This document shows, one piece after another, positions 1 to 64,000 of a DNA stretch of 64,000 nucleotides. Where the stretch lies: NCBI RefSeq assembly GCF_004212215.1, contig NZ_QVFV01000003.1, positions 379,969 through 443,968 of the forward strand, in the 5' to 3' direction. Each line of letters starts with the position of its first letter. Positions within the stretch are counted from its first letter, which is position 1. The translations under genes and the position numbers were made by a program. The DNA comes from Leptolyngbya iicbica LK. GTDB lineage: Bacteria > Cyanobacteriota > Cyanobacteriia > Phormidesmidales > Phormidesmidaceae. The notes under the pieces were generated by a model. It made no database searches, was not told the origin of the DNA, and was given only the letters and a program-made list of their open reading frames with translations.

Positions 1-175
1 CTCAAGGGCTGATGGTTCGTATCTTCAGCTTATGGCGAGTGAGCTTTTTTACTGACTGAGCGATTTATCAAACATCCTCTTAGGCTCACTAGTCCACCAT
101 CCCCAAGGCATATGGGAAATTGAACCACTTCTTTCAGATCTCTTAGTATTTGCGCAGGAATCCCAACGCGAAGTT

Positions 176-577
176 TTGTTGGCCTGGGTGGGACGCCAAA
201 ATGTTGGTAGCCGTAAACAGTGGAATCGTGTCGTCAAGCGTTACCACTCTAAACTGAATTTCGTAGAATTGGGGAAACGTGATGCTGAGTTTGTTTCTCA
301 ATTTTTGCAGGCATGTGACTGGGGTTTATCAACTACTCAGTTTGAGTTTCTAGGGAAAAGCAGCTCAATTTCAGCAATGTTGTGCCATGGATTAACGATT
401 CTATTTAACGAGAAAAATCCCGATTTTAATGTCGAAAGCCAACTTTCTCCCTTCTATTCAAGAGAACAAATTTCGTTTGGCCTTCCAGATTCTTTAGTAC
501 CAATTAAACATCCATGTCTTTCCAAAAATGCTCGAATCGCTCAAAAATTCTCAGAAGTTCTGGCTTGTGAGTTGTGA
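176..577 (+). CDS. Hypothetical protein, probably 5'-truncated or broken
   Basis: The product is not recognised. The usable start is a TTG codon at 176, but the same frame is open back to a TGA at 53-55 and reads like protein on both sides of that stop, with no ATG or GTG between 56 and 176. This suggests that the gene is a 3' fragment, or that it carries an in-frame nonsense mutation or small indel near position 53. The translated 133 residues have no membrane segment and no motif I can name. Base composition is more AT-rich than the housekeeping genes further right. It lies next to an insertion sequence, which fits a decaying region. Coding status is uncertain. Confidence 0.35.
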   Translation: MLAWVGRQNVGSRKQWNRVVKRYHSKLNFVELGKRDAEFVSQFLQACDWGLSTTQFEFLGKSSSISAMLCHGLTILFNEKNPDFNVESQLSPFYSREQISFGLPDSLVPIKHPCLSKNARIAQKFSEVLACEL

Positions 578-689
578 AGCCAGCTATCCGTAACACCAAC
601 ACCAGAGCAATTTTATAGCTCTTTCCAGTTTAGTGAGGTGCGCTTAATACTGCTTGAATTGCTCTGAGCAACGGTCATGAAAGCTTATA

Positions 690-720
690 CCGATCTGAAA
701 TGAAGTTGAGCATAATGAGC
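690..720 (+). repeat. Left terminal inverted repeat of the IS630 element
   Basis: It starts CCGATCTGAAATGAAG and pairs with the reverse complement of 1805-1836, which starts CCAATCGGAAATGAGG. A TA dinucleotide lies immediately outside at 688-689. Confidence 0.8.
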
Positions 721-845
721 GGAGTGTCCTTTACTGCGGTTTAGCAAGGGCCCGACTTTTTGTTTTTGAGATCAGCGAGACGGCTGAGTACCTAGAAAAA
801 AGCCTCAAGCAAGCTCAGCGAGGAAGTCAAAAAGAACGTCTGCTG

Positions 846-1247
846 ATGCTGTGGTGGGTCAAAACGGGGCAAGTTAGCCAGCGCCAGGAACTCCATGAGC
901 GTCTTGGTCGGAGCCCCGCCACCGTGACCCGTTGGTTAGCGACTTACCGACAAGGTGGACTCTCCGCGTTGTTAACGGTCAAGACTGTCCCAGGAGCGAC
1001 CCCCAAAATTCAAGGGGCCGCCTTGAGTAAACTGAAACAACAACTGGAGTCGGCAACTGGCTTCAGCAGCTATGGAGAGATTGTCGAGTGGCTGCGAGAA
1101 GAGTGTGATTTAGACCTGAAGTACGATACGGTCAATCGCTTTGTACGTGAGAAGTTGCAAGCCAAACTCAAGGTGCCTCGCCCGCAAAGCCTCAAACAAC
1201 ACACCGCCGCCGTGAACGGCTTCCAGCAAACTTCCGCCCGGTCTTGA
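846..1247 (+). CDS. IS630 transposase, N-terminal (helix-turn-helix) part
   Basis: This is the DNA-binding half of an IS630-type transposase. Residues about 12-35 (QRQELHERLGRSPATVTRWL) form the typical helix-turn-helix that binds the transposon ends, followed by a second winged-helix-like segment. The frame is open upstream to a TGA at 696 and the extra codons read like the usual N-terminus, but they contain no ATG, GTG or TTG, so the annotated start is ATG 846 and a non-standard upstream start is possible. The frame ends at TGA 1245, and the DDE half continues in the -1 frame from about 1226. Adding one A to the AAA run at 1228-1230 would fuse both halves. It is either a programmed-frameshift product or a frameshift mutant. 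Confidence 0.75.
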   Translation: MLWWVKTGQVSQRQELHERLGRSPATVTRWLATYRQGGLSALLTVKTVPGATPKIQGAALSKLKQQLESATGFSSYGEIVEWLREECDLDLKYDTVNRFVREKLQAKLKVPRPQSLKQHTAAVNGFQQTSARS

Positions 1248-1801
1248 GGGAGTTCCAAACACTGCTCGATATCCCGAAACTGCGCTATCTGACTCAAGAT
1301 GAGAGTCGGATAGGCCGTAAAACCGAGACCTCACGGGTGATTACGGCGAAAGGAGTCAAACCGAAAGCCAAAGTGGCGTGGCCTCGGGAAGCCTTCTGGC
1401 TGTACGGGGTCGTTGAACCCTTGAGTGGTTGGCACTGGACTCAACAGCATGACCACCTGAATAGTGAGCATTTTCAGCAGTTTATCGATGACCTCTCTCA
1501 CGCCTTGGGCGATACGGTTGTCGTGATGCAGCTAGATGGAGCCCCGGCTCATCGCGCTAAAGCCCTTGTCTGGCCCGATAACCTCATCCCAGTTTTTCAA
1601 CCACCCTATTGTCCTGAGGTGAATGCGATTGAGCGCCTATGGCAGTATCTCAAGCGACAGTGGAAGGGCGAAAACTTTGACTCTTTAGCAGCATTGAGGC
1701 AGCGAGTGGAGCAAGCGTTAACCCACCTCAGTGCCTCGCGGGTGCAGTCGCTAACCTCCTTTGATTTTATTCTCGATGCGCTGCTACAAGCCGCATTCTA
1801 G
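1244..1801 (+). CDS. IS630 transposase, C-terminal DDE catalytic part
   Basis: This is the catalytic half of the IS630 transposase. The DDE residues are visible: the first Asp in LTQDESRIG, the second in QLDGAPAHRAK, and the final Glu in the PEVNAIERLWQYLKR block, which is diagnostic for IS630/DDE_3. The nominal start is a TTG at 1244, overlapping the stop of the upstream frame by four bases, and no clear ribosome-binding site precedes it. It is therefore more likely to be made as a fusion by -1 frameshifting, or to be dead. The stop at 1799-1801 is close to the right terminal repeat. Confidence 0.8.
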   Translation: MREFQTLLDIPKLRYLTQDESRIGRKTETSRVITAKGVKPKAKVAWPREAFWLYGVVEPLSGWHWTQQHDHLNSEHFQQFIDDLSHALGDTVVVMQLDGAPAHRAKALVWPDNLIPVFQPPYCPEVNAIERLWQYLKRQWKGENFDSLAALRQRVEQALTHLSASRVQSLTSFDFILDALLQAAF

Positions 1802-1804
1802 ACG

Positions 1805-1836
1805 GCTCTATTCTGCTCACCCTCATTTCCGATTGG
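1805..1836 (-). repeat. Right terminal inverted repeat of the IS630 element
   Basis: Read on the minus strand it begins CCAATCGGAAATGAGGGTGA and matches the left end. The TA target copy is at 1837-1838. Confidence 0.8.
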
Positions 1837-1838
1837 TA

Positions 1839-2189
1839 TGAGAACCGCTACATTCTATAAAACGCTTGAGGGTGCTAGGCATATTTACAATAGGTCATAT
1901 TGTTGAAGTTATTTGAGCGATATAGATGAGGGAGAAATTGCGATCTCACGCTACCTTTATAAACTACGTCGCTGGTGACACAAAGCCGCCCTGCTCCAAG
2001 CTTCTGACCTTTTTCGCTGCCTTCTGAGTTACGAGAATTTTGGCATCTCTGTGTCTGTAGATTCTCTCAAGCAGTAATTTTGGCGAATCCACTTGCACTC
2101 CTTGTAAATTAGGATTGCGTTGGAACACTAATTAACAAGCAGAGTTTGGCTGAGTCTGTGAATGCACGGTCAAGTCCGTTACTACTTAA
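1839..2189. other. Gene-free stretch between IS630 and a gene remnant
   Basis: No open frame of coding quality is visible on either strand. The segment is AT-rich and lies between the right end of the insertion sequence and the first readable codon of the glycosyltransferase stub, so it may be heavily degraded coding DNA. I see no hairpin followed by a T run. Confidence 0.4.
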
Positions 2190-2330
2190 TTACAGGCAGC
2201 GCTACAGTCCCAAGAAGAACGTACCCAACGTGGCCTTAACGCCCAGCGCTGCGCCAAAGATCACTACAGTTGGGATGCGATCGCCGAAAGCGCGATCGCA
2301 ATTTATCAAAACCTTCTGGGCAACCAATAG
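2190..2330 (+). pseudogene. 3' stub of a glycosyltransferase gene
   Basis: One short frame opens after a TAA at 2187-2189 and reads 46 codons to a TAG at 2328-2330. It ends in a pattern typical of GT4/GT1-type glycosyltransferase C-termini: a QRCAKDHYSWDAIAESAIAIY block followed by QNLL. In intact enzymes this is the last helix that packs back onto the N-terminal Rossmann domain. Nothing upstream matches the rest of such an enzyme, so only the tail survives. A 130-codon frame overlaps it (2146-2538) but has poor coding character. That this is a remnant of an exopolysaccharide or lipid glycosyltransferase is inferred from the tail motif alone. Confidence 0.55.
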
Positions 2331-2568
2331 GCTCACAAACGGTCATGCCTATTTAGCAATAATGCCGATAACGTGCCCAAGTCGTAACTGCCGGAACTCC
2401 CTCTGCAGACAATCACTATTGAACATCCAATCCACATCCACTCACTTACCCGAGCCGCCAATACTCACCACGTCAAGATCCCAATTGTCAACAGAACGAT
2501 TTCCCCATAGAGCGTTTTTGCTATTCTCGCTATGCTAATAGCACACGTATTCGCCCTTACATCTGCCC

Positions 2569-4482
2569 GTGTATTCCGAAGAGCGCCCCACCTTAGTCAA
2601 AGATCCTGAACGGCTCGAAACTATCCTCAAAGAGCTGCCTCTAGAACCCGGCGTCTACTTTATGAAAGATGCGCGGGATCAAATTCTCTACATCGGCAAA
2701 TCGAAAAAGCTGCGGAATCGGGTGCGATCGTACTTCCGCGACACCCATCGCCACATGCCGCGCACAGCCATCATGGTGATGCAGATCGTCGATATCGAAT
2801 TTATCGTCACTGACACTGAGGCCGAAGCCCTCGCTCTCGAAGCCAATCTGATCAAGCAGCACCAGCCTCACTTCAATGTCCTGCTCAAAGACGACAAAAA
2901 ATATCCCTACCTTTGCATCACGTGGTCGGAAGATTATCCCCGCATTTTCGTCACCCGGAAGCGCCGTAAAAACCTGAAGGATCGCTACTACGGCCCCTAT
3001 GTCGATGCCGGACTGTTGCGCCGCACTCTCAGCATTGCCAAGCGGACTTTTCCACTACGTCAGCGTCCCCAGCCGTTATTCAAAGATCGCCCTTGCCTGA
3101 ACTACGACATTGGGCGCTGTCCCGGCGTCTGCCAAGAGCTGATCTCCTCCGAGGATTATCACAAAACCGTGCAGCGGGTAGCGATGGTGTTCCAAGGCCG
3201 TACAAATGAATTGGAGACCATTCTCACCCAACAAATGGAAAAAGCGGCTGAAGAGTTGCGGTTTGAGCAAGCTGCCCAAATTCGTGATCAGCTCCAGGGA
3301 TTGGAGCGGTTGACAGCCCATCAAAAGGTCGCACTGCCAGATGATACGGTATCACGGGATGCGATTGCCCTCTCCAGCGATGACCAGTTTGCCTGCATTC
3401 AGCTCTTCCAGATTCGGGCCGGCCGCCTAGTAGGACGGCTCGGCTTCAATGCCGATGCCCAAGCCGGCACCCCGGGTGAAATCCTCCAGCGGGTATTGGA
3501 AGAGCATTACTCCATGGTCGAACCGATTGAGATTCCAGCTGAACTTCTAGTGCAGCATGAGCTTCCTGATGCCGATATTTTGGCGGAATATCTGACTGAG
3601 CGGCGCGGTCGCAAAGTAGTGATTGAGGTACCCCAGCGACAGACTAAAGCCGAGTTAGTCGAAATGGTCGAACGCAACGCCCAATATGAGCTGGTACGCA
3701 CTCAGAAAGTCGCAGATCGCAACGCTCAGGCCATGCAAGACTTGGCTGAAATTCTCGATTTACCCGATCAGCCAAAACGCATCGAAGGCTACGACATTTC
3801 TCACATCCAGGGTTCCGACGCCGTCGCCTCCCAAGTCGTCTTTATTGACGGAATGCCTGCCAAACAGCATTATCGACACTACAAAATCAAAAATCCAGCA
3901 GTCCGAGCTGGGCATTCTGACGACTTTGCCAGTATGGCCGAGGTGATCCAGCGGCGGTTTCGGCGATATGCCACTGACCCCAACAAACAGCGAGTAGGCA
4001 ACCCCGACTGGCCCGATCTAGTGATGATTGACGGTGGCAAAGGGCAACTTTCGGCAGTGGTGGAAGTGCTGCGGGAGCTCAACTTGCTGCAGGAGTTGAA
4101 CGTGGTCAGTCTAGCCAAAAAGCGTGAAGAAATTTTCGTGCCTGGGGAATCTTTGCCCCTTAAAACCGAGGCTGAACAACCCGGTGTGCAACTGCTCCGG
4201 CGATTGCGCGACGAAGCCCATCGCTTCGCCATCAGCTTTCACCGCAAGAAGCGAACAGATCGGATGCGGCGATCGCGTCTATCCGATATTCCCGGTTTAG
4301 GCCAACATCGCCAAAAGGAACTGCTGGCAGCCTTTCGCTCTATCGACTACATCCGCGAAGCCACCACAGAACAACTGGCACAAGTTCCTGGCATTGGTCC
4401 CCACATGGCGCAGCAGATTTACGAATACTTTCACCCCGCCACTAGGGATGACTATCAAACAACCGCTAGACAAGTGATTTAG
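2569..4482 (+). CDS. uvrC: UvrABC excinuclease subunit C
   Basis: UvrC makes the 3' and 5' incisions around bulky DNA lesions after UvrA/UvrB damage recognition. Domain order is complete: GIY-YIG nuclease at residues about 24-105 (GVY at 28-30, YIG at 41-43), a Cys-containing segment near [13 protein letters not shown], the UVR helical UvrB-contact motif at about 215-250, the RNase H-like 5' nuclease with the [10 protein letters not shown] strand near 484-494, and a tandem helix-hairpin-helix at about 570-620. At 637 residues it has normal length. The start is GTG 2569; no in-frame ATG fits better. It is followed by a convergent gene, so it is transcribed alone. Confidence 0.97.
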
Positions 4483-4606
4483 GCTTCACAAACATATCAA
4501 AGGCTGGACGAATGGTGTCCTAACCCAAAATCCAATTAATTTGCTAGCTGTTGCAGATCAAGCTTCTCGCCTCAATCGCTTAGTAGCAAACCAATATGAG
4601 CATCCA

Positions 4607-5245
4607 CTACTCCCACACATCTTTGAGCGCAGTACGGGCTGCTAGGTGATTACGGGTAGTTGTTAAAATTTCAGCTTCTCGCTCTAGCCGATTTTCAGTA
4701 TCAAGCATCTCCAATAGCGCTTGCTGCTCATCTGCCGCATCATATAGGTTGCTGGCAACCCAGTAAGACAACTCTTGAGGCATCGATGGAATGTTGCTCG
4801 GCAATTCAACTTCCCGACTAGTTAATTTGGCAGATAAATGAACAACGTCTCTTAGGAGCTGATCAACTTCGTGAACTAGGGTAGATAAATCTTGTTCGGT
4901 TGGCTGATCATCAATCCACTCGACTAAGCCTACCAAGTAAGGCTTTTCGCGAACATAATCTAGTACCCTAAATCTCTGCTTACCGATAGTAAGCATCTTC
5001 ATGCGATCATCGGGCAATTTTTGTGAATGCAAGACTTCGGCCGCACAACCAATGCGAGCAGGTGATTTAGTTTCGGGATCAAACATCAATACTCCAAAGC
5101 TGCGATCGCCCTGGAGTATTGTGTTCATCATGATTCTGTAGCGAAACTCAAAGATGTGGAGGGGCAAATGAGCCCCTGGAAATAAGACGAGTTCAGGTAA
5201 AGGAAACAGCGGAATTTCTCTAACAGCCAATGAAGAAGCAGGCAT
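4607..5245 (-). CDS. LON substrate-binding-domain protein (stand-alone)
   Basis: The 212-residue protein consists of the Lon N-terminal (PUA-like, LAN) domain without the AAA+ or protease parts. The start IPLFPLPELVLFPGAHLPLHIFE is the classical opening of this domain, followed by RYRIMMNTIL and a C-terminal helical bundle. In intact Lon this domain binds substrates; the function of the stand-alone form is unknown. The gene lies 158 bp downstream of rpsJ on the same strand, an arrangement that I recall as common in cyanobacteria, and may be co-transcribed with the str operon by read-through. ATG 5245 is the only suitable start. It is convergent with uvrC. Confidence 0.9.
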   Translation of the reverse strand: MPASSLAVREIPLFPLPELVLFPGAHLPLHIFEFRYRIMMNTILQGDRSFGVLMFDPETKSPARIGCAAEVLHSQKLPDDRMKMLTIGKQRFRVLDYVREKPYLVGLVEWIDDQPTEQDLSTLVHEVDQLLRDVVHLSAKLTSREVELPSNIPSMPQELSYWVASNLYDAADEQQALLEMLDTENRLEREAEILTTTRNHLAARTALKDVWE

Positions 5246-5403
5246 TTATCTTGTCTTGCCGTGATTGCGATAATAGTAATGGCTAGCAATTTTTCTTCAG
5301 CCAACCAAACAGTTTCATTGTATCGCATCATTTTTTAACATGTAGCTGAAATAGAGCTATTCCTAGCTTTACCCAAGACATCTTCCAAGAGTTGATTACT
5401 CAT

Positions 5404-5721
5404 CTAGAGTTTGACTTCGATGTCAACTCCAGCCGGCAGGTCCAATTTCATGAGTGCATCAATAGTTTTAGAAGAGGGCTGATAAATATCAATGATGCGA
5501 CGATGAGTTCGGGTTTCAAAATGCTCTCTCGAGTCCTTGTTAACGTGCGGTGATCGCAATACACAATAGATCTTCCGCTTAGTCGGCAAAGGAATTGGCC
5601 CAATTGCAGTAGCATTGGTGCGATTAGCTGTATCAACAATCTTTTCACATGAGGTATCCAGTAATCGACGATCAAAGGCCTTTAAACGAATCCGAATTTT
5701 TTGCTGCTGAATAGTTGCCAT
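5404..5721 (-). CDS. rpsJ: 30S ribosomal protein S10 (NusE)
   Basis: S10 sits in the 30S head and, as NusE, also takes part in transcription antitermination. The 105-residue protein has the family pattern: [14 protein letters not shown] near the N-terminus, then GPIPLPTKR, and the loop and tail [39 protein letters not shown]. In cyanobacteria rpsJ follows tuf in the str operon instead of opening the S10 operon as in E. coli, and that is the arrangement here. A terminator-like hairpin lies in the 126-bp gap from tuf, so expression may depend on read-through or a promoter of its own. Confidence 0.97.
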
Positions 5722-5780
5722 GCAAATTACCTACAGTAGATTTTCAAGGTTCAACGTTGGCGTTAAAAGACCAACAATAG

Positions 5781-5827
5781 TGAAAAAGAGCACAAGAGGA
5801 GAGCCCCAGATAGTAGAACTCTCCTCT
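5781..5827 (-). terminator. Terminator-like hairpin between tuf and rpsJ
   Basis: On the minus strand a 9-bp perfect stem (arms 5819-5827 and 5795-5803, AGAGGAGAG/CTCTCCTCT) is followed after a few bases by a CTTTTTC stretch at 5782-5787. It sits just after the tuf stop codon and before rpsJ, so it could act as a partial terminator inside the operon. Confidence 0.6.
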
Positions 5828-5847
5828 AGCAGAATCAACGAAAGTGC

Positions 5848-7077
5848 TTAAGCCACGATCTTAGATACAACGCCAGCACCAACAGTCCGACCGCCTTCAC
5901 GAATAGCAAAGCGCATCCCTTGCTCGATCGCGATGGGGTTAATGAGCTTCACGGTCATCTTGATGCGGTCACCGGGCATCACCATTTCCACCGTGCTGCC
6001 ATCATCAGCAGTGTAAGCAGAAATTTCACCCGTCACATCAGTGGTACGAATGTAGAACTGGGGCTTATATCCAGCAAAGAAAGGTGTATGACGACCACCT
6101 TCTTCTTTCTTAAGGATGTAAACCTCGCCCTCAAATTCAGTATGGGGAGTGATTGTACCGGGCTTCACCAGTACCATGCCACGCTCGATGTCATCTTTCT
6201 GAACACCACGCAGCAACACACCTACGTTGTCACCCGCTTGACCTTGATCCAGCGTCTTCTGGAACATTTCAACACCCGTCACGGTGGTGCTGCGAGTGTC
6301 TTTAATCCCGACGATCTCGATGGTCTCGCCAACCTTAACAACACCCCGCTCAATCCGGCCAGTGGCAACCGTACCCCGCCCCGTAATTGAGAAGACATCC
6401 TCAACTGCCATCAAGAAGGGCTTATCAACGTCCCGCTCAGGCGTGGGAATATAGTCGTCAACGGTATCCATCAGAGCGAGAATCTTGTCGACCCACTCAT
6501 CGTCACCCTTAGCGATCGCGGCATTGGCAGTCAACGCTTCTACAGCTTTGAGCGCCGAACCAGTAGTGATAGGAATATCATCGCCTGGGAACTCATAATC
6601 ACTCAAGAGTTCACGCACTTCTAGTTCTACCAGTTCGAGAAGCTCTTCATCGTCGACTTGATCTTGTTTGTTCAAGAACACGACGAGTGCTGGTACGCCG
6701 ACCTGACGGGCCAACAGAATGTGTTCCCGAGTTTGAGGCATGGGGCCATCAGCAGCGGAGCAGACTAGAATAGCGCCGTCCATCTGAGCTGCGCCCGTGA
6801 TCATGTTTTTCACATAATCTGCGTGACCAGGGCAGTCAACGTGAGCATAGTGACGATTTGCTGTCTCATACTCAACGTGAGCCGTGTTGATAGTAATACC
6901 ACGAGCCTTTTCTTCAGGTGCGGCGTCAATATCCTCGTAATTACGGGCTTTTGCGCCACCCGCTGCAGCAAGTGCCATGGTGATTGCTGCTGTCAACGTG
7001 GTTTTACCATGGTCAACGTGACCGATGGTGCCAATGTTGACGTGAGGTTTGTTTCTTTCAAACTTCTCTCGTGCCAT
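5848..7077 (-). CDS. tuf: Elongation factor Tu
   Basis: EF-Tu delivers aminoacyl-tRNA to the ribosomal A site as a GTP complex. The G-domain motifs are intact: P-loop GHVDHGKT at 19-26, switch [10 protein letters not shown] near 81-88, NKQD near 136-139, and SAL. Domains II and III follow, with [13 protein letters not shown] and the C-terminal [13 protein letters not shown]. At 409 residues it carries the extra loop usual in cyanobacterial and plastid EF-Tu compared with the 394-residue E. coli protein. It begins 26 bp after the fusA stop codon, so the two genes are co-transcribed. This is the only tuf copy in the window. Confidence 0.98.
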
Positions 7078-7103
7078 TTACGTTACGTGTCCCTAAACTA
7101 AAC

Positions 7104-9179
7104 CTACGCGTTCCCATTGTTTTTAGCGATGATGGCTTCTGCCACAGTCCGAGGTACCTCTTCATAGTGGCTAAACTCCATCGAAAAGATGCCACGACCT
7201 TGGGTCTTAGACCGAATATCGGTGGCATAACCAAACATCTCAGCCAAGGGAACTTTGGCAGTTACCTTGGTGATGCCTTCTTCAGATCCCATACCCTCAA
7301 TATGACCGCGACGGGCATTGAGGTCACCAATAACGTCCCCTAAGAAATCTTCAGGGACTTCAACCTCAACTTTCATCGTGGGCTCAAGGAGTACAGGAGA
7401 AGCTTTTAAGACGCCCTCACGCATAGCCATCGACCCTGCAATCTTGAAGGCTACTTCTGAAGAATCAACGTCATGATAAGAGCCGTCTATCAGTGTAACC
7501 TTTAAATCGATCACTGGATACCCGGCTAGAATACCAGATTCACAAGCCTCTTTCATCCCTTGCTCAGCAGGAGGGATGAACTCTTTCGGAATCGTTCCGC
7601 CGACAATTTTAGAAACGAACTCAAAACCGCTACCCACTTCGGTTGGCTCGACTTCGATGACAACATGACCATATTGTCCTTTGCCACCACTTTGACGAAT
7701 GAACTTGCCTTCCACTTGAGACGATTTCCGAATCGTTTCACGATAGGCGACCTGAGGATTACCGATGTTGGCTTCTACTTTAAATTCTCGCAGCATCCGA
7801 TCTACAAGAATATCTAAGTGGAGTTCTCCCATCCCAGCAATCACAGTTTGATTGGTTTCAGGATCGGTACTCACTTTAAAGGTCGGATCTTCATCCGACA
7901 GCGATTGCAACGCTTTCGAAAGCTTGTCCATATCCTGCTGAGTCTTGGGTTCAACTGCGACAGAAATGACTGGCTCAGGGATATAGAGAGATTCTAGGAT
8001 TACAGGGTCTTTCGGCTCGCAAATCGTATCTCCCGTAAAGGTATCTTTCAATCCCAAGACAGCTCCGAGATCGCCGGCTCGCAACTCGTCCACCTCGATG
8101 CGATCATCGGCTTTCATCACAATCAAGCGGGAGACCCGTTCTTTTTTGCCTTTAGTGGCATTGAGAACGTAGCTGCCTTTTTCTAAAACGCCAGAATAAA
8201 CCCGAATAAAGGTCAATCGACCGTAAGGATCTGACATTATTTTGAAGGCAAGGGCTGCAAAAGGTTCATCGTCATCGGCTGGTCGGGCTACTTCACCGCC
8301 ATCAGGAAGCATGCCCTGAATGGGCGGGACCTCGGTCGGAGCAGGCAAGTAATCTACCACGGCATCTAGCAGCAATTGCACGCCTTTATTCTTAAAGGCT
8401 GACCCACACAGCATGGGAACAATCGCTCCGGTCAACACTGCATGTCGAATTCCAAGTGCAATTTCCGACTCGCTCAACTCTTCCCCTTCCAGATACTTCT
8501 CCATCAGGGTGTCATCGGTTTCAGCGATCGCTTCAATCAGTTCCGTACGATATTTTTCCGCGACTTCCAGCATTTCGACAGGAATGTCGGTGTCGACCAT
8601 ATCCATGCCCAAGTCATCGTTGTAAATACGAGCTCGCATCTTCACCAAATCAACGACGCCAGTGAAGTCATCCTCTGCGCCAATGGGAATCTGAATCGGT
8701 ACCGCATTCGCTTTGAGGCGATCTCGAATCTGCTGATGAACCCGGAAGAAATTTGCTCCGGTTCGATCCATTTTGTTGACGAAGGCAATGCGAGGCACTC
8801 GATAGCGATTTGCTTGCCGCCAAACGGTCTCAGACTGAGGCTGAACACCACCAACAGAACAAAACACCGCAATCACACCGTCCAAAACCCGCATGGAGCG
8901 CTCCACCTCAATAGTGAAGTCAACGTGGCCAGGGGTGTCAATAATATTGATCTGATGTTCGCGCCAGTTGGTACTAATAGCCGCTGCTGTGATCGTGATG
9001 CCACGTTCACGCTCTTGAGCCATCCAATCCGTGACCGCAGTGCCATCGTGAACTTCTCCGATTTTGTGAACCACACCGGAGTAGAACAGAATCCGCTCAG
9101 TTGTCGTCGTCTTGCCAGCATCAATATGAGCGGCAATTCCGATGTTTCTAACTTTTTCGAGAGGATGAGTGCGTGCCAC
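7104..9179 (-). CDS. fusA: Elongation factor G
   Basis: EF-G is the GTPase that drives translocation. The G1 motif [21 protein letters not shown] and the later domains ([20 protein letters not shown]) are all present. I chose GTG 9179, giving 691 residues beginning [10 protein letters not shown]: a GGAG Shine-Dalgarno lies six bases upstream and this is the family's normal N-terminus. A longer reading starting at 9242 would add 21 residues unlike any EF-G. It lies 90 bp after rpsG and 26 bp before tuf on the same strand, as the central gene of the str operon. Confidence 0.97.
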
Positions 9180-9269
9180 AACGTTCTCCTTAAGCCATTC
9201 AGACAGCTCGATGTTCAGCACATCGCTGCTAACATCAAGCATCCGACGCGAACTACAAAGGTTCAGACT

Positions 9270-9740
9270 CTAATAACGATAGTGAGCGAAAGCTTTGTTG
9301 GCTTCAGCCATGCGGTGGGTTTCTTCGCGTTTGCGCACAGCACTTCCAGTCTCATTTGCCGCATCCATCAGCTCATTCGCCAACTTCATGGCCATGGTTT
9401 TACCGCCACGAGAGCGAGAAAACTGGGTAATCCACCGTAACGCTAGCGCTGTGCCCCGATCTTGACGAACTTCCATTGGCACCTGGTAAGTCGCACCACC
9501 GACTCGGCGAGCCTTAACTTCAACCAGTGGCGTCACATTTCGCACAGCCTCTTCAAAGACCTCTAAAGGATCACTGCCGGTTCGCTCAGCAATGATGGTG
9601 AAAGCGTCGTAAACAATGCCATTCGCTACGGATTTTTTACCATCCAACATGATCCGACGAATCATCATGCTAACAAGGCGACTGTTGTAAACCGAATCGG
9701 GAGGAACCACCCGTTTTTGTGCAGAAGTACGACGAGACAT
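9270..9740 (-). CDS. rpsG: 30S ribosomal protein S7
   Basis: S7 nucleates assembly of the 30S head by binding the 3' domain of 16S rRNA. The 156 residues match the standard length. Conserved blocks include [48 protein letters not shown] and the C-terminal [15 protein letters not shown]. It is second in the str operon, 120 bp after rpsL and 90 bp before fusA. The start is ATG at 9738-9740. Confidence 0.98.
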
Positions 9741-9860
9741 ATCTATCCTTAAGCTGAAATAGCAAACATGCTGAAAAGTTTGTGGGACTGGTTAGTTGCG
9801 GGCAAGCCCCAAGCCCTAAGGGTTGTATAGAACCACTACGAAAAAGCTGTGTGCCCGAAC

Positions 9861-10235
9861 TTACTCTTTGGGGCGCTTAGCACCATACTTAGAACGGCCT
9901 TGGCGCCGATCTTTGACGCCTGCGGTATCTAAAGTGCCGCGAATGATGTGATAACGCACACCTGGCAGGTCTTTAACACGACCGCCACGAATCATGACCA
10001 CAGAGTGCTCTTGCAAGTTATGACCGATGCCAGGAATATATGCAGTCACTTCAAAGCCAGAGGTCAGACGAACCCGCGCCACTTTGCGAAGTGCTGAATT
10101 GGGCTTCTTCGGAGTAGTTGTATAAACACGGGTACACACACCACGCCGCTGAGGACAGCTCTTGAGCGCTGGTGATTTGGTTTTCTCTTGTAATTTGGCT
10201 CGTTCTAGGCGAACTAACTGCTGAATTGTTGGCAT
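9861..10235 (-). CDS. rpsL: 30S ribosomal protein S12
   Basis: S12 sits at the decoding centre and controls accuracy. The 124-residue protein shows the hallmark [19 protein letters not shown] loop, which includes the lysine whose mutation gives streptomycin resistance, and the second loop [18 protein letters not shown], followed by [16 protein letters not shown]. It is the first gene of the str operon, so the operon promoter should lie in the gap from 10236 to 10681. Confidence 0.98.
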
Positions 10236-10681
10236 TGGGTCGTCAAATTAAGTTGAATGGTGTGAATTTCTATTGAGGTCACAAGCTCTAATCATACTGA
10301 AGAAAATCAGCGTGTGTCAACGAAAACATTTTGCAGCCGTCTAGGAACAGTTTTCTAGTTATTGAGTAAGCGGATGAAACCCTTGGCAAGAGAGTGGTGT
10401 GGCCTGATGCACTGGAGTCACTTTTTGCATGGCAGCAACTTTTCAAGTGACAGGTAGGTTTTGGCAAGCGGCAGTCGGGCTTCAAGACACCCTGGCGACA
10501 ATTGATTGTTAGAGATTTGGGAAAGTCAGGTGGTGGTGGCTTGTTAGCCATCGACTATTGATGACACAGGTAACGACAGTTTTGACGCACTCTGGGAATA
10601 TGCGCTCTGGGAATAAATGTTTGGTGTAGGTCAGCGTCGATCGCGGCCTCTACCACGCTGCCTTTTGAGTGATTCTTCAGA
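10236..10681. other. Presumed str-operon promoter region
   Basis: This gap lies between the start of rpsL and the end of the SirB1-like gene, both on the minus strand. It should contain the main promoter and leader of the ribosomal operon, but I cannot point to convincing -35/-10 boxes. An 87-codon frame here (10288-10551) has no protein-like character. Confidence 0.4.
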
Positions 10682-11512
10682 TTAGTCACTTAAGGCGGTA
10701 TTGATTTGGCTCAATACCTGCTGAATCTCAAAACTATCAGGCGCATCAGGGTGATTCAAGAGGTAGTACTTGAGATCGGTCTTCGCTTCAGATAATTTCC
10801 CTTCGCGATAGTAGATGAGGCCACGATCGCGGCGCTCCATCAGGGCATTCGGCAAGAGTAATAAGATGCGGTCAATCGCAGCTAATGCCCGGGCAATATC
10901 CTGCCGCTGCAGATAAATAACTTTGAGGTTAGTGAGGATTCGCGCGAGAAATGGTTTTTTGCCAATGGGTTCCAGGTGCTGTGGCAGCATTCGGGCTTCT
11001 GCCCCGTACATGGTTTTGATGCGATCGCGGCAGTCTTCTTCAAACATGACTTCGCCCTGGTGAAAGGCATCGACAAAAATCGCCATTTCCGCCAGCGTTG
11101 GGCGAACTAGAAAATGACCGGGCATGCCGACCCCCGCCATGGGAAAGTCAATGCGGTTGGCCAGTTCTAAATAAACCAATGACAAGGTGATGGGAATCCC
11201 GGTACGACGCTCAAGTACGTGGTTTAGAAAGCTGTTTTGGGGATTGTAGTAGTCCTGGGTATTGCCAACGAAGCCCTGAGCCGCGAATAGATAATCATTA
11301 ATAGCGCGAATAATTTTGAGGGGATAGGCTTCTGCGGGTAGGCGATCGCGCAACTCATCGGCCATCTGGTCTAGACGCTGCAGGTAGGTTCGGCAGTCTA
11401 CCTCGGGATACTCTTCTTGCGCAATGTAAAGAGCCGCTAGGGCTAAATTGATGACCTCATCCGGGCGCTGAACTTCTGTGGTAAAGCGATCGCGGGCCAA
11501 CGATGAGCTCAT
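10682..11512 (-). CDS. SirB1-family transglutaminase-like/TPR protein
   Basis: The 276-residue protein carries a SirB1-type transglutaminase-like core: a YPLKIIRAINDYLF region, YYNPQNSFLNHVLERRTGIPITLSLVYLELA and GMPGHFLVR. The usual catalytic Cys is absent, as is normal in this family. The C-terminal third looks like TPR repeats (LARILTNLKVIYLQRQDIARALAAIDRIL and beyond). The function is not established. Its ATG overlaps the stop of the upstream cruP-like gene by four bases (ATGA), so the two are translationally coupled, but no biochemical link is evident. Confidence 0.85.
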   Translation of the reverse strand: MSSSLARDRFTTEVQRPDEVINLALAALYIAQEEYPEVDCRTYLQRLDQMADELRDRLPAEAYPLKIIRAINDYLFAAQGFVGNTQDYYNPQNSFLNHVLERRTGIPITLSLVYLELANRIDFPMAGVGMPGHFLVRPTLAEMAIFVDAFHQGEVMFEEDCRDRIKTMYGAEARMLPQHLEPIGKKPFLARILTNLKVIYLQRQDIARALAAIDRILLLLPNALMERRDRGLIYYREGKLSEAKTDLKYYLLNHPDAPDSFEIQQVLSQINTALSD

Positions 11513-13083
11513 GTACTTCCCCTATAGTCGCTACCGGTACCGTATTGCAAAGCATCTAACCAACGATGGTACTGGTATTGCTGCTTTTCAGAAAGCGTAG
11601 TTGTTAGCGGTTGGATGGCTCGAGCGGCTGGCCGCAATAAGGAGTATCCGGCCAGGGCAGTGTAATGAGGTAGCCAGCGAGCGATCGCGCCTACCCCCAC
11701 CTGCGGCAAAATTTGCGCGACCAGAGCCGGATGCTTCACAGAGGTCCGTAAGAGTGTTTTAGCCAGTGCCGGGAACTGCACCACATCTTGCAGAAACGGC
11801 TTGAGGGTCGCGTTCCCCAGAGCGGCCATGTCGCCAAAAATCGTCCCGAGAATGCGGTTGATTTGGTCTGGTGGCAACGATTGCTCCATACCCACGCGCA
11901 TCGACTCTTGAAACAGCCACGTCACAGACAAGTTGGGCTGATAAGGCTGCAGCCAACCTAACTCAGCCGCACCTAACGAATTCGTTTCCAAAGCTTCATC
12001 AATGCCACGGGTTAACCGCGATAAATGGCGAATCATGGCCCCAAAACCACCAAAGCTCAAGGGTGACTGACTGCCGCTACTATCTCCCACGGGCAATACC
12101 CGGCCCCAAGGATATTGCAACGGACTATCGCGATAGCAGGGAAAAAAGCCAAACAATGCTCGCTTAATATCGAGTTGACTGAGTTCAATTTGCTGATAGT
12201 CGGGCAAGAGTTGCCAGTAGTCATCGAACAAGTCGGTCAGACTAAGCCGATCAGGATGGCTATCGACATAAGTAAATAAGTAAGTCGTGCGACCATCTCG
12301 AGCCGGAAAAGCCTCCCAAAAATACTGGCATTGGCGGCGCACTGGCGTAAAGGAGACGATCAAATCACCCGTCTCGTTTTCAACATAGCCATCGGCACAG
12401 GTCCCCACCACCAGACAAATGCCATCGGGTTGGCTGCCCTGCCGCGCTTGCTGCACCAGTGGCGAAAAGTGGCCCATCGCATCAATCAACAAGCGAGCTT
12501 GGAATTGTTGATCGCCTGCGGTGACCGCCACGCCATTAGGATGTACTGAGGCCTTCTGAAATGCAGTCTGCTCGACCAGAGTGCCGCCGGCTGCGACAAA
12601 TTTCTGCTTCAGCGCCTCTAACAGATAGACCGGATCAACCCCAACGTTCAGCACATCGCGCACCCAAACCGGCTCACTATCACCAAATTGGATACGGGCG
12701 GGATTGTATTCAGTGGCGATCGCCTCTTCTAGCTCTGCCTCAGACAACAGATCTAGCTCCACCAAGGTTTGCAGCTCGTGGCGCGAGATATTCCATTCCT
12801 GGTCACGTCCCCGCAATGCCCCTTTTTCTAAAACTGCGACTCGCCACCCCTTTTGAGCCAGCGTAGCCCCGAGCAAAATGCCCAAGGTCCCGCCGCTGAT
12901 CACTACATCCCACTCCACCGTAGGTAGCTGTGTCTGCGCTTGATGGATCACCTGGGGCACGGGCCAATTTCCCTGACGATATTGTTGCCAGCGCGTATCG
13001 GCCATCTGCAACCCGGTAAGAGTCTGCGGTAAATGGGCCAGCCAGTCGGCTGTCGTGCGGGAAGGGGACAAAGTCATCGGCAC
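11509..13083 (-). CDS. cruP: FAD-dependent oxidoreductase, CruP-type lycopene cyclase family
   Basis: The 524-residue flavoprotein has an N-terminal dinucleotide-binding fold (VVISGGTLGILLGATLA, about residues 60-76) and a central block YPWGRVLPVGDSSGSQSPLSFGGFGAM characteristic of the CruA/CruP carotenoid cyclase-like family. In cyanobacteria CruA makes monocyclic carotenoids from lycopene, while CruP has weak cyclase activity and is linked to oxidative-stress protection. The length and the N-terminal lead of about 55 residues fit CruP better than CruA. It is the first gene of a pair with the SirB1-like gene. The choice of CruP over CruA is inferred. Confidence 0.75.
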   Translation of the reverse strand: MPMTLSPSRTTADWLAHLPQTLTGLQMADTRWQQYRQGNWPVPQVIHQAQTQLPTVEWDVVISGGTLGILLGATLAQKGWRVAVLEKGALRGRDQEWNISRHELQTLVELDLLSEAELEEAIATEYNPARIQFGDSEPVWVRDVLNVGVDPVYLLEALKQKFVAAGGTLVEQTAFQKASVHPNGVAVTAGDQQFQARLLIDAMGHFSPLVQQARQGSQPDGICLVVGTCADGYVENETGDLIVSFTPVRRQCQYFWEAFPARDGRTTYLFTYVDSHPDRLSLTDLFDDYWQLLPDYQQIELSQLDIKRALFGFFPCYRDSPLQYPWGRVLPVGDSSGSQSPLSFGGFGAMIRHLSRLTRGIDEALETNSLGAAELGWLQPYQPNLSVTWLFQESMRVGMEQSLPPDQINRILGTIFGDMAALGNATLKPFLQDVVQFPALAKTLLRTSVKHPALVAQILPQVGVGAIARWLPHYTALAGYSLLRPAARAIQPLTTTLSEKQQYQYHRWLDALQYGTGSDYRGST

Positions 13084-13198
13084 AATTGGTTGAAATTCAG
13101 CAATTTATCGGAGATGGCGACGAGCGGCATCGGGAATACTAGAGCCTAAATAGCAGCCACCGGTCGGCTGTTGTAGGCCCACGGTTGAATAAGAGACA

Positions 13199-13390
13199 AT
13201 GCCACAGCCAACTCCACCTTCAGAACCGAGAGACAATCCATTTTGGGCCTATCGCGACCCGCACTCCGGGCGCTGGGTGACTTTAATGACTGCGCAACAG
13301 TGCCAGCAACTTAGCCAGCCGGTATTCAAGCCGCGCAATTCACAAACTCCATTATCAGCTCCGGAAGAGCTTATAGACTCAGACGCTTAG
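13199..13390 (+). CDS. Small hypothetical protein (63 aa)
   Basis: The product is not recognised. The 63-residue protein is Pro/Gln-rich with a conserved-looking core FWAYRDPHSGRWVTLMTAQQ, which resembles small cyanobacteria-only proteins. It contains no cysteine and no membrane segment. The ATG at 13199 lies 115 bp from the divergent cruP-like gene and shares its promoter region. It is probably real because its codon usage matches the neighbours. Confidence 0.55.
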   Translation: MPQPTPPSEPRDNPFWAYRDPHSGRWVTLMTAQQCQQLSQPVFKPRNSQTPLSAPEELIDSDA

Positions 13391-13456
13391 CCTGCAAGCC
13401 TGCAAAAACCGCCCTTAGATCCTAAACTTTTGTTAAGTATCTAAGGGCAGTTTGAC

Positions 13457-14041
13457 ATGTTTATTTCGCGCCGTCATTGGCTAGCTGGGCTGACAGCAGT
13501 GGTCGCTCTGGTCATGAGTTGGACATTAGCAGCCTCACCGGCCTGGGCTCTGGGCGGGCCGCAACCCACTATTGGCGAACCCGCACCTAGCTTTACCTTG
13601 CCGACCAACTCTGGGCAGGGAGAGATTGCTTTGGAAGATTATCGGGGTCATTGGGTGGTGCTTTATTTCTATCCGCAAGATGGGACTTCGGGTTGCACGC
13701 TAGAGGCTCGCCGATTTCAAGAAAGTCGAGCCGACTTTCAGGCCCTCAACGCAGAAATTGTTGGCGTGAGCGGCGATGATATCAGTTCTCACGAAAGTTT
13801 TTGCGCTGCTGAGGGCATTGAGTTTCCGCTGCTGTCTGATGTGCGCGGTGAAAAGCGTGGTGAAGTGAGCAAAGCCTATGGCTCTTGGCTGACGGGGCGA
13901 TCGCTCCGCCACACTTACTTGATCGACCCGGACGGCATTTTGCGCGAGCGCTTTTTAGGCGTGCGACCTGCAATTCACAGTCAAGAGGTTTTGCTCACGC
14001 TAGAATCATTGCTCATGCCGTCAAACAGCACTGCTAGCTAA
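13457..14041 (+). CDS. Exported PrxQ/BCP-type peroxiredoxin
   Basis: A thiol peroxidase with a signal peptide. The N-terminus (ISRRHWLAGLTAVVALVM, cleavage near AWA at 29-31) is hydrophobic and carries twin arginines, suggesting Tat or Sec export to lumen or periplasm. The AhpC/TSA fold follows: FTLPTNSGQ, VVLYFYPQDGTSGCTLEA with peroxidatic Cys80, and RHTYLIDPDG. The usual PrxQ resolving cysteine five residues after the peroxidatic one is replaced by Arg; Cys116 (SHESFCAAEG) is the only other cysteine in the mature part. It would detoxify peroxides outside the cytoplasm. The partner reductant is unknown. It is transcribed alone. Confidence 0.88.
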   Translation: MFISRRHWLAGLTAVVALVMSWTLAASPAWALGGPQPTIGEPAPSFTLPTNSGQGEIALEDYRGHWVVLYFYPQDGTSGCTLEARRFQESRADFQALNAEIVGVSGDDISSHESFCAAEGIEFPLLSDVRGEKRGEVSKAYGSWLTGRSLRHTYLIDPDGILRERFLGVRPAIHSQEVLLTLESLLMPSNSTAS

Positions 14042-14134
14042 CGCCTGGGGAACGGTTAAAGGCGCGATCGCAACAATCTGCCATGGCATCCTTAAAATAG
14101 AACTCATCAAACAAATAATTTGCGAAGGAGAATC

Positions 14135-14374
14135 ATGCAAACTTTGGCCTTGACTTCAGACAATGTGGAAACGGTATTAGACGAACTGCGTCCCTATCTG
14201 ATGGCCGATGGCGGCAACGTTGAACTCGTCGAGATTGACGGCCCGACTGTTCGCTTGCGTTTACAAGGGGCTTGTGGCTCTTGCCCCAGCTCCACAATGA
14301 CCCTGCGCATGGGCATTGAGCGTCGCCTGCGCGAGTTCATTCCTGAAATCGCCGAAGTTGAGCAAGTCGTTTAG
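14135..14374 (+). CDS. nfu: Nfu-type iron-sulfur cluster scaffold
   Basis: A 79-residue protein made only of the NifU C-terminal domain. It carries the CXXC cluster ligand in [21 protein letters not shown], which assembles and hands on Fe-S clusters, notably for photosystem I in cyanobacteria (CnfU/NfuA type). I chose ATG 14135 because an AAGGAGA Shine-Dalgarno is placed correctly just upstream; a TTG at 14120 would add five residues across that site. A strong terminator follows at 14406-14448, so it is a single-gene unit. Confidence 0.95.
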
Positions 14375-14405
14375 CGAGATCGTTACAATTACAGCCAGAA
14401 AAACA

Positions 14406-14448
14406 GCCAGCCATTACCATCTAGGTCGTAGTGGTTGGCTTTGTTTTT
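14406..14448 (+). terminator. Intrinsic terminator downstream of nfu
   Basis: A 12-bp stem with two G-U wobbles (14406-14417 with 14428-14439) and a 10-base loop is followed directly by TTTGTTTTT. Confidence 0.8.
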
Positions 14449-14775
14449 GGCTTTATTTACGAGCCTTAGATTGAAAGCACCTCTATCAAATTGCGTTTGC
14501 TCCGCCTTGTGATAGCCCGGTTACTCACCGACGACGATTACTTTTAACTCTTACATTTCGATGATGAGTTGATTGTCTGCATCAATCTCATCTCTAAACT
14601 TGAAGTGACTTCAGTTCGGGCGGTTACTGTCAGTTGCTTACAGCAGGTTATTTTTCAAGGTTAGTTGTTGGCTTATTGACTGATTAGGCAAATCGTTTTG
14701 CCTGGCTGGATAACTCAGCCAACTGGGCTAGCAATCGTTTAGGCTGAAAGCGAGCGATCGCAACTCAAATGATCT
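14449..14775. other. Gene-free stretch upstream of the DCC-family gene
   Basis: No coding frame of quality and no further hairpin with a T run is visible. A GCGATCGC-type site lies close to the start of the next gene at 14755-14762. Confidence 0.4.
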
Positions 14776-15186
14776 ATGTACGCAGTAATTTACGACGGCA
14801 ACTGTAATTTGTGTGTCACGCTGGTGCGCCTGCTAGAGCAACTCGACCAAGGCCAGCAGTTTCGATATGTGCCGATGCAAGACGAAGAAATGCTGAGCCA
14901 ATGGCACATTACCGCCGAGGACTGTGAAGCGGGGATGATTTTGCTAAATCCGCAACAGCCTGAGACCCGCTGGCAGGGCAGTGATGCCGCAGAAGAAATT
15001 GGCCGCTTGCTGCCGTTAGGAAATCTCTTTGTACAGGCGTATCGATCGCTGCCGGGAGCCAAAAATGCTGGCGACGGTTTTTATCGATTCATTCGCGACC
15101 ATCGCTACGCCCTCTTTGGCGGACGTGACGACCTTTACGAGTCAGCGTATCAAGTCTGTGAAAGCGATCGCTGCTCCCAAATTTGA
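14776..15186 (+). CDS. DCC-family thiol-disulfide oxidoreductase-like protein (DUF393)
   Basis: The 136-residue protein opens with YAVIYDGNCNLCVTLVRLLE, the DGxCxxC signature of the DCC/DUF393 family, a thioredoxin-like fold with a CxxC pair at residues about 10-13. Members are thought to be thiol-disulfide oxidoreductases, but substrates are not known. The middle has the usual GSDAAEEIGRLLP element and the C-terminus a DHRYALFGG motif with two extra cysteines near the end. It is convergent with the CP12-like gene, separated by a hairpin at 15219-15240. Confidence 0.88.
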   Translation: MYAVIYDGNCNLCVTLVRLLEQLDQGQQFRYVPMQDEEMLSQWHITAEDCEAGMILLNPQQPETRWQGSDAAEEIGRLLPLGNLFVQAYRSLPGAKNAGDGFYRFIRDHRYALFGGRDDLYESAYQVCESDRCSQI

Positions 15187-15209
15187 CCATATCTACTTAA
15201 GTAAATTAC

Positions 15210-15240
15210 GCACAAAAAAGCGGAAACCGGAGTTTCCGCT
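15210..15240 (-). terminator. Terminator for the CP12-like gene
   Basis: A perfect 9-bp stem AGCGGAAAC/GTTTCCGCT (15219-15227, 15232-15240) with a 4-base loop is followed on the minus strand by a T run (A run 15213-15219 on the plus strand). It sits between convergent genes and may also stop plus-strand transcripts. Confidence 0.75.
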
Positions 15241-15307
15241 AGCTCTTCGTGTTGTTTGAGGCAGGATTAAACCACTGAGATGGATTTAGACCGGACGCAA
15301 AGTCAAA

Positions 15308-15589
15308 TCAGTCTTCGTAAATGCGGCACTCTGGCGCATCTGGATTAGCTGAGCAATATCGCTCCAAGGAGTTAGTTACGACAGGCTGGCGTTGATAAAA
15401 CGCGACTTGTAACTCTTCAACGGTTTCCCAAGCGATCGCCACTTCGACATCAGATGTTCCTCGCATCTCAGTCAGTCGACGGGCATGTTCTAAAGCCGCC
15501 TGCAAACGAGTTGCTAACGAAGGAGACGGAATTACTTTTGCCGGAGCAGTCGTATTCACAGGAGCCGCAGCAGTTGTTATGTAAGTCAT
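15308..15589 (-). CDS. CP12-family protein lacking the N-terminal cysteine pair
   Basis: CP12 is a small disordered linker that binds GAPDH and phosphoribulokinase to switch off the Calvin cycle in the dark. The 93-residue protein has the central AWETVEELQ block (AWD_VEEL motif of CP12) and the C-terminal redox loop ERYCSANPDAPECRIYED, whose two cysteines insert into the GAPDH active site. The N-terminal cysteine pair that binds PRK is missing; that region reads RRLTEMRGTSDVEVA. It therefore belongs to the CP12 variants with only the C-terminal pair. The N-terminus is an Ala/Thr/Pro-rich extension. It is a single gene with its own terminator. Confidence 0.88.
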   Translation of the reverse strand: MTYITTAAAPVNTTAPAKVIPSPSLATRLQAALEHARRLTEMRGTSDVEVAIAWETVEELQVAFYQRQPVVTNSLERYCSANPDAPECRIYED

Positions 15590-16024
15590 AGCAGTTGTGA
15601 GTTGATGGTTATCGGTTGAACTAGATATAGCCTAGCGATAAACCCAGCGAATAGGCGAGCGATTTGAATATAAGTTTTTTCTATGTTTTATGAGTTTTTC
15701 TTACTCCTTGTCAGGAACTGTTGCTCCGCATAAAGTTACCTATATTTTGAACAGCAGCGGTTTACTTTGCTGCCTGAAGACTGGCATCGCGCACGGCTAG
15801 CGTGGAGATTTTCCACTCCCCGGGCATATGCGGCGATCGCACTCGCTAGAACAACCGCCAATCAGCTGGCTCCGGTAGACAGGTCAGAGTGTCTGCAACC
15901 GGTAAGCCATGGGGATCATTTGGGGATCAAACTGATGAGGACAATTAATTTCGGTCAGCGTAAGCTAACTAATCGCAGTAGACTAATGAATAAGCATATA
16001 TACACATAAGACTTATAGATACCC
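15590..16024. other. Divergent promoter region between CP12-like and PedR-like genes
   Basis: An AT-rich 435-bp gap separates two divergently transcribed genes that both relate to photosynthetic redox state. No coding frame is convincing; an 80-codon frame at 15767-16009 looks random. No clear operator palindrome was seen. Confidence 0.4.
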
Positions 16025-16312
16025 ATGGCAGGCAGTGAGACTCCCGACACTCAACTTCAAGGTACGCTCTCGGAACGTGAACTCCAGATTGTGGAACTCG
16101 TCGCGGCAGGACTTACCAACCAAGAAATCTCTGAGGAGTTGGAGATCAGCAAGCGCACAGTCGATAATCACATCAGCAATATTTTGACTAAAACTGCCAC
16201 CGGCAATCGTGTGGCGCTGGTGCGATGGGCACTCCAATGGGGCAAGGTCTGTATCAATGATGTGAATTGCTGTACGCTGCCCAATGTGGATCAGCAGGGA
16301 TCGATATCTTGA
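16025..16312 (+). CDS. pedR: Small LuxR-type transcription regulator, PedR-like
   Basis: The 95-residue protein is essentially one LuxR/FixJ helix-turn-helix: LSERELQIVELVAAGLTNQEISEELEISKRTVDNHISNIL. It has no receiver domain. The tail, ALVRWALQWGKVCINDVNCC, matches my memory of PedR, the small cyanobacterial regulator that responds to photosynthetic electron transport through redox changes at its cysteines. Three cysteines occur in this tail. ATG 16025 is the natural start. It ends four bases before the ATG of the next gene, so the two form an operon. Confidence 0.8.
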   Translation: MAGSETPDTQLQGTLSERELQIVELVAAGLTNQEISEELEISKRTVDNHISNILTKTATGNRVALVRWALQWGKVCINDVNCCTLPNVDQQGSIS

Positions 16313-16316
16313 GCGC

Positions 16317-16646
16317 ATGGCAGATTCGATAGAGCAAAACAGCACTTCGGCCCAGCCGACTTCCGCCCAAGCGGCCGTTTCCGAGCAGGTTGAATATCGC
16401 TTGCATAGTCCCCAGTTGCCCTTAGCGGTTTATCGGGAAGTGGCGGCCCATTTGCGGCAAATTGAGGGCGTGAATACGGGGTTGTTACCCCAGACCGCCA
16501 AAGAATTTGACTATTTGCAAAGCCAAGTTGGCGGGGTGTGGATTCGCTACAACGCCGATGCTGCCGAGCAGTGTCAGCCCCAGGTAGAAGCGATCCTGAC
16601 CTACTATGGCGATCGCTACGGCCAGTGGGAGACCTTAAGCAAATAG
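16317..16646 (+). CDS. Conserved cyanobacterial hypothetical protein
   Basis: The product is not recognised by name. The 109-residue protein starts at ATG 16317, four bases after the stop of the PedR-like gene; a longer frame from 16284 would overlap that gene and is less likely. The first 30 residues are Ser/Ala/Gln-rich and probably disordered, followed by a compact fold ending GVWIRYNADAAEQCQPQVEAILTYYGDRYG. No membrane segment is visible. Co-transcription with a redox-linked regulator is the only contextual clue. Confidence 0.65.
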   Translation: MADSIEQNSTSAQPTSAQAAVSEQVEYRLHSPQLPLAVYREVAAHLRQIEGVNTGLLPQTAKEFDYLQSQVGGVWIRYNADAAEQCQPQVEAILTYYGDRYGQWETLSK

Positions 16647-16779
16647 CGACATCATTCCTCACAGCGGATGGGCAACAGGGCAAGCGCTCGCAAAGCGATG
16701 GCTGAGATCGGCCAGTGCAAGTTTCTCTCGGTTGTTGCCCACCCCATGAGCCACAGACTTCACAAGAGACAGTAAGGGT

Positions 16780-18066
16780 ATGAAGACGATTCAAGCGCTA
16801 CGGGGCACCCGTGATATTTTGCCGGATGAAACGCCGCTCTGGCAGTGGGTCGAAACAACGGCCCGCGACCTGTTGCAGCGGGCGGCTTATCGTGAAATTC
16901 GGCCCCCCATGTTTGAGCAAACTCAACTGTTCGAACGGGGCATTGGCGAGGCGACCGATGTCGTCGGCAAGGAAATGTACACCTTTGAAGATCGGGGCGG
17001 TCGTTCCCTGACCTTGCGGCCTGAAATTACGGCGGGGTTAGTGCGAGCCGTCAATGAGCACAAACTCACCGCTCAGGGCAGTGTGCTACGGCTTTGGCAT
17101 GTGGGGCCAGCGTTTCGTTACGAGCGGCCACAAGCCGGGCGGCAGCGGCAATTTCACCAACTCGATGTGGAGCTATTGGGGAGTCGTGATCCGCGCGCAG
17201 ATGTAGAGGTGATTGCGATCGCTACCACGCTCTTGCAGACCCTGGGGCTCAAGTCCCTCACGATGGATCTCAATTCAGTGGGCAACGGTGACGATCGCCA
17301 GCGCTACCGCGATGCCCTGGTAGACTTTTTGACTCCCCACAAGGCCGACTTAGACGTCGATTCCCAGAATCGTCTAACCACCAACCCCCTCCGCATTCTG
17401 GATAGTAAGGACACCAAGACCCAAGAAATTGTCCAAGCGGCTCCTAGCCTGCTGGACTTTTTGAGTCCCGATTCGCAACAGCACTTTGATCAGGTGCAGC
17501 AGTACTTAACAGATCTGGGCATTGCCTACAACCTCAATCCGCGCCTAGTACGCGGGCTCGATTATTACACCCACACTGCCTTTGAAATTCAATCCGCCGA
17601 TTTAGGAGCGCAGGCAACGGTCTGCGGCGGCGGTCGCTATGACGGTCTGATTGCGCAACTGGGCGGGGCCGATACTCCCGCCATTGGTTGGGCGATCGGG
17701 CTCGAACGGCTGACGCTACTGCTCAAACAATTGGCGGTGGAACCGAGCACCGCAATGGATGTGTACATTGTCTCGCGGGGTGAGGCGACGGCAGGTAAGG
17801 CGCTACAGGTGGCGCAAGCTCTCCGCCAAGCAGGCTTAGCAGTGGAGATGGATTTGAGCGGATCGGCCTTTGGCAAACAATTCAAACGGGCCGATCGCAG
17901 CGGCGCGGTTCTCTGCGTCATCTTGGGAGAAGCCGAAGCCGAACAAGGAACCGTGCAGCTCAAGTGGCTCACCTCAGGCGAACAGTCAGAAGTCAGTCAG
18001 ACATCTTTGACGCAAGCGGCCGATGAGCTGGTGCAAAAAGTGCGCCAAGCCCAGCAAGCGACCTAA
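16780..18066 (+). CDS. hisS: Histidyl-tRNA synthetase
   Basis: This class II synthetase charges tRNA-His. The N-terminal motif ALRGTRDILP, motif 2 (FRYERPQAGRQRQFHQLDVE), the histidine-specific RGLDYYTHTAFEIQ and GGGRYDGL, and motif 3 (AIGWAIGLERL) are all visible, with the anticodon-binding domain from about residue 330. At 428 residues it has normal length. It starts at ATG 16780, 133 bp after the upstream gene, and is followed by an 88-bp gap to the next gene on the same strand. Confidence 0.97.
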   Translation: MKTIQALRGTRDILPDETPLWQWVETTARDLLQRAAYREIRPPMFEQTQLFERGIGEATDVVGKEMYTFEDRGGRSLTLRPEITAGLVRAVNEHKLTAQGSVLRLWHVGPAFRYERPQAGRQRQFHQLDVELLGSRDPRADVEVIAIATTLLQTLGLKSLTMDLNSVGNGDDRQRYRDALVDFLTPHKADLDVDSQNRLTTNPLRILDSKDTKTQEIVQAAPSLLDFLSPDSQQHFDQVQQYLTDLGIAYNLNPRLVRGLDYYTHTAFEIQSADLGAQATVCGGGRYDGLIAQLGGADTPAIGWAIGLERLTLLLKQLAVEPSTAMDVYIVSRGEATAGKALQVAQALRQAGLAVEMDLSGSAFGKQFKRADRSGAVLCVILGEAEAEQGTVQLKWLTSGEQSEVSQTSLTQAADELVQKVRQAQQAT

Positions 18067-18154
18067 TTTCACAAACATTTGCCGGATTCGATATAAGTCG
18101 ATAGGATGACCGCTATACTGCGTAAACTTCGCACTTGCTAACGCAGGACGGGCT

Positions 18155-20224
18155 ATGGCGTATTGGGAGTTTTTACTACAAAAAGAGGGCGATCGCGACT
18201 GGCTCCCGTTGGAGACGGCCCACGTTGAAATTTCGGAAGGGCGATATCGCATCATCGCCCACAGCAGTTATTGCCAAGCCGACGTCAACATTCGCCTCAG
18301 TCGCCTGCTGACAGAGCAAATGCCGCCCCAACGCAAAACCCTTAGACGCACGGGCACGACTAACGAAAACGGGTTGATGGTGGTCATTCCCTTCACCCAT
18401 CTCACGCCAGGACACTGGACCGTCACTTGTACCGCTGCCCAAACAGAGGGGAATGCGCCTTGGGAATTTGGCGTACAGCTAGAAGTACTCGCGATCGAAT
18501 CTGGGGTGGAATATTGGGAGACAGAACTCGATGAAGCATCCCTGGCCGAGCAGCTCACCTATTCTCCGCCCCTAACTACCTCTTTGCAATCGGCTAATCA
18601 AGCGGCCTTACCGACGGCTACCGCCACTTGGACGGGCTCAGATGCCACTCCCGCCGATCCGTTCACGATTCAGACCCCGCTCGCAGATCTGCCCCTGCGT
18701 TTGCAATTACAGCATCAAGCCCTGGTGGCCCAGACGGCTGAGCCATTAGCTTTACAGGGACAGGTCATGACTTTTTCCCAAGTTGAGGGCTTAGCTGGGG
18801 AAGGCACACTGTGGATACAACTTCGAAATCCAGAAACAGGGGCGGTTGTCCATCAATCGGCGCGGGCGCTTTCCATCGCTGCACTACCGAGTCGGTTTGA
18901 GATCATAATGCCGCTACCCAGCGTCAGCAATACGCGGCTCCTGATGGGGGAACTTAGCCTGTGGACGGCGTCTGACCCACCACAGGTATTGGCCATTCAG
19001 GGGTTCACCGTGACCCTTAACCTCGATGCTCTACTAGAGGTGGTGGCTAACCAAGCTGAGGGAACGGCCAGCAATCGCTTTGAAGATGTCGCCACCGCAG
19101 GCGACCCGCCTGATTCCACGCCTGCAGAGAATACCGCTAATCGCATTGCTAATCCTTTATCGCCGCGTTCCGTGCCATTTCGGCAAATTTATCTGCCGTC
19201 GAATGGGTTAACACTGCCTCCGGTCATTTATCGACCTATAGATAAAAAAACGGTGGGCGCACCGACGCTGCCGCGACTGTCAAATCAACCCGAACGCGAT
19301 CGCCCAGCGCCTAATCCCCCTGATAATTCAGCCACCACAGAATCGACGCCGAAACCTCTCACCTTGCCCCCCTTGGGTGCAGCAGCCAAATCTTACTCGG
19401 TCCCCGCCCCTGAGGTTACCGACACGACGGCATCACCACAATTACCAACGGTGGGCAAATCTCCCTCGTCATCGCCGATCGCCGACGCAGCTTCTGACCA
19501 ATCTGCCGCCACTGCTCAATCCCAGGCATCCACAGCGGCATCTGCTGACACCACATTTGAGCCCGACCTCCAAGGGCGGTTTTGGAATCGGCTCAGTGCC
19601 CTGGCCGAAGCAGCCCAAAAAGCCGCAGCAGAACATAAAGCTCAACTGGAAGCCGCAGGTGTCCAAGATATCCCAGCGACCGACAGCCAGCAGTCGAGCA
19701 GTGATGCCGAGATCGCCGCTAATACCGATGAGCCGATCAACTATGAAGTCGTCGTGTATGACTCCGACGATGAGCCAATTGTCGAAGCCCTTGATATCAC
19801 CACAACTGACAGCGAGCCCCTCGTAGAGGTGCTCCAACCCGGCGAACCCAATCGTCAGGAATTAGGCGATGTTCCGGTTCCCGAATGGGTCTTCCCCCAG
19901 GGCGAACTCGTCGCAGGGCAACCCCTACCCATTACCGTCCGCTTGCCACGCTATCCCCGACGGCTGGCAGTCAAAGTTTGGGTGACGGATATTCAAAGTC
20001 GCACCCTCGTCGATCGCCCCCGCTGGTTAATGAACTGGTCACCCACTGCAGAAGGCGACCAAACCGCTTTTTTGCAGTTGCAGGTTCCCCTCGGGAGTAT
20101 CGAAGCCCAATTTGAAGCGATCGCGATCGACCTTGCGACCCAGCAGGAAAGTTATAAAACTAGCCTCGTTCGTGAAATCTTACCTGCCAATCCTCACACT
20201 TCAGACAGCGATGCTCCTCTGTGA
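18155..20224 (+). CDS. Large conserved cyanobacterial protein of unknown function
   Basis: The 689-residue protein is not assigned a function. The N-terminal ~110 residues (MAYWEFLLQKEGDRDWLPL, then EGRYRIIAHSSY) and a segment near residues 190-300 look like beta-sandwich domains. Residues about 310-470 are low-complexity, rich in Pro, Ser, Thr and Ala. The C-terminal ~110 residues (PEWVFPQGELVAGQPLPITVRLPRYPRRLAVKVWV) form a third likely beta-rich domain. No signal peptide or membrane segment is visible, so it is probably cytoplasmic. A TATACT box at about 18113-18118 is a possible -10. It is transcribed alone. Confidence 0.75.
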   Translation: MAYWEFLLQKEGDRDWLPLETAHVEISEGRYRIIAHSSYCQADVNIRLSRLLTEQMPPQRKTLRRTGTTNENGLMVVIPFTHLTPGHWTVTCTAAQTEGNAPWEFGVQLEVLAIESGVEYWETELDEASLAEQLTYSPPLTTSLQSANQAALPTATATWTGSDATPADPFTIQTPLADLPLRLQLQHQALVAQTAEPLALQGQVMTFSQVEGLAGEGTLWIQLRNPETGAVVHQSARALSIAALPSRFEIIMPLPSVSNTRLLMGELSLWTASDPPQVLAIQGFTVTLNLDALLEVVANQAEGTASNRFEDVATAGDPPDSTPAENTANRIANPLSPRSVPFRQIYLPSNGLTLPPVIYRPIDKKTVGAPTLPRLSNQPERDRPAPNPPDNSATTESTPKPLTLPPLGAAAKSYSVPAPEVTDTTASPQLPTVGKSPSSSPIADAASDQSAATAQSQASTAASADTTFEPDLQGRFWNRLSALAEAAQKAAAEHKAQLEAAGVQDIPATDSQQSSSDAEIAANTDEPINYEVVVYDSDDEPIVEALDITTTDSEPLVEVLQPGEPNRQELGDVPVPEWVFPQGELVAGQPLPITVRLPRYPRRLAVKVWVTDIQSRTLVDRPRWLMNWSPTAEGDQTAFLQLQVPLGSIEAQFEAIAIDLATQQESYKTSLVREILPANPHTSDSDAPL

Positions 20225-20425
20225 GCATCTGTTGGTTGACGATATTCATGACAAACAGCCTAGATATGAGAGCAGCAATCGGCAATCGTTAAGAAATGCA
20301 GCAATGACTGTTAAGCAATGCAGCATTTCTGGCCATTTCACAGTACGCTAATCTGTGAGTTTGCTCGTGCAACATTGCTCTGGCAAGCTTTTGACGCTGT
20401 ATTGAGTGATAGGAATATATAGTTT

Positions 20426-20542
20426 ATGGCAGCTTCTTTTTTACCCACAATTTTGGTTCCTCTAGTCGGCATCGTCTTCCCCGCTGCGGCAATGGCCTTC
20501 TTGTTTCTGTACATCGAGCGCGACGAAGCCGCTGACGCGTAA
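20426..20542 (+). CDS. psaI: Photosystem I reaction centre subunit VIII (PsaI)
   Basis: A 38-residue single-span thylakoid protein. It opens [14 protein letters not shown], then has a [14 protein letters not shown] stretch, which follows the PsaI pattern (AASFLP, a proline after a few hydrophobic residues, FP, then LFxYIE before a charged tail). PsaI helps place PsaL and supports PSI trimer formation. The N-terminus lacks the few residues (GSY-type) seen before AAS in some homologues. It starts at ATG 20426 and stops at TAA 20540. A terminator follows. psaL is not adjacent. Confidence 0.88.
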
Positions 20543-20572
20543 CATTAAATCAACTCATCTCTAAATAACTGT

Positions 20573-20615
20573 GACCTTTATCTTCCGTCAATGGAGGGTA
20601 AAGGTCTTTCGTTTT
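20573..20615 (+). terminator. Intrinsic terminator of psaI
   Basis: An 8-bp perfect stem GACCTTTA/TAAAGGTC (20573-20580, 20599-20606) is followed directly by TTTCGTTTT. Confidence 0.8.
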
Positions 20616-20673
20616 ATCATGAAGGTAGGCAATAAGTCCTAACATATCGGCCATTTGAGGCAACTCAGGAACG

Positions 20674-22026
20674 ATGAAAGGACTCAAAAGCAAATTTTTA
20701 TGTCTGTCATTGCTCGTAGCGGGGATCGCCTGCATTTACTATCCTCACTGGCGACAGACTTACGCGACGACAGCCATCAGCACAGAATTTGAGACAATAG
20801 TCACTGATCGCTGGTTACCTTTGAAAAGTGCTCAAGAACACTTCATTTTGGGGACTATTCAAGTTTTAGAAGGATGGACATATTGGGGCGAGCTATCCAG
20901 TCCCGTAACGACTTCCTTTCAGTATCAGGGAAAGCACATTCTCATAGCCGTTCGCCTTCAATCAAAACAACAGCCTTTCCCTTTCATTTTTGATACAGGG
21001 ATGAAAACATCTCTTATTGATAGGCATCTTGCCGAACAGACTCCCTTTTTAGTATCTTTCCGTATCAATCCCCAAACTCTTTACGGAGTCGTAGAGCACG
21101 TCCAAATTGCCGATGCTACTTTTCATCAAGTAGGTACTTTTGCTGTCCCATTTAGTACACCTGGACAGCCGCTCTTTTGCCTGTCAGACAGTGGTGCTCT
21201 TGGGGGTAGCCTCATGCATCACGGCATTTGGCAAATCAACTATCAAAACCATACATTAACTGTCTCCGATGACATTTCTTCCTTGGATCATATCCAAGGA
21301 GCAATTACCTTACCTTTTGAATTAGTTGATCTTAGACCCATAGTAAGATTAACGGCTAACCATAACGTTGAAATTCCAGCCATGATCGACACCGGTTGGA
21401 ACGGCAGCATCCATCTAGCTGACATGTCAGCTAAGCAATTAGGAACTCAACATCTACAGCCCATAGACATCTCTGAGGGACTCGTAGAAACGCTTGGTGG
21501 CTGGAAAAAGGTTCGGCAGAAAACCGTAGAATTGTCACATTTATCAATCGGCAGTTTGTCCTTAAATAATTTCCCGGTTTCTGTTGATGTAGATCAACCT
21601 TTATATTCAGACACGCTCATTGGCAATGACTTTTTAGAACACTTTATTCTCACGCTTGACTATACTCAGCGACAACTTTATCTATTTCCCACAGACTTTT
21701 TTGACGAGCTATATCCCTCACATCCTCTGTACGGTTTTCAGTCAATGATGCAGGGAAATAAGTTGATCATTACAGGACTTCGTCGACCGTCTGCAGCTGT
21801 CCAAGCAGGACTACAGATTGGGGACCAAATCATATCAGTCAATCAAGACCGCTACGATCGCTTGACCTCTCAGCAGGTATGTAACTTTATTCAACAGCCA
21901 ATGTTGAGTCGCTACACTGGCCTCATTAAGGTTCAGGTCAACAGAGACGGAGATTTTCTGACATGTGTAATTGACCCAGATAAACCGGCCTTCGCATCTT
22001 CGAGCAATTCTGGCTGCGCTTTTTAA
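20674..22026 (+). CDS. Membrane-anchored duplicated retropepsin-like protease with PDZ domain
   Basis: The 450-residue protein has an N-terminal hydrophobic anchor or signal (about 8-23), then two aspartic-protease half-domains, each with its own catalytic triad motif: FDTGMKTSLID (Asp107) and IDTGWNGSIHL (Asp239). A PDZ domain follows at about 353-430 (GLRRPSAAVQAGLQIGDQIISVN). Retropepsins usually work as homodimers with one DTG each; here both halves are in one chain, resembling pepsin architecture, and the PDZ could select substrate tails. Base composition is more AT-rich than its neighbours, which may point to transfer. Activity and localisation outside the cytoplasm are inferred. Confidence 0.8.
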   Translation: MKGLKSKFLCLSLLVAGIACIYYPHWRQTYATTAISTEFETIVTDRWLPLKSAQEHFILGTIQVLEGWTYWGELSSPVTTSFQYQGKHILIAVRLQSKQQPFPFIFDTGMKTSLIDRHLAEQTPFLVSFRINPQTLYGVVEHVQIADATFHQVGTFAVPFSTPGQPLFCLSDSGALGGSLMHHGIWQINYQNHTLTVSDDISSLDHIQGAITLPFELVDLRPIVRLTANHNVEIPAMIDTGWNGSIHLADMSAKQLGTQHLQPIDISEGLVETLGGWKKVRQKTVELSHLSIGSLSLNNFPVSVDVDQPLYSDTLIGNDFLEHFILTLDYTQRQLYLFPTDFFDELYPSHPLYGFQSMMQGNKLIITGLRRPSAAVQAGLQIGDQIISVNQDRYDRLTSQQVCNFIQQPMLSRYTGLIKVQVNRDGDFLTCVIDPDKPAFASSSNSGCAF

Positions 22027-22534
22027 GCGCTTACCCATTGGGTTCTACTAATGATAGGCAACGAACACATGATATGGGGCAGTAGTTGCCAGAAGTTTGA
22101 TTCAGTGACGAAAATCAAACGATTCAGGTTATTGAGGAAAATGACCTAACCTGACACCTCATAAAGTTACAAATTTACTCTGCATAGTTAAAGTTATTGC
22201 AGCTCTTCAGAAACCTAAACTGAATCTGGGAGCTTGATGTGTGGCAGCTCAAAATTGAGGTCTAACAACATAGCTTTGTTTTTTGTTCGTACTCTGCTTT
22301 AGGATTTTGATTCGTCCCTTAAAGCAACGCACAGCCTACAGAGATTTAAAGCTTACACACGAATTTCAAGAGAGGCTGAATCTGAGCTTCCAAACCCTTG
22401 ATTCCTTATTTTCAACAGATAAACCAAAGGTTCTCATCCAAAACAGAAATAAACTGCTCAGATGAGAACCTTTAAGCATCAGCGAGTTTGAACGTTGAGC
22501 GTACTAGACCTCAACAGTTCTAGCCAGACTTGAT
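22027..22534. other. Gap with a perfect hairpin between convergent genes
   Basis: No gene is supported; a 60-codon frame at 22283-22465 looks random. It contains the inverted repeat listed at 22426-22473. Confidence 0.4.
22426..22473 (-). terminator. Hairpin downstream of the amino-acid-binding protein gene
   Basis: A 13-bp perfect inverted repeat AAAGGTTCTCATC/GATGAGAACCTTT (22426-22438, 22461-22473) lies about 60 bp after the stop of the minus-strand gene. There is no long T run, so it may be a terminator or an mRNA 3'-end stabiliser. Confidence 0.55.
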
Positions 22535-23617
22535 TTAGCGGAAAGGAGGTGCATACAGCAGGCCACCCTCTGTCCACAGCGCATTCTGACCACGATCCAG
22601 ATTGAACTGAGAACTGGCTCCTAGATTACGCTCGAAGACTTCGCCATAGTTGCCAACATGGGTAATAGCGCGAGCCATGAAGTCATTAGAGATTCCCATG
22701 TCTTCACCTAGCGTGCCTTCTTCTCCTAGGAAGCGAGCGATATTAGGATCATCGCCCCCTTGGAACTCAGCGATATTCTCAGAAGTAATGCCAAACTCTT
22801 CGGCCTGAATGAGGCCAAAAGTCACCCACTTCACCACGTCAAACCAAGCGGAGTCATTGTTGACTGTCAAAGGCCCTAAAGGCTCTTTAGACATCGTGAC
22901 ATCGAGCAATACGTGCTCATCAGGAGTCGGTAGGGTGCTACGACGAGCAATCAACTGAGACTTGTCCGAAGTCATGCCTTCGCAACGACCTTCGTCATAG
23001 GCTGCATACGCAGCGTCAGCATCTTGGAAGACCACAGGTTCGAAGTCAACCCCTAACTTCCGCATCTGGTCGGTCAGGTTCAACTCAGTAGTCGTACCCG
23101 TTTCGACGCAAACTGCACGGCCAGCAAAATCTTCTAGCGAAGTGATACCGCTGGCTTCTCGTACCATCATGCCTTGGCCGTCATAGAAGGTAGTCGGGCC
23201 GAATTCCATACCCACTTGCGTATCCCGGCTCAGTGTCCAAGTGGTATTACGGGACAACATATCAACCTCACCACCAGCTAGCGCAGTGAAACGCTCGGTA
23301 GAGTCAAGACGACGATACTCTACAGCATCAGGGTCATCAAATAAGGCTGCAGCTACAGCCCGACAGACATCGACGTCGAGTCCAGAATAGACACCGCTCT
23401 CGTCGACGAAGCTGAAGCCAGGAATACCCCCATCGACACCACAGACTAGTTGTCCCCGCTCTAGAACAGCAGCTAAACGGCTACCACCAGCAGTCGCTGT
23501 AGTCTCTTCACCACCATCGGCATCACCGCCGCTAGCAGCATCATCGGTCGTTGGACTTGCACAAGCCGTCGCTAAGGAAAGGGCCAGCGCTAATCCGAGA
23601 AAACCCCATTTTTTCAT
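22535..23617 (-). CDS. Amino-acid ABC transporter substrate-binding lipoprotein
   Basis: This is a family 3 periplasmic solute-binding protein of the AapJ/BztA/NatF type for polar amino acids. The start ATG 23617 gives MKKWGFLGLALALSLATAC, a lipoprotein signal with Cys near residue 19; GAGGTG upstream is a plausible Shine-Dalgarno. An acidic Gly/Asp/Thr-rich tether follows, then the SBP_bac_3 fold (RGQLVCGVDGGIPGFSFVDE, GLDVDVCRAVAAALF, RNTTWTLSRD). The C-terminal GNYGEVFERNLG fits this subfamily. No permease or ATPase gene is near, so it must serve a transporter encoded elsewhere. At 360 residues it has typical length. Confidence 0.92.
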   Translation of the reverse strand: MKKWGFLGLALALSLATACASPTTDDAASGGDADGGEETTATAGGSRLAAVLERGQLVCGVDGGIPGFSFVDESGVYSGLDVDVCRAVAAALFDDPDAVEYRRLDSTERFTALAGGEVDMLSRNTTWTLSRDTQVGMEFGPTTFYDGQGMMVREASGITSLEDFAGRAVCVETGTTTELNLTDQMRKLGVDFEPVVFQDADAAYAAYDEGRCEGMTSDKSQLIARRSTLPTPDEHVLLDVTMSKEPLGPLTVNNDSAWFDVVKWVTFGLIQAEEFGITSENIAEFQGGDDPNIARFLGEEGTLGEDMGISNDFMARAITHVGNYGEVFERNLGASSQFNLDRGQNALWTEGGLLYAPPFR

Positions 23618-24399
23618 TGGGTCACACCTCACTAACTTATCGTAATCACGTATTCATACAGGCTGCCCCAGAATAAGCAGCCCATCATGGCGTTGGAAAT
23701 CAGTTCAACATAGGCTTAACATTCCAACGCATGAAGAAATATTTTTGTATCTTAGGTCACTTTGTGAAGAGTGCGGGCACCAGCGACTTAAAAAATCTGA
23801 CCATAGGGAGAGCTCATAATGAGGCTACCAATGGTTTTGATAAGTTAAAGTCACAAAGGGTTGGCTAAAGAATGGTGCTGAGAGTTTGGTCTGAAGATCG
23901 GATGGTTCAAGCTGAGTTCGGACTGAATGCTCTGCTCGGTCGGAAGAAGTTTAGTCGAGGGCTCTGTCAATGCTCAACATTCGAGTGCGGCTTAGCAACG
24001 AACTTTGTGCCGTGTCAAAAAAATGCGTGCTGATAGTCCTATGCGCCTATGGGGTTGATTGGCTCAGATGGCCTTACTGGTCTTCGAAAGCAAGCATCGC
24101 TCTACCAAGCGTTCATGCTGACCGCAGCACAAACGTGGGGCATAGTAGCTAACCCTTAGCTAATCATCCGGTAAACGACTCTGAAGATTGCTCAATTATT
24201 CGTCTTCACCAGGCTCAAGAGTAAGGCTTGATTGGATCGTAGTGATTAGGTGCCAGCTTGCTATCAGACGGCTTCAATGAGCCGCGCGGTCAGGCATACG
24301 GTGACGGTCATTTCAGAAAAGTTGAAGAGGTGACCTAGCCCTTGCACGACGGGGCGTAGACTACTGACGAATCAATGCCAGCCTGACATCAGACTAATT
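23618..24399. other. Long gene-free stretch
   Basis: About 780 bp without a supported gene. It carries the promoter side of the binding-protein gene at its left end. A 60-codon frame at 23970-24152 lacks coding character. No tRNA-like fold or repeat array was recognised. It is a reasonable place for an unrecognised small RNA, but nothing in the sequence proves one. Confidence 0.4.
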
Positions 24400-24606
24400 T
24401 TAGCTTTGGGCAATGTCGCGAATTAAAGGGATGCGGCTGCGGATATAGCAGTTGAGGTTAGCGGTTTCTACAGTATCTAGCGATCGCTCACCCGATACCT
24501 GATCAATTAGCCAATGCACAAGACTATTGTCGTCGAGGCTCAAGATGCGATGACTTTGAGACTGTTCAACTAGAGCCCATAATTGACGAAGCAGATGAGG
24601 GTTCAT
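24400..24606 (-). CDS. Small conserved cyanobacterial protein (68 aa)
   Basis: The function is unknown. The 68-residue protein begins MNPHLLRQLWALVEQSQSHR and ends with a helix YIRSRIPLIRDIAQS; I recall similar short proteins of this pattern in many cyanobacteria. It is predicted to be all-helical, soluble and without cysteines except one. The ATG at 24606 follows an AT-rich leader. It lies downstream of infC on the same strand, but a strong terminator separates the two. Confidence 0.7.
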   Translation of the reverse strand: MNPHLLRQLWALVEQSQSHRILSLDDNSLVHWLIDQVSGERSLDTVETANLNCYIRSRIPLIRDIAQS

Positions 24607-24834
24607 AAGATGAATCTCTTAATGTTTACTTTAGATTTCGAACCTAGATTTAGGTTACTGCATGGGTGGAATAGCTTGCAGCGGTTTGCAGTGTTTGTTC
24701 ATCTTTATCGCTAAAGCGTAATGTTTCTCGCGAAAGGATGTCGCATTGCGTCGAGTTGCAACAAATCACGACGGCGCAACTCATATTGGCTTCAGGTTCG
24801 ACCACGCCAACGTGATGCCTCCCTTGATCATCAG

Positions 24835-24872
24835 TCAAAAAATAACGGGGCCACAAACCATTGCAGCCCCGT
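24835..24872 (-). terminator. Intrinsic terminator of infC
   Basis: A 7-bp perfect stem ACGGGGC/GCCCCGT (24845-24851, 24866-24872) with a 14-base loop is followed on the minus strand by TATTTTTTG. Confidence 0.85.
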
Positions 24873-24896
24873 CAAGACATTTCACACTGTGCGGTC

Positions 24897-25418
24897 TTAG
24901 GATTCCGGCACCAATTGAACAATCAGCGCACGGGTATCAAGACTCTGCACCTTAGCCACGTCGTTCAGGTCTTGCACAATGCGCTCTAGTAGTTCACGGG
25001 CGCGATCGCGATGCTGATGCTCCCGTCCCCGTAGGCGAATTTGAAACTTAACGTGATTACCCTTGTCAAGCCACTTGGTCGCCCGCTCAATCCGAATGTC
25101 GTAGTCGGAATCATCAACATTTGGGCGCAGCTTGACCTCTTTCATGGTCGGCTTGGAACTTTGCTTCTGCCGCTTTTTCTGCTGATATTGGTGCTTGCCG
25201 TAATCGAGGATCTTAGCGACGGGCGTATCCTTGCCTTCTGATACGACGACCAAATCAAGCCCGACTTCTTCCGCAATGCTGACCGCATCTCGGGTATCCA
25301 TGACGCCACGGTTTTCATTTTCGTGATCAATCAGTCGCACTTGCGGCGCTTTAATGTTGTGATTGATGTTCGGCTGCTCAGGGCGTACACGGCGATTGGT
25401 AAACCTTCTTCTAACGAT
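24897..25418 (-). CDS. infC: Translation initiation factor IF-3, with AUC start codon
   Basis: IF-3 binds the 30S subunit, prevents early joining of 50S and rejects wrong start codons. The 173-residue product has the IF-3 N domain (FTNRRVRPEQPNINHNIKAP and the following strands) and C domain (KEVKLRPNVDDSDYDIRIERA, RLRGREHQH). In this frame there is no ATG, GTG or TTG between an in-frame TGA and a GTG at 25340, which would delete 26 conserved N-terminal residues. A GGAGGA Shine-Dalgarno lies seven bases before an ATC at 25418-25416, so translation probably begins there. E. coli infC uses AUU, through which IF-3 represses itself; the same control is likely here. A terminator follows. Confidence 0.92.
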   Translation of the reverse strand: MVRRRFTNRRVRPEQPNINHNIKAPQVRLIDHENENRGVMDTRDAVSIAEEVGLDLVVVSEGKDTPVAKILDYGKHQYQQKKRQKQSSKPTMKEVKLRPNVDDSDYDIRIERATKWLDKGNHVKFQIRLRGREHQHRDRARELLERIVQDLNDVAKVQSLDTRALIVQLVPES

Positions 25419-25437
25419 AGCGATTTCCTCCGAAACT
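25419..25437 (-). promoter_or_regulatory. Strong Shine-Dalgarno deciding the infC start
   Basis: On the minus strand GGAGGA is followed by seven bases and then ATC (25418-25416). An in-frame TGA just upstream closes the frame, so no standard codon can serve. The placement of the site is the main argument for AUC initiation. Confidence 0.75.
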
Positions 25438-25643
25438 CATTAGGGTGCAGTGTGCTCTAAACATACCCCAAGCTTGCCCGCCTTGCCATCTATCAACCTG
25501 TAGACGTTAATGGAAAGCAATGAAAACAGCGACCTGCAGCATAATTGTGAACTTTCGCATTGCAGAGTTGGGACCACCGCAGACAGTCGTAGCGAGGGTT
25601 ATAGAGGCACTGGTAGCATGATAGCCCGAGGTCGGTGGAGGCA

Positions 25644-26342
25644 ATGCTGGGCAAATCGATGACGGTCAGTGACGAGTTAGCGCTCATGGCATACCTAGAA
25701 AGTTTTGTAACCTCCCAGCGACTCGGGAGAATCGATGCGGTGTTAGCCCACAGAACTCGTCATGTCACGGTAGTTGCCGAAGATTTTCATGATCCCCACA
25801 ATGCCAGCGCTTTACTGCGAACGTGCGATGCCCTAGGCATTCAAGATGTACACGTGGTGGAAAATTACAACACCTTTAAGGCGCGGGTGGGAGCGGCTTC
25901 GGGAGCGACTAAATGGGTGACACAACATCAATATGGCGAGCCAGAGCAAGACAATACGCTGCTCTGTTGTGAAAAGTTGCGATCGCAGGGCTATCTCATT
26001 GTGGCGACGAGTCCGCACCTTAACGCGGTGCCCCCCGAAACCATGCCCCTGGATCAAAAATTAGCCGTCATCTTTGGGAGTGAGCAGGATGGCGTCTCGC
26101 AACGGGCGATCGCGACCGCCGACTATCAGCTCAAAATCCCCATGGTAGGTTTTGTCGAAAGCTTGAATGTCTCTGTCAGTGCCGCCGTGTGTCTGTACAC
26201 GATGATGCAGCGGCTCAAATCTCTGGAGGTGGCCTGGCAACTGAGCGATCGCGAAAAACAAGCTCTCCGGCTAACTTGGCTTCGCCAGTCAATCCAACAT
26301 AGTGCTGCGCTGGAACGGCGGTATTGGCAACAAATCAGATAA
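25644..26342 (+). CDS. trmH: TrmH/SpoU-family tRNA 2'-O-methyltransferase
   Basis: A SPOUT-class enzyme that methylates the 2'-OH of ribose, most likely Gm18 in tRNA. The three SpoU motifs are present: FHDPHNASALLRTCDALGI (motif 1), KLAVIFGSEQDGVS (motif 2) and KIPMVGFVESLNVSVSAAV (motif 3), which form the knotted SAM site. At about 232 residues it has TrmH length. The start is uncertain among GTG 25635, ATG 25644 and ATG 25659. It is transcribed divergently from infC across about 225 bp. Confidence 0.92.
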   Translation: MLGKSMTVSDELALMAYLESFVTSQRLGRIDAVLAHRTRHVTVVAEDFHDPHNASALLRTCDALGIQDVHVVENYNTFKARVGAASGATKWVTQHQYGEPEQDNTLLCCEKLRSQGYLIVATSPHLNAVPPETMPLDQKLAVIFGSEQDGVSQRAIATADYQLKIPMVGFVESLNVSVSAAVCLYTMMQRLKSLEVAWQLSDREKQALRLTWLRQSIQHSAALERRYWQQIR

Positions 26343-26428
26343 ACTTTTCGTCTCACTGCTAGCAGCTAAGCTTAACCCTCTCTAATCACGAGGCGAAGCG
26401 GGTCAGAATAAGCAGCGGGGAACTTCCC

Positions 26429-26665
26429 ATGGCACAATGGATTCGCCTTGCAGTTCATGAGTTAGCAACTATGCGCGGCAATTCCAACAACCTTGCCATC
26501 ATGATTGTGCTGAATATCGTCGGCGTCATGTTGGTATTGGGGGCAATTCTAGTAGTGCTGCGTGGCTTGGGTTGGGTACAGCAAATTCCCGAATACGTTA
26601 CCTGGGCAATGTTGCTCCTATCTCTAGGAATTGGTATCTTGGGCGGCATTCGTTCCGCTCGCTAA
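26429..26665 (+). CDS. Small two-span membrane protein (78 aa)
   Basis: The function is unknown. Two hydrophobic helices are visible at about residues 22-46 (LAIMIVLNIVGVMLVLGAIL) and 55-74, with charged ends. It is followed 13 bp later by a second tiny membrane protein on the same strand, so the two probably form an operon and could form a complex. The start is ATG 26429. Confidence 0.65.
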   Translation: MAQWIRLAVHELATMRGNSNNLAIMIVLNIVGVMLVLGAILVVLRGLGWVQQIPEYVTWAMLLLSLGIGILGGIRSAR

Positions 26666-26678
26666 GTAAGCTGGTTAT

Positions 26679-26855
26679 ATGCGACGTCTTTCCCTACCGA
26701 GTCGAATTTTTCTGGCTTTATTAGGCACAACCCTGCTGATATGGGTGTTGCGGGGCATCACGATTTTGTCATTCATTCCAGGCATCATCCTCTGGTTGCT
26801 GTTGTTGCTCACCATCGGGGCCGGAGTGATTACGAGCCTACAGCGGATGCGATAG
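26679..26855 (+). CDS. Tiny membrane protein (58 aa)
   Basis: A short gene of 58 codons starting MRRLSLPSRIFLALLGTTLL and containing two hydrophobic stretches (about 10-24 and 27-50) ending TSLQRMR. The positive N- and C-termini suggest both face the cytoplasm. I recall similar short proteins in other cyanobacteria, but the function is unknown. It starts 13 bp after the preceding membrane-protein gene. Confidence 0.65.
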   Translation: MRRLSLPSRIFLALLGTTLLIWVLRGITILSFIPGIILWLLLLLTIGAGVITSLQRMR

Positions 26856-26904
26856 GCAACTGACGAAATTTTGATGCCCCCACTGTCCATACCGTTGCGA
26901 TGGA

Positions 26905-27102
26905 CTACTGGGCAGGCTTTGGCACGAGCTCGGTCGGCGATTCAAACATGACTGTGAGCTGAGAGTTGGGCGTCTGTCGGCGCATTAATTGCAATAAGGC
27001 ATCAGCATCCTGATACCGCCGAAATCTTTCCACGACTGCGATTTTGGCCTCGGGCAACTGACGCACGATACACCAAGGGCGTAGCTGAGTTTGATAAGTC
27101 AT
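26905..27102 (-). CDS. Small conserved hypothetical protein (65 aa)
   Basis: Starting at ATG 27102, the protein reads MTYQTQLRPWCIVRQLPEAK and continues AVVERFRRYQDADALLQLMRRQTP, a pattern seen in short cyanobacterial proteins of unknown role. A frame extending to 27126 exists, but the inner ATG gives the familiar start. It contains one cysteine and is mainly alpha/beta without membrane spans. It is convergent with the two tiny membrane proteins. Confidence 0.65.
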   Translation of the reverse strand: MTYQTQLRPWCIVRQLPEAKIAVVERFRRYQDADALLQLMRRQTPNSQLTVMFESPTELVPKPAQ

Positions 27103-27583
27103 GGAGTTCACCATTAATGAGGACAAAGAATTGACAATGAAGTGATCATCCTTAAACTCGACAGCGAACCATTTGGATCACTGCTGGGGGCTTTTACCCC
27201 AGATTTAATCGCGCAAAAATCAAAACCAGCCGCAGGAAACGGCACAGGTGTCTGACGATTTCACAATCCACTCGAGAAATCACGCCTACGTCATCCCAGG
27301 CCACAGCAGATAATGGCTCTGACCTGGGATGACGTTAATTGCCAATTCTGAGAAATACGGTCTAGGACTGCTGCCAGCTGCAGGCTGTTGTCGGCTAAAG
27401 CAGTCATTGCGTAAAGACTAGCACCAAGACACTAAATAGGCGTACTGTTTTGCATTTGTACACAAAATATAGCGTTCACACTCTGGGTGTTGCTCAACGA
27501 GTCTTGCTCAACTCCCCATTGCAAAGTGAGCAAGATTTTTTATGATTGCCACAAGCGATCGCAACTTGACTGGCTAAATTATC
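27103..27583. other. Intergenic region with a perfect inverted repeat
   Basis: This is a divergent gap upstream of two small genes. It contains the 13-bp inverted repeat listed at 27288-27335. No other gene or motif was seen. Confidence 0.4.
27288..27335. repeat. 13-bp perfect inverted repeat
   Basis: The arms ACGTCATCCCAGG (27288-27300) and CCTGGGATGACGT (27323-27335) are perfect reverse complements around 22 bases. No T run follows on either side, so it is not a typical terminator. It could be an operator, a structured leader or a small repeat element. Confidence 0.6.
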
Positions 27584-27958
27584 GTGGACGACGAACAAGA
27601 CCAAACACTTCCAGACAATTCAGAAGGTTCTGACCGATCTGAGAAGCCCAAACGCCGATCTCGCGCCAAGCGCAGCAAAAAATCCTCCTCCACTATGCCG
27701 GCGCTGCCACCAGCGGCAGGGTCGATCGCAGGGGGCATTTATAAGGTGCAAATTTTTTATCTTGCCGCCCGCAATACCAACCCCAAAGCGCCGGTCAAAG
27801 ATGCTTTGTGGTTTGCGACTTATCCCATCATCCCACGAGTCGGGGATTGTTTATTCCACGATGGCGTTTATTACCAGGTTGAGCGAGTCTTTTTATACGA
27901 AAACATGGGTCCAGGCTGGTACGCCGATGTCGAAGTCTCATTTTACGGGCGACGGTAG
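27584..27958 (+). CDS. Hypothetical protein with basic, disordered N-terminus
   Basis: The product is not recognised. The 124-residue protein begins at GTG 27584. Residues 1-40 are charged and low-complexity (KPKRRSRAKRSKKSSS), possibly nucleic-acid-binding. The rest is a compact beta-rich domain (GGIYKVQIFYLAARNTNPKA, then GVYYQVERVFLYENMGPGWYADVEVSF) that looks well folded. No membrane segment is present. The start could be further downstream. Confidence 0.6.
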   Translation: MDDEQDQTLPDNSEGSDRSEKPKRRSRAKRSKKSSSTMPALPPAAGSIAGGIYKVQIFYLAARNTNPKAPVKDALWFATYPIIPRVGDCLFHDGVYYQVERVFLYENMGPGWYADVEVSFYGRR

Positions 27959-28001
27959 AAATATGTGACCATAACGGCAGAGTGAGCGGGATGCTAGCCG
28001 T

Positions 28002-28889
28002 ATGTTGAGGGGTGAGATCGCAGCGTTGACTGCGGCATTTTTGTGGGCATTATCGACGGTGATTTTTGGGCGGTTGGGCAAATCCCTGAGTCCGCTAGTT
28101 TTGAATTTGGCGAAAGGGGGAATCGCGATCGCCTTAATTGTCCTCACCCTCGTCATTCAGCAAAATTTACAGCCCCAATTGCCGCCTGCCGCGATCTTCT
28201 GGCTAATGCTCAGTGGCGTTGTCGGCATCGGCTTAGGCGATACGGCCTATTTCAAATCGATCAATCACTTGGGAGCGCGGCGTGCCCTGCTAATGGAGAC
28301 TCTCGCTCCGCCGCTGACCGCTTTAATTGCTTTGATTTTTTTGCAAGAACGGTTAGGCGCGATCGCCTGGTGTGGCATTGTGCTCACCGTCGGCGGCATT
28401 GCCTGGGTCATTTCAGAACGGGTGCCCGCCGCCGACCAATATTCTTTCAACCTGAAAACGGGGCTGCTCTGGAGTGTGCTGGCCCAACTAGGACAAGCCA
28501 GTGGGGCAGTGATGTCGCGCGGGGCACTCGCCAACACCACCGTTGATCCCCTATGGAGTGGTTTGCTGCGCATTGCGGCGGGTGCAATCGTGCTCGTGAT
28601 TTTAGTCAGCAGCCGGGGCTCGATTCGCCAGCAGTTCATCCCCTTGCGATCGCGACAACTCTTGCCGCTGCTCGGGATCGCCGCTTTTTTAGGAACCTAT
28701 CTAGCAATTTGGTTACAGCAAATTGCCTTCAAATTTACTCCCGCTGGCATTGCCCAAGCCCTGCTGGCGACCAGTCCGCTCTTTGTGTTGCCTATCGCCG
28801 CCAGTTTGGGCGATCGCATCACCGGAAGAGCCGTGCTCGGGGTCATGATTGCGATCGCGGGAATTTGGCTGCTCATCGGCACATCCTAA
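28002..28889 (+). CDS. EamA/DMT-family transporter
   Basis: This inner-membrane exporter or permease of the drug/metabolite transporter superfamily has two EamA repeats of five helices each, ten predicted spans over 295 residues. The N-terminal repeat begins MLRGEIAALTAAFLWALSTVIF with the family W-xxx pattern, and the end of repeat one shows FLQERLGAIAWCGIVLTVGGI, with the equivalent position in repeat two at GRAVLGVMIAIAGIWLL. The substrate cannot be told from sequence. It starts at ATG 28002 and is transcribed alone. Confidence 0.9.
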   Translation: MLRGEIAALTAAFLWALSTVIFGRLGKSLSPLVLNLAKGGIAIALIVLTLVIQQNLQPQLPPAAIFWLMLSGVVGIGLGDTAYFKSINHLGARRALLMETLAPPLTALIALIFLQERLGAIAWCGIVLTVGGIAWVISERVPAADQYSFNLKTGLLWSVLAQLGQASGAVMSRGALANTTVDPLWSGLLRIAAGAIVLVILVSSRGSIRQQFIPLRSRQLLPLLGIAAFLGTYLAIWLQQIAFKFTPAGIAQALLATSPLFVLPIAASLGDRITGRAVLGVMIAIAGIWLLIGTS

Positions 28890-29044
28890 TTCGAGGCAGG
28901 TGTTGATAGCCCGAAGATCAGGGGGGCCACCCACCGAAGAGATTACAAACCGGTTACGTTACGATAAAAGCGTTACTGGCTTCGAGGTAGCCCGACAGCT
29001 ACTGGCCAAACCGTTGATATATCTGGGAATTAACGCATATCACC

Positions 29045-29443
29045 ATGGTTCAAAAAGTCCAAAAATCCAAGCAAGAGTGGAAAGCGCAACTCACACCTGA
29101 GCAGTACCACGTCACCCGCGAAAAGGGCACTGAACGAGCTTTTACTGGGGTTTATCACGACAACAAAGAACCCGGTACTTACAAGTGCATTTGCTGTGGC
29201 ACCGAACTATTTCGCTCTGATGAAAAGTTTGACTCTGGCACTGGCTGGCCGAGCTTTTGGGCTCCTGCCAATACCGAGAATGTAGAAACTGAAACCGATC
29301 GCAGCTTTTTTATGGTGCGGACTGAAGTTCACTGTGCCAACTGTGGTGCGCACTTAGGCCACGTCTTTAACGATGGTCCGGCGCCCACTGGCCAGCGTTA
29401 CTGCATCAACTCAGCCTCCTTAGATTTTGAGAAAAAGTCTTAG
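29045..29443 (+). CDS. msrB: Peptide methionine-R-sulfoxide reductase
   Basis: MsrB reduces the R-epimer of methionine sulfoxide in oxidised proteins. The 132 residues show the zinc site CXXC pairs (Cys48/Cys51 in KCICCGTE, Cys97/Cys100 in [16 protein letters not shown]) and the catalytic Cys120 in [11 protein letters not shown]. The GTGWPSFW strand is present. It is a short, single-domain form without an MsrA fusion and without a signal peptide, so it is cytoplasmic. It starts at ATG 29045. A terminator follows. Confidence 0.96.
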
Positions 29444-29500
29444 CGGCAATGTCCTATGTGGTCGCTCATTGTGGCTGCGATCGCCGATGAAATCAACCTT

Positions 29501-29546
29501 TCCAGCACCGCCTAGCAGAGTCATTGTGGTGCTGGATTATTTTTTC
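29501..29546 (+). terminator. Intrinsic terminator of msrB
   Basis: A 9-bp stem TCCAGCACC/GGTGCTGGA (29501-29509, 29528-29536) is followed by TTATTTTTTC. Confidence 0.8.
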
Positions 29547-29638
29547 AAACCACAATCAGGGCCACTTCAGGCAAGTGCGACTCACCACAGCATCTTTGAG
29601 AAAGCTGTGACTCAATCTTTCCATTGCTAACAGGCACC

Positions 29639-30442
29639 ATGCAACTCAATGTTGACGTGAGCGGGCAGGGTTATCCGCTTTTATGCTTGCACGGTCATCC
29701 AGGCAACGCCGCTTGTATGCAGGTATTCACCGAAAAATTATCCCGGCGCTACACTACAATCGCGCCGGACTTACGGGGATATGGCCATAGCCGCACAACC
29801 CAGCCCTTTGCGATGATTGACCACTTAGCAGATTTATCCGATTTGCTGGATCAGTTGAATATTCAGCAATGTCTGGTTTTGGGGTGGTCTTTGGGCGGTA
29901 TTTTAGCCATGGAACTAGCGCTCCAACAGCCTCAGCGAATCGCCGGTCTCATGCTGTTGGGCACCGCCGCGCGTCCCCGTGGCAACCATCCCCCCATCAG
30001 TTGGCAAGACAATGCGCTCACCGCGATCGCGTCATTGATCAATAAAGTCGCTCCTGGTTGGCAGTGGAACATTGATACCTTTGGCCAGCGATCGCTCTAT
30101 CGCTATCTGATTCAGCAACATACTCCCCAGGCTTATCAACGACTTGCCAACGAAGCGTTCCCCGCCTTTCTACAAACCTCAAAACCGGCCCAACAAGCCC
30201 TCAATCAAGCGTTACGGGCTGGCTATAATCGCCTGCCGGATCTCGAAAAGATTGCCATTCCCTCATTAATATTGTGTGGTGAGTGCGATCGGCATATCAC
30301 CGCTCAGGCCAGTCACGAAACCGCTCAACACCTCCCCCACAGTACTTTCAAGCAATATCCCCAAACCGCCCATCTCTTTCCTTGGGAAATTCCTGAGGGG
30401 GTGCTGGCCGACCTAGAGCACTGGCTACAAACCCACTTTTGA
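29639..30442 (+). CDS. Alpha/beta-fold hydrolase
   Basis: A cytoplasmic esterase-like enzyme of 267 residues. The nucleophile elbow is GWSLGG with Ser84; the oxyanion strand is LLCLHGHPGNAA; the acid is in LILCGECDRHIT, and the general base His is in QTAHLFPWE. The family includes haloperoxidase-like and lactone hydrolases, and the substrate is unknown. I chose ATG 29639; a TTG at 29624 would add five residues without better support. It has no clear operon partner. Confidence 0.88.
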   Translation: MQLNVDVSGQGYPLLCLHGHPGNAACMQVFTEKLSRRYTTIAPDLRGYGHSRTTQPFAMIDHLADLSDLLDQLNIQQCLVLGWSLGGILAMELALQQPQRIAGLMLLGTAARPRGNHPPISWQDNALTAIASLINKVAPGWQWNIDTFGQRSLYRYLIQQHTPQAYQRLANEAFPAFLQTSKPAQQALNQALRAGYNRLPDLEKIAIPSLILCGECDRHITAQASHETAQHLPHSTFKQYPQTAHLFPWEIPEGVLADLEHWLQTHF

Positions 30443-30571
30443 GCTGGTTGCGCCATGGGGGATGAGGCGCTTCAGTCAGTCTCTGAAAAGACTTACATCT
30501 AAAGCGTTTACGCCTTTTCACCAGCCCCTATACTAGAGGCACTAGCTGGCAGCAAACGCTGGGAGAAAGCG

Positions 30572-31198
30572 ATGGAATGGCATGTGAGTGACGCTCAAAG
30601 TTTGAGAGTAATTGATCGCGAAATCGGCGATCACATGTTTACTCCGTCAGAATATGAACTCGTGCGTCGCGTGATCTATGCCACTGCCGACTTTGAATTC
30701 GCCTCACTCATTCGCTTTTCAGAACACGCTCTGACCTCAGGAGCCGCCGCATTGGCTGCGCGCACCACCATTGTGGTCGACGTCCCGATGGTGCAGGTGG
30801 GCATTGCCCCCCCCATTCAAGAGACTTTTGTGAATCCGGTCTATTGCAGCATGGATGCCCTGACCCGTCCGCAAAAGGGCAAAAGTAAAACGGCCTGGGG
30901 CATCGAGACCCTGGCGCAGCGCTACCCAGAAGGCATCTTTATTGTGGGTGAGTCTCAAACCGCTTTAGAGTCTCTAGTTGACCTGGTTGAAAATAACCAG
31001 GTGCGACCGGCATTGATCATTGCAACGCCAGCCGGTTTCCTCGATGTCGATGTGCTGAAAGATCGACTCCAAGATACGATGGTGCCTCACATCAGCATTA
31101 ATAGCCAAAAGGGTAACCCTGTCTTGGCCGTGGCGATTATGACAGGACTGATTGATCTAGCCTGGCAAGCCTATGGCAAAGCCCCCAAAGCGATGTAG
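30572..31198 (+). CDS. cobH: Precorrin-8X methylmutase (CobH/CbiC)
   Basis: CobH moves the methyl group from C-11 to C-12 of precorrin-8X to form hydrogenobyrinic acid in corrin (pseudo-B12) synthesis. The 208 residues include the family motifs VRRVIYATADFEFASLIRFS, the ...GAAALAARTTIVVDVPMV strand, TAWGIETLAQRYPEGIFIVG and ATPAGFLDVDVLKDRL. The catalytic His lies in FSEHAL. GGGAGAAAG precedes ATG 30572 by three bases. Other corrin genes are not in the window. Confidence 0.95.
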   Translation: MEWHVSDAQSLRVIDREIGDHMFTPSEYELVRRVIYATADFEFASLIRFSEHALTSGAAALAARTTIVVDVPMVQVGIAPPIQETFVNPVYCSMDALTRPQKGKSKTAWGIETLAQRYPEGIFIVGESQTALESLVDLVENNQVRPALIIATPAGFLDVDVLKDRLQDTMVPHISINSQKGNPVLAVAIMTGLIDLAWQAYGKAPKAM

Positions 31199-31443
31199 AC
31201 AGAAGCCGCACGGCTGGCTCAGCAAGAACACCATCCCAATTCAAAGCAATAGCGGGTTGGCAACGGTTGGAGCTGTCCGCCGTTCAGCACAGATTGTTCT
31301 GGGCAAATCTCATGACACCTTTGGCCCAGGGTTTAGCTCAGCGGCGTAAACCAATCAGATAGAGGCATTAGCGCATAGCTACTCGGGAGAAGCAACCGGG
31401 TCAGAGCGATCGCGTTCCCATAGAGCTCAAAAACAGCAGCCAA
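31199..31443. other. Gap between cobH and ndhD (convergent)
   Basis: No coding frame is supported. It runs into the ndhD terminator at 31444-31472. Confidence 0.4.
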
Positions 31444-31472
31444 CAAAAAGCGGCGTAGCATTGCCACGCCGC
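31444..31472 (-). terminator. Intrinsic terminator of ndhD
   Basis: A 7-bp perfect stem GCGGCGT/ACGCCGC (31450-31456, 31466-31472) with a 9-base loop is followed on the minus strand by TTTTTG. Confidence 0.8.
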
Positions 31473-31509
31473 ATCTGCATTAGATTCAGTGAATTAGCCG
31501 TATCGAAAC

Positions 31510-33114
31510 TTACTCAATAATCGTCGGGGCCACCAAGGAAGCCGTACGCTCAGGCGATGCGATCGCGCTAAACATGGGTTGATCCGGCTGGTCAGCAATC
31601 AACACCATGGTGTCTTGTACTCGATCCAGCACCGCAACCGTCTTCGCATCGTAGGTTTGAGTTGCCAACTTGGGATACAACCCAATCCCAATCACCGGCA
31701 CCAGCAAGCAGGCAGCGATGAAAGACTCACGAGGACGAATATCCAGCATCAGCGGCGTCTTTTCGATTACCTCACCCGTGTCGCCGTAGAAGATGCGACG
31801 CAACATGGTGAGCAAATAAATCGGCGAAAGAACAACACCAATCGCCGCGAGCACAATGATGCTGACCTTGAACGTCAGGGTGTAAGCGTCGCTGGTAGCC
31901 ATCCCGAGGAACACCGCGATCTCGCTAACAAAACCGCTCATGCCAGGCAGCGCTAGGGAAGCCATCGCTGCAGCCGTAAAGAAAGCGAATGCAGCCGGCA
32001 TCTTGCGCGCCATGCCACCCAGTTCAGTCATATCCAGCGTGTGAGTCCGCTCGTAAGTCACGCCAGACAGGAAGAACATCACTGCCGCAATGAGACCGTG
32101 AGAAATCATTTGCAACACAGCACCGCTAATACCGACGGTGGTGAAGGCGGCAAAACCAATGAGCACAAAACCCATGTGTGCAATGGAGGAGTAGGCCATA
32201 CGACGCTTCAGGTTGTCTTGACCAAACGCATTCAGCGAAGCATAGACAATGTTTACAACACCCAGAATCGCCAAGAAGGGCGCGACAAAGACGTGGGCAT
32301 CAGGCAGCATCTCGATATTCATGCGCAAGATGCCGTACCCAGCCATCTTCAACAACACGCCCGCGAGAATCATCGAAACCGCAGCAGGCGCCTCACTGTG
32401 AGCATCGGGCAACCAAGTGTGAAAAGGGAAAATCGGCAGCTTCACGCCAAAGGCCACAATCAAACCAGCATAGGCAAATAACTGGAATGGCAAGGAATAT
32501 TCCTTGAGGGCGAGGTCAGTAAAGTTGAAGCTAACTGTGTCGCCATAGAAAGCCATGGCCAGCGCCGAAACCAAAATAAAGATGGAACCGATCGCCGTGT
32601 AAAGAATAAATTTGGTTGCTGCGTAACGGCGCTTTTTGCCACCCCAGATCGAGATCAGCAGATAGACCGGCACCAACTCAACTTCCCACATCAGGAAGAA
32701 CATCAGGATGTCTTGACACAGAAAAACCCCGACCTGAGCGCTGTACATCAATAACAGCAAGAAGTAATACAGGCGGGGTTTAGTCGAAATATTCCAAGAA
32801 GCGAGAATGGCGAGGGTCGTGACGAGACCACTCAAAATCACGAGGGGCATTGAGAGGCCATCGGCAGCAACCGTCCAGTTCAGACCGATTTGCGGTACCC
32901 ACTGGTAAGTCTCAACGAGTTGCAGGCCAGCGTCTTGCAGAGAGTAGTAGCGGCCAAATGTAAAGAGAATGAGGGCGAACTCGGCCAGGCCTGCGGCCAA
33001 AGCGTAGCTTCTTACAACTTTATTGTCATTACCGGGGAGGAATGGAATTGGCAAACTTGCCAGAAACGGAAAAAGGACAATCGTGGTTAACCACGGAAAC
33101 TGCTCGCTAATCAT
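31510..33114 (-). CDS. ndhD: NAD(P)H-quinone oxidoreductase subunit NdhD
   Basis: A 534-residue polytopic subunit of the cyanobacterial NDH-1 proton pump (NuoM homologue), about 14 helices, in the thylakoid membrane. Proton-channel residues are kept: Glu in [15 protein letters not shown], Lys in [20 protein letters not shown], and Lys in [10 protein letters not shown]. The loop after the [16 protein letters not shown] segment lacks the long cysteine-containing insert I recall from some NdhD1 proteins, so it may be a NdhD2-type paralogue. I chose ATG 33114 ([11 protein letters not shown]); a frame to 33147 adds 11 unlikely residues. ndhF is not adjacent, and it is transcribed alone. Confidence 0.93.
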
Positions 33115-33977
33115 GACATTCACGTGAGTTCTACTGAACAAGTGCACATAGAACGCCGGTTTAGGAGTTGTCTAGCTCAAGGCTGATGGATACATCTGAG
33201 CAATGCATCGTCTCATTTTCGCAGCGGCCTTACCCAAACAGTAAAGGTCGGAGGAGTGTCAGCAGGTGATTTCCAAAACTATTGAAAATCTCGATGACTA
33301 GGCGAACCAACCGGGAAATTCAAGGTGAGCATTTTTACTCATCCAATGCATAGCCCTAGTATAAGCAACTTCATTAACTTTTGCGAAGGAAGTTTTACGG
33401 AGATTGTCAAAAAAATATCCACATCAAGCGCTCGCAAAGGATTTCAAGCGTAGCCTCTTGAATACATGATCAAAATCAATGTGACTAACCACTCGATATT
33501 ATGTAAATAAATGTCAATCACGCCCATTTAACTTGTCCCCTTGATGCTCGGACAGTTAGCGAATTGAGCAGCGTGAGTCGGCTTGCCGCAGCCGTTTCGC
33601 TTTTGGCTAGGTGTCATTTTTCGCATGCGATATAGCCGCTCAACATTGGAGCAGCCGACGGAGTTATTCACAAAGTCCCAATGCCCATTTTTTTCTTTTC
33701 AGGAAATATTTTTGTAGCTGGCCAATTTGACGGATGAGTCAATACTTTGATGACCATTTCTCGCAAAGGACAACTGGCTGTTCGTCTGAGATTCAAGCAA
33801 ATCGATTAGCAGATATGCCTCGGTGTAGCAGGTACAGCCACATAGGTTGGCTGCAAGGTGATCCGGGTAAAAGGCTAGGCCATTCTGGGGCGGGGAAAAT
33901 GTCTGCGCACAGTTGGTGCTGAGGCCAACTTGATGCACAATTGGCTCAACTTATGGTGTGGTCAAAGGAGTGATGTC
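33115..33977. other. Long AT-rich gene-free stretch between divergent ndhD and alr
   Basis: About 860 bp of AT-rich DNA should include both promoters. The two overlapping 60-80-codon frames around 33700-33940 look random. No tRNA, repeat array or strong terminator is visible. A small regulatory RNA would be possible but is not shown. Confidence 0.4.
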
Positions 33978-35195
33978 ATGTTGAGTTGGGACAAAACGCC
34001 TGCCTTGGCGACCATTCGACAATGTCGGGCCTGGGTCGAGATTGATTTGGAAGCGCTGCAACATAATGTGCGTCAGTTAACTCAACACATTGGGGCGAAA
34101 ACCACATTGATGGCGGTGGTTAAAGCCGATGCTTATGGCCATGGGGCGATCGCGATCGCCGACGCGGCGTTGGCAGCAGGGGCAAGGTGGCTGGGTGTCG
34201 CCACGGTCCCCGAGGGCGTCGAGCTACGAGAAGCTGGCATCACCGCGCCCATCATGATCATGGGGGCCATCAACAGTCCTGAAGAGGTGGCCGCGATCGC
34301 GCGTTGGCGACTACAGCCCACCCTTGTATCACCTAAACAAGCTCTCGTCTTTTCAGAAGCGCTGGGACAGGGCAGTACCGGCACGCTGCCAGTCCATCTC
34401 AAAATCGACACCGGCATGTCGCGACTAGGGTTTCCCTGGCAACAAGCAACCGAATTTGTGCAATTTGTCCAGCGCTTGCCGCAATTGAACATTCACAGCG
34501 TTTATTCGCACCTGGCTACGGCTGACGATCCTGACCCGACGGTCATGTGCCAGCAGCACCAACGCTATGAAGCCGTCTTAGCTCAGGTGGCCGCGCAAAA
34601 TATCACCCTACCCAAGCGTCATCTCGCTAACTCTGCCGCGACTTTGACCGATCCGGCATTGCACTATGACATGGTGCGGGCGGGCCTTGCCCTTTATGGA
34701 CTGTATCCAGCGGCTCATCTGAGTTCGAAGTTGGCGCTGCGCCCAGTATTGCAAGTCAAAGCCCGCATCACCCACATTAAAGAAATTCAACCGGGCACTG
34801 GGGTCAGCTATGGTCATACCTTTGTCGCCGAGCGTCCCATGCAGATCGCAGTGGTGGGCATTGGCTATGCCGACGGTGTGCCCCGGGCCTTGTCAAATCG
34901 CATGGAGGTACTGGTACAAGGACAACACGCGCCCCAAATCGGCAACATTACGATGGATCAGTTGATGATTGACGTGACCCACATTCCACATCTGCAAGAA
35001 GGGAGTGTGGTGACTTTGTTGGGACAAGATGGTGAGCACCACATTGGAGCCGATCACTGGGCCATGCTCACCAATACAATTTCCTGGGAGATTTTGTGTG
35101 GCTTTAAGCACCGTCTGCCTCGGATCACCACAGCCCCCTCCTCGATGTCATCATTGTTGTCCTCGGAGTCGCGAGAGTGGCGCGATCGCGCTTAG
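33978..35195 (+). CDS. alr: Alanine racemase
   Basis: A PLP enzyme that interconverts L- and D-alanine for peptidoglycan. The 405-residue protein has the PLP lysine in LMAVVKADAYGHGA, the HLKIDTGMSRLGF strand, the HLANSAATL block, and the second-subunit Tyr in PGTGVSYGHTF, followed by VVGIGYADGVPR. I chose ATG 33978 because AAAGGAG lies seven bases upstream and the first 16 residues of the longer frame from 33930 have no family support. The last ~25 residues are a Ser-rich tail. Confidence 0.95.
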   Translation: MLSWDKTPALATIRQCRAWVEIDLEALQHNVRQLTQHIGAKTTLMAVVKADAYGHGAIAIADAALAAGARWLGVATVPEGVELREAGITAPIMIMGAINSPEEVAAIARWRLQPTLVSPKQALVFSEALGQGSTGTLPVHLKIDTGMSRLGFPWQQATEFVQFVQRLPQLNIHSVYSHLATADDPDPTVMCQQHQRYEAVLAQVAAQNITLPKRHLANSAATLTDPALHYDMVRAGLALYGLYPAAHLSSKLALRPVLQVKARITHIKEIQPGTGVSYGHTFVAERPMQIAVVGIGYADGVPRALSNRMEVLVQGQHAPQIGNITMDQLMIDVTHIPHLQEGSVVTLLGQDGEHHIGADHWAMLTNTISWEILCGFKHRLPRITTAPSSMSSLLSSESREWRDRA

Positions 35196-35436
35196 CCGGC
35201 ATCAGGGATCAGTAAGAGCGGAACAGTCCGTGTGAGAAGTGGATGAGCTTTCAAGGAAATCCACTATTCAGCGTAGGTACTTTCATGCTGGTACATATCA
35301 AGATGCGTGGTGGGATCGCGGCTGAAGCTTGATGAGAGAGGATGGCTCAATACTGTGGCAAACTTAGCGGCAGGGAGCGATCGTGTTCCCTGCTTCAGTG
35401 CCATGATTATTGATCTCTCACTTCCCACTGTTCCCA

Positions 35437-36198
35437 ATGTCGCCAGTTAGTCCACGCCAAATCCTGCACGAGCTGGTTGCCCGCGCTGAACAAAGTCATC
35501 AATCGCTGCAATTCACGACTTATATCAGCGCCTATCAATATATAAAGCTATACGAATTGATGGCGCAGTATGCCCCCCCGGGCGCAAAAGTGCTGGATTG
35601 GGGCACAGGTTCGGGGCATTTCTCCTACTACTTAGTGCGATCGGGCTATGCTGCTAGCGGCTTTGGCTTTAGTGATGGGCCGCCGTTTTGTCAGGAGTTT
35701 AACCAGTCAGAATACCGTTATCAGCCAGGAAGTCCAGAGCACCCGATCGCGATCCCGTTTGCCGATGCCACCTTTGATGTCGTCGTTTCTGTCGGCGTTT
35801 TAGAGCATGTGCGAGAAACCGGAGGCGATGAGTTGGCCAGCCTGAAAGAAATTCATCGCATTTTGAAACCGGGTGGATACTTCATTTGCTACCACTTTCC
35901 AAATCGCCATAGCTGGATCGAATTTCTCGCGCGCCGCACCCAACGATTTTCTCATCCTTATCTATTTAATACCCAAGACATCCATGCCTTGGTCGGGGCG
36001 ACACCGCTGCAGTTGCAATGCTGGGGGCGCTATGCCCTGCTGCCTCGCAATATTTGGCAAACCAGGCTGGCTAGCCACCCACACTGGGGACCGATCGCCG
36101 CCACCTGGTACAACCAACTGGATCAAGTTTTGGGACAATTGCTGCCCTTCATCTGTCAGAACTACTACTTTGTGGCGCGTAAACCTGACGGCCTGTAA
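35437..36198 (+). CDS. Class I SAM-dependent methyltransferase
   Basis: The protein shows motif I VLDWGTGSGHFSYYL and the motif IV/post-I region FDVVVSVGVLEHVRETGG, followed by LKEIHRILKPGGYFICYHFP, as in the Methyltransf_11 group. Substrate is unknown; the fold fits small molecules such as quinones, sugars or lipids. At about 253 residues it is complete. I chose ATG 35437; a TTG at 35410 gives nine extra residues. No partner gene is next to it. Confidence 0.88.
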   Translation: MSPVSPRQILHELVARAEQSHQSLQFTTYISAYQYIKLYELMAQYAPPGAKVLDWGTGSGHFSYYLVRSGYAASGFGFSDGPPFCQEFNQSEYRYQPGSPEHPIAIPFADATFDVVVSVGVLEHVRETGGDELASLKEIHRILKPGGYFICYHFPNRHSWIEFLARRTQRFSHPYLFNTQDIHALVGATPLQLQCWGRYALLPRNIWQTRLASHPHWGPIAATWYNQLDQVLGQLLPFICQNYYFVARKPDGL

Positions 36199-36340
36199 GC
36201 GAGTGCAACATCTGTAGAAAAGCACTAACGACTATGTCAGACTGAATGGGCAATTGGTGGTCAAAAAAGTCTGACTTGCAGTCCATCAAGAGGAGATCGA
36301 GATCGCCCTCAGCCCTTGTAGTTTTTCTTCAGCAGTGCCG

Positions 36341-37180
36341 ATGACGGTCTACGACATTTTGCGAACAACGGCCCGTGAGCGCGTGAGCGATGGCGCTCAG
36401 ACGCCAGTCTTAACTGGGGAGCGCACGGCAGAACGAACCCTTGTGTTGATTTGGCCACAGTTGGGAGATTTCGATAGTTTGGAATATGCCTGGTGGGTAA
36501 TGCGCGACTGGGAGCGGCTGCGGGCAGAACATATTGACGTCCGCGCGGTAGGGATTGGCGATCGCGCCTCGGGACAAAAGTTTGCCGAGTTTACCCAATT
36601 CCCGGCGGACTGTCTGTGGGTCGACCCCAGCGCCGACCTACATCGCCAACTAGACCTGTATTCTGGATTAACCATTGACTGGCCCATCTTGCGCCCCAGC
36701 CAAGCCGCCTGGGTAAATTTAATGCTGATGTGTGCGGGAATTGCGAGTCCGGGCACCTTGCGCGAAGTGTTGCGCGGCTACACGGGCGATCGCACCGCGC
36801 CCCAGCTCATCGGTGATGAAGAAACGATCGAGGATACGCCGCTGCCAACTATGAAAGGCTCGTTTTTTCGCTGGGCGGGCGGTAGCGGCTTTCAGCGACC
36901 GTTTGAGTTGGCGACCTTACGGCTGCGCAACATGACGGAGGTGCTGAGCCACTGGTCAACCTATGTACCCGATGCCCAATACATGACGCAACGCGGCGGC
37001 ACCTTCTTATTCAATCAAGCGGGCGAGTTGCTGTATGAATATCGCGATCGCGGCATTCTGGGCTTTGCCGAAAATATGAGTAATCCCCTCAGCTTTTTAT
37101 GGGACGAGACCGCCACAACTGCCCCCGCCGCCACTGACCCCACTCAGCCGAGCAACGATCTCCCTTCATCCATCAGTTAA
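36341..37180 (+). CDS. AhpC/TSA-like thioredoxin-fold protein without active-site cysteines
   Basis: The 279-residue protein resembles cyanobacterial proteins annotated as AhpC/TSA family. The C-terminal block QRGGTFLFNQAGELLYEYRD and GILGFAENMSNPLSFLW is typical of this group. The expected CxxC region reads LIWPQLGDFDSLEYAWW, with no cysteine, so it probably lacks peroxidase activity and may be a binding protein. The start is ATG 36341 (MTVYDILRTT). The last ~20 residues are Pro/Thr-rich. The family label is from motif memory and is moderate. Confidence 0.7.
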   Translation: MTVYDILRTTARERVSDGAQTPVLTGERTAERTLVLIWPQLGDFDSLEYAWWVMRDWERLRAEHIDVRAVGIGDRASGQKFAEFTQFPADCLWVDPSADLHRQLDLYSGLTIDWPILRPSQAAWVNLMLMCAGIASPGTLREVLRGYTGDRTAPQLIGDEETIEDTPLPTMKGSFFRWAGGSGFQRPFELATLRLRNMTEVLSHWSTYVPDAQYMTQRGGTFLFNQAGELLYEYRDRGILGFAENMSNPLSFLWDETATTAPAATDPTQPSNDLPSSIS

Positions 37181-37365
37181 GGAGCGATCGCGCTGGATAG
37201 ATTTTTTCCACTTCGTTGTCTGCCTGGCCACTGGCAAACCCTGACCGACGTAATCAGACAAGGGCTGTCGAGGCGGTTTTCCTCACGGGCTGAATGCGAA
37301 AAAGCACAGTAGAGTAGAATCGAAGAATTTGAAACTGCACCCAGTCAAAGGAGAGAGAACTCAAC

Positions 37366-37716
37366 ATGTCTCAAGGACAAGGATTTAGCATCCCAGGCAT
37401 CGGCAAAATGAAGGAGTTGGCTGACGCAGTCAAAAAAGCGCAGCAGATTCAAGAAGGCGCAAAGCAATTACAAGAAGACCTCGAACAAATGGAAATCGAG
37501 GGGCAAGCAGGCGACGGCCTGGTGAAAGTTTTTGTCAGCGGCAACCAAGAACCTCGCCGGGTCGAAATTGCTCCCGAAGCCTTAAATGAAGGCGCAGAAA
37601 TATTGGCCGATTTGGTCGGCGCAGCCATGAAGGATGCCTATCAAAAATCGACCGACACCATGCGAGAGCGAATGGAAACCCTGACTGGTGGCCTGAATCT
37701 GCCTAACCTGGGCTAA
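37366..37716 (+). CDS. YbaB/EbfC nucleoid-associated protein
   Basis: A 116-residue DNA-binding protein of the YbaB/EbfC family, which forms tweezer-like dimers. The pattern [18 protein letters not shown]...[25 protein letters not shown]...[18 protein letters not shown] is diagnostic. The N-terminus has a short Gly/Ser-rich extension. An AAAGGAGAG Shine-Dalgarno stands before ATG 37366. No recR or dnaX is next to it, unlike in many other bacteria. Confidence 0.93.
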
Positions 37717-37735
37717 TGCCGCGAGCCATACAGCA

Positions 37736-37787
37736 GCCCTCTAATTTGCTCACCCCCAGCATTGGGAACCTGAGTGCTTTAGAGGGC
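37736..37787 (+). terminator. Probable hairpin terminator after ybaB
   Basis: A 9-bp perfect stem GCCCTCTAA/TTAGAGGGC (37736-37744, 37779-37787) surrounds a 34-base loop; the T run after it is weak. Confidence 0.5.
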
Positions 37788-37848
37788 GTTGCTTAGTGTG
37801 TCTCATTCGGCGGCACAACTATTTCAGTTGCGATTTACGAGAAGCATT

Positions 37849-38337
37849 ATGACCACCCGTCTGCTGTTCGTCTGCTTGGGGAATATTTGTCGATCGCCCT
37901 CCGCAGAAAACATCATGAATCATTTGCTCCAGTCGCGTGGCCTTACTCACCGTGTGAGCTGCGACTCGGCGGGCACTTCTAGCTATCACATCGGCAGTCC
38001 CCCGGATCGACGGATGGCCCAAGCGGCTCGGCAACAAGGCATCGATCTCGTCGGGCAGGCCCGACAGCTACAAGTAGCTGATTTTGAGGCCTTTGACTGG
38101 ATCTTAGCAATGGACGATGACAACTATCGCGACATTTTGCGGCTCGATCCCCAAGGCCAATACACCCATAAAGTTAAAAAGATTTGCGATTTTTGCCGGC
38201 ATCATACCGATACTGAAGTGCCGGATCCCTACTATGGCGGGGCCGAAGGATTTCGTTACGTTATTGATTTACTGATGGATGCTTGCGAAGGATTCTTAGA
38301 CGAATTACTTCAGGAAACAGTTCCCAATGATGTGTAA
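37849..38337 (+). CDS. Low-molecular-weight protein tyrosine phosphatase
   Basis: A 162-residue cytoplasmic phosphatase with the P-loop at the N-terminus: FVCLGNICRSPSAE (nucleophile Cys9 in C-X5-R-S). The general acid Asp lies in EVPDPYYGG near the C-terminus. In cyanobacteria such enzymes act on phosphotyrosine in proteins such as phycobiliproteins or Wzc-like kinases, but a substrate is not indicated here. I chose ATG 37849; the longer frame from 37789 adds 20 residues with no family match. Confidence 0.94.
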   Translation: MTTRLLFVCLGNICRSPSAENIMNHLLQSRGLTHRVSCDSAGTSSYHIGSPPDRRMAQAARQQGIDLVGQARQLQVADFEAFDWILAMDDDNYRDILRLDPQGQYTHKVKKICDFCRHHTDTEVPDPYYGGAEGFRYVIDLLMDACEGFLDELLQETVPNDV

Positions 38338-38433
38338 AGGTAAAAAGAGTTCCTAGATATTTGGGCATCCTCACCGGGAGAGTTACTGTTCAGGGGGCAG
38401 ATTTTAGACTTTAACCGTCGATCTGGCACAGCT

Positions 38434-40197
38434 ATGGTGGATGTAGGCGATTGGTGGCGAAAACTTGGCGCAGCGATAGGCACACGAGTCAGCAGTGCGA
38501 TCGCCCTCGCTGGCTTGGGCTGGTGTGCCACCGCCTTACCGGCTCACAGTGCTGAAACCATCATCGTCAGCTACGGTGCCCTTGAACGCAGCATCCTGGT
38601 CGAAGATTTAGAAGCGTTTGCGCAGGGCCAGGACTTGAGTCCGCAACTGGCTGCCTATGCCCGTTATGCCGAACTCACGGACTCTGACTTAGCCGCTTTG
38701 CGAGATATTTTGACCGAGCGAGCCGAGCTCAGCCACGTCGATTTATCCCAGTTTCTCTACACCTCCCAGGGCAAAACCTTGCTCGAACTCTTGGGCAACA
38801 TTATTCAAACCCCAGCCCGTCAATCAGGCTTTTCGGCGATTCGCGCTGGGGTGATCCTGGCGGCAGCCGATGACAAGGAAGGGTTGTCGATTCTTAACTT
38901 TTTGAAAAAATATCCGACGCCGGGCATTCGGATTGATTTAGCCCAAGGTTTATCCGTCGCCGAATCAGTATTCGTCACCCTAGATCATGCAGAGCGGGCG
39001 TTTACCCTGGTACATGCGCTAGCGGCAGAATCGGCCCAACAAACCTCACCAGAGGAGGTTTTGGCGACCCAGCAACTCCTATTTGAGCTGCCTCGTTTTG
39101 ACGTTACACAAGAACTGATGCGGCTACCGGCCAGGCAAGTCGAAGCCACGTTATTTTTGCCACAGCCTCGCCTTTCCGGACAACCCTTGCCAGAAGAGAT
39201 TCCGGTGGTGGTGATTTCGCATGGCTTAGGCGACGGTCGTACCAGTTATGACTATTTAGCCAACTTTTTAGCTGAGCGGGGGTTTGCGGTGGCATCGCTA
39301 GACCATCCCGGTAGCAATAGTCAGCAGATTGCTCAGCTATTATCTGGTCTCTCGCCCGAACTGATCGACGATCACGAATTTGCCAACCGACCGATTGATG
39401 TGTCTGAACTGCTGAACGAGTTGGAGCAGTTCGCCAAGACTAGACCTGACTTAGGCGATCGCCTCAACACTAACAATGTCGGCGTCATCGGCCACTCATT
39501 TGGGGGATACACCGCCCTGGCCCTGGGTGGAGCCACCTACAGTCCCGAAACCTTATTGCAAGCCTGCGAGCCGCAGCCCGACTATCTGAATCCATCACTG
39601 TTGCTCCAGTGCCAGGCCTCCGGGGTCATGGAGGAGGCCCAGGGGTTCAAGGACGATCGCGTCCGAGCAGTGCTGGCCGTGAATCCGGTCGGTCGAGACA
39701 TCTTTGGCCCGTCAGGGTATCGCAACATCGGCGTGCCGACGATGATTTTCAGCGCCACCGATGATACCGTTGCGCCCGCCCTACCAGAACAAATTGAGCC
39801 TTTTACCTGGCTACAAACCCCCTCTCGTTACTTGGTCTTGGCGAGTGACACGACCCACTTTTCGGTAATTGACTGGGATCCGACAAATGAACCTTTGATT
39901 GCAGTGCCAGAGGGGCTGTTGGGCACGAGCCCAGAATTGGCCAAAGATTATCTGCAAACCCTGGCATTGGTATTTATGTTGCGCTATTTGCAGCAAGATA
40001 GCCGTTATGATGCGGCCCTGACCGCTCAATTCATCGACAGCTCAGTGATGCGATCGCCCCTCACGCCCCTCAGCCTGATTGACAACCTGCGGGCTGAGGC
40101 ACTCGATCAAGCGATTAATGGCGATGACTTACTAACTGACCTGCGGCCAGCACAGCAATCGCCCAAGCCCATCCGGAGTTTAGGCCAGCGCCGCTAA
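38434..40197 (+). CDS. Secreted alpha/beta hydrolase with DUF1400 N-domain (copy 1)
   Basis: The 587-residue protein has a signal peptide ending near PAHSA (about 39), then a cyanobacteria-specific N-terminal domain (DUF1400) of about 140 residues with IIVSYGALERSILVEDLEAFA. The hydrolase half carries VVVISHGLGDGRTSYDYLA and a nucleophile elbow GHSFGG with Ser355, and a late SDTTHFSVIDW with the likely general base. It is related to platelet-activating-factor acetylhydrolase/chlorophyllase-type enzymes; the substrate is unknown. A second copy follows at 41748, about 1.5 kb away. Confidence 0.86.
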   Translation: MVDVGDWWRKLGAAIGTRVSSAIALAGLGWCATALPAHSAETIIVSYGALERSILVEDLEAFAQGQDLSPQLAAYARYAELTDSDLAALRDILTERAELSHVDLSQFLYTSQGKTLLELLGNIIQTPARQSGFSAIRAGVILAAADDKEGLSILNFLKKYPTPGIRIDLAQGLSVAESVFVTLDHAERAFTLVHALAAESAQQTSPEEVLATQQLLFELPRFDVTQELMRLPARQVEATLFLPQPRLSGQPLPEEIPVVVISHGLGDGRTSYDYLANFLAERGFAVASLDHPGSNSQQIAQLLSGLSPELIDDHEFANRPIDVSELLNELEQFAKTRPDLGDRLNTNNVGVIGHSFGGYTALALGGATYSPETLLQACEPQPDYLNPSLLLQCQASGVMEEAQGFKDDRVRAVLAVNPVGRDIFGPSGYRNIGVPTMIFSATDDTVAPALPEQIEPFTWLQTPSRYLVLASDTTHFSVIDWDPTNEPLIAVPEGLLGTSPELAKDYLQTLALVFMLRYLQQDSRYDAALTAQFIDSSVMRSPLTPLSLIDNLRAEALDQAINGDDLLTDLRPAQQSPKPIRSLGQRR

Positions 40198-40396
40198 CTC
40201 GTCTCGGTAAGGCCGCGATCGCTCAATCCCATACGGTGATTTGCGCAATATTTAGAGCGATTGCTCCGTCAATGTGAAACATTCGCGGGCGCTGCAGCGC
40301 GGGAAAACGCAGTGCGACCCACCAGGTTATCTAAGCTGTGGGACTCGCCCACTCAACACCACCCGACTAACCCGTAAATTGAGGTTTGACGTTGCC

Positions 40397-40675
40397 CTAG
40401 TCACCATCATCCGGCAAGTCTTCCGGCGTTATTTCTGGCGGTGGGGTATCCAGCAGATTCTTTTTGGACAGCTTGAGCTGTTTCCATAACTGCTTAATTT
40501 CCTGATAGGCTTCCTCCGACTGAATTTTGCCCCCAGTTTCCAAATTGCAAATGAACGAAACCCGTTGGGCAAACTCTTGCAAATTTGAGTTGAAGGTCAA
40601 ATTCGGTAACGTCGGTTTTCCCCAGTAGGAACTGCGAGGCGTCAAAAAATCGTCTTTGGCGTTGTTATTGGGCAT
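40397..40675 (-). CDS. Small cyanobacterial protein, DUF7219-like
   Basis: The 92-residue protein reads LTPRSSYWGKPTLPNLTFNS, then LQEFAQRVSFICNLETGGKI and QEIKQLWKQLKLSKKNL, a pattern that I recall for the DUF7219 group of cyanobacterial proteins. It is helical, soluble, and ends with an acidic Pro-rich tail. Function is unknown. It is convergent with the first DUF1400 hydrolase. Confidence 0.75.
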   Translation of the reverse strand: MPNNNAKDDFLTPRSSYWGKPTLPNLTFNSNLQEFAQRVSFICNLETGGKIQSEEAYQEIKQLWKQLKLSKKNLLDTPPPEITPEDLPDDGD

Positions 40676-41032
40676 GGTAAAACACTAAGTAAATGCCGGA
40701 AGAAAGCCAACCGTTAAACACGTCTATACGATTAAGGATAAAGGGTCATTCTCGATCTTTCCCAAATCAACCCTATCTAGAACTGCCCAGGATGACTATT
40801 TCACGGAGCCGTTGAATCGACTCAAGGATCTGTCGTGGCCGGAACTGAGAGTACTGACGGACAAATCAGTGCGGTTCAAATTACCTGCGGCTTAACGGTG
40901 TTGCTGACTCTAATTCAAGACCCTCGCTCATTTTTGTCAAGTGAGTTTGCCCATTATGCTGAGAGTTTGGCCCACGGCTAGAGGCTTTGCCGACCTGAGC
41001 AACGGCCTTCTAACTGCTAATGCAGCGATGCC
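40676..41032. other. Gene-free stretch
   Basis: No coding frame, strong hairpin or repeat is visible in this gap between two minus-strand genes. Confidence 0.4.
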
Positions 41033-41521
41033 TCACTCCGCCAGGTAGCGCCGGGTTGCCGCGATCGCCTCGGCAATCGTGGCAACCGGCACTAGCGGCG
41101 TAGAAGATAGATCCGATAGCGTTTCCAGCAGACAACCTGAAGGCTGAAGCACAATCAGCGGCTTCCCTAGCTTCAGAGCCAGCGCCATTTCTGACAGGGT
41201 GCCGGGGCCGAGGCCACAGGCAATCACAACACGGCTGGAGAGAATATTGATGACGTTGCGGCCTTGACCCATGCCAGTGACGATCGCAATATCCACGGCC
41301 GCCGCCTGCGTCACGTCGGCATCCGGCAAAATGCCCACCACCAGACCATTCGCCGCTTGGGCTCCCTGACTCGCAGCCGCCATGACGCCGGCGGCTCGCC
41401 CCCCCGTGAGTAATCCCCACCCAGCTTGGGCGATCGCCTCGCCTAAGGCATGAGCCGTCTGCATTTCAGCCTCACTGGCAGTCTCACCAGGCCCAATCAC
41501 GCCAATTAGAATGTGGGTCAT
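41033..41521 (-). CDS. TIGR00725/LOG-like nucleotide-binding protein
   Basis: The 162-residue SLOG-superfamily protein starts ILIGVIGPGETASEAEM and carries LLTGGRAAGVMAAASQGAQ and GLGPGTLSEMALALKLG, matching the GGxxGVM and PGGxGTxxE motifs of lysine-decarboxylase-like/LOG proteins. In LOGs those residues cleave cytokinin ribotides or similar nucleotides. The group TIGR00725 has no proven reaction. It is complete and transcribed alone. Confidence 0.85.
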   Translation of the reverse strand: MTHILIGVIGPGETASEAEMQTAHALGEAIAQAGWGLLTGGRAAGVMAAASQGAQAANGLVVGILPDADVTQAAAVDIAIVTGMGQGRNVINILSSRVVIACGLGPGTLSEMALALKLGKPLIVLQPSGCLLETLSDLSSTPLVPVATIAEAIAATRRYLAE

Positions 41522-41747
41522 GTCAGCATTAGCGGTAGCAATCCGCTCAAGCCTAATCCCCGCATCCGGTTCATGCCGGGCCGCAGGAATGATAGACGTG
41601 AGCGCCCCACACCATCAACTGGGGAGTATTTTTGGCTGGCAACAAAATTTGACATTCGCCCTCCTCTCAAACCCCGCTGACATCTATTAGATTAGATTAA
41701 CCCTGTCCTTGTGATGGGCATTGGCTCGATTCATAGCGTTAGTTTAG

Positions 41748-43637
41748 ATGCGTCCAGGCTTCCTCAAAACGATATGGCAGCTAGCCCGATCTTGCAGTTG
41801 GTATTGCCGTTTGGGAGTGCTGAGTAGTGGAGCGATCGCCTTCACCGCTTTACCGAGCCCAGCCGCGAGCGACATTCATGTCCAATTTGGCCCCGTGCAA
41901 ACGCGAGTCACGGTCGATGATCTGGCAACGTTTGCCCAGACCGGCCAGGTTGCCCCTCCGTTAGAGCCGTGGCGCCCCTTACTGACGCCAGCAGTACAGC
42001 AATCACTCCAGCGTCGCCTGAATGTCGAACCGACGCTGCGCGATCGCTTTTTAGCAGACCTCATCGGCACCAGCAAAGGGCGACCTTTTGTCACGGCTCT
42101 GGCGCAAATTGCCCCCGACCTCACGCCCGCAATGATACAAACAGCCCTGCAAACAGCAGAGGCGCATCCTGAAGGCGTGACGGCAGTGACCCTGCTAGAG
42201 TCTTTGCCTGATGACACCTTGACATTAGACGGCATCGCCCTCATGCGATTGCTTGCGCAGTTGGGGGTGTCACAGCTAGAACAAACCGCCCTGAGTCGCA
42301 TTCTGGATCGCGAGCTGCTCTCAGGCGGGGGCTCAGCCCTGACCAGTGAACTGGTGCCCGCCCAGCCTGGCCCCCATGTTCCTCAGCGCTGGGCGGTCGC
42401 CTTTCGAGATCATGAGCGCGATCGCATCGTGCCCGTTGATTTATATTGGTCGGAGCACACAACCGGGCCGATGATTGTGCTCTCCCATGGGTTGGGGGCT
42501 GATCGCAACTTTCTGCGATATCTGGCCGAACACCTGGCCTCCTACGGGTTAACCGTGGTGGCGCTAGAGCATCCGGGCAGTAATGTGGATGCCTTGATTC
42601 AATCCGACGGGGCCATCTTATCGCCCGAGGAATTTGTCGAGCGTCCCCGAGATGTCAGCTTCATTCTCGATCGCTTAGCGGATCTGCATGAGCATTCCTT
42701 TTTTCTGCGCGATCACCTCCGCATGGATTCGATCACGTTGATTGGCCACTCCTTAGGGGGCTATACCGGCCTGGTATTAGCGGGGGGCAAGGTCGATCCC
42801 ATTGCCCTGGCTGATTTTTGTGCCGGGTTAGAAGTGGGAGCCTCTTCACCGGCTGAATGGTTTCAATGTGCGGCGACGGAGGCGCAATTTCCGCCAGAGA
42901 GCTTGGCTGACCCGCGCATTACGCAACTCGTGTTGATGAATCCGCTGGCGGGGCAACTGTTTGGCGATACGGGCTTACATACGGTAAAACTGCCCACCTT
43001 GTTTGTCACAAGTACCAGTGATGGCATCGCGTCAGTCTCTGATCAACAATTACGCTCCTTTAATCAATTAGCGGGGCCGCGATCGCTCGTAGCAATCATT
43101 GGCGGTACTCATCTCAGCGTTGGCGATCCGGAAAATATCAATCCCGCGCTCACCCAAGTGCCGTTAATGCCGGAGCATCCCCCCACCGAAACGACAGCTC
43201 TGCGCACTTACATGAAAGGCGTCGTGCTCAGCTTTGCCATGCAACAGACGCCCCAGGCCACCACCTATCGACCCTTTTTAAGTGCTGAGTATGCGGCCCA
43301 GTTCTCCACCTCTGACTTACCCCTGCGGTTTAGCGATCGCCTGCCCGCCCGGGTCGATCGTTGGCTTACCAACCGCGATCGCCTGGCCCGGCGACTCACC
43401 CCAACCTTCAAAGGTATTGCCTCATTAATGCATTTAGAACTTATTGACGCGCAATATCGCCTCGCCAATTTGCGCCGTAATACGGTCGCCCAGGCTCCCA
43501 TTCAGCCGCTCGATCTGGCGGCCCGCATTGCGCCCCGTCCCCACGGCCCATTTCCCATGGCTAACCAGTCGCCGTTTACTCGTGCGTCCGACCGTCCGGC
43601 AGAATCGCCCCCGTCAGCACCGCATTCCGCAAATTAA
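41748..43637 (+). CDS. Secreted alpha/beta hydrolase with DUF1400 N-domain (copy 2)
   Basis: A 629-residue paralogue of the gene at 38434. The order is the same: signal peptide ending near PSPAAS (about 40), DUF1400 domain (IHVQFGPVQTRVTVDDLATFA), then a hydrolase with MIVLSHGLGADRNFLRYLA, GHSLGG elbow (Ser335) and GGTHLSVGD near the base. The C-terminal ~80 residues are Arg/Pro-rich and look disordered. HIP1 sites are dense in it. Its 3' end overlaps the convergent pentapeptide-repeat gene by 62 bp. Substrate unknown; export inferred. Confidence 0.85.
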   Translation: MRPGFLKTIWQLARSCSWYCRLGVLSSGAIAFTALPSPAASDIHVQFGPVQTRVTVDDLATFAQTGQVAPPLEPWRPLLTPAVQQSLQRRLNVEPTLRDRFLADLIGTSKGRPFVTALAQIAPDLTPAMIQTALQTAEAHPEGVTAVTLLESLPDDTLTLDGIALMRLLAQLGVSQLEQTALSRILDRELLSGGGSALTSELVPAQPGPHVPQRWAVAFRDHERDRIVPVDLYWSEHTTGPMIVLSHGLGADRNFLRYLAEHLASYGLTVVALEHPGSNVDALIQSDGAILSPEEFVERPRDVSFILDRLADLHEHSFFLRDHLRMDSITLIGHSLGGYTGLVLAGGKVDPIALADFCAGLEVGASSPAEWFQCAATEAQFPPESLADPRITQLVLMNPLAGQLFGDTGLHTVKLPTLFVTSTSDGIASVSDQQLRSFNQLAGPRSLVAIIGGTHLSVGDPENINPALTQVPLMPEHPPTETTALRTYMKGVVLSFAMQQTPQATTYRPFLSAEYAAQFSTSDLPLRFSDRLPARVDRWLTNRDRLARRLTPTFKGIASLMHLELIDAQYRLANLRRNTVAQAPIQPLDLAARIAPRPHGPFPMANQSPFTRASDRPAESPPSAPHSAN

Positions 43638-44415
43638 CGTAGTCCATACTGGCGCTGATCATCACGGCTTCCTTTAAATCAGCACCGCTCAAGTTTGACC
43701 AGCTCAACTTAGCCCGATAAAACGTCGCCCCCCGCAACTCCGCGCCACGCAGTGAGCTCCAACTCAAATTGGCCCCGCGTAAGTTTGCTTGCACCAGATG
43801 AGCATTGACCAGCGTACTGCCCTGCAACTTAGCGCGGCTCAGGTCGGCACCGCCCAGATCCGCATTGTCAAGGTTCGCACCACTGAGTGAAGCCGCCGCC
43901 AGATTAGCCCCAGTTAAAATCGCCCCCGTCAGCATGGCATTCGCAAAACTTGCCCCCTCCAACTTTGCCAGGGTGAGATCCGCTTCAATCAAATGACAGC
44001 GATTGAGCGCAGAATGGGACAAATTGGCTTCCCGCAGGTGGGCTTCATCCAAAACCGCTTCATTTAAGTTGGCATCCTGAATATTCGCCTTGTTGAGAAT
44101 GGCCTTAGTCAGATTGGTGCCCCGGATGCCCGCTTCGTTCAGATTGGCTTCCGTCAAATTGGCATGGGCCAAATCGGCCCCAATCAAATTCGCAAGTTCA
44201 AGATGAGCCCCTTGCAAGTTGACCTTCTCAAGCTTGGCTTCGCGAAAATTGGCCCCTTTTAAGTCGCACCCCGACAAATTAGCGTCATTCAATGTCGCTT
44301 GACGCAAATTAACATCTCGTAGGTTTTCATTCGCGAGATTGACGCCCCTCAAGTCTAAGCCCCGAAAATCTCTTTCTCCTGCGGCGTATCGGGTGATGAT
44401 TTCATTCGCATCCAT
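43576..44415 (-). CDS. Pentapeptide-repeat protein
   Basis: The 279-residue protein is almost entirely made of A(D/N)LXX pentapeptide repeats, for example LKGANFREAKLEKVNLQGAH and LSGANLDNADLGGADLSRAK, which fold as a right-handed square beta-helix. It opens MDANEIITRYAAGERDFRGL, a head seen in cyanobacterial members. No signal peptide or membrane span is visible. Functions in this family range from DNA-gyrase protection to unknown structural roles; none can be chosen here. Its 3' end overlaps the convergent hydrolase gene. Confidence 0.93.
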   Translation of the reverse strand: MDANEIITRYAAGERDFRGLDLRGVNLANENLRDVNLRQATLNDANLSGCDLKGANFREAKLEKVNLQGAHLELANLIGADLAHANLTEANLNEAGIRGTNLTKAILNKANIQDANLNEAVLDEAHLREANLSHSALNRCHLIEADLTLAKLEGASFANAMLTGAILTGANLAAASLSGANLDNADLGGADLSRAKLQGSTLVNAHLVQANLRGANLSWSSLRGAELRGATFYRAKLSWSNLSGADLKEAVMISASMDYVNLRNAVLTGAILPDGRTHE

Positions 44416-45058
44416 GTAATCGAAACCTTAATTCAGGAACTTATTGCTATTGTCTCGTTGATGAAGTTTCTGAGCAATGACACACCTTGAAAATAGGGAC
44501 TGTGGCTCTCGCACAGCGGCAACAATCATGCTTAGGAGACGGGGCTGGGCAGACGATCGCAGCGCTCCATAATAGTGGGCTCATCTTAACGCGATTTCAG
44601 GGATTGGCCGCATTCTCAAGACAAATTGTAGAGGGCTCTGGGATAGGTTGCTGCCGAGGGGGACAAGGCGATCGCTCCGGCATTATCCGCAGTTTCCTCA
44701 TGCCCTTATGGGTCTCTGCACTCGGCGGAAATCTGCCCCACAACTTCACAGAACTTTGCTGATTGCAGGCATCAAATATCGGGGAGGTCACTGATTTAAA
44801 GTCTTCTACCCTGCCTATTTTGGGGCTCGCAAGACCTTACTTAGCGATCGCCAGCAACAGTAGTCGATCCTTTTTAGGCAACGTTTAGACCCATTTTCTC
44901 GACCCCCGATGCGCCTTGTTGAAAGCCCTGGCGAGGCTAGTTGAATCCCGATAAAATCAGCATTTTTATGATGGGTCAATGATCGAGTCTATGCTGGGAA
45001 TCCAGGTGAATTCGATAGGATTAGGGAGCATTTTTCAGTACAGGCGGACAAGGTAGTC
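44416..45058. other. Gene-free stretch upstream of ilvD
   Basis: About 640 bp between the divergent pentapeptide-repeat and ilvD genes. A 91-codon frame at 44487-44762 has no coding character. No leader peptide with a run of branched-chain codons and no terminator/antiterminator pair was seen, so ilvD attenuation is not supported. Confidence 0.4.
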
Positions 45059-46747
45059 ATGTCAGATAACCGTAGAAGTCAGGTCGTTACCCAAGGGGTA
45101 CAGCGCACGCCCAACCGAGCAATGTTGCGGGCGGTGGGATTTGGCGACAATGACTTTACCAAGCCCATCATCGGCGTAGCCAATGGCTACAGCACGATCA
45201 CCCCTTGCAATATGGGCATTGGCGATCTCGCCGAGCGCGCCGAAGCAGGGGTGCGTGAAGCCGGCGGCATGCCCCAAATCTTTGGCACTATCACCATCAG
45301 CGACGGCATTTCCATGGGGACGGAGGGCATGAAGTATTCCCTCGTTTCTCGCGAGGTGATCGCCGACTCCATTGAAACGGTGTGCAATGGCCAGAGCATG
45401 GATGGCGTCATCGCGATCGGGGGCTGCGATAAGAATATGCCGGGCGCGATGCTGGCGATGTGTCGGCTGAATATTCCTTCGATTTTTGTCTATGGCGGCA
45501 CGATCAAACCCGGTCACTACGAGGGCGAAGATCTGACGGTCGTGAGCGCCTTTGAAGCCGTGGGTGAATATAGCGCCGGCAAAATTGATGAAGAACGGCT
45601 CCTGGGAGTCGAACGTAATGCGTGTCCTGGGGCTGGTTCTTGTGGCGGCATGTACACGGCAAACACCATGTCCTCGGCATTTGAAGCCCTGGGCATGAGC
45701 TTGATGTACTCTTCCACCATGGCAGCAGAAGATGAGGAAAAGGCGGAGAGTACCGCTAAGTCGGCCCAAGTTTTGGTGGAAGCAGTGCGCAAGCAAATTC
45801 TGCCCCGGCAGATTCTTACCCGCAAGGCGTTTGAAAATGCGCTGTCGGTCATTATGGCCGTCGGTGGTTCCACCAACTCGGTGCTGCATATGCTGGCGAT
45901 CGCCAATGCGATCGGCGTCCCCCTCAGCATTGACGATTTTGAAACGATTCGCCGCAAGGTGCCTGTGCTGTGCGATCTCAAACCCTCGGGCCGCTACGTA
46001 GCGACCGATTTTCATCGGGCTGGCGGCGTGCCGCAAGTGATGAAAATGCTACTGAGCAAAGGGCTCTTGCACGGCGATGCCCTCACCATTACTGGGCAAA
46101 CCGTGGCTGAACTGTTAGCCGATATTCCTGCAGAGCCCCGCGCCGATCAAGACGTGATTCGCACCTTTGACCATCCCATGTATCCCCAAGGGCACCTGGG
46201 CATCCTCAAAGGCAACTTGGCAACAGAGGGCGCTGTGGCCAAACTCACGGGCATCAAAAAGCGGCAAATCACTGGCCCCGCCCGCGTGTTTGAGTCGGAA
46301 GAAGAATGCTTGCGGGCCATTCTCGATAAGCAAATCGTGGCGGGTGACATCGTCGTCGTGCGCTATGAAGGGCCGAAGGGCGGCCCCGGTATGCGCGAAA
46401 TGTTGGCCCCGACTTCGGCCATCATCGGTGCTGGCCTGGGCGATTCCGTGGGCTTGATCACCGATGGTCGCTTCTCGGGTGGCACGTATGGCATGGTTGT
46501 GGGTCACGTCGCCCCCGAAGCTGCGGTGGGGGGGACGATCGCCCTGGTGCAAGAGGGCGACTCCATCACCATCGACGCCGACCACAACCTGCTACAGCTC
46601 AACATCTCCGACGAAGAACTGGCGCAGCGGCGAGCCGCTTGGCAGCCGCGTAAGCCTAACTACACTCGCGGCATTTTAGGTAAATACGCCAAGCTGGTTT
46701 CCTCCAGCAGTCGCGGTGCCGTCACAGATCTCGATTTGTTTGAGTAA
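45059..46747 (+). CDS. ilvD: Dihydroxy-acid dehydratase
   Basis: This Fe-S enzyme dehydrates 2,3-dihydroxy acids in valine, leucine and isoleucine synthesis. The 562 residues carry the cluster cysteines in [13 protein letters not shown] (Cys123) and [19 protein letters not shown] (the CPGAGSC pair near 189 and 195), with the usual [16 protein letters not shown]-terminal region and [14 protein letters not shown] near the C-terminus. Length is normal. It begins at ATG 45059 and ends before a strong terminator at 46810. Confidence 0.97.
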
Positions 46748-46809
46748 GGACCGACTCCAGGGGGGACGGGCGCGATCGCGTCCCTCTCAAGCCAACGGCA
46801 ATCCTTTGC

Positions 46810-46841
46810 GCCCGAGCTGTAATGCGGCTCGGGCTTTTTTT
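46810..46841 (+). terminator. Intrinsic terminator of ilvD
   Basis: An 8-bp perfect stem GCCCGAGC/GCTCGGGC (46810-46817, 46827-46834) with a 9-base loop is followed by a T7 run. Confidence 0.9.
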
Positions 46842-47070
46842 GGCAATCTGGAATGATTCGAGTAAACGGAAGGCTGTTACCGCAGTCGATGCGGCCACTG
46901 AGCGCCACCTGACCTGATGGCGGTTTTCTGTGCTTTTAGGTTGACTCAACTGCAAATTTCTATCGCAAGATGCTGAGTGCTCGGCCCTTCATCCGCGACA
47001 ATGCAATAGGTCCAGTGTTGGCTGCGCTACCTGTACGCACTGGCCGCCCCGTCACACATGAGGATGCCCC
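46842..47070. other. Gap between ilvD terminator and lipoprotein gene
   Basis: No gene is seen. It is likely to hold the promoter of the lipoprotein gene at 47071. Confidence 0.35.
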
Positions 47071-47901
47071 ATGACTCTTTCTCGTTGGTTTCGACCCTTT
47101 TTGCCACTGATGTTGGTGACAGTGCTGACAGTCACCGCCTGTAGCTCTGCTCCCTCCAAATACGATCAGGTACAAGAGGACACGACGGGGTTTAATGCCC
47201 CCGCCGCGGTCGAAAAGGGCGCTGAGCAGGGTGGTAAATTCAACCAATTTTTTCCGGCCTCAGAAGGTGACTTCAAGGTCGTACCTTCGCAGGAAAAGCA
47301 GGGATTTGCGGAATACAAACTCAAGCGCGACGGTGAAACCCTGGCGATGCTGACGATTAATGACACCATCAGCCTGCCCGCGGCCGCCCAAAAGTATGAA
47401 GATGCCACCGAGTCGTTGGCGGGCTATCCCGTAGTACAGCAGGGCAACACAGCCACAGGACTCTTGGTAAATGGTCGCTATCAGGTCAAGGTGCTCTCTC
47501 GTAGTGACAGCTTTACCGCCAGCGATCGCGCCACCTGGCTCGAAAAATTTGACCTCGACAGCCTGGCGGAGCTGGAAGCCAACACGAAAGCCTATCGCCG
47601 CGTGCAAAAAAAGCAGGAGAAAGCTGCCCAGAAAGCTGCAGCTCAATCAGCCCCCACCCTCAAGTCAACCGAGACGACAAACTCGGCAACTTCGCCCTCT
47701 TCAAAAGCGCAGAGCGCACCCGTCACAAAATCCACTCCCGCTGCGGCTCAACCTAGCACCACATCAGAGTCATCAGCCCCCGATGAAGCTGCCACAGCGG
47801 AATCAGCTGACTCATCGGCTCCAGCGACCGCCACACCGGAAAGTGGGCCAAACTCGACCCTGGAAACCTCACCGTTTTTAGTGCCCACCCCCGCCAGCTA
47901 A
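47071..47901 (+). CDS. Lipoprotein, conserved cyanobacterial, function unknown
   Basis: The 276-residue product has a lipoprotein signal (PFLPLMLVTVLTVTAC, Cys at about 24 followed by SSAPS), so it is probably anchored to a membrane outside the cytoplasm. A compact domain of about 130 residues (FKVVPSQEKQGFAEYKLKRD, then TLAMLTINDTISLPAAAQKY) follows, and the C-terminal ~90 residues are Ala/Ser/Pro/Thr-rich and disordered. I do not recognise a functional family. It lies 64 bp before the next gene on the same strand. Confidence 0.8.
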   Translation: MTLSRWFRPFLPLMLVTVLTVTACSSAPSKYDQVQEDTTGFNAPAAVEKGAEQGGKFNQFFPASEGDFKVVPSQEKQGFAEYKLKRDGETLAMLTINDTISLPAAAQKYEDATESLAGYPVVQQGNTATGLLVNGRYQVKVLSRSDSFTASDRATWLEKFDLDSLAELEANTKAYRRVQKKQEKAAQKAAAQSAPTLKSTETTNSATSPSSKAQSAPVTKSTPAAAQPSTTSESSAPDEAATAESADSSAPATATPESGPNSTLETSPFLVPTPAS

Positions 47902-47965
47902 GCCACCAATCACGCCAGTTCGATCCATCTCAGCAATATTGACCCCTGATTTTTAGGAGCGCCCC

Positions 47966-48850
47966 ATGAGCGTCAAAATTTACGAAAAAGTAGATAAGCT
48001 ACCGACCGGCGGGCTGACCGTGCGCGCCTTGAAGACGCTGGATACCTTTGTGCCCGGACAGTGGAATAACCTGGTGGGCTTTGACCACACCATCAAAACC
48101 ATCACCGGGGAAAACGACGAGGCGATGGTGCAGGCCATTGGCGAACGAGCGATCGCCCTCTTCAACGACAAATCTCAGGGCTACCAACGAGCCCTGTGGC
48201 TGTATGAAACTGTCGATTCGGCGTCAGGCATGTTGGGTACCGCCGCCCTCGCCAACCGCATTGGTCAGGATACCTTTCTCGGCTTTCTCAAAAACATCAC
48301 TCCCAAACCCGAAAAAGCGCAGACCATTGACCTCTCAGTGAAGCTGGTCACCGAAGTTGTCGCCTTTTGCCACATCAACGGTATTCCCGGCGATAGTCTG
48401 GGCGATTTTCTCTCCGCCCTGGGTGACTACAGCAGTGAGTCGCTGATGCGCATGGCGGCTCTGGTGTCCTTTGATGGGGTGATTCCCCTGGGGGCCGATT
48501 TCAGCGCCAAAGCCCTTAACGCCATCAAAAATCTAGGGCCAGACGAACTGGAGAAAAATAACACCTTCAAAGGCGTGAAGAAAGAAATTCCGGGCAAGGA
48601 TGCCAAGGGCAAGCTCTCTTTCATTACGGAAAGCTTTGAGTCAACTCAGGGCTGGATGGATAACTTTGTCAGCGACAAGGGCATCACCCAGAGCGGCTTG
48701 GTAGACAAGCTGGCGGGCTTCATGGAAGGTTCCAAATCCAAGCTCGACTATTTGGGAGCCTTTTTGGATGTGTCCGTTCACTATTACGAACACACTGGCG
48801 TGCAAACCCTGGCCCGTCGCCTAATTGAACGCGCCGTAGCGGAACTGTAG
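47966..48850 (+). CDS. Conserved cyanobacterial protein of unknown function
   Basis: The 294-residue protein has no signal peptide or membrane segment. It begins MSVKIYEKVDKLPTGGLTVR and is helical throughout, with segments such as GENDEAMVQAIGERAIALFN and KLAGFMEGSKSKLDYLGAFLDV. No catalytic motif was recognised. It may be co-transcribed with the lipoprotein gene 64 bp upstream. A perfect 17-bp hairpin lies just beyond its stop. Confidence 0.7.
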   Translation: MSVKIYEKVDKLPTGGLTVRALKTLDTFVPGQWNNLVGFDHTIKTITGENDEAMVQAIGERAIALFNDKSQGYQRALWLYETVDSASGMLGTAALANRIGQDTFLGFLKNITPKPEKAQTIDLSVKLVTEVVAFCHINGIPGDSLGDFLSALGDYSSESLMRMAALVSFDGVIPLGADFSAKALNAIKNLGPDELEKNNTFKGVKKEIPGKDAKGKLSFITESFESTQGWMDNFVSDKGITQSGLVDKLAGFMEGSKSKLDYLGAFLDVSVHYYEHTGVQTLARRLIERAVAEL

Positions 48851-48880
48851 TCACCGTCAAGCATGGACAGACCCAGTTAA

Positions 48881-48921
48881 CGCGATCGCTGTTCTCAAAT
48901 GGGATGAGAACAGCGATCGCG
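48881..48921. terminator. 17-bp perfect hairpin with HIP1 arms between convergent genes
   Basis: Arms 48881-48897 and 48905-48921 are perfectly complementary (CGCGATCGCTGTTCTCA and its reverse complement) around a 7-base loop. Each arm contains a GCGATCGC octamer. It sits between convergent genes (the 47966 gene and tpiA), as a bidirectional terminator would, though no T run follows. Confidence 0.65.
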
Positions 48922-48937
48922 CCCAAAATTCTTTGTC

Positions 48938-49663
48938 CTACTGGAAGTTGACGATGCGCGCAAAGCCTTCCGCCTGCAGGCTCGCACCGCCGACGAGTAC
49001 GCCGTCGATTTCCGACTGGGCCATGATTTCGTCAATGTTGCCCGGCTTCACTGACCCACCGTACTGGATGGGCACATCCTGATTGGTCAGTTGCGCGCGG
49101 ATGGCCCCGATCACCTTATTCGCGTCGGTGGCTTCGCAGGTATCACCCGTGCCGATCGCCCAAATCGGTTCGTAAGCAATCACCAAGTTGCTCTGATCCA
49201 CATCGACCAAGTCTTTGCTGATTTGTGCGGCAATGATGCTGTCAGTTTCGCCCGCATCGCGCTGTTCCTTGGTTTCACCCACACAGAGAATCGGCGTCAA
49301 CCCGTGGCGCTGAGCAGCGAGTAAGCGCTGGTTCACGGTTTCGTCCGTTTCGCCAAAATACTGTCGGCGTTCGCTGTGACCAACGATGACGTAGCGCACG
49401 CCCAATTCGCTGAGCATATCGCCGGAGATTTCCCCCGTGAACGCGCCTTCATCCGCCCAGTGGATATTCTGCGCCCCCAATTTGATCAAGCTGCCGTGGA
49501 GATTTTTGGAGAGGGTACCCAGCGCGGTGAAGGGGACACAGAGTACCGCTTCGCGATCGTCGGGGGTCTCTGTCAAGTAGTTCAAAAACTCTTGGAGAAA
49601 CGCCAGCGCGTCCCCCTGAGTTTTGTGCATTTTCCAGTTTCCAGCAATGACAATCTTACGCAC
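48938..49663 (-). CDS. tpiA: Triosephosphate isomerase
   Basis: TIM interconverts dihydroxyacetone phosphate and glyceraldehyde 3-phosphate in glycolysis and the Calvin cycle. The 241 residues show the active site Lys in GNWKMHKT, His in [12 protein letters not shown], Glu in [13 protein letters not shown], and the phosphate loop [11 protein letters not shown]. Length is slightly short of 250 but complete. It starts at ATG 49663 and is transcribed alone. Confidence 0.97.
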
Positions 49664-49823
49664 AGGTCGTCTAACTCACGTTCTTTACAGCATTTCGCAT
49701 CACTGCATCCTACTAGGAAAAGGTGGCCTGAATCAAATACCGATTCGAGTGGTTGCGAGTGGGATTCAGACGATCAGCAGTTGGTTTAGAGGCACCTTTC
49801 AGCGATGAGCAACGCGCCGGGGG

Positions 49824-52800
49824 CTAACGAGGTGGGGTAGGTAAGACCAACTGTTGAGCATCGCCAGACTCTGGGACATATCCGTTGTCTGGCGGGCCAC
49901 CAAAGTAGCGATCGCTGAGTTGCTTCACCACGATGTACAAAATCGGTACCACAAACAAACTGAGGAAAGTCGCCACAAACATGCCCCCAAACACCGCCGT
50001 CCCCAGCGACTGACGGCTCCCGGCTCCGGCCCCAGTGGCAATCACCAGGGGAAAGATACTGCTCAGGGTCGATATCGCCGTCATCAGAATGGGGCGCATC
50101 CGTTGCTCAGCCGCTTCAAAGGCTGACTTGACGATGGGGAGCCCTTCACCGCGCAGTTGATTGGCAAATTCCACAATCAGAATGGAGTTTTTGCTGGCAA
50201 GGCCAATCAGCATCACCAGGCCAATTTGGCAGTACACGTCATTGGGCAGACCACGCAGGGTTTGGGCCAGCAGCGCCCCCAGCACCGCCAACGGTACCGC
50301 AAAGAGAATCACCACTGGGTCGATAAAGCTCTCGTACTGGGCCGCGAGAACGAGGAAGACAAACACCAATCCCAGGCCAAAAATGATCGGCGCTTGGTTA
50401 CCTGATTCAATTTCTTCCAACGAGGTGCCCGACCATTCGTAGCCCATACTCGGGGGCAACACTTGAGCCGATAGCTCCTCCATCGTGTTGAGGGCCACGC
50501 CTGAACTCACCCCCGGTGCAGGACTGCCCGTAATTTCGATCGCTCGATACAGGTTGTAGTGGTTGATGGTTTGCGCCCCTGTTGCGGAGGTCAAAGTCAC
50601 CAGGTTACCCAGGGGAATCATGTCGCCCCCCGCAGAACGCACGTACAACTTGTCGATGTCGTCGGGGTTAGAACGATATTGCTGGTCAGCCTGCACGTAG
50701 ACCCGATAAGTGCGCTGCCCCTGGGTAAAGTCATTGACATAGCGGGAACCGACATAAGCCTGCAACGTGCTGAACACGTCATCCACATCAACGCCGAGGG
50801 CTTTGGCGCGATCGCGATTCACATCCACAAGAATTTGAGGGGTCGCAGCAGAGTAGGTACTGAACACGTTCTGCAAGTTCGGGTCTTGATTGGCCGCGCC
50901 CAACAGCTCGCCCATTTTTTGCACCAGGGCGTCAATGCTCAAATTCCCGCGTCGATCTTGCAGCTGATACTGAAACCCGCCAAACTGCCCCAATCCCTGA
51001 ATTGCGGGAGGATTCACCGGAAAGACCCGCGCTTCTGTAATTTGGGAGAATTTGCCAAACAGTTGCCCGATCAACGCTTGGGCGGATTCGCCAGGGCCGC
51101 GTTCTGACCAGGGTTCCAAAGTCGTAAACACGACCCCAGAATTAGACGTGCTGCCCGAAAAGCTGAAACCCCCAACGGCAAAGGTCGCTCGCACTCCGGG
51201 CAACGCCAAAATGTCTTCTTCGACCTGGCTCATCACCTCGCTGGTGTAACTGAGTGAAACCCCCTCCGGCCCCTGAATCAAGGTAATAAAGTAGCCCTGA
51301 TCTTCATCCGGCAAAAAGGCGGAAGGCGCGGAGCGATAAAGCCAGCCAGTGATTACCAGTAGGGCAACGAAGGCGGCCAGTACCAACGGTTTCACCGAGT
51401 TCAACAATTCCAAGGTGCCGCGATAGGCGCGCCGCAATCCGTCCAAAAAGCGGTTGAAGCGGTTGAAAAAGGCGCCGAGCCAGCCGCCCATCGGCGGTTT
51501 TTGGCGCAGCAGCAGGCCTGCCAACGTCGGTGTCAACGTCAGGGCGTTAAAGGTGGAGAGGGCGATCGCAAAGGCGATCGTCAACGCAAATTGGCGATAC
51601 AGCGCCCCCGTCGTGCCCGGAAAAAAGGCCACGGGAATGAACACCGCCATCAGCACCAAGGAGGTCGCAATGACCGCTCCGGTGAGTTCCCGCATCGCCT
51701 CGATCGCGGCTCTGGTCGGCGGCATGCCCAAGTCCTGAATCTTGCGAGCAATATCCTCAACCACCACGATCGCGTCGTCTACCACCATGCCCGTCGCCAG
51801 GGTCAGCCCAAACAGCGTCAAGCTGTTGATGGAGAACCCAAAGATTTTCACAATGGCAAAGGTACCGATCAGCGCCACCGGAATCGTCACGGCGGGAATG
51901 ATCGTGGTGCGCCAGTCTTGCAAAAAGACAAAAATCACCAGGACAACTAGCAGTACCGCCTGCACCAACGTCCACACGACTTCGGTCAAAGACTGCTGCA
52001 CGTAGTCCGTCGTATCAAAGCCAATGCCGTACTCCATGCCTGGGGGAAACTGTTCGGCCAAACGGGCCATTTCATCTTTGACCCCTTGCGCCACCTCTAG
52101 AGCGTTACTGCCAGGCAGTTGGTAAATCCCCAAGCCGATGGCCTCTTGGCCCCGAAACCGCAAAAAGCTACCGTAGCTTTCGGCCCCCAGTTCGACCCGT
52201 CCCACATCACTGAACTTGACCAGTTCAGCATTGTCGCCCGTTTTGATGACGAGATTTTCAAATTCGTCAATGTCTTGAAAACGGCTCAGCGCCCTCAGGT
52301 CAATTTGAAACTGTTGGGAATCGGCGGATGGCGGCTGGCCCAGTTGTCCCGCCCCGACGGAAATGTTTTGCTCTCGCAGGGCATCGATCACATCTTGCGG
52401 GGTGAGATTGCGACTCGCCAGCTGCTGCGGATTGAGCCACAGGCGGACGGCATACGTCCGTTCGCCAAAGATCACCACGTTGCCCACCCCGTCGACCCGC
52501 CGCAACGCATCCACGATGTAGAGATCGGCGTAGTTGCTGAGAAAAATGTCGTCGTAGGTATCGTCTGGGGTGTAGACGCTCATCGCCAGCAGAATATTGC
52601 TGCTTTCTTTGCTGACCGTGACGCCTGTTTGTAAGACCGGCTCGGGCAGCTGCGGCTCGGCGAGGGAGACCCGGTTTTGCACATCCACTGCGGCGATGTC
52701 TTTGTTACGACTCGAATCAAAGGTCGCCGTGATGGCGCTAGTGCCATCGTTGCTGCTGCTGGAGGTCATGTAACGCAACCCTTCGACCCCGTTAATTTCC

Positions 52801-53003
52801 CGCTCAATCAAGTTGGTAACGGTCTTTTCCACCGTTTCAGCATCCGCACCGATGTAGTTGGCGCGAACACTAATCTGGGTGGGCGCAATATCGGGAAACT
52901 GGGCGATGGGCAGGGTCGGAATACTGATCGCGCCCACCAGCAGCAAGATCATCGCGCAAACCGTAGCAAATACTGGGCGTTTGATGAAGAAATTGACGAA
53001 CAT
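49824..53003 (-). CDS. RND-family efflux pump (HAE1/AcrB type)
   Basis: A 1059-residue inner-membrane proton antiporter with the 12-helix RND layout. Proton-relay residues are kept: the Asp-Asp pair in GMVVDDAIVVVEDI and the Lys in GLASKNSILIVEFANQ. The N-terminus MFVNFFIKRPVFATVCAMILL is typical of the HAE1 subgroup, which exports drugs, detergents and other hydrophobic compounds. Its gene lies 62 bp after that of the periplasmic adaptor on the same strand. No outer-membrane TolC-like gene is in the window. Confidence 0.96.
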   Translation of the reverse strand: MFVNFFIKRPVFATVCAMILLLVGAISIPTLPIAQFPDIAPTQISVRANYIGADAETVEKTVTNLIEREINGVEGLRYMTSSSSNDGTSAITATFDSSRNKDIAAVDVQNRVSLAEPQLPEPVLQTGVTVSKESSNILLAMSVYTPDDTYDDIFLSNYADLYIVDALRRVDGVGNVVIFGERTYAVRLWLNPQQLASRNLTPQDVIDALREQNISVGAGQLGQPPSADSQQFQIDLRALSRFQDIDEFENLVIKTGDNAELVKFSDVGRVELGAESYGSFLRFRGQEAIGLGIYQLPGSNALEVAQGVKDEMARLAEQFPPGMEYGIGFDTTDYVQQSLTEVVWTLVQAVLLVVLVIFVFLQDWRTTIIPAVTIPVALIGTFAIVKIFGFSINSLTLFGLTLATGMVVDDAIVVVEDIARKIQDLGMPPTRAAIEAMRELTGAVIATSLVLMAVFIPVAFFPGTTGALYRQFALTIAFAIALSTFNALTLTPTLAGLLLRQKPPMGGWLGAFFNRFNRFLDGLRRAYRGTLELLNSVKPLVLAAFVALLVITGWLYRSAPSAFLPDEDQGYFITLIQGPEGVSLSYTSEVMSQVEEDILALPGVRATFAVGGFSFSGSTSNSGVVFTTLEPWSERGPGESAQALIGQLFGKFSQITEARVFPVNPPAIQGLGQFGGFQYQLQDRRGNLSIDALVQKMGELLGAANQDPNLQNVFSTYSAATPQILVDVNRDRAKALGVDVDDVFSTLQAYVGSRYVNDFTQGQRTYRVYVQADQQYRSNPDDIDKLYVRSAGGDMIPLGNLVTLTSATGAQTINHYNLYRAIEITGSPAPGVSSGVALNTMEELSAQVLPPSMGYEWSGTSLEEIESGNQAPIIFGLGLVFVFLVLAAQYESFIDPVVILFAVPLAVLGALLAQTLRGLPNDVYCQIGLVMLIGLASKNSILIVEFANQLRGEGLPIVKSAFEAAEQRMRPILMTAISTLSSIFPLVIATGAGAGSRQSLGTAVFGGMFVATFLSLFVVPILYIVVKQLSDRYFGGPPDNGYVPESGDAQQLVLPTPPR

Positions 53004-53065
53004 TGAGGGTTCCTTGACGGCGGGATGCGATCGCGCAAGTTAAGAGACAAATTCACGTTGACCGA

Positions 53066-54451
53066 CTAGGAAGGAGGGCCAGAACTGGCGTCTTCCGGAG
53101 GGCTATCCGCATCGGACTGGGGCAAGATTGGGGTGCCGTCTTGTAGATTCAAAATGCCGGAAACGACGATGGTTTCCCCCAGTTCGAGGCCACTGAGCAC
53201 TTCAAAATCATTACCTTGAATATTGCCTAACTGCACTGGACGCAATCGGGCCACTTGCTCTGGAGCAGGCATCCCCGGCGGCACCGCATTCGGTGGGGGC
53301 AACTCTTCTTCAGTGCCTTCATCTGCGACGTAAACAAAGGTCTGGCCGCCCAGCCGAGTAATCGCCGCCGTGGGCACTAACACCCCGGGCTGTTCTGACC
53401 AGATCAATCGCGCTTCGACTTTTTGGGCGTCTTGCAACTGCCCCTGCGGATTGTCAAATTGCGCTTTGACCAACACAGTTTGGGTGTCGGAGTCAGTTTG
53501 GGGCGAAATGAAGCTGATGCCGCCCGTAGCGATCGCAGTTTCACCATCCACCGGCAGCAATTCCACTGGCAGACCCAATTGCAAGCGATCGCGCTGCTCA
53601 ATGGGGATCTGCAAATCAAGTTCCAGGGTCGCGTTTTCCGTGATGTTGGTGATCACGGTGTTGGTGCTGACAAAATCACCGAGTTTAACGTTCAAATTGC
53701 CGACGGTACCAGCGATCGGAGCCGTCACCGTCCGATCTTGCAAACTCTGCTGGGCCGCGGCTTGATTAGCTTGAGCTTGGGCGACACTGGCTTCCGCCTG
53801 ATTCAAATTGGCCTGGGCGGCAGCAATTTCATCTCGGGCCGAAGCCAGGGTCGCCTGGGCTACCTCTAAATCTCGGCGAGCCAAATCAAGCTCTTGTTGC
53901 GACTGGGCGCCCTGAGCAACGAGTTGTTGTGTTCGGTTAAATTCAGCTTCTTGCAGGGCGAGTTCAGCCTCTAGTTCGGCCCTGCGTGCTAACAAGGCTT
54001 GCAGAGAAGACGCCGCTGACTGCCGGGCCGATTCGGCGGCGGCGACATTTGCCGTTGCCGCGTTAGCCTCAGCCTGAGTGCGATCCGGGCTGATTAAGAC
54101 GATGGGTTGCCCCGGGCTCACGCGATCGCCCGCGCTGACATACACCTGCGTTACTCGACCCGAAACCTCGGGCTGCAACACCACCCCAGTTTGCGCCTCC
54201 AGGCTGCCCAAAAACTCCGAAGCATCTTGCACATTCCCCGTTTGCACGGGCTCTAGCTGCACGGTCACCCCCGGCGGCATACCCATCCCGCCGGGGCCGC
54301 GCGAGCCCATCAAGCGCCAGACCAGAAACCCGCCAGCCAGCAATAAAATACCGATGCCCCCAGCGATGAGCCACCGCCCCATACCAGGACGACGATCGCT
54401 GGCCGCACTTGTTGACAGTGGCTTGGTAGAAGATAGATTGGGCGCAGCCAT
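53066..54451 (-). CDS. Periplasmic adaptor of RND efflux system (AcrA/HlyD family)
   Basis: A 461-residue membrane-fusion protein. It has an N-terminal anchor (GRWLIAGGIGILLLAGGFLVW), a lipoyl/barrel region (VQLEPVQTGNVQDASEFLGS), a coiled-coil hairpin of about residues 130-230, rich in Ala/Gln (ARRAELEAELALQEAEFN, EIAAAQANLNQAEASVAQAQ), and the PTAAITRLGGQTFVYV barrel. It joins the RND pump to an outer-membrane channel. It is the first gene of the operon, with the pump 62 bp downstream. The C-terminal tail is Pro/Ser/Asp-rich. Confidence 0.95.
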   Translation of the reverse strand: MAAPNLSSTKPLSTSAASDRRPGMGRWLIAGGIGILLLAGGFLVWRLMGSRGPGGMGMPPGVTVQLEPVQTGNVQDASEFLGSLEAQTGVVLQPEVSGRVTQVYVSAGDRVSPGQPIVLISPDRTQAEANAATANVAAAESARQSAASSLQALLARRAELEAELALQEAEFNRTQQLVAQGAQSQQELDLARRDLEVAQATLASARDEIAAAQANLNQAEASVAQAQANQAAAQQSLQDRTVTAPIAGTVGNLNVKLGDFVSTNTVITNITENATLELDLQIPIEQRDRLQLGLPVELLPVDGETAIATGGISFISPQTDSDTQTVLVKAQFDNPQGQLQDAQKVEARLIWSEQPGVLVPTAAITRLGGQTFVYVADEGTEEELPPPNAVPPGMPAPEQVARLRPVQLGNIQGNDFEVLSGLELGETIVVSGILNLQDGTPILPQSDADSPPEDASSGPPS

Positions 54452-54820
54452 TACCGAGACCCCAAAATTAAACTGAACCGTTTAGGCAATTTGACCATAG
54501 TAATGCAACTCAACAACTTTGTCGGTATCTTCCGAACGCAAAACTGAGGCGATTGCTGTGGATATAAATGCCTTCATCAAAGTGGGTGATCGCTAGTGCG
54601 ATCGGGAACTGTCGAAAGGCAGATTTTTGGGCGGTGAATTGAAACCCGTTGTCAATCGGCATCTGACTGCGGATGGTCAATCCCAGCGTTGCGGTTCAGG
54701 ATAATGAAGGTCCATCTTGGCGGAATCAATGCGCCGCTAGCCAGGAACCGTAGAAACGGCTGTTCCCACTCGTTGAATGCTCATGATCTGAAGCGATCGC
54801 TCCAAACTGCCACACCTTCA
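54452..54820. other. Gene-free stretch
   Basis: This gap between the aspC stop and the upstream side of the adaptor gene shows no convincing coding frame, terminator or operator. A TetR- or MarR-type regulator gene is not present here. Confidence 0.4.
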
Positions 54821-55987
54821 CTACAGCCGCGCCTTGACAAAGGCTTCCAGGCGATTCATGCCTTCTTCAATCGTGGCCATGTCGGTGGCGTAGGAAATCC
54901 GCACTGTGCCGTCTTTGCCAAATGCTATCCCCGGAATCATGGCCACATGATGTTCCTTAAGCAGGGTTTCGCAAAATTCAATTGACGGCAGGTTCAGGCT
55001 GGCAATATCGACATATAAATAGAACGCTCCATTTGGTTTAGTCGCTTTAAGCCCCGCAATGCGATTCACCCGGTCAAAAATAAATGCGCGTCGTTCGGCA
55101 AATGCCAGGCGCATATTTTCGACACAATCTTGGGGGGAGGTCAGGGCCGCGATCGCCCCATACTGCGCAAACGTACAAACGTTGGACGTGCTTTGACCTT
55201 GCAAAATGCTCACAGCTTTGATCAGAGACTGTGGCCCCGCCAAATAGCCCACACGCCACCCCGTCATGGAATAAGCCTTGGCAAATCCGTTGCTAATGAT
55301 TGTCCGCTCAAATACTGCTGGACTGACCGCCCCAATGCTCAGGTGTTGGGTGTCGTCATACAAAATCTTTTCGTAGATTTCGTCAGACACCACATAAATG
55401 TCCGTCTCCAAAACCACTGTCGCCAACGCCCGAATTTCGGCTGGCGTGTAAACCGTGCCCGTTGGATTGGAAGGTGAATTAAGGACAAATAATTTGGTTT
55501 TATCCGTAATCGCTGCTCGCAATTGGGCAGGCGTAATCTTGTAGTCACTTTCTGGCGTGGTCGGCACAATAACTGGCGTGCCCCCCGCCAGCTTCACCAT
55601 CTCCGGATAGCTCACCCAATAAGGCGCGGGAATGATCACCTCGTCCCCCGGCTCGATCGCCACCATCATCAGTCCATAAAGCGAATGCTTGCCGCCGTTG
55701 GTAACAATAACGTTCTCCGCCTGGTAGTCGAGATGATTATCGGTTCGCAGTTTTTGGGCGATCGCTTCTCGCAGGGCCGGCTCCCCAGCGGCTGGACCGT
55801 ACCGGGTTTTGCCTTCGTCCAGAGCACGTTTAGCCGCCGCTTTAATATGAGTCGGAGTATCAAAATCCGGCTCCCCCGCACTAAAGCTGCAAACATCAAT
55901 CCCCGCAGCTTTCATGGCCTTGGCCTCTGCGGAAATTGCCAGGGTCATCGACGGGGTGACTTGCTGAATTCTGTTGGCCAATTCCAT
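54821..55987 (-). CDS. aspC: Aspartate aminotransferase (class I/II PLP)
   Basis: The 388-residue enzyme transfers amino groups between aspartate or related acids and 2-oxoglutarate. The PLP lysine is in [18 protein letters not shown]; the N-terminal [28 protein letters not shown] block and the substrate Arg in TVRISYATD fit the Igamma subgroup of thermophile/cyanobacterial aspartate/prephenate aminotransferases. ATG 55987 ([18 protein letters not shown]) is the right start; a TTG at 56020 adds 11 unlikely residues. Confidence 0.95.
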
Positions 55988-56370
55988 GTCTGAATCCGTG
56001 TTCGGCTCGGTACTTAACAACGACGATTAGCTCTTAAGCGTAACCTGAATCACGGCTGGGTGCTGTCCCCACCAGCATTTCTTTGCCTGGGATAAAAAAC
56101 TCAATATTGGCGGGCGATCGCGGCGCCAAAACTCCGTGCGAGTGCAGCCACTAACGCTGCCCTGGTCGCCGCCAGACAAAAATTCGGCTCATTATTTTGT
56201 CATTGTTAAGACTAATGAAGTCAGCGCGTTCACCGGTTATGGAAATTCAGCGATCGCGGGGAAAAGTTGACGAAATCTGACAGTGCGTTATCGACTTTGG
56301 CAAATTGCGTCGGTAACCCCAGCATCGCAGTAAGATTAAAGGCGATCTGATCATCAACCCGCATTCCCGA
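55988..56370. other. Divergent promoter region aspC / HTH-protein gene
   Basis: No gene is seen. It should carry two promoters; no boxes or palindromes are clear except HIP1-type sites. Confidence 0.4.
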
Positions 56371-57435
56371 ATGGCACCACGCAAACTTTCTGACGCCGAT
56401 AAACGACAAATCACTAGCATTTATTGCCAACCGGGAGAAACGACCTCGACCTTAGCAAACAAGTTTGGCATCAGCAGCAGCACTGTCAGCCGGGTGTTGA
56501 AGCAAGTCCTCCCCGACGAGGAATATACCAAACTCATGAAATGGAAGCGGAGCGGTGAGCGAGGCAGTTTTCCACTCGCGAGTAGCCCCGTAGTGGAACA
56601 ACTGGAAGCTGAAACCAACACCTCGGAGACAGCCGAAGACACATCTTCAGAAGCGCCCGATTCCGCAGCACCGGCTGGTACCGATACGAATGCGGAAGAG
56701 GCCGACTCAGACTCACCAGAAGTTGCCGCCGACTCAGATACCGCGACTACCGCCACCAAAGAGCGCCCCATGCGGCGACGCCGACGGTCAACAGCAGCGA
56801 CGACTGACACCGAAGAGCCACAGCCAGAAACTGCCGCCACCTCCGATGCCTTAGCCGATGACTCAACTAAGGATGATTCAGCTGAAAATGCTGCAAAAAC
56901 CACCACGCCCAAACCCGTCCCAGCTCCCCGTCGAGTGATCGCCCCCCCTGTAAAAGCTGACGAAGATGAAGAGCAAGAAGTCGCCGCCTGGGTCTCTGAG
57001 GGGCTGGCCGACTCGGAAGACTATGACGAAGAAGCGGATGAAGACTGGGATGACGAAACTTGGGATGATGATGACGAGACCGACGAGGCCGAATCCTACA
57101 GCGTGCCTCGCGAAGCTGAGTTAACGATTCACTCGTTCGATAGCTTCTCGCTTACCAAGCCGTGCTATCTAGTCGTCGATCGCATGGCAGAGCTCATCAC
57201 CTGTCCACTCAAGGACTTCTCTGAGCTGGGGGTGATTCCCCCTGGAGAAGAGCAAGCCCGGACATTGCCAGTATTTGATAACCATCGGGTCGCCCGACGC
57301 TTTGCCCGACGCAACCAACGCATCATTAAAGTGCCGGATGGACTGATGCTGAATAAAACTCAGGGATACCTAGAAGCGAAAGGGATCACCCGAATTTTGT
57401 TCGAGGGAGAAGTCTACGCTTTGAGCCCCAATTAA
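56371..57435 (+). CDS. Helix-turn-helix protein with long acidic linker
   Basis: A 354-residue protein of unknown function. Residues about 5-45 form a Hin/homeodomain-like helix-turn-helix (KRQITSIYCQPGETTSTLAN, then FGISSSTVSRVLKQ). Residues about 70-250 are low-complexity, with long Asp/Glu tracts (EEADEDWDDETWDDDDETDE) and one basic patch (RPMRRRRRS). A conserved C-terminal domain (SLTKPCYLVVDRMAELITCP, then GLMLNKTQGYLEAKGITRILF) follows from about 260. I recall homologues in cyanobacteria only. It probably binds DNA; the linker may mediate condensation or mimic DNA. Confidence 0.8.
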   Translation: MAPRKLSDADKRQITSIYCQPGETTSTLANKFGISSSTVSRVLKQVLPDEEYTKLMKWKRSGERGSFPLASSPVVEQLEAETNTSETAEDTSSEAPDSAAPAGTDTNAEEADSDSPEVAADSDTATTATKERPMRRRRRSTAATTDTEEPQPETAATSDALADDSTKDDSAENAAKTTTPKPVPAPRRVIAPPVKADEDEEQEVAAWVSEGLADSEDYDEEADEDWDDETWDDDDETDEAESYSVPREAELTIHSFDSFSLTKPCYLVVDRMAELITCPLKDFSELGVIPPGEEQARTLPVFDNHRVARRFARRNQRIIKVPDGLMLNKTQGYLEAKGITRILFEGEVYALSPN

Positions 57436-57466
57436 ACCCGCACTGGGCAACAAGGCCCAAAATTCT

Positions 57467-57495
57467 GGGGTGCATGACACGATGTCATGCACCCC
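57467..57495 (+). terminator. Tight 13-bp hairpin downstream of the HTH-protein gene
   Basis: A perfect 13-bp stem GGGGTGCATGACA/TGTCATGCACCCC (57467-57479, 57483-57495) closes over a 3-base loop about 30 bp after the stop. No T run follows. Confidence 0.6.
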
Positions 57496-57660
57496 CAAAG
57501 GTTCACAGCAGGTATATTGTGCAAGACCTGTCCAGCTGCTTCATCTGCGTAGTCATCATCCCACGCAAAAATAATCACGCTGCAACAGGAAACTGCTGAG
57601 CAATCAGCAATCTATCCTGAAAGTTCTTGGCTAAAGTGGCGATCGCCGAGCCCAGCGAAG

Positions 57661-58026
57661 CTACCGATCAGACCAATCGTCTGCCTCTTCATCAGTGTCA
57701 AAGAGGGCTCCCATTAAGGAAGCATCCATCTCCATACGCTGTTCCATTTGCCGCAGAAAATATCCAGTCATCATGGCCGACGCCAGTAGACCCGCCAGAT
57801 TTTCTCGGTCAGTAGAGACTTGGACATTAAAGCCATCACCGGGCAATACCCCAATGAGACCTTGCACATTTTGCGAAATGATCTGCTTAATTTCGGGAGT
57901 GACCGCCTGGGCCACCCGACTCAATACCTCCGGCGACTGATGCTTGAGGTATTGCAGAAGCTGATTACCAGCTTCGTCATCGACATGCAGGCCTACAAAA
58001 TCAACGCGCTCAGGGTTAAATGTCAT
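57661..58026 (-). CDS. DUF760 protein
   Basis: The 121-residue protein matches the DUF760 pattern: GNQLLQYLKHQSPEVLSRVAQ, then EIKQIISQNVQGLIGVLPGD, then NLAGLLASAMMTGYFLRQME. The family occurs in cyanobacteria and plastids and has no established function; plant homologues have been linked to chloroplast protein turnover. The protein ends in an acidic tail. It is helical and soluble. It is transcribed alone on the minus strand. Confidence 0.88.
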   Translation of the reverse strand: MTFNPERVDFVGLHVDDEAGNQLLQYLKHQSPEVLSRVAQAVTPEIKQIISQNVQGLIGVLPGDGFNVQVSTDRENLAGLLASAMMTGYFLRQMEQRMEMDASLMGALFDTDEEADDWSDR

Positions 58027-58238
58027 GGAAATCCTGCTGTTCCTATCTCCTAAACCTTAGACCGCCTGACTAAATTATTCCAGTCGGTAATCTACACAAA
58101 CGCTGCAAAAGCCTTGACCAGCAAGGGATCACTGGCTTGACGGCCAACTTACAGCATCCGCCCGGTTTTGTGTTGTTCCACCTTAACAAATGATGGGCTG
58201 TTCGCTAGGGTGCTGCTCCGGTCTCTAGCAACTTGAGA

Positions 58239-58844
58239 TTAGGCCTCTGGTCCGGTCGCAGAAGATAGCGACTCAGCAGTTGCTTCCGACTCGGCTGGTG
58301 ATGGGGGCGCGCCATCAGGACTGTCATCAGCATCCCCATCAGCAGTGGACTTTTGAGCCTTGGCGACTGGTTGAGTAAAGGCGGGCAGGTCGTCAATTTC
58401 GAAGTGCTGGTGAAATTTATTAGTCACCTGTAGCCAAAACGAGCGGCCATCGGCTTGGCGACGTTTCCTCACGAAGCCCAGATTGACCAGTTCGTTAACG
58501 TGTTGATACGCGCCCGACCCCCGAATATCGATCAGGTCAGTCTGGGCGATGGGGCCTCGCAAGGCGATCGCGGCCAAGGTGCGCAGGGCCCCCACTCCCA
58601 AATCGAGGGGAATCAGCGTATCGACCAGATGGCGAAAGCCCGATTTCAATTGCAGGCAATAGCCATCTTTAGTCTCAATGATTTCCAGAGCACTCTCGCG
58701 GTGGGCGTACTCATTCATGAGGTCCATCAGCCCTTCTTCGGCCATCTCGCGATCGCACCCAGCATATTCCGCCAGGTTAGCGATATTGAGCGGCCGTCCC
58801 TTGAGATACAAAATTGCTTCGATGACGCTGGCCAGTTTAGGCAT
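58239..58844 (-). CDS. scpB: Segregation and condensation protein B
   Basis: ScpB is the winged-helix partner of ScpA and SMC in the bacterial condensin that organises and separates chromosomes. The 201 residues show two winged-helix repeats (SVIEAILYLKGRPLNIANLA, then VGALRTLAAIALRGPIAQTD) with IRGSGAYQHVNELVNLGFV. The C-terminal ~45 residues form an acidic Ser/Asp-rich tail. The gene starts eight bases after the ABC ATPase stop, so the two are co-transcribed. Confidence 0.93.
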   Translation of the reverse strand: MPKLASVIEAILYLKGRPLNIANLAEYAGCDREMAEEGLMDLMNEYAHRESALEIIETKDGYCLQLKSGFRHLVDTLIPLDLGVGALRTLAAIALRGPIAQTDLIDIRGSGAYQHVNELVNLGFVRKRRQADGRSFWLQVTNKFHQHFEIDDLPAFTQPVAKAQKSTADGDADDSPDGAPPSPAESEATAESLSSATGPEA

Positions 58845-58852
58845 GGCGACGT

Positions 58853-59704
58853 TTAATCCAGATTGCGACCAGTGAGCTCTACAAAGATATCTTCTAAATT
58901 CGATGGGCGCGTCATCATGCCAGTTTTGTCGGGCTGCTGCTCAAAATAGTCATTGGCTTCGGCCAGGGTGCCAAAAAACTGATAATCCCAGCGATCGCCC
59001 GTTTGCCGCATGAGAATGCCCTCACCATGCCGCTCGCGCAACTCAGCCAGCGTCCCCAAGGCAATGAGCTGCCCCTGATCCAAAATGCCAATGCGGTTGC
59101 ACAAAAACTCCACCTCTTCCATATAGTGGGTGGTCAGCAGCATCGTCATGCCTTGCTGATTCAGTGAACGAATAATTTCCCAGAGGCGGCGACGAGTCTG
59201 CGGATCGAGCCCCACCGTGGGCTCATCCAAAAACAAAATTTTGGGGTTATGTAAGAGCGCTCGGGCAATTTGCAGCCGTCGCTTCATGCCGCCAGATAGC
59301 GTCTTGACCTTGCTATCGCGGCGATCGCCCAGCTCCACAAACCCGAGCCATTCATCAATCCGCTTTTGCCGTTGCGGGTTGGGAATGTGGTGCATCCGCC
59401 CATGTAGCTCCATGTTTTCCCAAACCGTGAGATCACCATCCACACTGGTTTGTTGCAACACCACGCCAATCTGGCGTCGCACATCCATTGGGTCACGCCG
59501 CACGTCAAACCCTGCCACCACCAAATTGCCATCCGAAGGCTGAGTCAACGTCGTCAACATGCGAATCGTGGTGGACTTACCGGCTCCATTGGGGCCGAGC
59601 AACCCAAAACTTTCACCCGGCTGAATCGTCAGAGACAAGTCATTTACAACGTGCAAGCTGTTGTAAACCTTGTGCAAATTTTGAACGCAAACGGCAGCTG
59701 TCAT
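58853..59704 (-). CDS. ABC transporter ATP-binding protein (DrrA/NatA-like)
   Basis: A 283-residue ATPase for an ABC-2 type exporter. Walker A GLLGPNGAGKSTT, the Q-loop VLQQTS, the signature LSGGMKRRLQIARALL and Walker B KILFLDEPTVGLDP are all intact, followed by a DrrA-like C-terminal extension. I chose ATG 59704; a longer frame to 59878 adds 58 residues outside the family and overlaps the divergent gene's 5' end. The permease partner is not adjacent; scpB is directly downstream. The substrate is unknown. Confidence 0.92.
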   Translation of the reverse strand: MTAAVCVQNLHKVYNSLHVVNDLSLTIQPGESFGLLGPNGAGKSTTIRMLTTLTQPSDGNLVVAGFDVRRDPMDVRRQIGVVLQQTSVDGDLTVWENMELHGRMHHIPNPQRQKRIDEWLGFVELGDRRDSKVKTLSGGMKRRLQIARALLHNPKILFLDEPTVGLDPQTRRRLWEIIRSLNQQGMTMLLTTHYMEEVEFLCNRIGILDQGQLIALGTLAELRERHGEGILMRQTGDRWDYQFFGTLAEANDYFEQQPDKTGMMTRPSNLEDIFVELTGRNLD

Positions 59705-59839
59705 AGAGTAATCACTGGGCCGGAAAAGGATTGAAGTTAGTAATAGCCCACTGATTAAACGTATCAAACCCTTGGCAGATTTAGCGGATAATGACGCACT
59801 GCTGGCCAAATCTGCACATGAGTACAGATCTGAAGAAAT

Positions 59840-60175
59840 ATGCGCTGTCATCTCGAGTCGTCCGTGTTGCTCATCCACAAGGATGACGTCCCCCCTTACA
59901 AAAAGCAGGGTTCAGTAGTACGCAACAGCTACTTTTGGGCGCTGGAGTCGATCGCTGATACCGCCCGATTTGACCAACCGTGGGAATTTGAACAGTCCGT
60001 GTGGATTGCTCTATGCCGCCTGCTGACCTCGTTTGCCATGTCGGGTTACTTAGGCGATCGCGAAACCCTGCTCGAATTTCCGCCTGATGCTCAAATTCCA
60101 GATGAATTACGCGCCATGAGCACCTGGGCATCTGACCCTGATGATGAGCAAGAAACCGCTGAGCCAAATTATTAA
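59840..60175 (+). CDS. Small hypothetical protein (111 aa)
   Basis: The product is not recognised. The 111 residues contain FWALESIADTARFDQPWEFE and WIALCRLLTSFAMSGYLGDR, amphipathic helices without a membrane span, and end in an acidic tail. It probably is a soluble cyanobacterial protein. It starts at ATG 59840, divergent from the ABC ATPase by 135 bp, and is followed by a possible terminator hairpin at 60247. Confidence 0.6.
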   Translation: MRCHLESSVLLIHKDDVPPYKKQGSVVRNSYFWALESIADTARFDQPWEFEQSVWIALCRLLTSFAMSGYLGDRETLLEFPPDAQIPDELRAMSTWASDPDDEQETAEPNY

Positions 60176-60246
60176 GCTCAGCGTCAGCCCTCCAGCCCCA
60201 GGAAGTGATTGCCGCTAGCGCCGCCGATCGTCACCCAGGCCAACAG

Positions 60247-60268
60247 CCAGCCAGAGATGGCTGGTTTC
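60247..60268 (+). terminator. Short hairpin terminator
   Basis: A 7-bp perfect stem CCAGCCA/TGGCTGG (60247-60253, 60258-60264) with a GAGA loop is followed by TTTCTC. Confidence 0.5.
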
Positions 60269-60603
60269 TCACGTGGCAGAAAGTGGGAAGAGAAACAATA
60301 TTGGCTATTGGTCCGTCCTGCTGGCGTCATGCCTCCATCTCGTAGCCATTGACGCCACTAGCCTCTGTATTTTCCTCAGGAGAAAATTCCTAGCCCGAGG
60401 GAAATGCAAAGCGTATGTAAAATTCATGCTCTGATTATCAAGAAACAAAGAAGAAACCATACAAACCTGCCAATAATGGTTCGTGAGAACAAGGGTCGTT
60501 AAAATTATTTGAGGATCTACGTATTTCTCCCAGTTTGCGTTCTCTTGACTGCCAGAGTTTGTGCCTACGCTCTGTGTTGAGCGCCCTCTTACCATCATTG
60601 TGT
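60269..60603. other. Gene-free stretch before the triple-repeat gene
   Basis: A minus-strand frame at 60305-60763 overlaps the next gene's start and has no coding character. Nothing else was seen. Confidence 0.4.
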
Positions 60604-61677
60604 ATGTCAGAAAATCGCCATCCAGAGCTTGAAGGTCACCAGTCTGAGCCCCTGTACACCTTTGAGCTGACCAACCATCGCAAGGCATTTCGCAACCGAT
60701 TGCTGTGGACTCTTGTGGGCGTCGGCATCGGCATTGGCGGTATGTGGTTGGCATTGACGACAAACTTGTCAGGCTTGAAGCTGCAACCTGAGACCAGAGG
60801 AGCCTTATCTATCGAAGACCCTTTTGCCCAGGGGTCGCGTCAGGCGATGAGTGCAGCAGAGCTCACCCAAAGTGCCCAATACCGAGAAGAGTGGAGCCAA
60901 GTCGCCATTTTGTGGCAGCAAGCGCTGACCAAGATGGAATCGGTGCCCATGTCGCATCCCAGCTATGAGATTGCTCAGCAAAAGCAGGTGGAGTACGCGC
61001 GCAACTTACAGTACGCCCAAAGCAATATCGATTCCCGGGCACCCATCAATCCCAAAGCGCAGTCTTATTGGACGATTGGCTCTGATCGGGAATTGGTGAT
61101 TGCCTTACAGGGGATGCCCGCGCGAATGACGCAGTACGGCAATTCTTGTAAAGAGGTGCTGTATTACGGCGATAGTATTGTCGAGCTGAAGAATGGCTAT
61201 GTCGTTGATTTCAGTGATGCGGATGGCAATCTTAAAGTATTGGGTGATGGGCAAGTCGCGTTGTCATTTCAGTCTTCGCCAGAACATTGGGCCATTGGTT
61301 CTTCCCAAGCGGAGGTGTTTCAGATTCAAGGAACCCCCACTCGCACCAGCACCTTTCAGAATGCGGTGACGTTGCACTATGGCAGCAGCATCGTGCAGTT
61401 GGAGGGCGATCGCGTGATTGGCTACACCAACGCCAACGGCAACCTCAAAGTGTCGATGATGCCGACGCCGGTTAACAGTTCAACAGCCGCCACATTTTGG
61501 CGCATTGGGGCCAATCGGGTTGATGTCTTACAGGCAGAGCAGCAAACGCCAACCGCCGTCAGTCGGCTGGACACCAACTGCAAGGAAGTCTTTAGTTTTG
61601 GCAATAGCACCGTGACGTTTCGCCAAGGGTTTGTCAGTGAATACATCAACCAAGGCAACGCCCTTAACTTGAGATAA
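60604..61677 (+). CDS. Membrane-anchored protein with three BamE/SmpA-like repeats
   Basis: The 357-residue protein has one membrane span (RLLWTLVGVGIGIGGMWLAL, about 32-52), a helical stretch, and then three tandem repeats of about 70 residues: YWTIGSDRELVIALQGMPAR, HWAIGSSQAEVFQIQGTPTR and FWRIGANRVDVLQAEQQTPT, each ending in a short beta-hairpin (YYGDSIVELKNGYVV-type) and GNLK-like turn. These resemble the SmpA/OmlA (BamE) repeat fold. The repeats face the periplasm or lumen. ATG 60604 gives the natural start; a frame to 60535 is less likely. Function is unknown. Confidence 0.75.
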   Translation: MSENRHPELEGHQSEPLYTFELTNHRKAFRNRLLWTLVGVGIGIGGMWLALTTNLSGLKLQPETRGALSIEDPFAQGSRQAMSAAELTQSAQYREEWSQVAILWQQALTKMESVPMSHPSYEIAQQKQVEYARNLQYAQSNIDSRAPINPKAQSYWTIGSDRELVIALQGMPARMTQYGNSCKEVLYYGDSIVELKNGYVVDFSDADGNLKVLGDGQVALSFQSSPEHWAIGSSQAEVFQIQGTPTRTSTFQNAVTLHYGSSIVQLEGDRVIGYTNANGNLKVSMMPTPVNSSTAATFWRIGANRVDVLQAEQQTPTAVSRLDTNCKEVFSFGNSTVTFRQGFVSEYINQGNALNLR

Positions 61678-61979
61678 GGGGGTCGGCAGGAACAACACAG
61701 CCTGATTGAGGACAGCCGACTGACGCCAGGTCAATTAACACTGATACTTTGCTTGGGCAGGCAGCCGATCAGCCGCCGCCAGGTTCGGCCAACCCGCGAT
61801 TTCTCAAACTACAAAATCTAGGGACGAATGACATTCGCCCTAGATAACCTGAAAAGACTAACAATCAGACAGCTGAGAGCTTGGCCTGCATCATGTTCTG
61901 GAGAGAAAGGCTACTCAATCAGGCAATAGAGGAAAAACGGGAGGGAGCGGAGCACCCGTCCCACATCTTCCCGAACTGA
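61678..61979. other. Gap with an imperfect hairpin between convergent genes
   Basis: An inverted repeat with one bulge (CTAGGG-a-CGAAT at 61818-61829 and ATTCG-CCCTAG at 61833-61843) could act as a terminator of the triple-repeat gene or ycf39. No other feature was seen. Confidence 0.4.
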
Positions 61980-62936
61980 CTAGAAGGGCAGTTTCTTCTT
62001 GCTGGCTTTTTCGCGATCGTAGTCGAGTTCGCGGAGCTTCTTCATAATGCGGCTGAAGTATTCGCCCAGGTACTCTTCGACGGTGGTAATTTCACCGGAG
62101 TCAATGTGAAAAGTTTCGTAAACCTCGTCCATCGGCGCAATAATCGCCTCCGACCCGACGACCACTTCGGTAAAGGCGAGGCGATCAGCGACATTCCAAC
62201 CCCATTGAAAATAAGTCAGAATTTTTTTGACCGTACGCAATAGCCCCAGTGGCATGCGAGAGACGCGCGCATCTTGCCCAGTCAAGCGCTCGCACAGTCG
62301 AATAATTTCGTTCGAGTCCCAGGCGCGACTGCCCGCCAAAGGAAAGCTGCGCTTCACCGTGTCGGGATTATCCAGCGCGGCGATCGCAAATCGGGCAATA
62401 TCCTGGGTGTTCATGTAGGCAATGGGGGCCGCTCCGTTCATCACCCAAATGCCCTGCTTCTCCAGAATGGGAATGGCGTATTGGCCGATCAACCCCTGTA
62501 AAAAGCCGCAGGGCTTCAGAATGGTGTAATCGAGGCCCGACTCTGCCAAGAATTTCTCCGTGCAGTGCTTGATATTCATCAACGGCACGTCAGGGTACTT
62601 CTCAGCCCCCAGGATGGAAATGAAGACGTAGCGATTCACCCCCGCTGCTTTGGCCGCCTTGATCAAATTGACTTTGCCATCCCAATCCACTTGGTCGATC
62701 GCATCCGTAGGCCGTGCTGTAGCCGCGTCAATGACGGCCTCCACCCCTTCTAAGGCTGGAGGTAGCGTCTGAGGCGCACAAAGATTGCCGCGCAGCAGCT
62801 GAGCCCCCCACTCTCGCAAAAAAGCGCCGCGCTGAAAGCTGCGAACCAAGCACTGCACCTCATGCCCTTCATCCAGCGCTCGGCGCACAATCTGTCTGCC
62901 CAGCGTGCCAGTGGCACCGACGACCAAAAGTTTCAT
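61980..62936 (-). CDS. ycf39: Ycf39-like NAD(P)-binding protein
   Basis: An atypical short-chain dehydrogenase (NmrA-like). The Rossmann motif KLLVVGATGTLGRQIVRRAL opens the protein, and SILGAEKYPDVPLMNIKHC, TILKPCGFLQGLIGQYAIP and the C-terminal KASKKKLPF match Ycf39. In cyanobacteria Ycf39 associates with high-light-inducible proteins and takes part in chlorophyll delivery to new D1 during photosystem II assembly. At 318 residues it is complete. It is on the minus strand downstream of petM, with about 90 bp between. Confidence 0.93.
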   Translation of the reverse strand: MKLLVVGATGTLGRQIVRRALDEGHEVQCLVRSFQRGAFLREWGAQLLRGNLCAPQTLPPALEGVEAVIDAATARPTDAIDQVDWDGKVNLIKAAKAAGVNRYVFISILGAEKYPDVPLMNIKHCTEKFLAESGLDYTILKPCGFLQGLIGQYAIPILEKQGIWVMNGAAPIAYMNTQDIARFAIAALDNPDTVKRSFPLAGSRAWDSNEIIRLCERLTGQDARVSRMPLGLLRTVKKILTYFQWGWNVADRLAFTEVVVGSEAIIAPMDEVYETFHIDSGEITTVEEYLGEYFSRIMKKLRELDYDREKASKKKLPF

Positions 62937-63026
62937 GAGAAATTAGAAACAAAAGTTTACGTTCTTCTAACCATAGCAGATGAACCCCAGGTGTCTGACG
63001 AATCGTCCCTGGGGTTTTGGGCAAAT

Positions 63027-63131
63027 CTACTCTTCACCGCCCTGCAGCTTCAGCATGACAAAGCCTAAGCCCAGACCCACCAAGGTCAAAACAAAGAGTA
63101 GAATACCCGTACTAAAAATTTCGCCGCCCAT
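63027..63131 (-). CDS. petM: Cytochrome b6f complex subunit VII (PetM)
   Basis: A 34-residue single-span thylakoid protein. It reads MGGEIFSTGILLFVLTLVG and ends FVMLKLQGGEE, the classical PetM tail. PetM is one of the small peripheral helices of the b6f complex and influences stability and electron-transfer balance. The start is ATG 63131 on the minus strand, and the stop is TAG at 63027-63029. The divergent recombinase gene begins 122 bp away. ycf39 follows downstream. Confidence 0.92.
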   Translation of the reverse strand: MGGEIFSTGILLFVLTLVGLGLGFVMLKLQGGEE

Positions 63132-63253
63132 GATGAATTTATCTCCTATGCTTAATTGCGTTTGATCATTGAAAACGCGGTGTTCGCACCGTTTATTCTA
63201 CAGTTTCGAGGTCTCACGTTTAGTCTTTGTGTCGCTGGTGCCGCTGGTGGAAT

Positions 63254-64000
63254 ATGGCTCATCCTTTGGATTCCCATCTCGATCAGGTGAATGCTCGGTT
63301 CAAGGCCGCTCGGCTCGGGCTCAAAGTCGAGCGGCGCGGCGATATGCTGGCGTTGCGCGGCACGTTGCCGCCTCGACCAGGCAGCGATCGCAGCCGCCCT
63401 TATCAACAGCGCATTCCCCTCAAGCTGCCCGCGAATAAAGCCGCGTTGAAACAGGCCGAACAGGAAGCCAAGGTCATTGCAGCCAGGCTGATTGAAGGCA
63501 CCTTTGACTGGCGACATTATTTGGTACAGTCTGGCCCAATGCTCGGGTCTGATGACTTGGCGGACAAAATCGCGGCCTTTGAGCAGCATTATCTAGCTGA
63601 GGCCCAAGCCGACCCCGACAAGCATCCCGCCTCAGTGCAGGCGACGTGGAGCAAAGCCTATGCTCCTTACCTGCGAAAGTTGCAGTCGCTCAGCGATCGC
63701 CGGGCAAATCTGAGCTTGCCGGAGGCGATCGTCGCAACGGTGCAAGAAACGCGGGCCAATTCTCGCAGTCGGCAGGTCTGTTGCACCGCGCTGGAAGCAT
63801 TTGCCCAATTCCTCGCGCTAGAGTTGCCCGTTGAGCTGAAAACACTGTGGGGCAAATACGGCAGTAGTCGCACCCAACGGCGCGATTTGCCTACTGATGA
63901 CCAAATTGTGGAATGGTTTCATCGCATTCCGAATCCGGCGTGGCAGTTTGTTTACGGCGTGATGGCCGTGTACGGTCTGCGTAATCACGAGGTGTTTTTC
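63254..64000 (+). CDS. Tyrosine recombinase/integrase, 5' part (runs off the window)
   Basis: An open frame of 249 codons from ATG 63254 reaches the window edge with no stop. The N-terminal third (VNARFKAARLGLKVERRGDM, then QRIPLKLPANKAALKQAEQE) resembles the arm-type/linker region of cyanobacterial phage-type integrases. A core-binding SAM-like domain follows, and the frame ends at GVMAVYGLRNHEVFF, where Arg243 is the expected first catalytic Arg. The remaining catalytic His, Arg and Tyr lie outside. GGTGG just upstream is a weak ribosome site. It could serve a nearby island or be a chromosomal gene. Confidence 0.85.
   Translation, partial: MAHPLDSHLDQVNARFKAARLGLKVERRGDMLALRGTLPPRPGSDRSRPYQQRIPLKLPANKAALKQAEQEAKVIAARLIEGTFDWRHYLVQSGPMLGSDDLADKIAAFEQHYLAEAQADPDKHPASVQATWSKAYAPYLRKLQSLSDRRANLSLPEAIVATVQETRANSRSRQVCCTALEAFAQFLALELPVELKTLWGKYGSSRTQRRDLPTDDQIVEWFHRIPNPAWQFVYGVMAVYGLRNHEVFF

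Follow-up and report, generated by a model that had tools for sequence, protein, structure and literature searches.

A second, divergent IF-3 gene of Leptolyngbya iicbica LK very probably starts at an AUC codon

The window analyzed here, a stretch of 64,000 nucleotides from Leptolyngbya iicbica LK (contig NZ_QVFV01000003.1), carries on its minus strand a gene that, judged by its sequence, is a second, divergent IF-3 gene, distinct from the ordinary infC of this genome and termed IF3-B. Its translation very probably begins at AUC 25418. In the reading that we favor, and consider quite likely, this second IF-3 gene combines an AUC start with a strong Shine-Dalgarno sequence and encodes a working IF-3, the synthesis of which would be checked by IF-3, either topping up the canonical factor or limiting itself. 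The AUH-started infC arrangement (AUC, AUU or AUA) is known as such; what appears to be new, as far as the open-licence literature goes, is its place on a second cyanobacterial IF-3 that partly replaces the first. We found neither a second cyanobacterial infC nor an AUH start in cyanobacterial infC described in that literature. About one in four of the Cyanobacteriia genomes searched has an AUH-started second IF-3, and the canonical genes surveyed start conventionally. The features of the locus are listed below.

24843..24874, minus strand: terminator-like hairpin 3' of the IF3-B stop codon, with a stem of 14 pairs and then a T run (from a consensus scan only, which gave 2 hairpins in the region versus 0.8 in shuffles)
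24897..25418, minus strand: IF3-B coding sequence read from the ATC start, 173 codons plus stop (TAA 24899~24897), with Pfam IF3_N and IF3_C and TIGR00168
25338..25340, minus strand: GTG, the first conventional codon of the IF3-B frame, judged to be an internal valine codon
25411..25440, minus strand: short ORF of nine sense codons (ATG to TAG) that overlaps the IF3-B start in a different frame and is judged to be a chance occurrence
25416..25418, minus strand: ATC, the very probable start codon of IF3-B, AUH in 140 of 140 called homologues
25426..25431, minus strand: Shine-Dalgarno sequence GGAGGA, the end of its GAGG lying 8 nt from the start codon
25437..25439, minus strand: in-frame TGA that closes the IF3-B frame upstream, as read in the sequence
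25460..25465, minus strand: TATGTT, a possible but weak -10 element near the place of the TATCCT-type motif of relatives
25635..26342, plus strand: SpoU-family RNA methylase (PF00588, 108.8 bits), a divergent neighbor outside the unit

The predicted IF3-B protein scores 92.9 bits against IF3_N and 81.5 bits against IF3_C, both above the curated Pfam cut-offs, and 161.8 bits against TIGR00168 (cut-off 60). The preliminary description took the gene for the infC of the genome, which was wrong as stated: L. iicbica LK has two IF-3 genes, the other of which lies on contig C2, is 42% identical to IF3-B, and likely starts at the ATG of MRSRNPRN.... Of the five genus relatives searched, four (L228~L231) share this ATG and the fifth (L235) has a broken frame; the contig C2 gene lacks a Shine-Dalgarno-like motif. 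Downstream of IF3-B are the terminator-like hairpin, an ORF of 68 amino acids without a Pfam match, and a solute-binding protein. In other bacteria infC is usually followed by rpmI and rplT, an order that is not strictly defining; both are absent from the downstream neighbors of IF3-B. Upstream of the gene, a consensus scan gave no sigma-70 promoter pair.

Read on the minus strand, TGA 25439~25437 is followed by GTT TCG GAG GAA ATC GCT ATC GTT AGA.... As first described, neither ATG, GTG nor TTG occurs from this in-frame stop to GTG 25340, and GGAGGA (25431~25426) stands seven bases before ATC 25418~25416. The 26 codons that lead from ATC 25418 to the GTG had been regarded as conserved N-terminal IF-3 sequence, which holds for their final part, a general IF-3 feature; residues 1~17, by contrast, precede the IF3_N domain, which starts at residue 18, and are common to close relatives. 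The orthologues were read and aligned from ATC 25418, and the codon at this place is ATC or ATT in all of the relatives L003~L011. Another candidate, ATC 25424~25422, was rejected as the start. It lies one base after GGAGGA, and its counterpart is ATC or ATT in L003, L004, L006~L008 and L010, but ACC, AGT and CCT in L005, L009 and L011. Because the codon at 25418 is ATC or ATT throughout L003~L011, whereas that at 25424 varies, the start was assigned to 25418. Conservation of ATC or ATT among relatives, proposed earlier as a check on this start, extends well beyond the close orthologues, with ATC, ATT or ATA in 140 of 140 called homologues; a sequencing error is therefore very unlikely. The proposal that an AUC codon is paired here with a strong Shine-Dalgarno sequence, in a manner akin to E. 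coli infC, is supported as well. From this conservation we infer that initiation takes place at AUC in cells.

A conventional start, be it GTG 25340 or another codon, with the conserved upstream stretch serving as an untranslated leader, is very improbable. GTG does occupy the aligned place in L003, L005 and L008~L011, and three of the four intact Nostoc plasmid copies described below are annotated from downstream of the ATC; however, the aligned codon is GTC in L004, GTA in L006 and L007, and GTT in L012 and L013, as would be expected of an internal valine. A start at GTG 25340 would moreover cut into IF3_N and delete its first residues, the TIGR00168 score being 145.3 bits from this codon versus 161.8 bits from ATC 25418, and inspection by eye revealed no Shine-Dalgarno sequence just upstream of it. 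In 93 of the 140 homologues, the stretch from the upstream in-frame stop to the IF-3 core contains not a single ATG, GTG or TTG. We give equally little credence to frameshifting or coupling from the short ORF that begins at ATG 25440 as the way by which ribosomes enter the IF-3 frame: the ATC of L. iicbica LK does lie between this ATG and its TAG, but the ATG is absent from the relatives L003, L004 and L005.

The start codons of B-type genes were surveyed in 222 genes of the collected loci, 142 of which are unique. The start caller accepted ATC, ATT, ATA, ATG, GTG or TTG, located 6~11 bases after a Shine-Dalgarno-like motif and at most 26 codons from the core. It assigned a start to 140 of the 142 unique genes (101 ATC, 32 ATT and 7 ATA), and never picked ATG, GTG or TTG, though these were permitted. 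The two genes without a call either have no listed motif and read ATT ATC (L115) or lie at a contig end (L128). Since the caller requires a motif, the presence of one in all 140 genes is by construction; the absence of conventional picks is not. For L119 the called ATC may be too far upstream, and an ATT is likelier, with an in-frame GTG three codons earlier. A second check for duplicates left the start-codon counts unchanged, the sole apparent pair being the two genes on locus L104, only one of which is treated properly in the thinned and upstream-motif counts, as these index loci by name. After thinning to less than about 85% protein similarity, by a string-matching measure, all of the 53 remaining genes have an AUH start (47 ATC, 4 ATA and 2 ATT).

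Of the 140 called genes, 133 are preceded by a strong Shine-Dalgarno motif, and 94 have a GAGG or GGAGG whose end is exactly 8 nt from the start codon. The upstream in-frame stop lies within six codons in 83 of the 140 genes. An ATG is found between this stop and the core in nine; where a GTG or TTG occurs there, it is often the TTG of TTGGAG itself, and a conventional codon with a strong Shine-Dalgarno motif of its own is present in one gene (L219). The codons flanking the start are variable on both sides, with CTT, ATT, CCT, GTT, GCT and further codons preceding it. The site GGATCACCTCCTTT, which we take to be the sequence expected at the 3' end of 16S rRNA, occurs once in the L. iicbica LK genome. 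Farther upstream, GCTATCCTRGTAT is located at about -54 from the start in 35 of 113 thinned upstream regions with at most three mismatches, versus about 2.4 in shuffles; with this conserved promoter-like element, the leader would be some 40 nt long. A conserved operon around the B-type gene was considered and rejected, as clustering of the ORFs in L061~L140 (largest 14 clusters) showed that shared neighbors come mainly from related genera. A gene whose sequence was judged by eye to encode an RRM-type RNA-binding protein is found close to the B-type gene in 12 of the named loci L061~L140. The two genes of L104 (CAKZMA010000882.1) share one 13-kb contig, the start of one being read as ATA and that of the other as ATC. 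In L217 (G068:C8:193172-193654) the B-type gene lies in an open frame of 326 codons, and its stretch from ATC to core is unlike that of other B-type genes.

Copies of IF3-B are also found on Nostoc plasmids: two in strain HK-01 and one each in ATCC 53789 and C057, with remnants in SO-36 and UHCC 0302. All four intact copies read ATC at the start position, as inspected by eye. It had been predicted that automatic annotation would truncate the protein, and three of these four entries bear this out. In Nostoc sp. HK-01 plasmid2, ATCC 53789 pNsp_b and C057 p057_A, the annotated CDS starts 18 codons past the ATC, where residue 29 of the L. iicbica LK IF3-B aligns; the copy on HK-01 plasmid1 departs from the prediction, its CDS being annotated from a TTG eight codons before the ATC. 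Such annotation errors deprive a translation factor, which should be essential in some strains, of its N-terminus in database entries. The remnant in Nostoc cf. commune SO-36 (L368, NZ_AP025733.1) directly follows an IS630-type transposase gene, and that in Nostoc sp. UHCC 0302 (L370, NZ_CP151102.1) lies about 440 bases after an IS1380-type transposase gene.

The canonical infC of Cyanobacteriia belongs to the same family and has both Pfam domains, but differs from IF3-B in its conventional start, mostly without a Shine-Dalgarno sequence. Of 111 unique canonical genes (L031 and L326 are the same gene, counted once), 110 have an ATG, GTG or TTG no more than 60 codons upstream of the core, and the one without is L235 with its broken frame; by contrast, IF3-B has no ATG, GTG or TTG start. 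A Shine-Dalgarno-like motif precedes the conventional codon in 7 of the 110, and an AUH codon after such a motif also occurs in 4 of the 111 (L248, L249, L264 and L334). In plastids, a GTG start was reported for the infC of two Pyropia red algae (PMC3667073). The two types are well separated at the protein level, as the profile scores in the first 337 loci fall into two groups, canonical proteins at 160 bits or less and B-type proteins at 232 bits or more, and B-type proteins share 36~45% identity with the canonical IF-3 of L. iicbica LK.

A B profile built from 23 sequences was searched against 388 genomes of Cyanobacteriia, for which a completeness of at least 90% was requested, and matches of at least 232 bits were found in 98 of them. 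Among the best 80 of 148 loci, the named carriers include Halomicronema, Leptolyngbya, Nodosilinea, Calothrix, Richelia, Coleofasciculus, Spirulina and Adonisia. No match of this grade was detected in 68 genomes from other Cyanobacteriota classes (best 154 bits). A canonical infC is also present in 59 of the 98 genomes, and none was found in the other 39 in searches with the canonical IF-3 of L. iicbica LK or with TIGR00168. These B-only genomes, a status that rests on the assemblies, comprise 26 identified by TIGR00168 (23 of which were also searched with the canonical IF-3) and 13 identified by the canonical IF-3 (G008, G014, G018, G019, G172, G190, G231, G261, G285, G301, G309, G312 and G317). 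They belong to seven genera of the sample, and some of their assemblies consist of 2 to 10 contigs (G251, G006, G237, G274, G141 and G296). Two B-type genes are present in 18 of the 39 and one in 21. In Nodosilinea sp. LEGE 06152 a pair of B-type genes (L097 and L127) was observed, both with AUH starts. For 3 of the 388 genomes neither the B profile nor the canonical query found an IF-3 of any type, so isolated B-only absences may be gaps; 39 absences grouped by genus are hard to explain in this way.

Bacterial IF-3 is regarded as essential (PMC5472188). As the B-type protein is the sole IF-3 found in 39 genomes, it should do the work of IF-3 there, and IF3-B is very likely a working IF-3. In the 127 distinct B-type sequences, Y107, R131, G132, R133 and E134 (E. 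coli numbering) are kept in 100%. The same sequences depart from the family at R25 (L in 71%), R116 (E in 52%) and F117 (W in 100%), and have a shorter linker; owing to these departures, the B-type protein may discriminate start codons differently. Altogether, nature offers both the two-gene state and the replaced state, and what the rare start is for could be tested in such genomes.

In E. coli, IF-3 feedback that acts via a rare start codon is textbook knowledge. By analogy, repression of IF3-B by IF-3 through its AUC is plausible, and IF3-B would then be made when active IF-3 is short. In a two-gene genome such as L. iicbica LK, the canonical infC would supply the base level and IF3-B a top-up on demand, whereas in B-only genomes the B-type gene would act as a plain self-limiting infC in the fashion of E. 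coli. The repressor in two-gene genomes could be either IF-3, the canonical one equally; in B-only genomes it would have to be the B-type protein. A strong Shine-Dalgarno sequence combined with a weak codon would fit good expression once the check is lifted.

AUH starts are intrinsically weak, and the AUH start could simply keep expression low. We hold it to be quite unlikely that the AUC start, though real, merely keeps a minor IF-3 at a low and constant level free of IF-3 feedback. The weakness of AUH starts would suit such a role, and the canonical infC present in 59 of the 98 genomes could carry the load; on the other hand, a strong Shine-Dalgarno sequence kept at near-fixed spacing (8 nt in 94 of 140 genes, strong in 133 of 140) would be odd for low output, the B-type protein must be made in quantity in the 39 genomes in which it is the sole IF-3 found, and in E. 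coli infC the ATT start is linked to feedback (PMC5472188). A further reading, rather unlikely in our view, extends the proposed feedback into a control circuit, in which the canonical IF-3 would silence IF3-B via the AUH codon and low IF-3 would bring on the altered protein. IF3-B would appear when IF-3 activity falls, as under stress or with new ribosomes, and its changes (R25 to L, R116 to E and the shorter linker) would confer a different initiation fidelity or mRNA preference. The conditional gene would later have displaced the housekeeping IF-3 in part of the cyanobacteria, with plasmids helping its spread.

The favored reading, an IF-3-checked second IF-3, draws on several known systems. 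E. coli infC (its ATT was read in L366) resembles IF3-B in encoding an IF-3 protein from a start of the AUH class with a Shine-Dalgarno-like GGAGG close upstream; unlike it, IF3-B is a second IF-3 and has a SpoU methylase and a solute-binding protein as neighbors instead of rpmI and rplT. In E. coli, the ATT-started infC is repressed by IF-3 itself, as reported in PMC5472188; feedback is thus shown for E. coli infC, whereas for IF3-B we infer it. The same source gives an ATC start for Streptomyces infC, which is like IF3-B in this respect but belongs to another phylum and is not described there as a second copy, and it reports that the GTC start of Streptomyces sigR is repressed by IF-3, so that IF-3 acts on a non-conventional start outside E. 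coli as well. Experimental support for AUH starts comes from Staphylococcus aureus infC, with retapamulin ribosome density at an AUA start (PMC13009471), and from Xanthomonas euvesicatoria infC, with peptides upstream of the annotated start that agree with an ATT start (PMC5559785). Both are shared with IF3-B as to the class of start codon; however, they come from other phyla, and the accessible parts of these two sources describe no second, B-type IF-3.

Beyond the Cyanobacteriia, AUH starts of infC are common. In other Cyanobacteriota classes, ATT, ATA or ATC lies a few bases past a Shine-Dalgarno-like motif in 13 of 16 infC genes and TTG is used in the other three, as read by eye; these genes are like IF3-B in this arrangement, but are not of B grade. 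In other phyla, also by eye, an AUH codon stands behind such a motif in 9 of 11, with GTG in Paenibacillus and ATG in Parabacteroides; in some of these nine genes the annotators instead chose an in-frame ATG farther downstream. A paper by Gvozdjak and Samanta (arXiv, 2020) reportedly deals with genes that prefer non-AUG starts in bacteria and may cover infC. As AUH is common in other classes and phyla, it probably represents the old state, from which the canonical gene of Cyanobacteriia departed; the B-type gene thus probably keeps an old arrangement that the canonical cyanobacterial infC lost.

The phylogenetic trees place the B-type genes in two ways. In a 76-row tree they fall among the canonical genes, beside L335, with a support of 90/87; a constrained tree that holds 23 canonical rows together is 7.5 log units better, with a p-AU of 0.65. 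In a 58-row tree, from which 18 of the 76 rows including the longest branches were dropped, they stand outside the canonical clade, the support of which is 100/99. The B stem is long in both trees (1.33~1.44). Further IF-3 copies were also observed. L337 (G276:C2:135615-136052) encodes an IF-3 that is 42% identical to the canonical protein of L. iicbica LK, and its genome has a canonical copy too; it groups with Lachnospira on a long branch and was possibly acquired from elsewhere. L335 (G292:C209) and L299 (G200:C46) each carry a second infC of canonical type, with 60~61% identity to the query, alongside a closer canonical copy in the same genomes.
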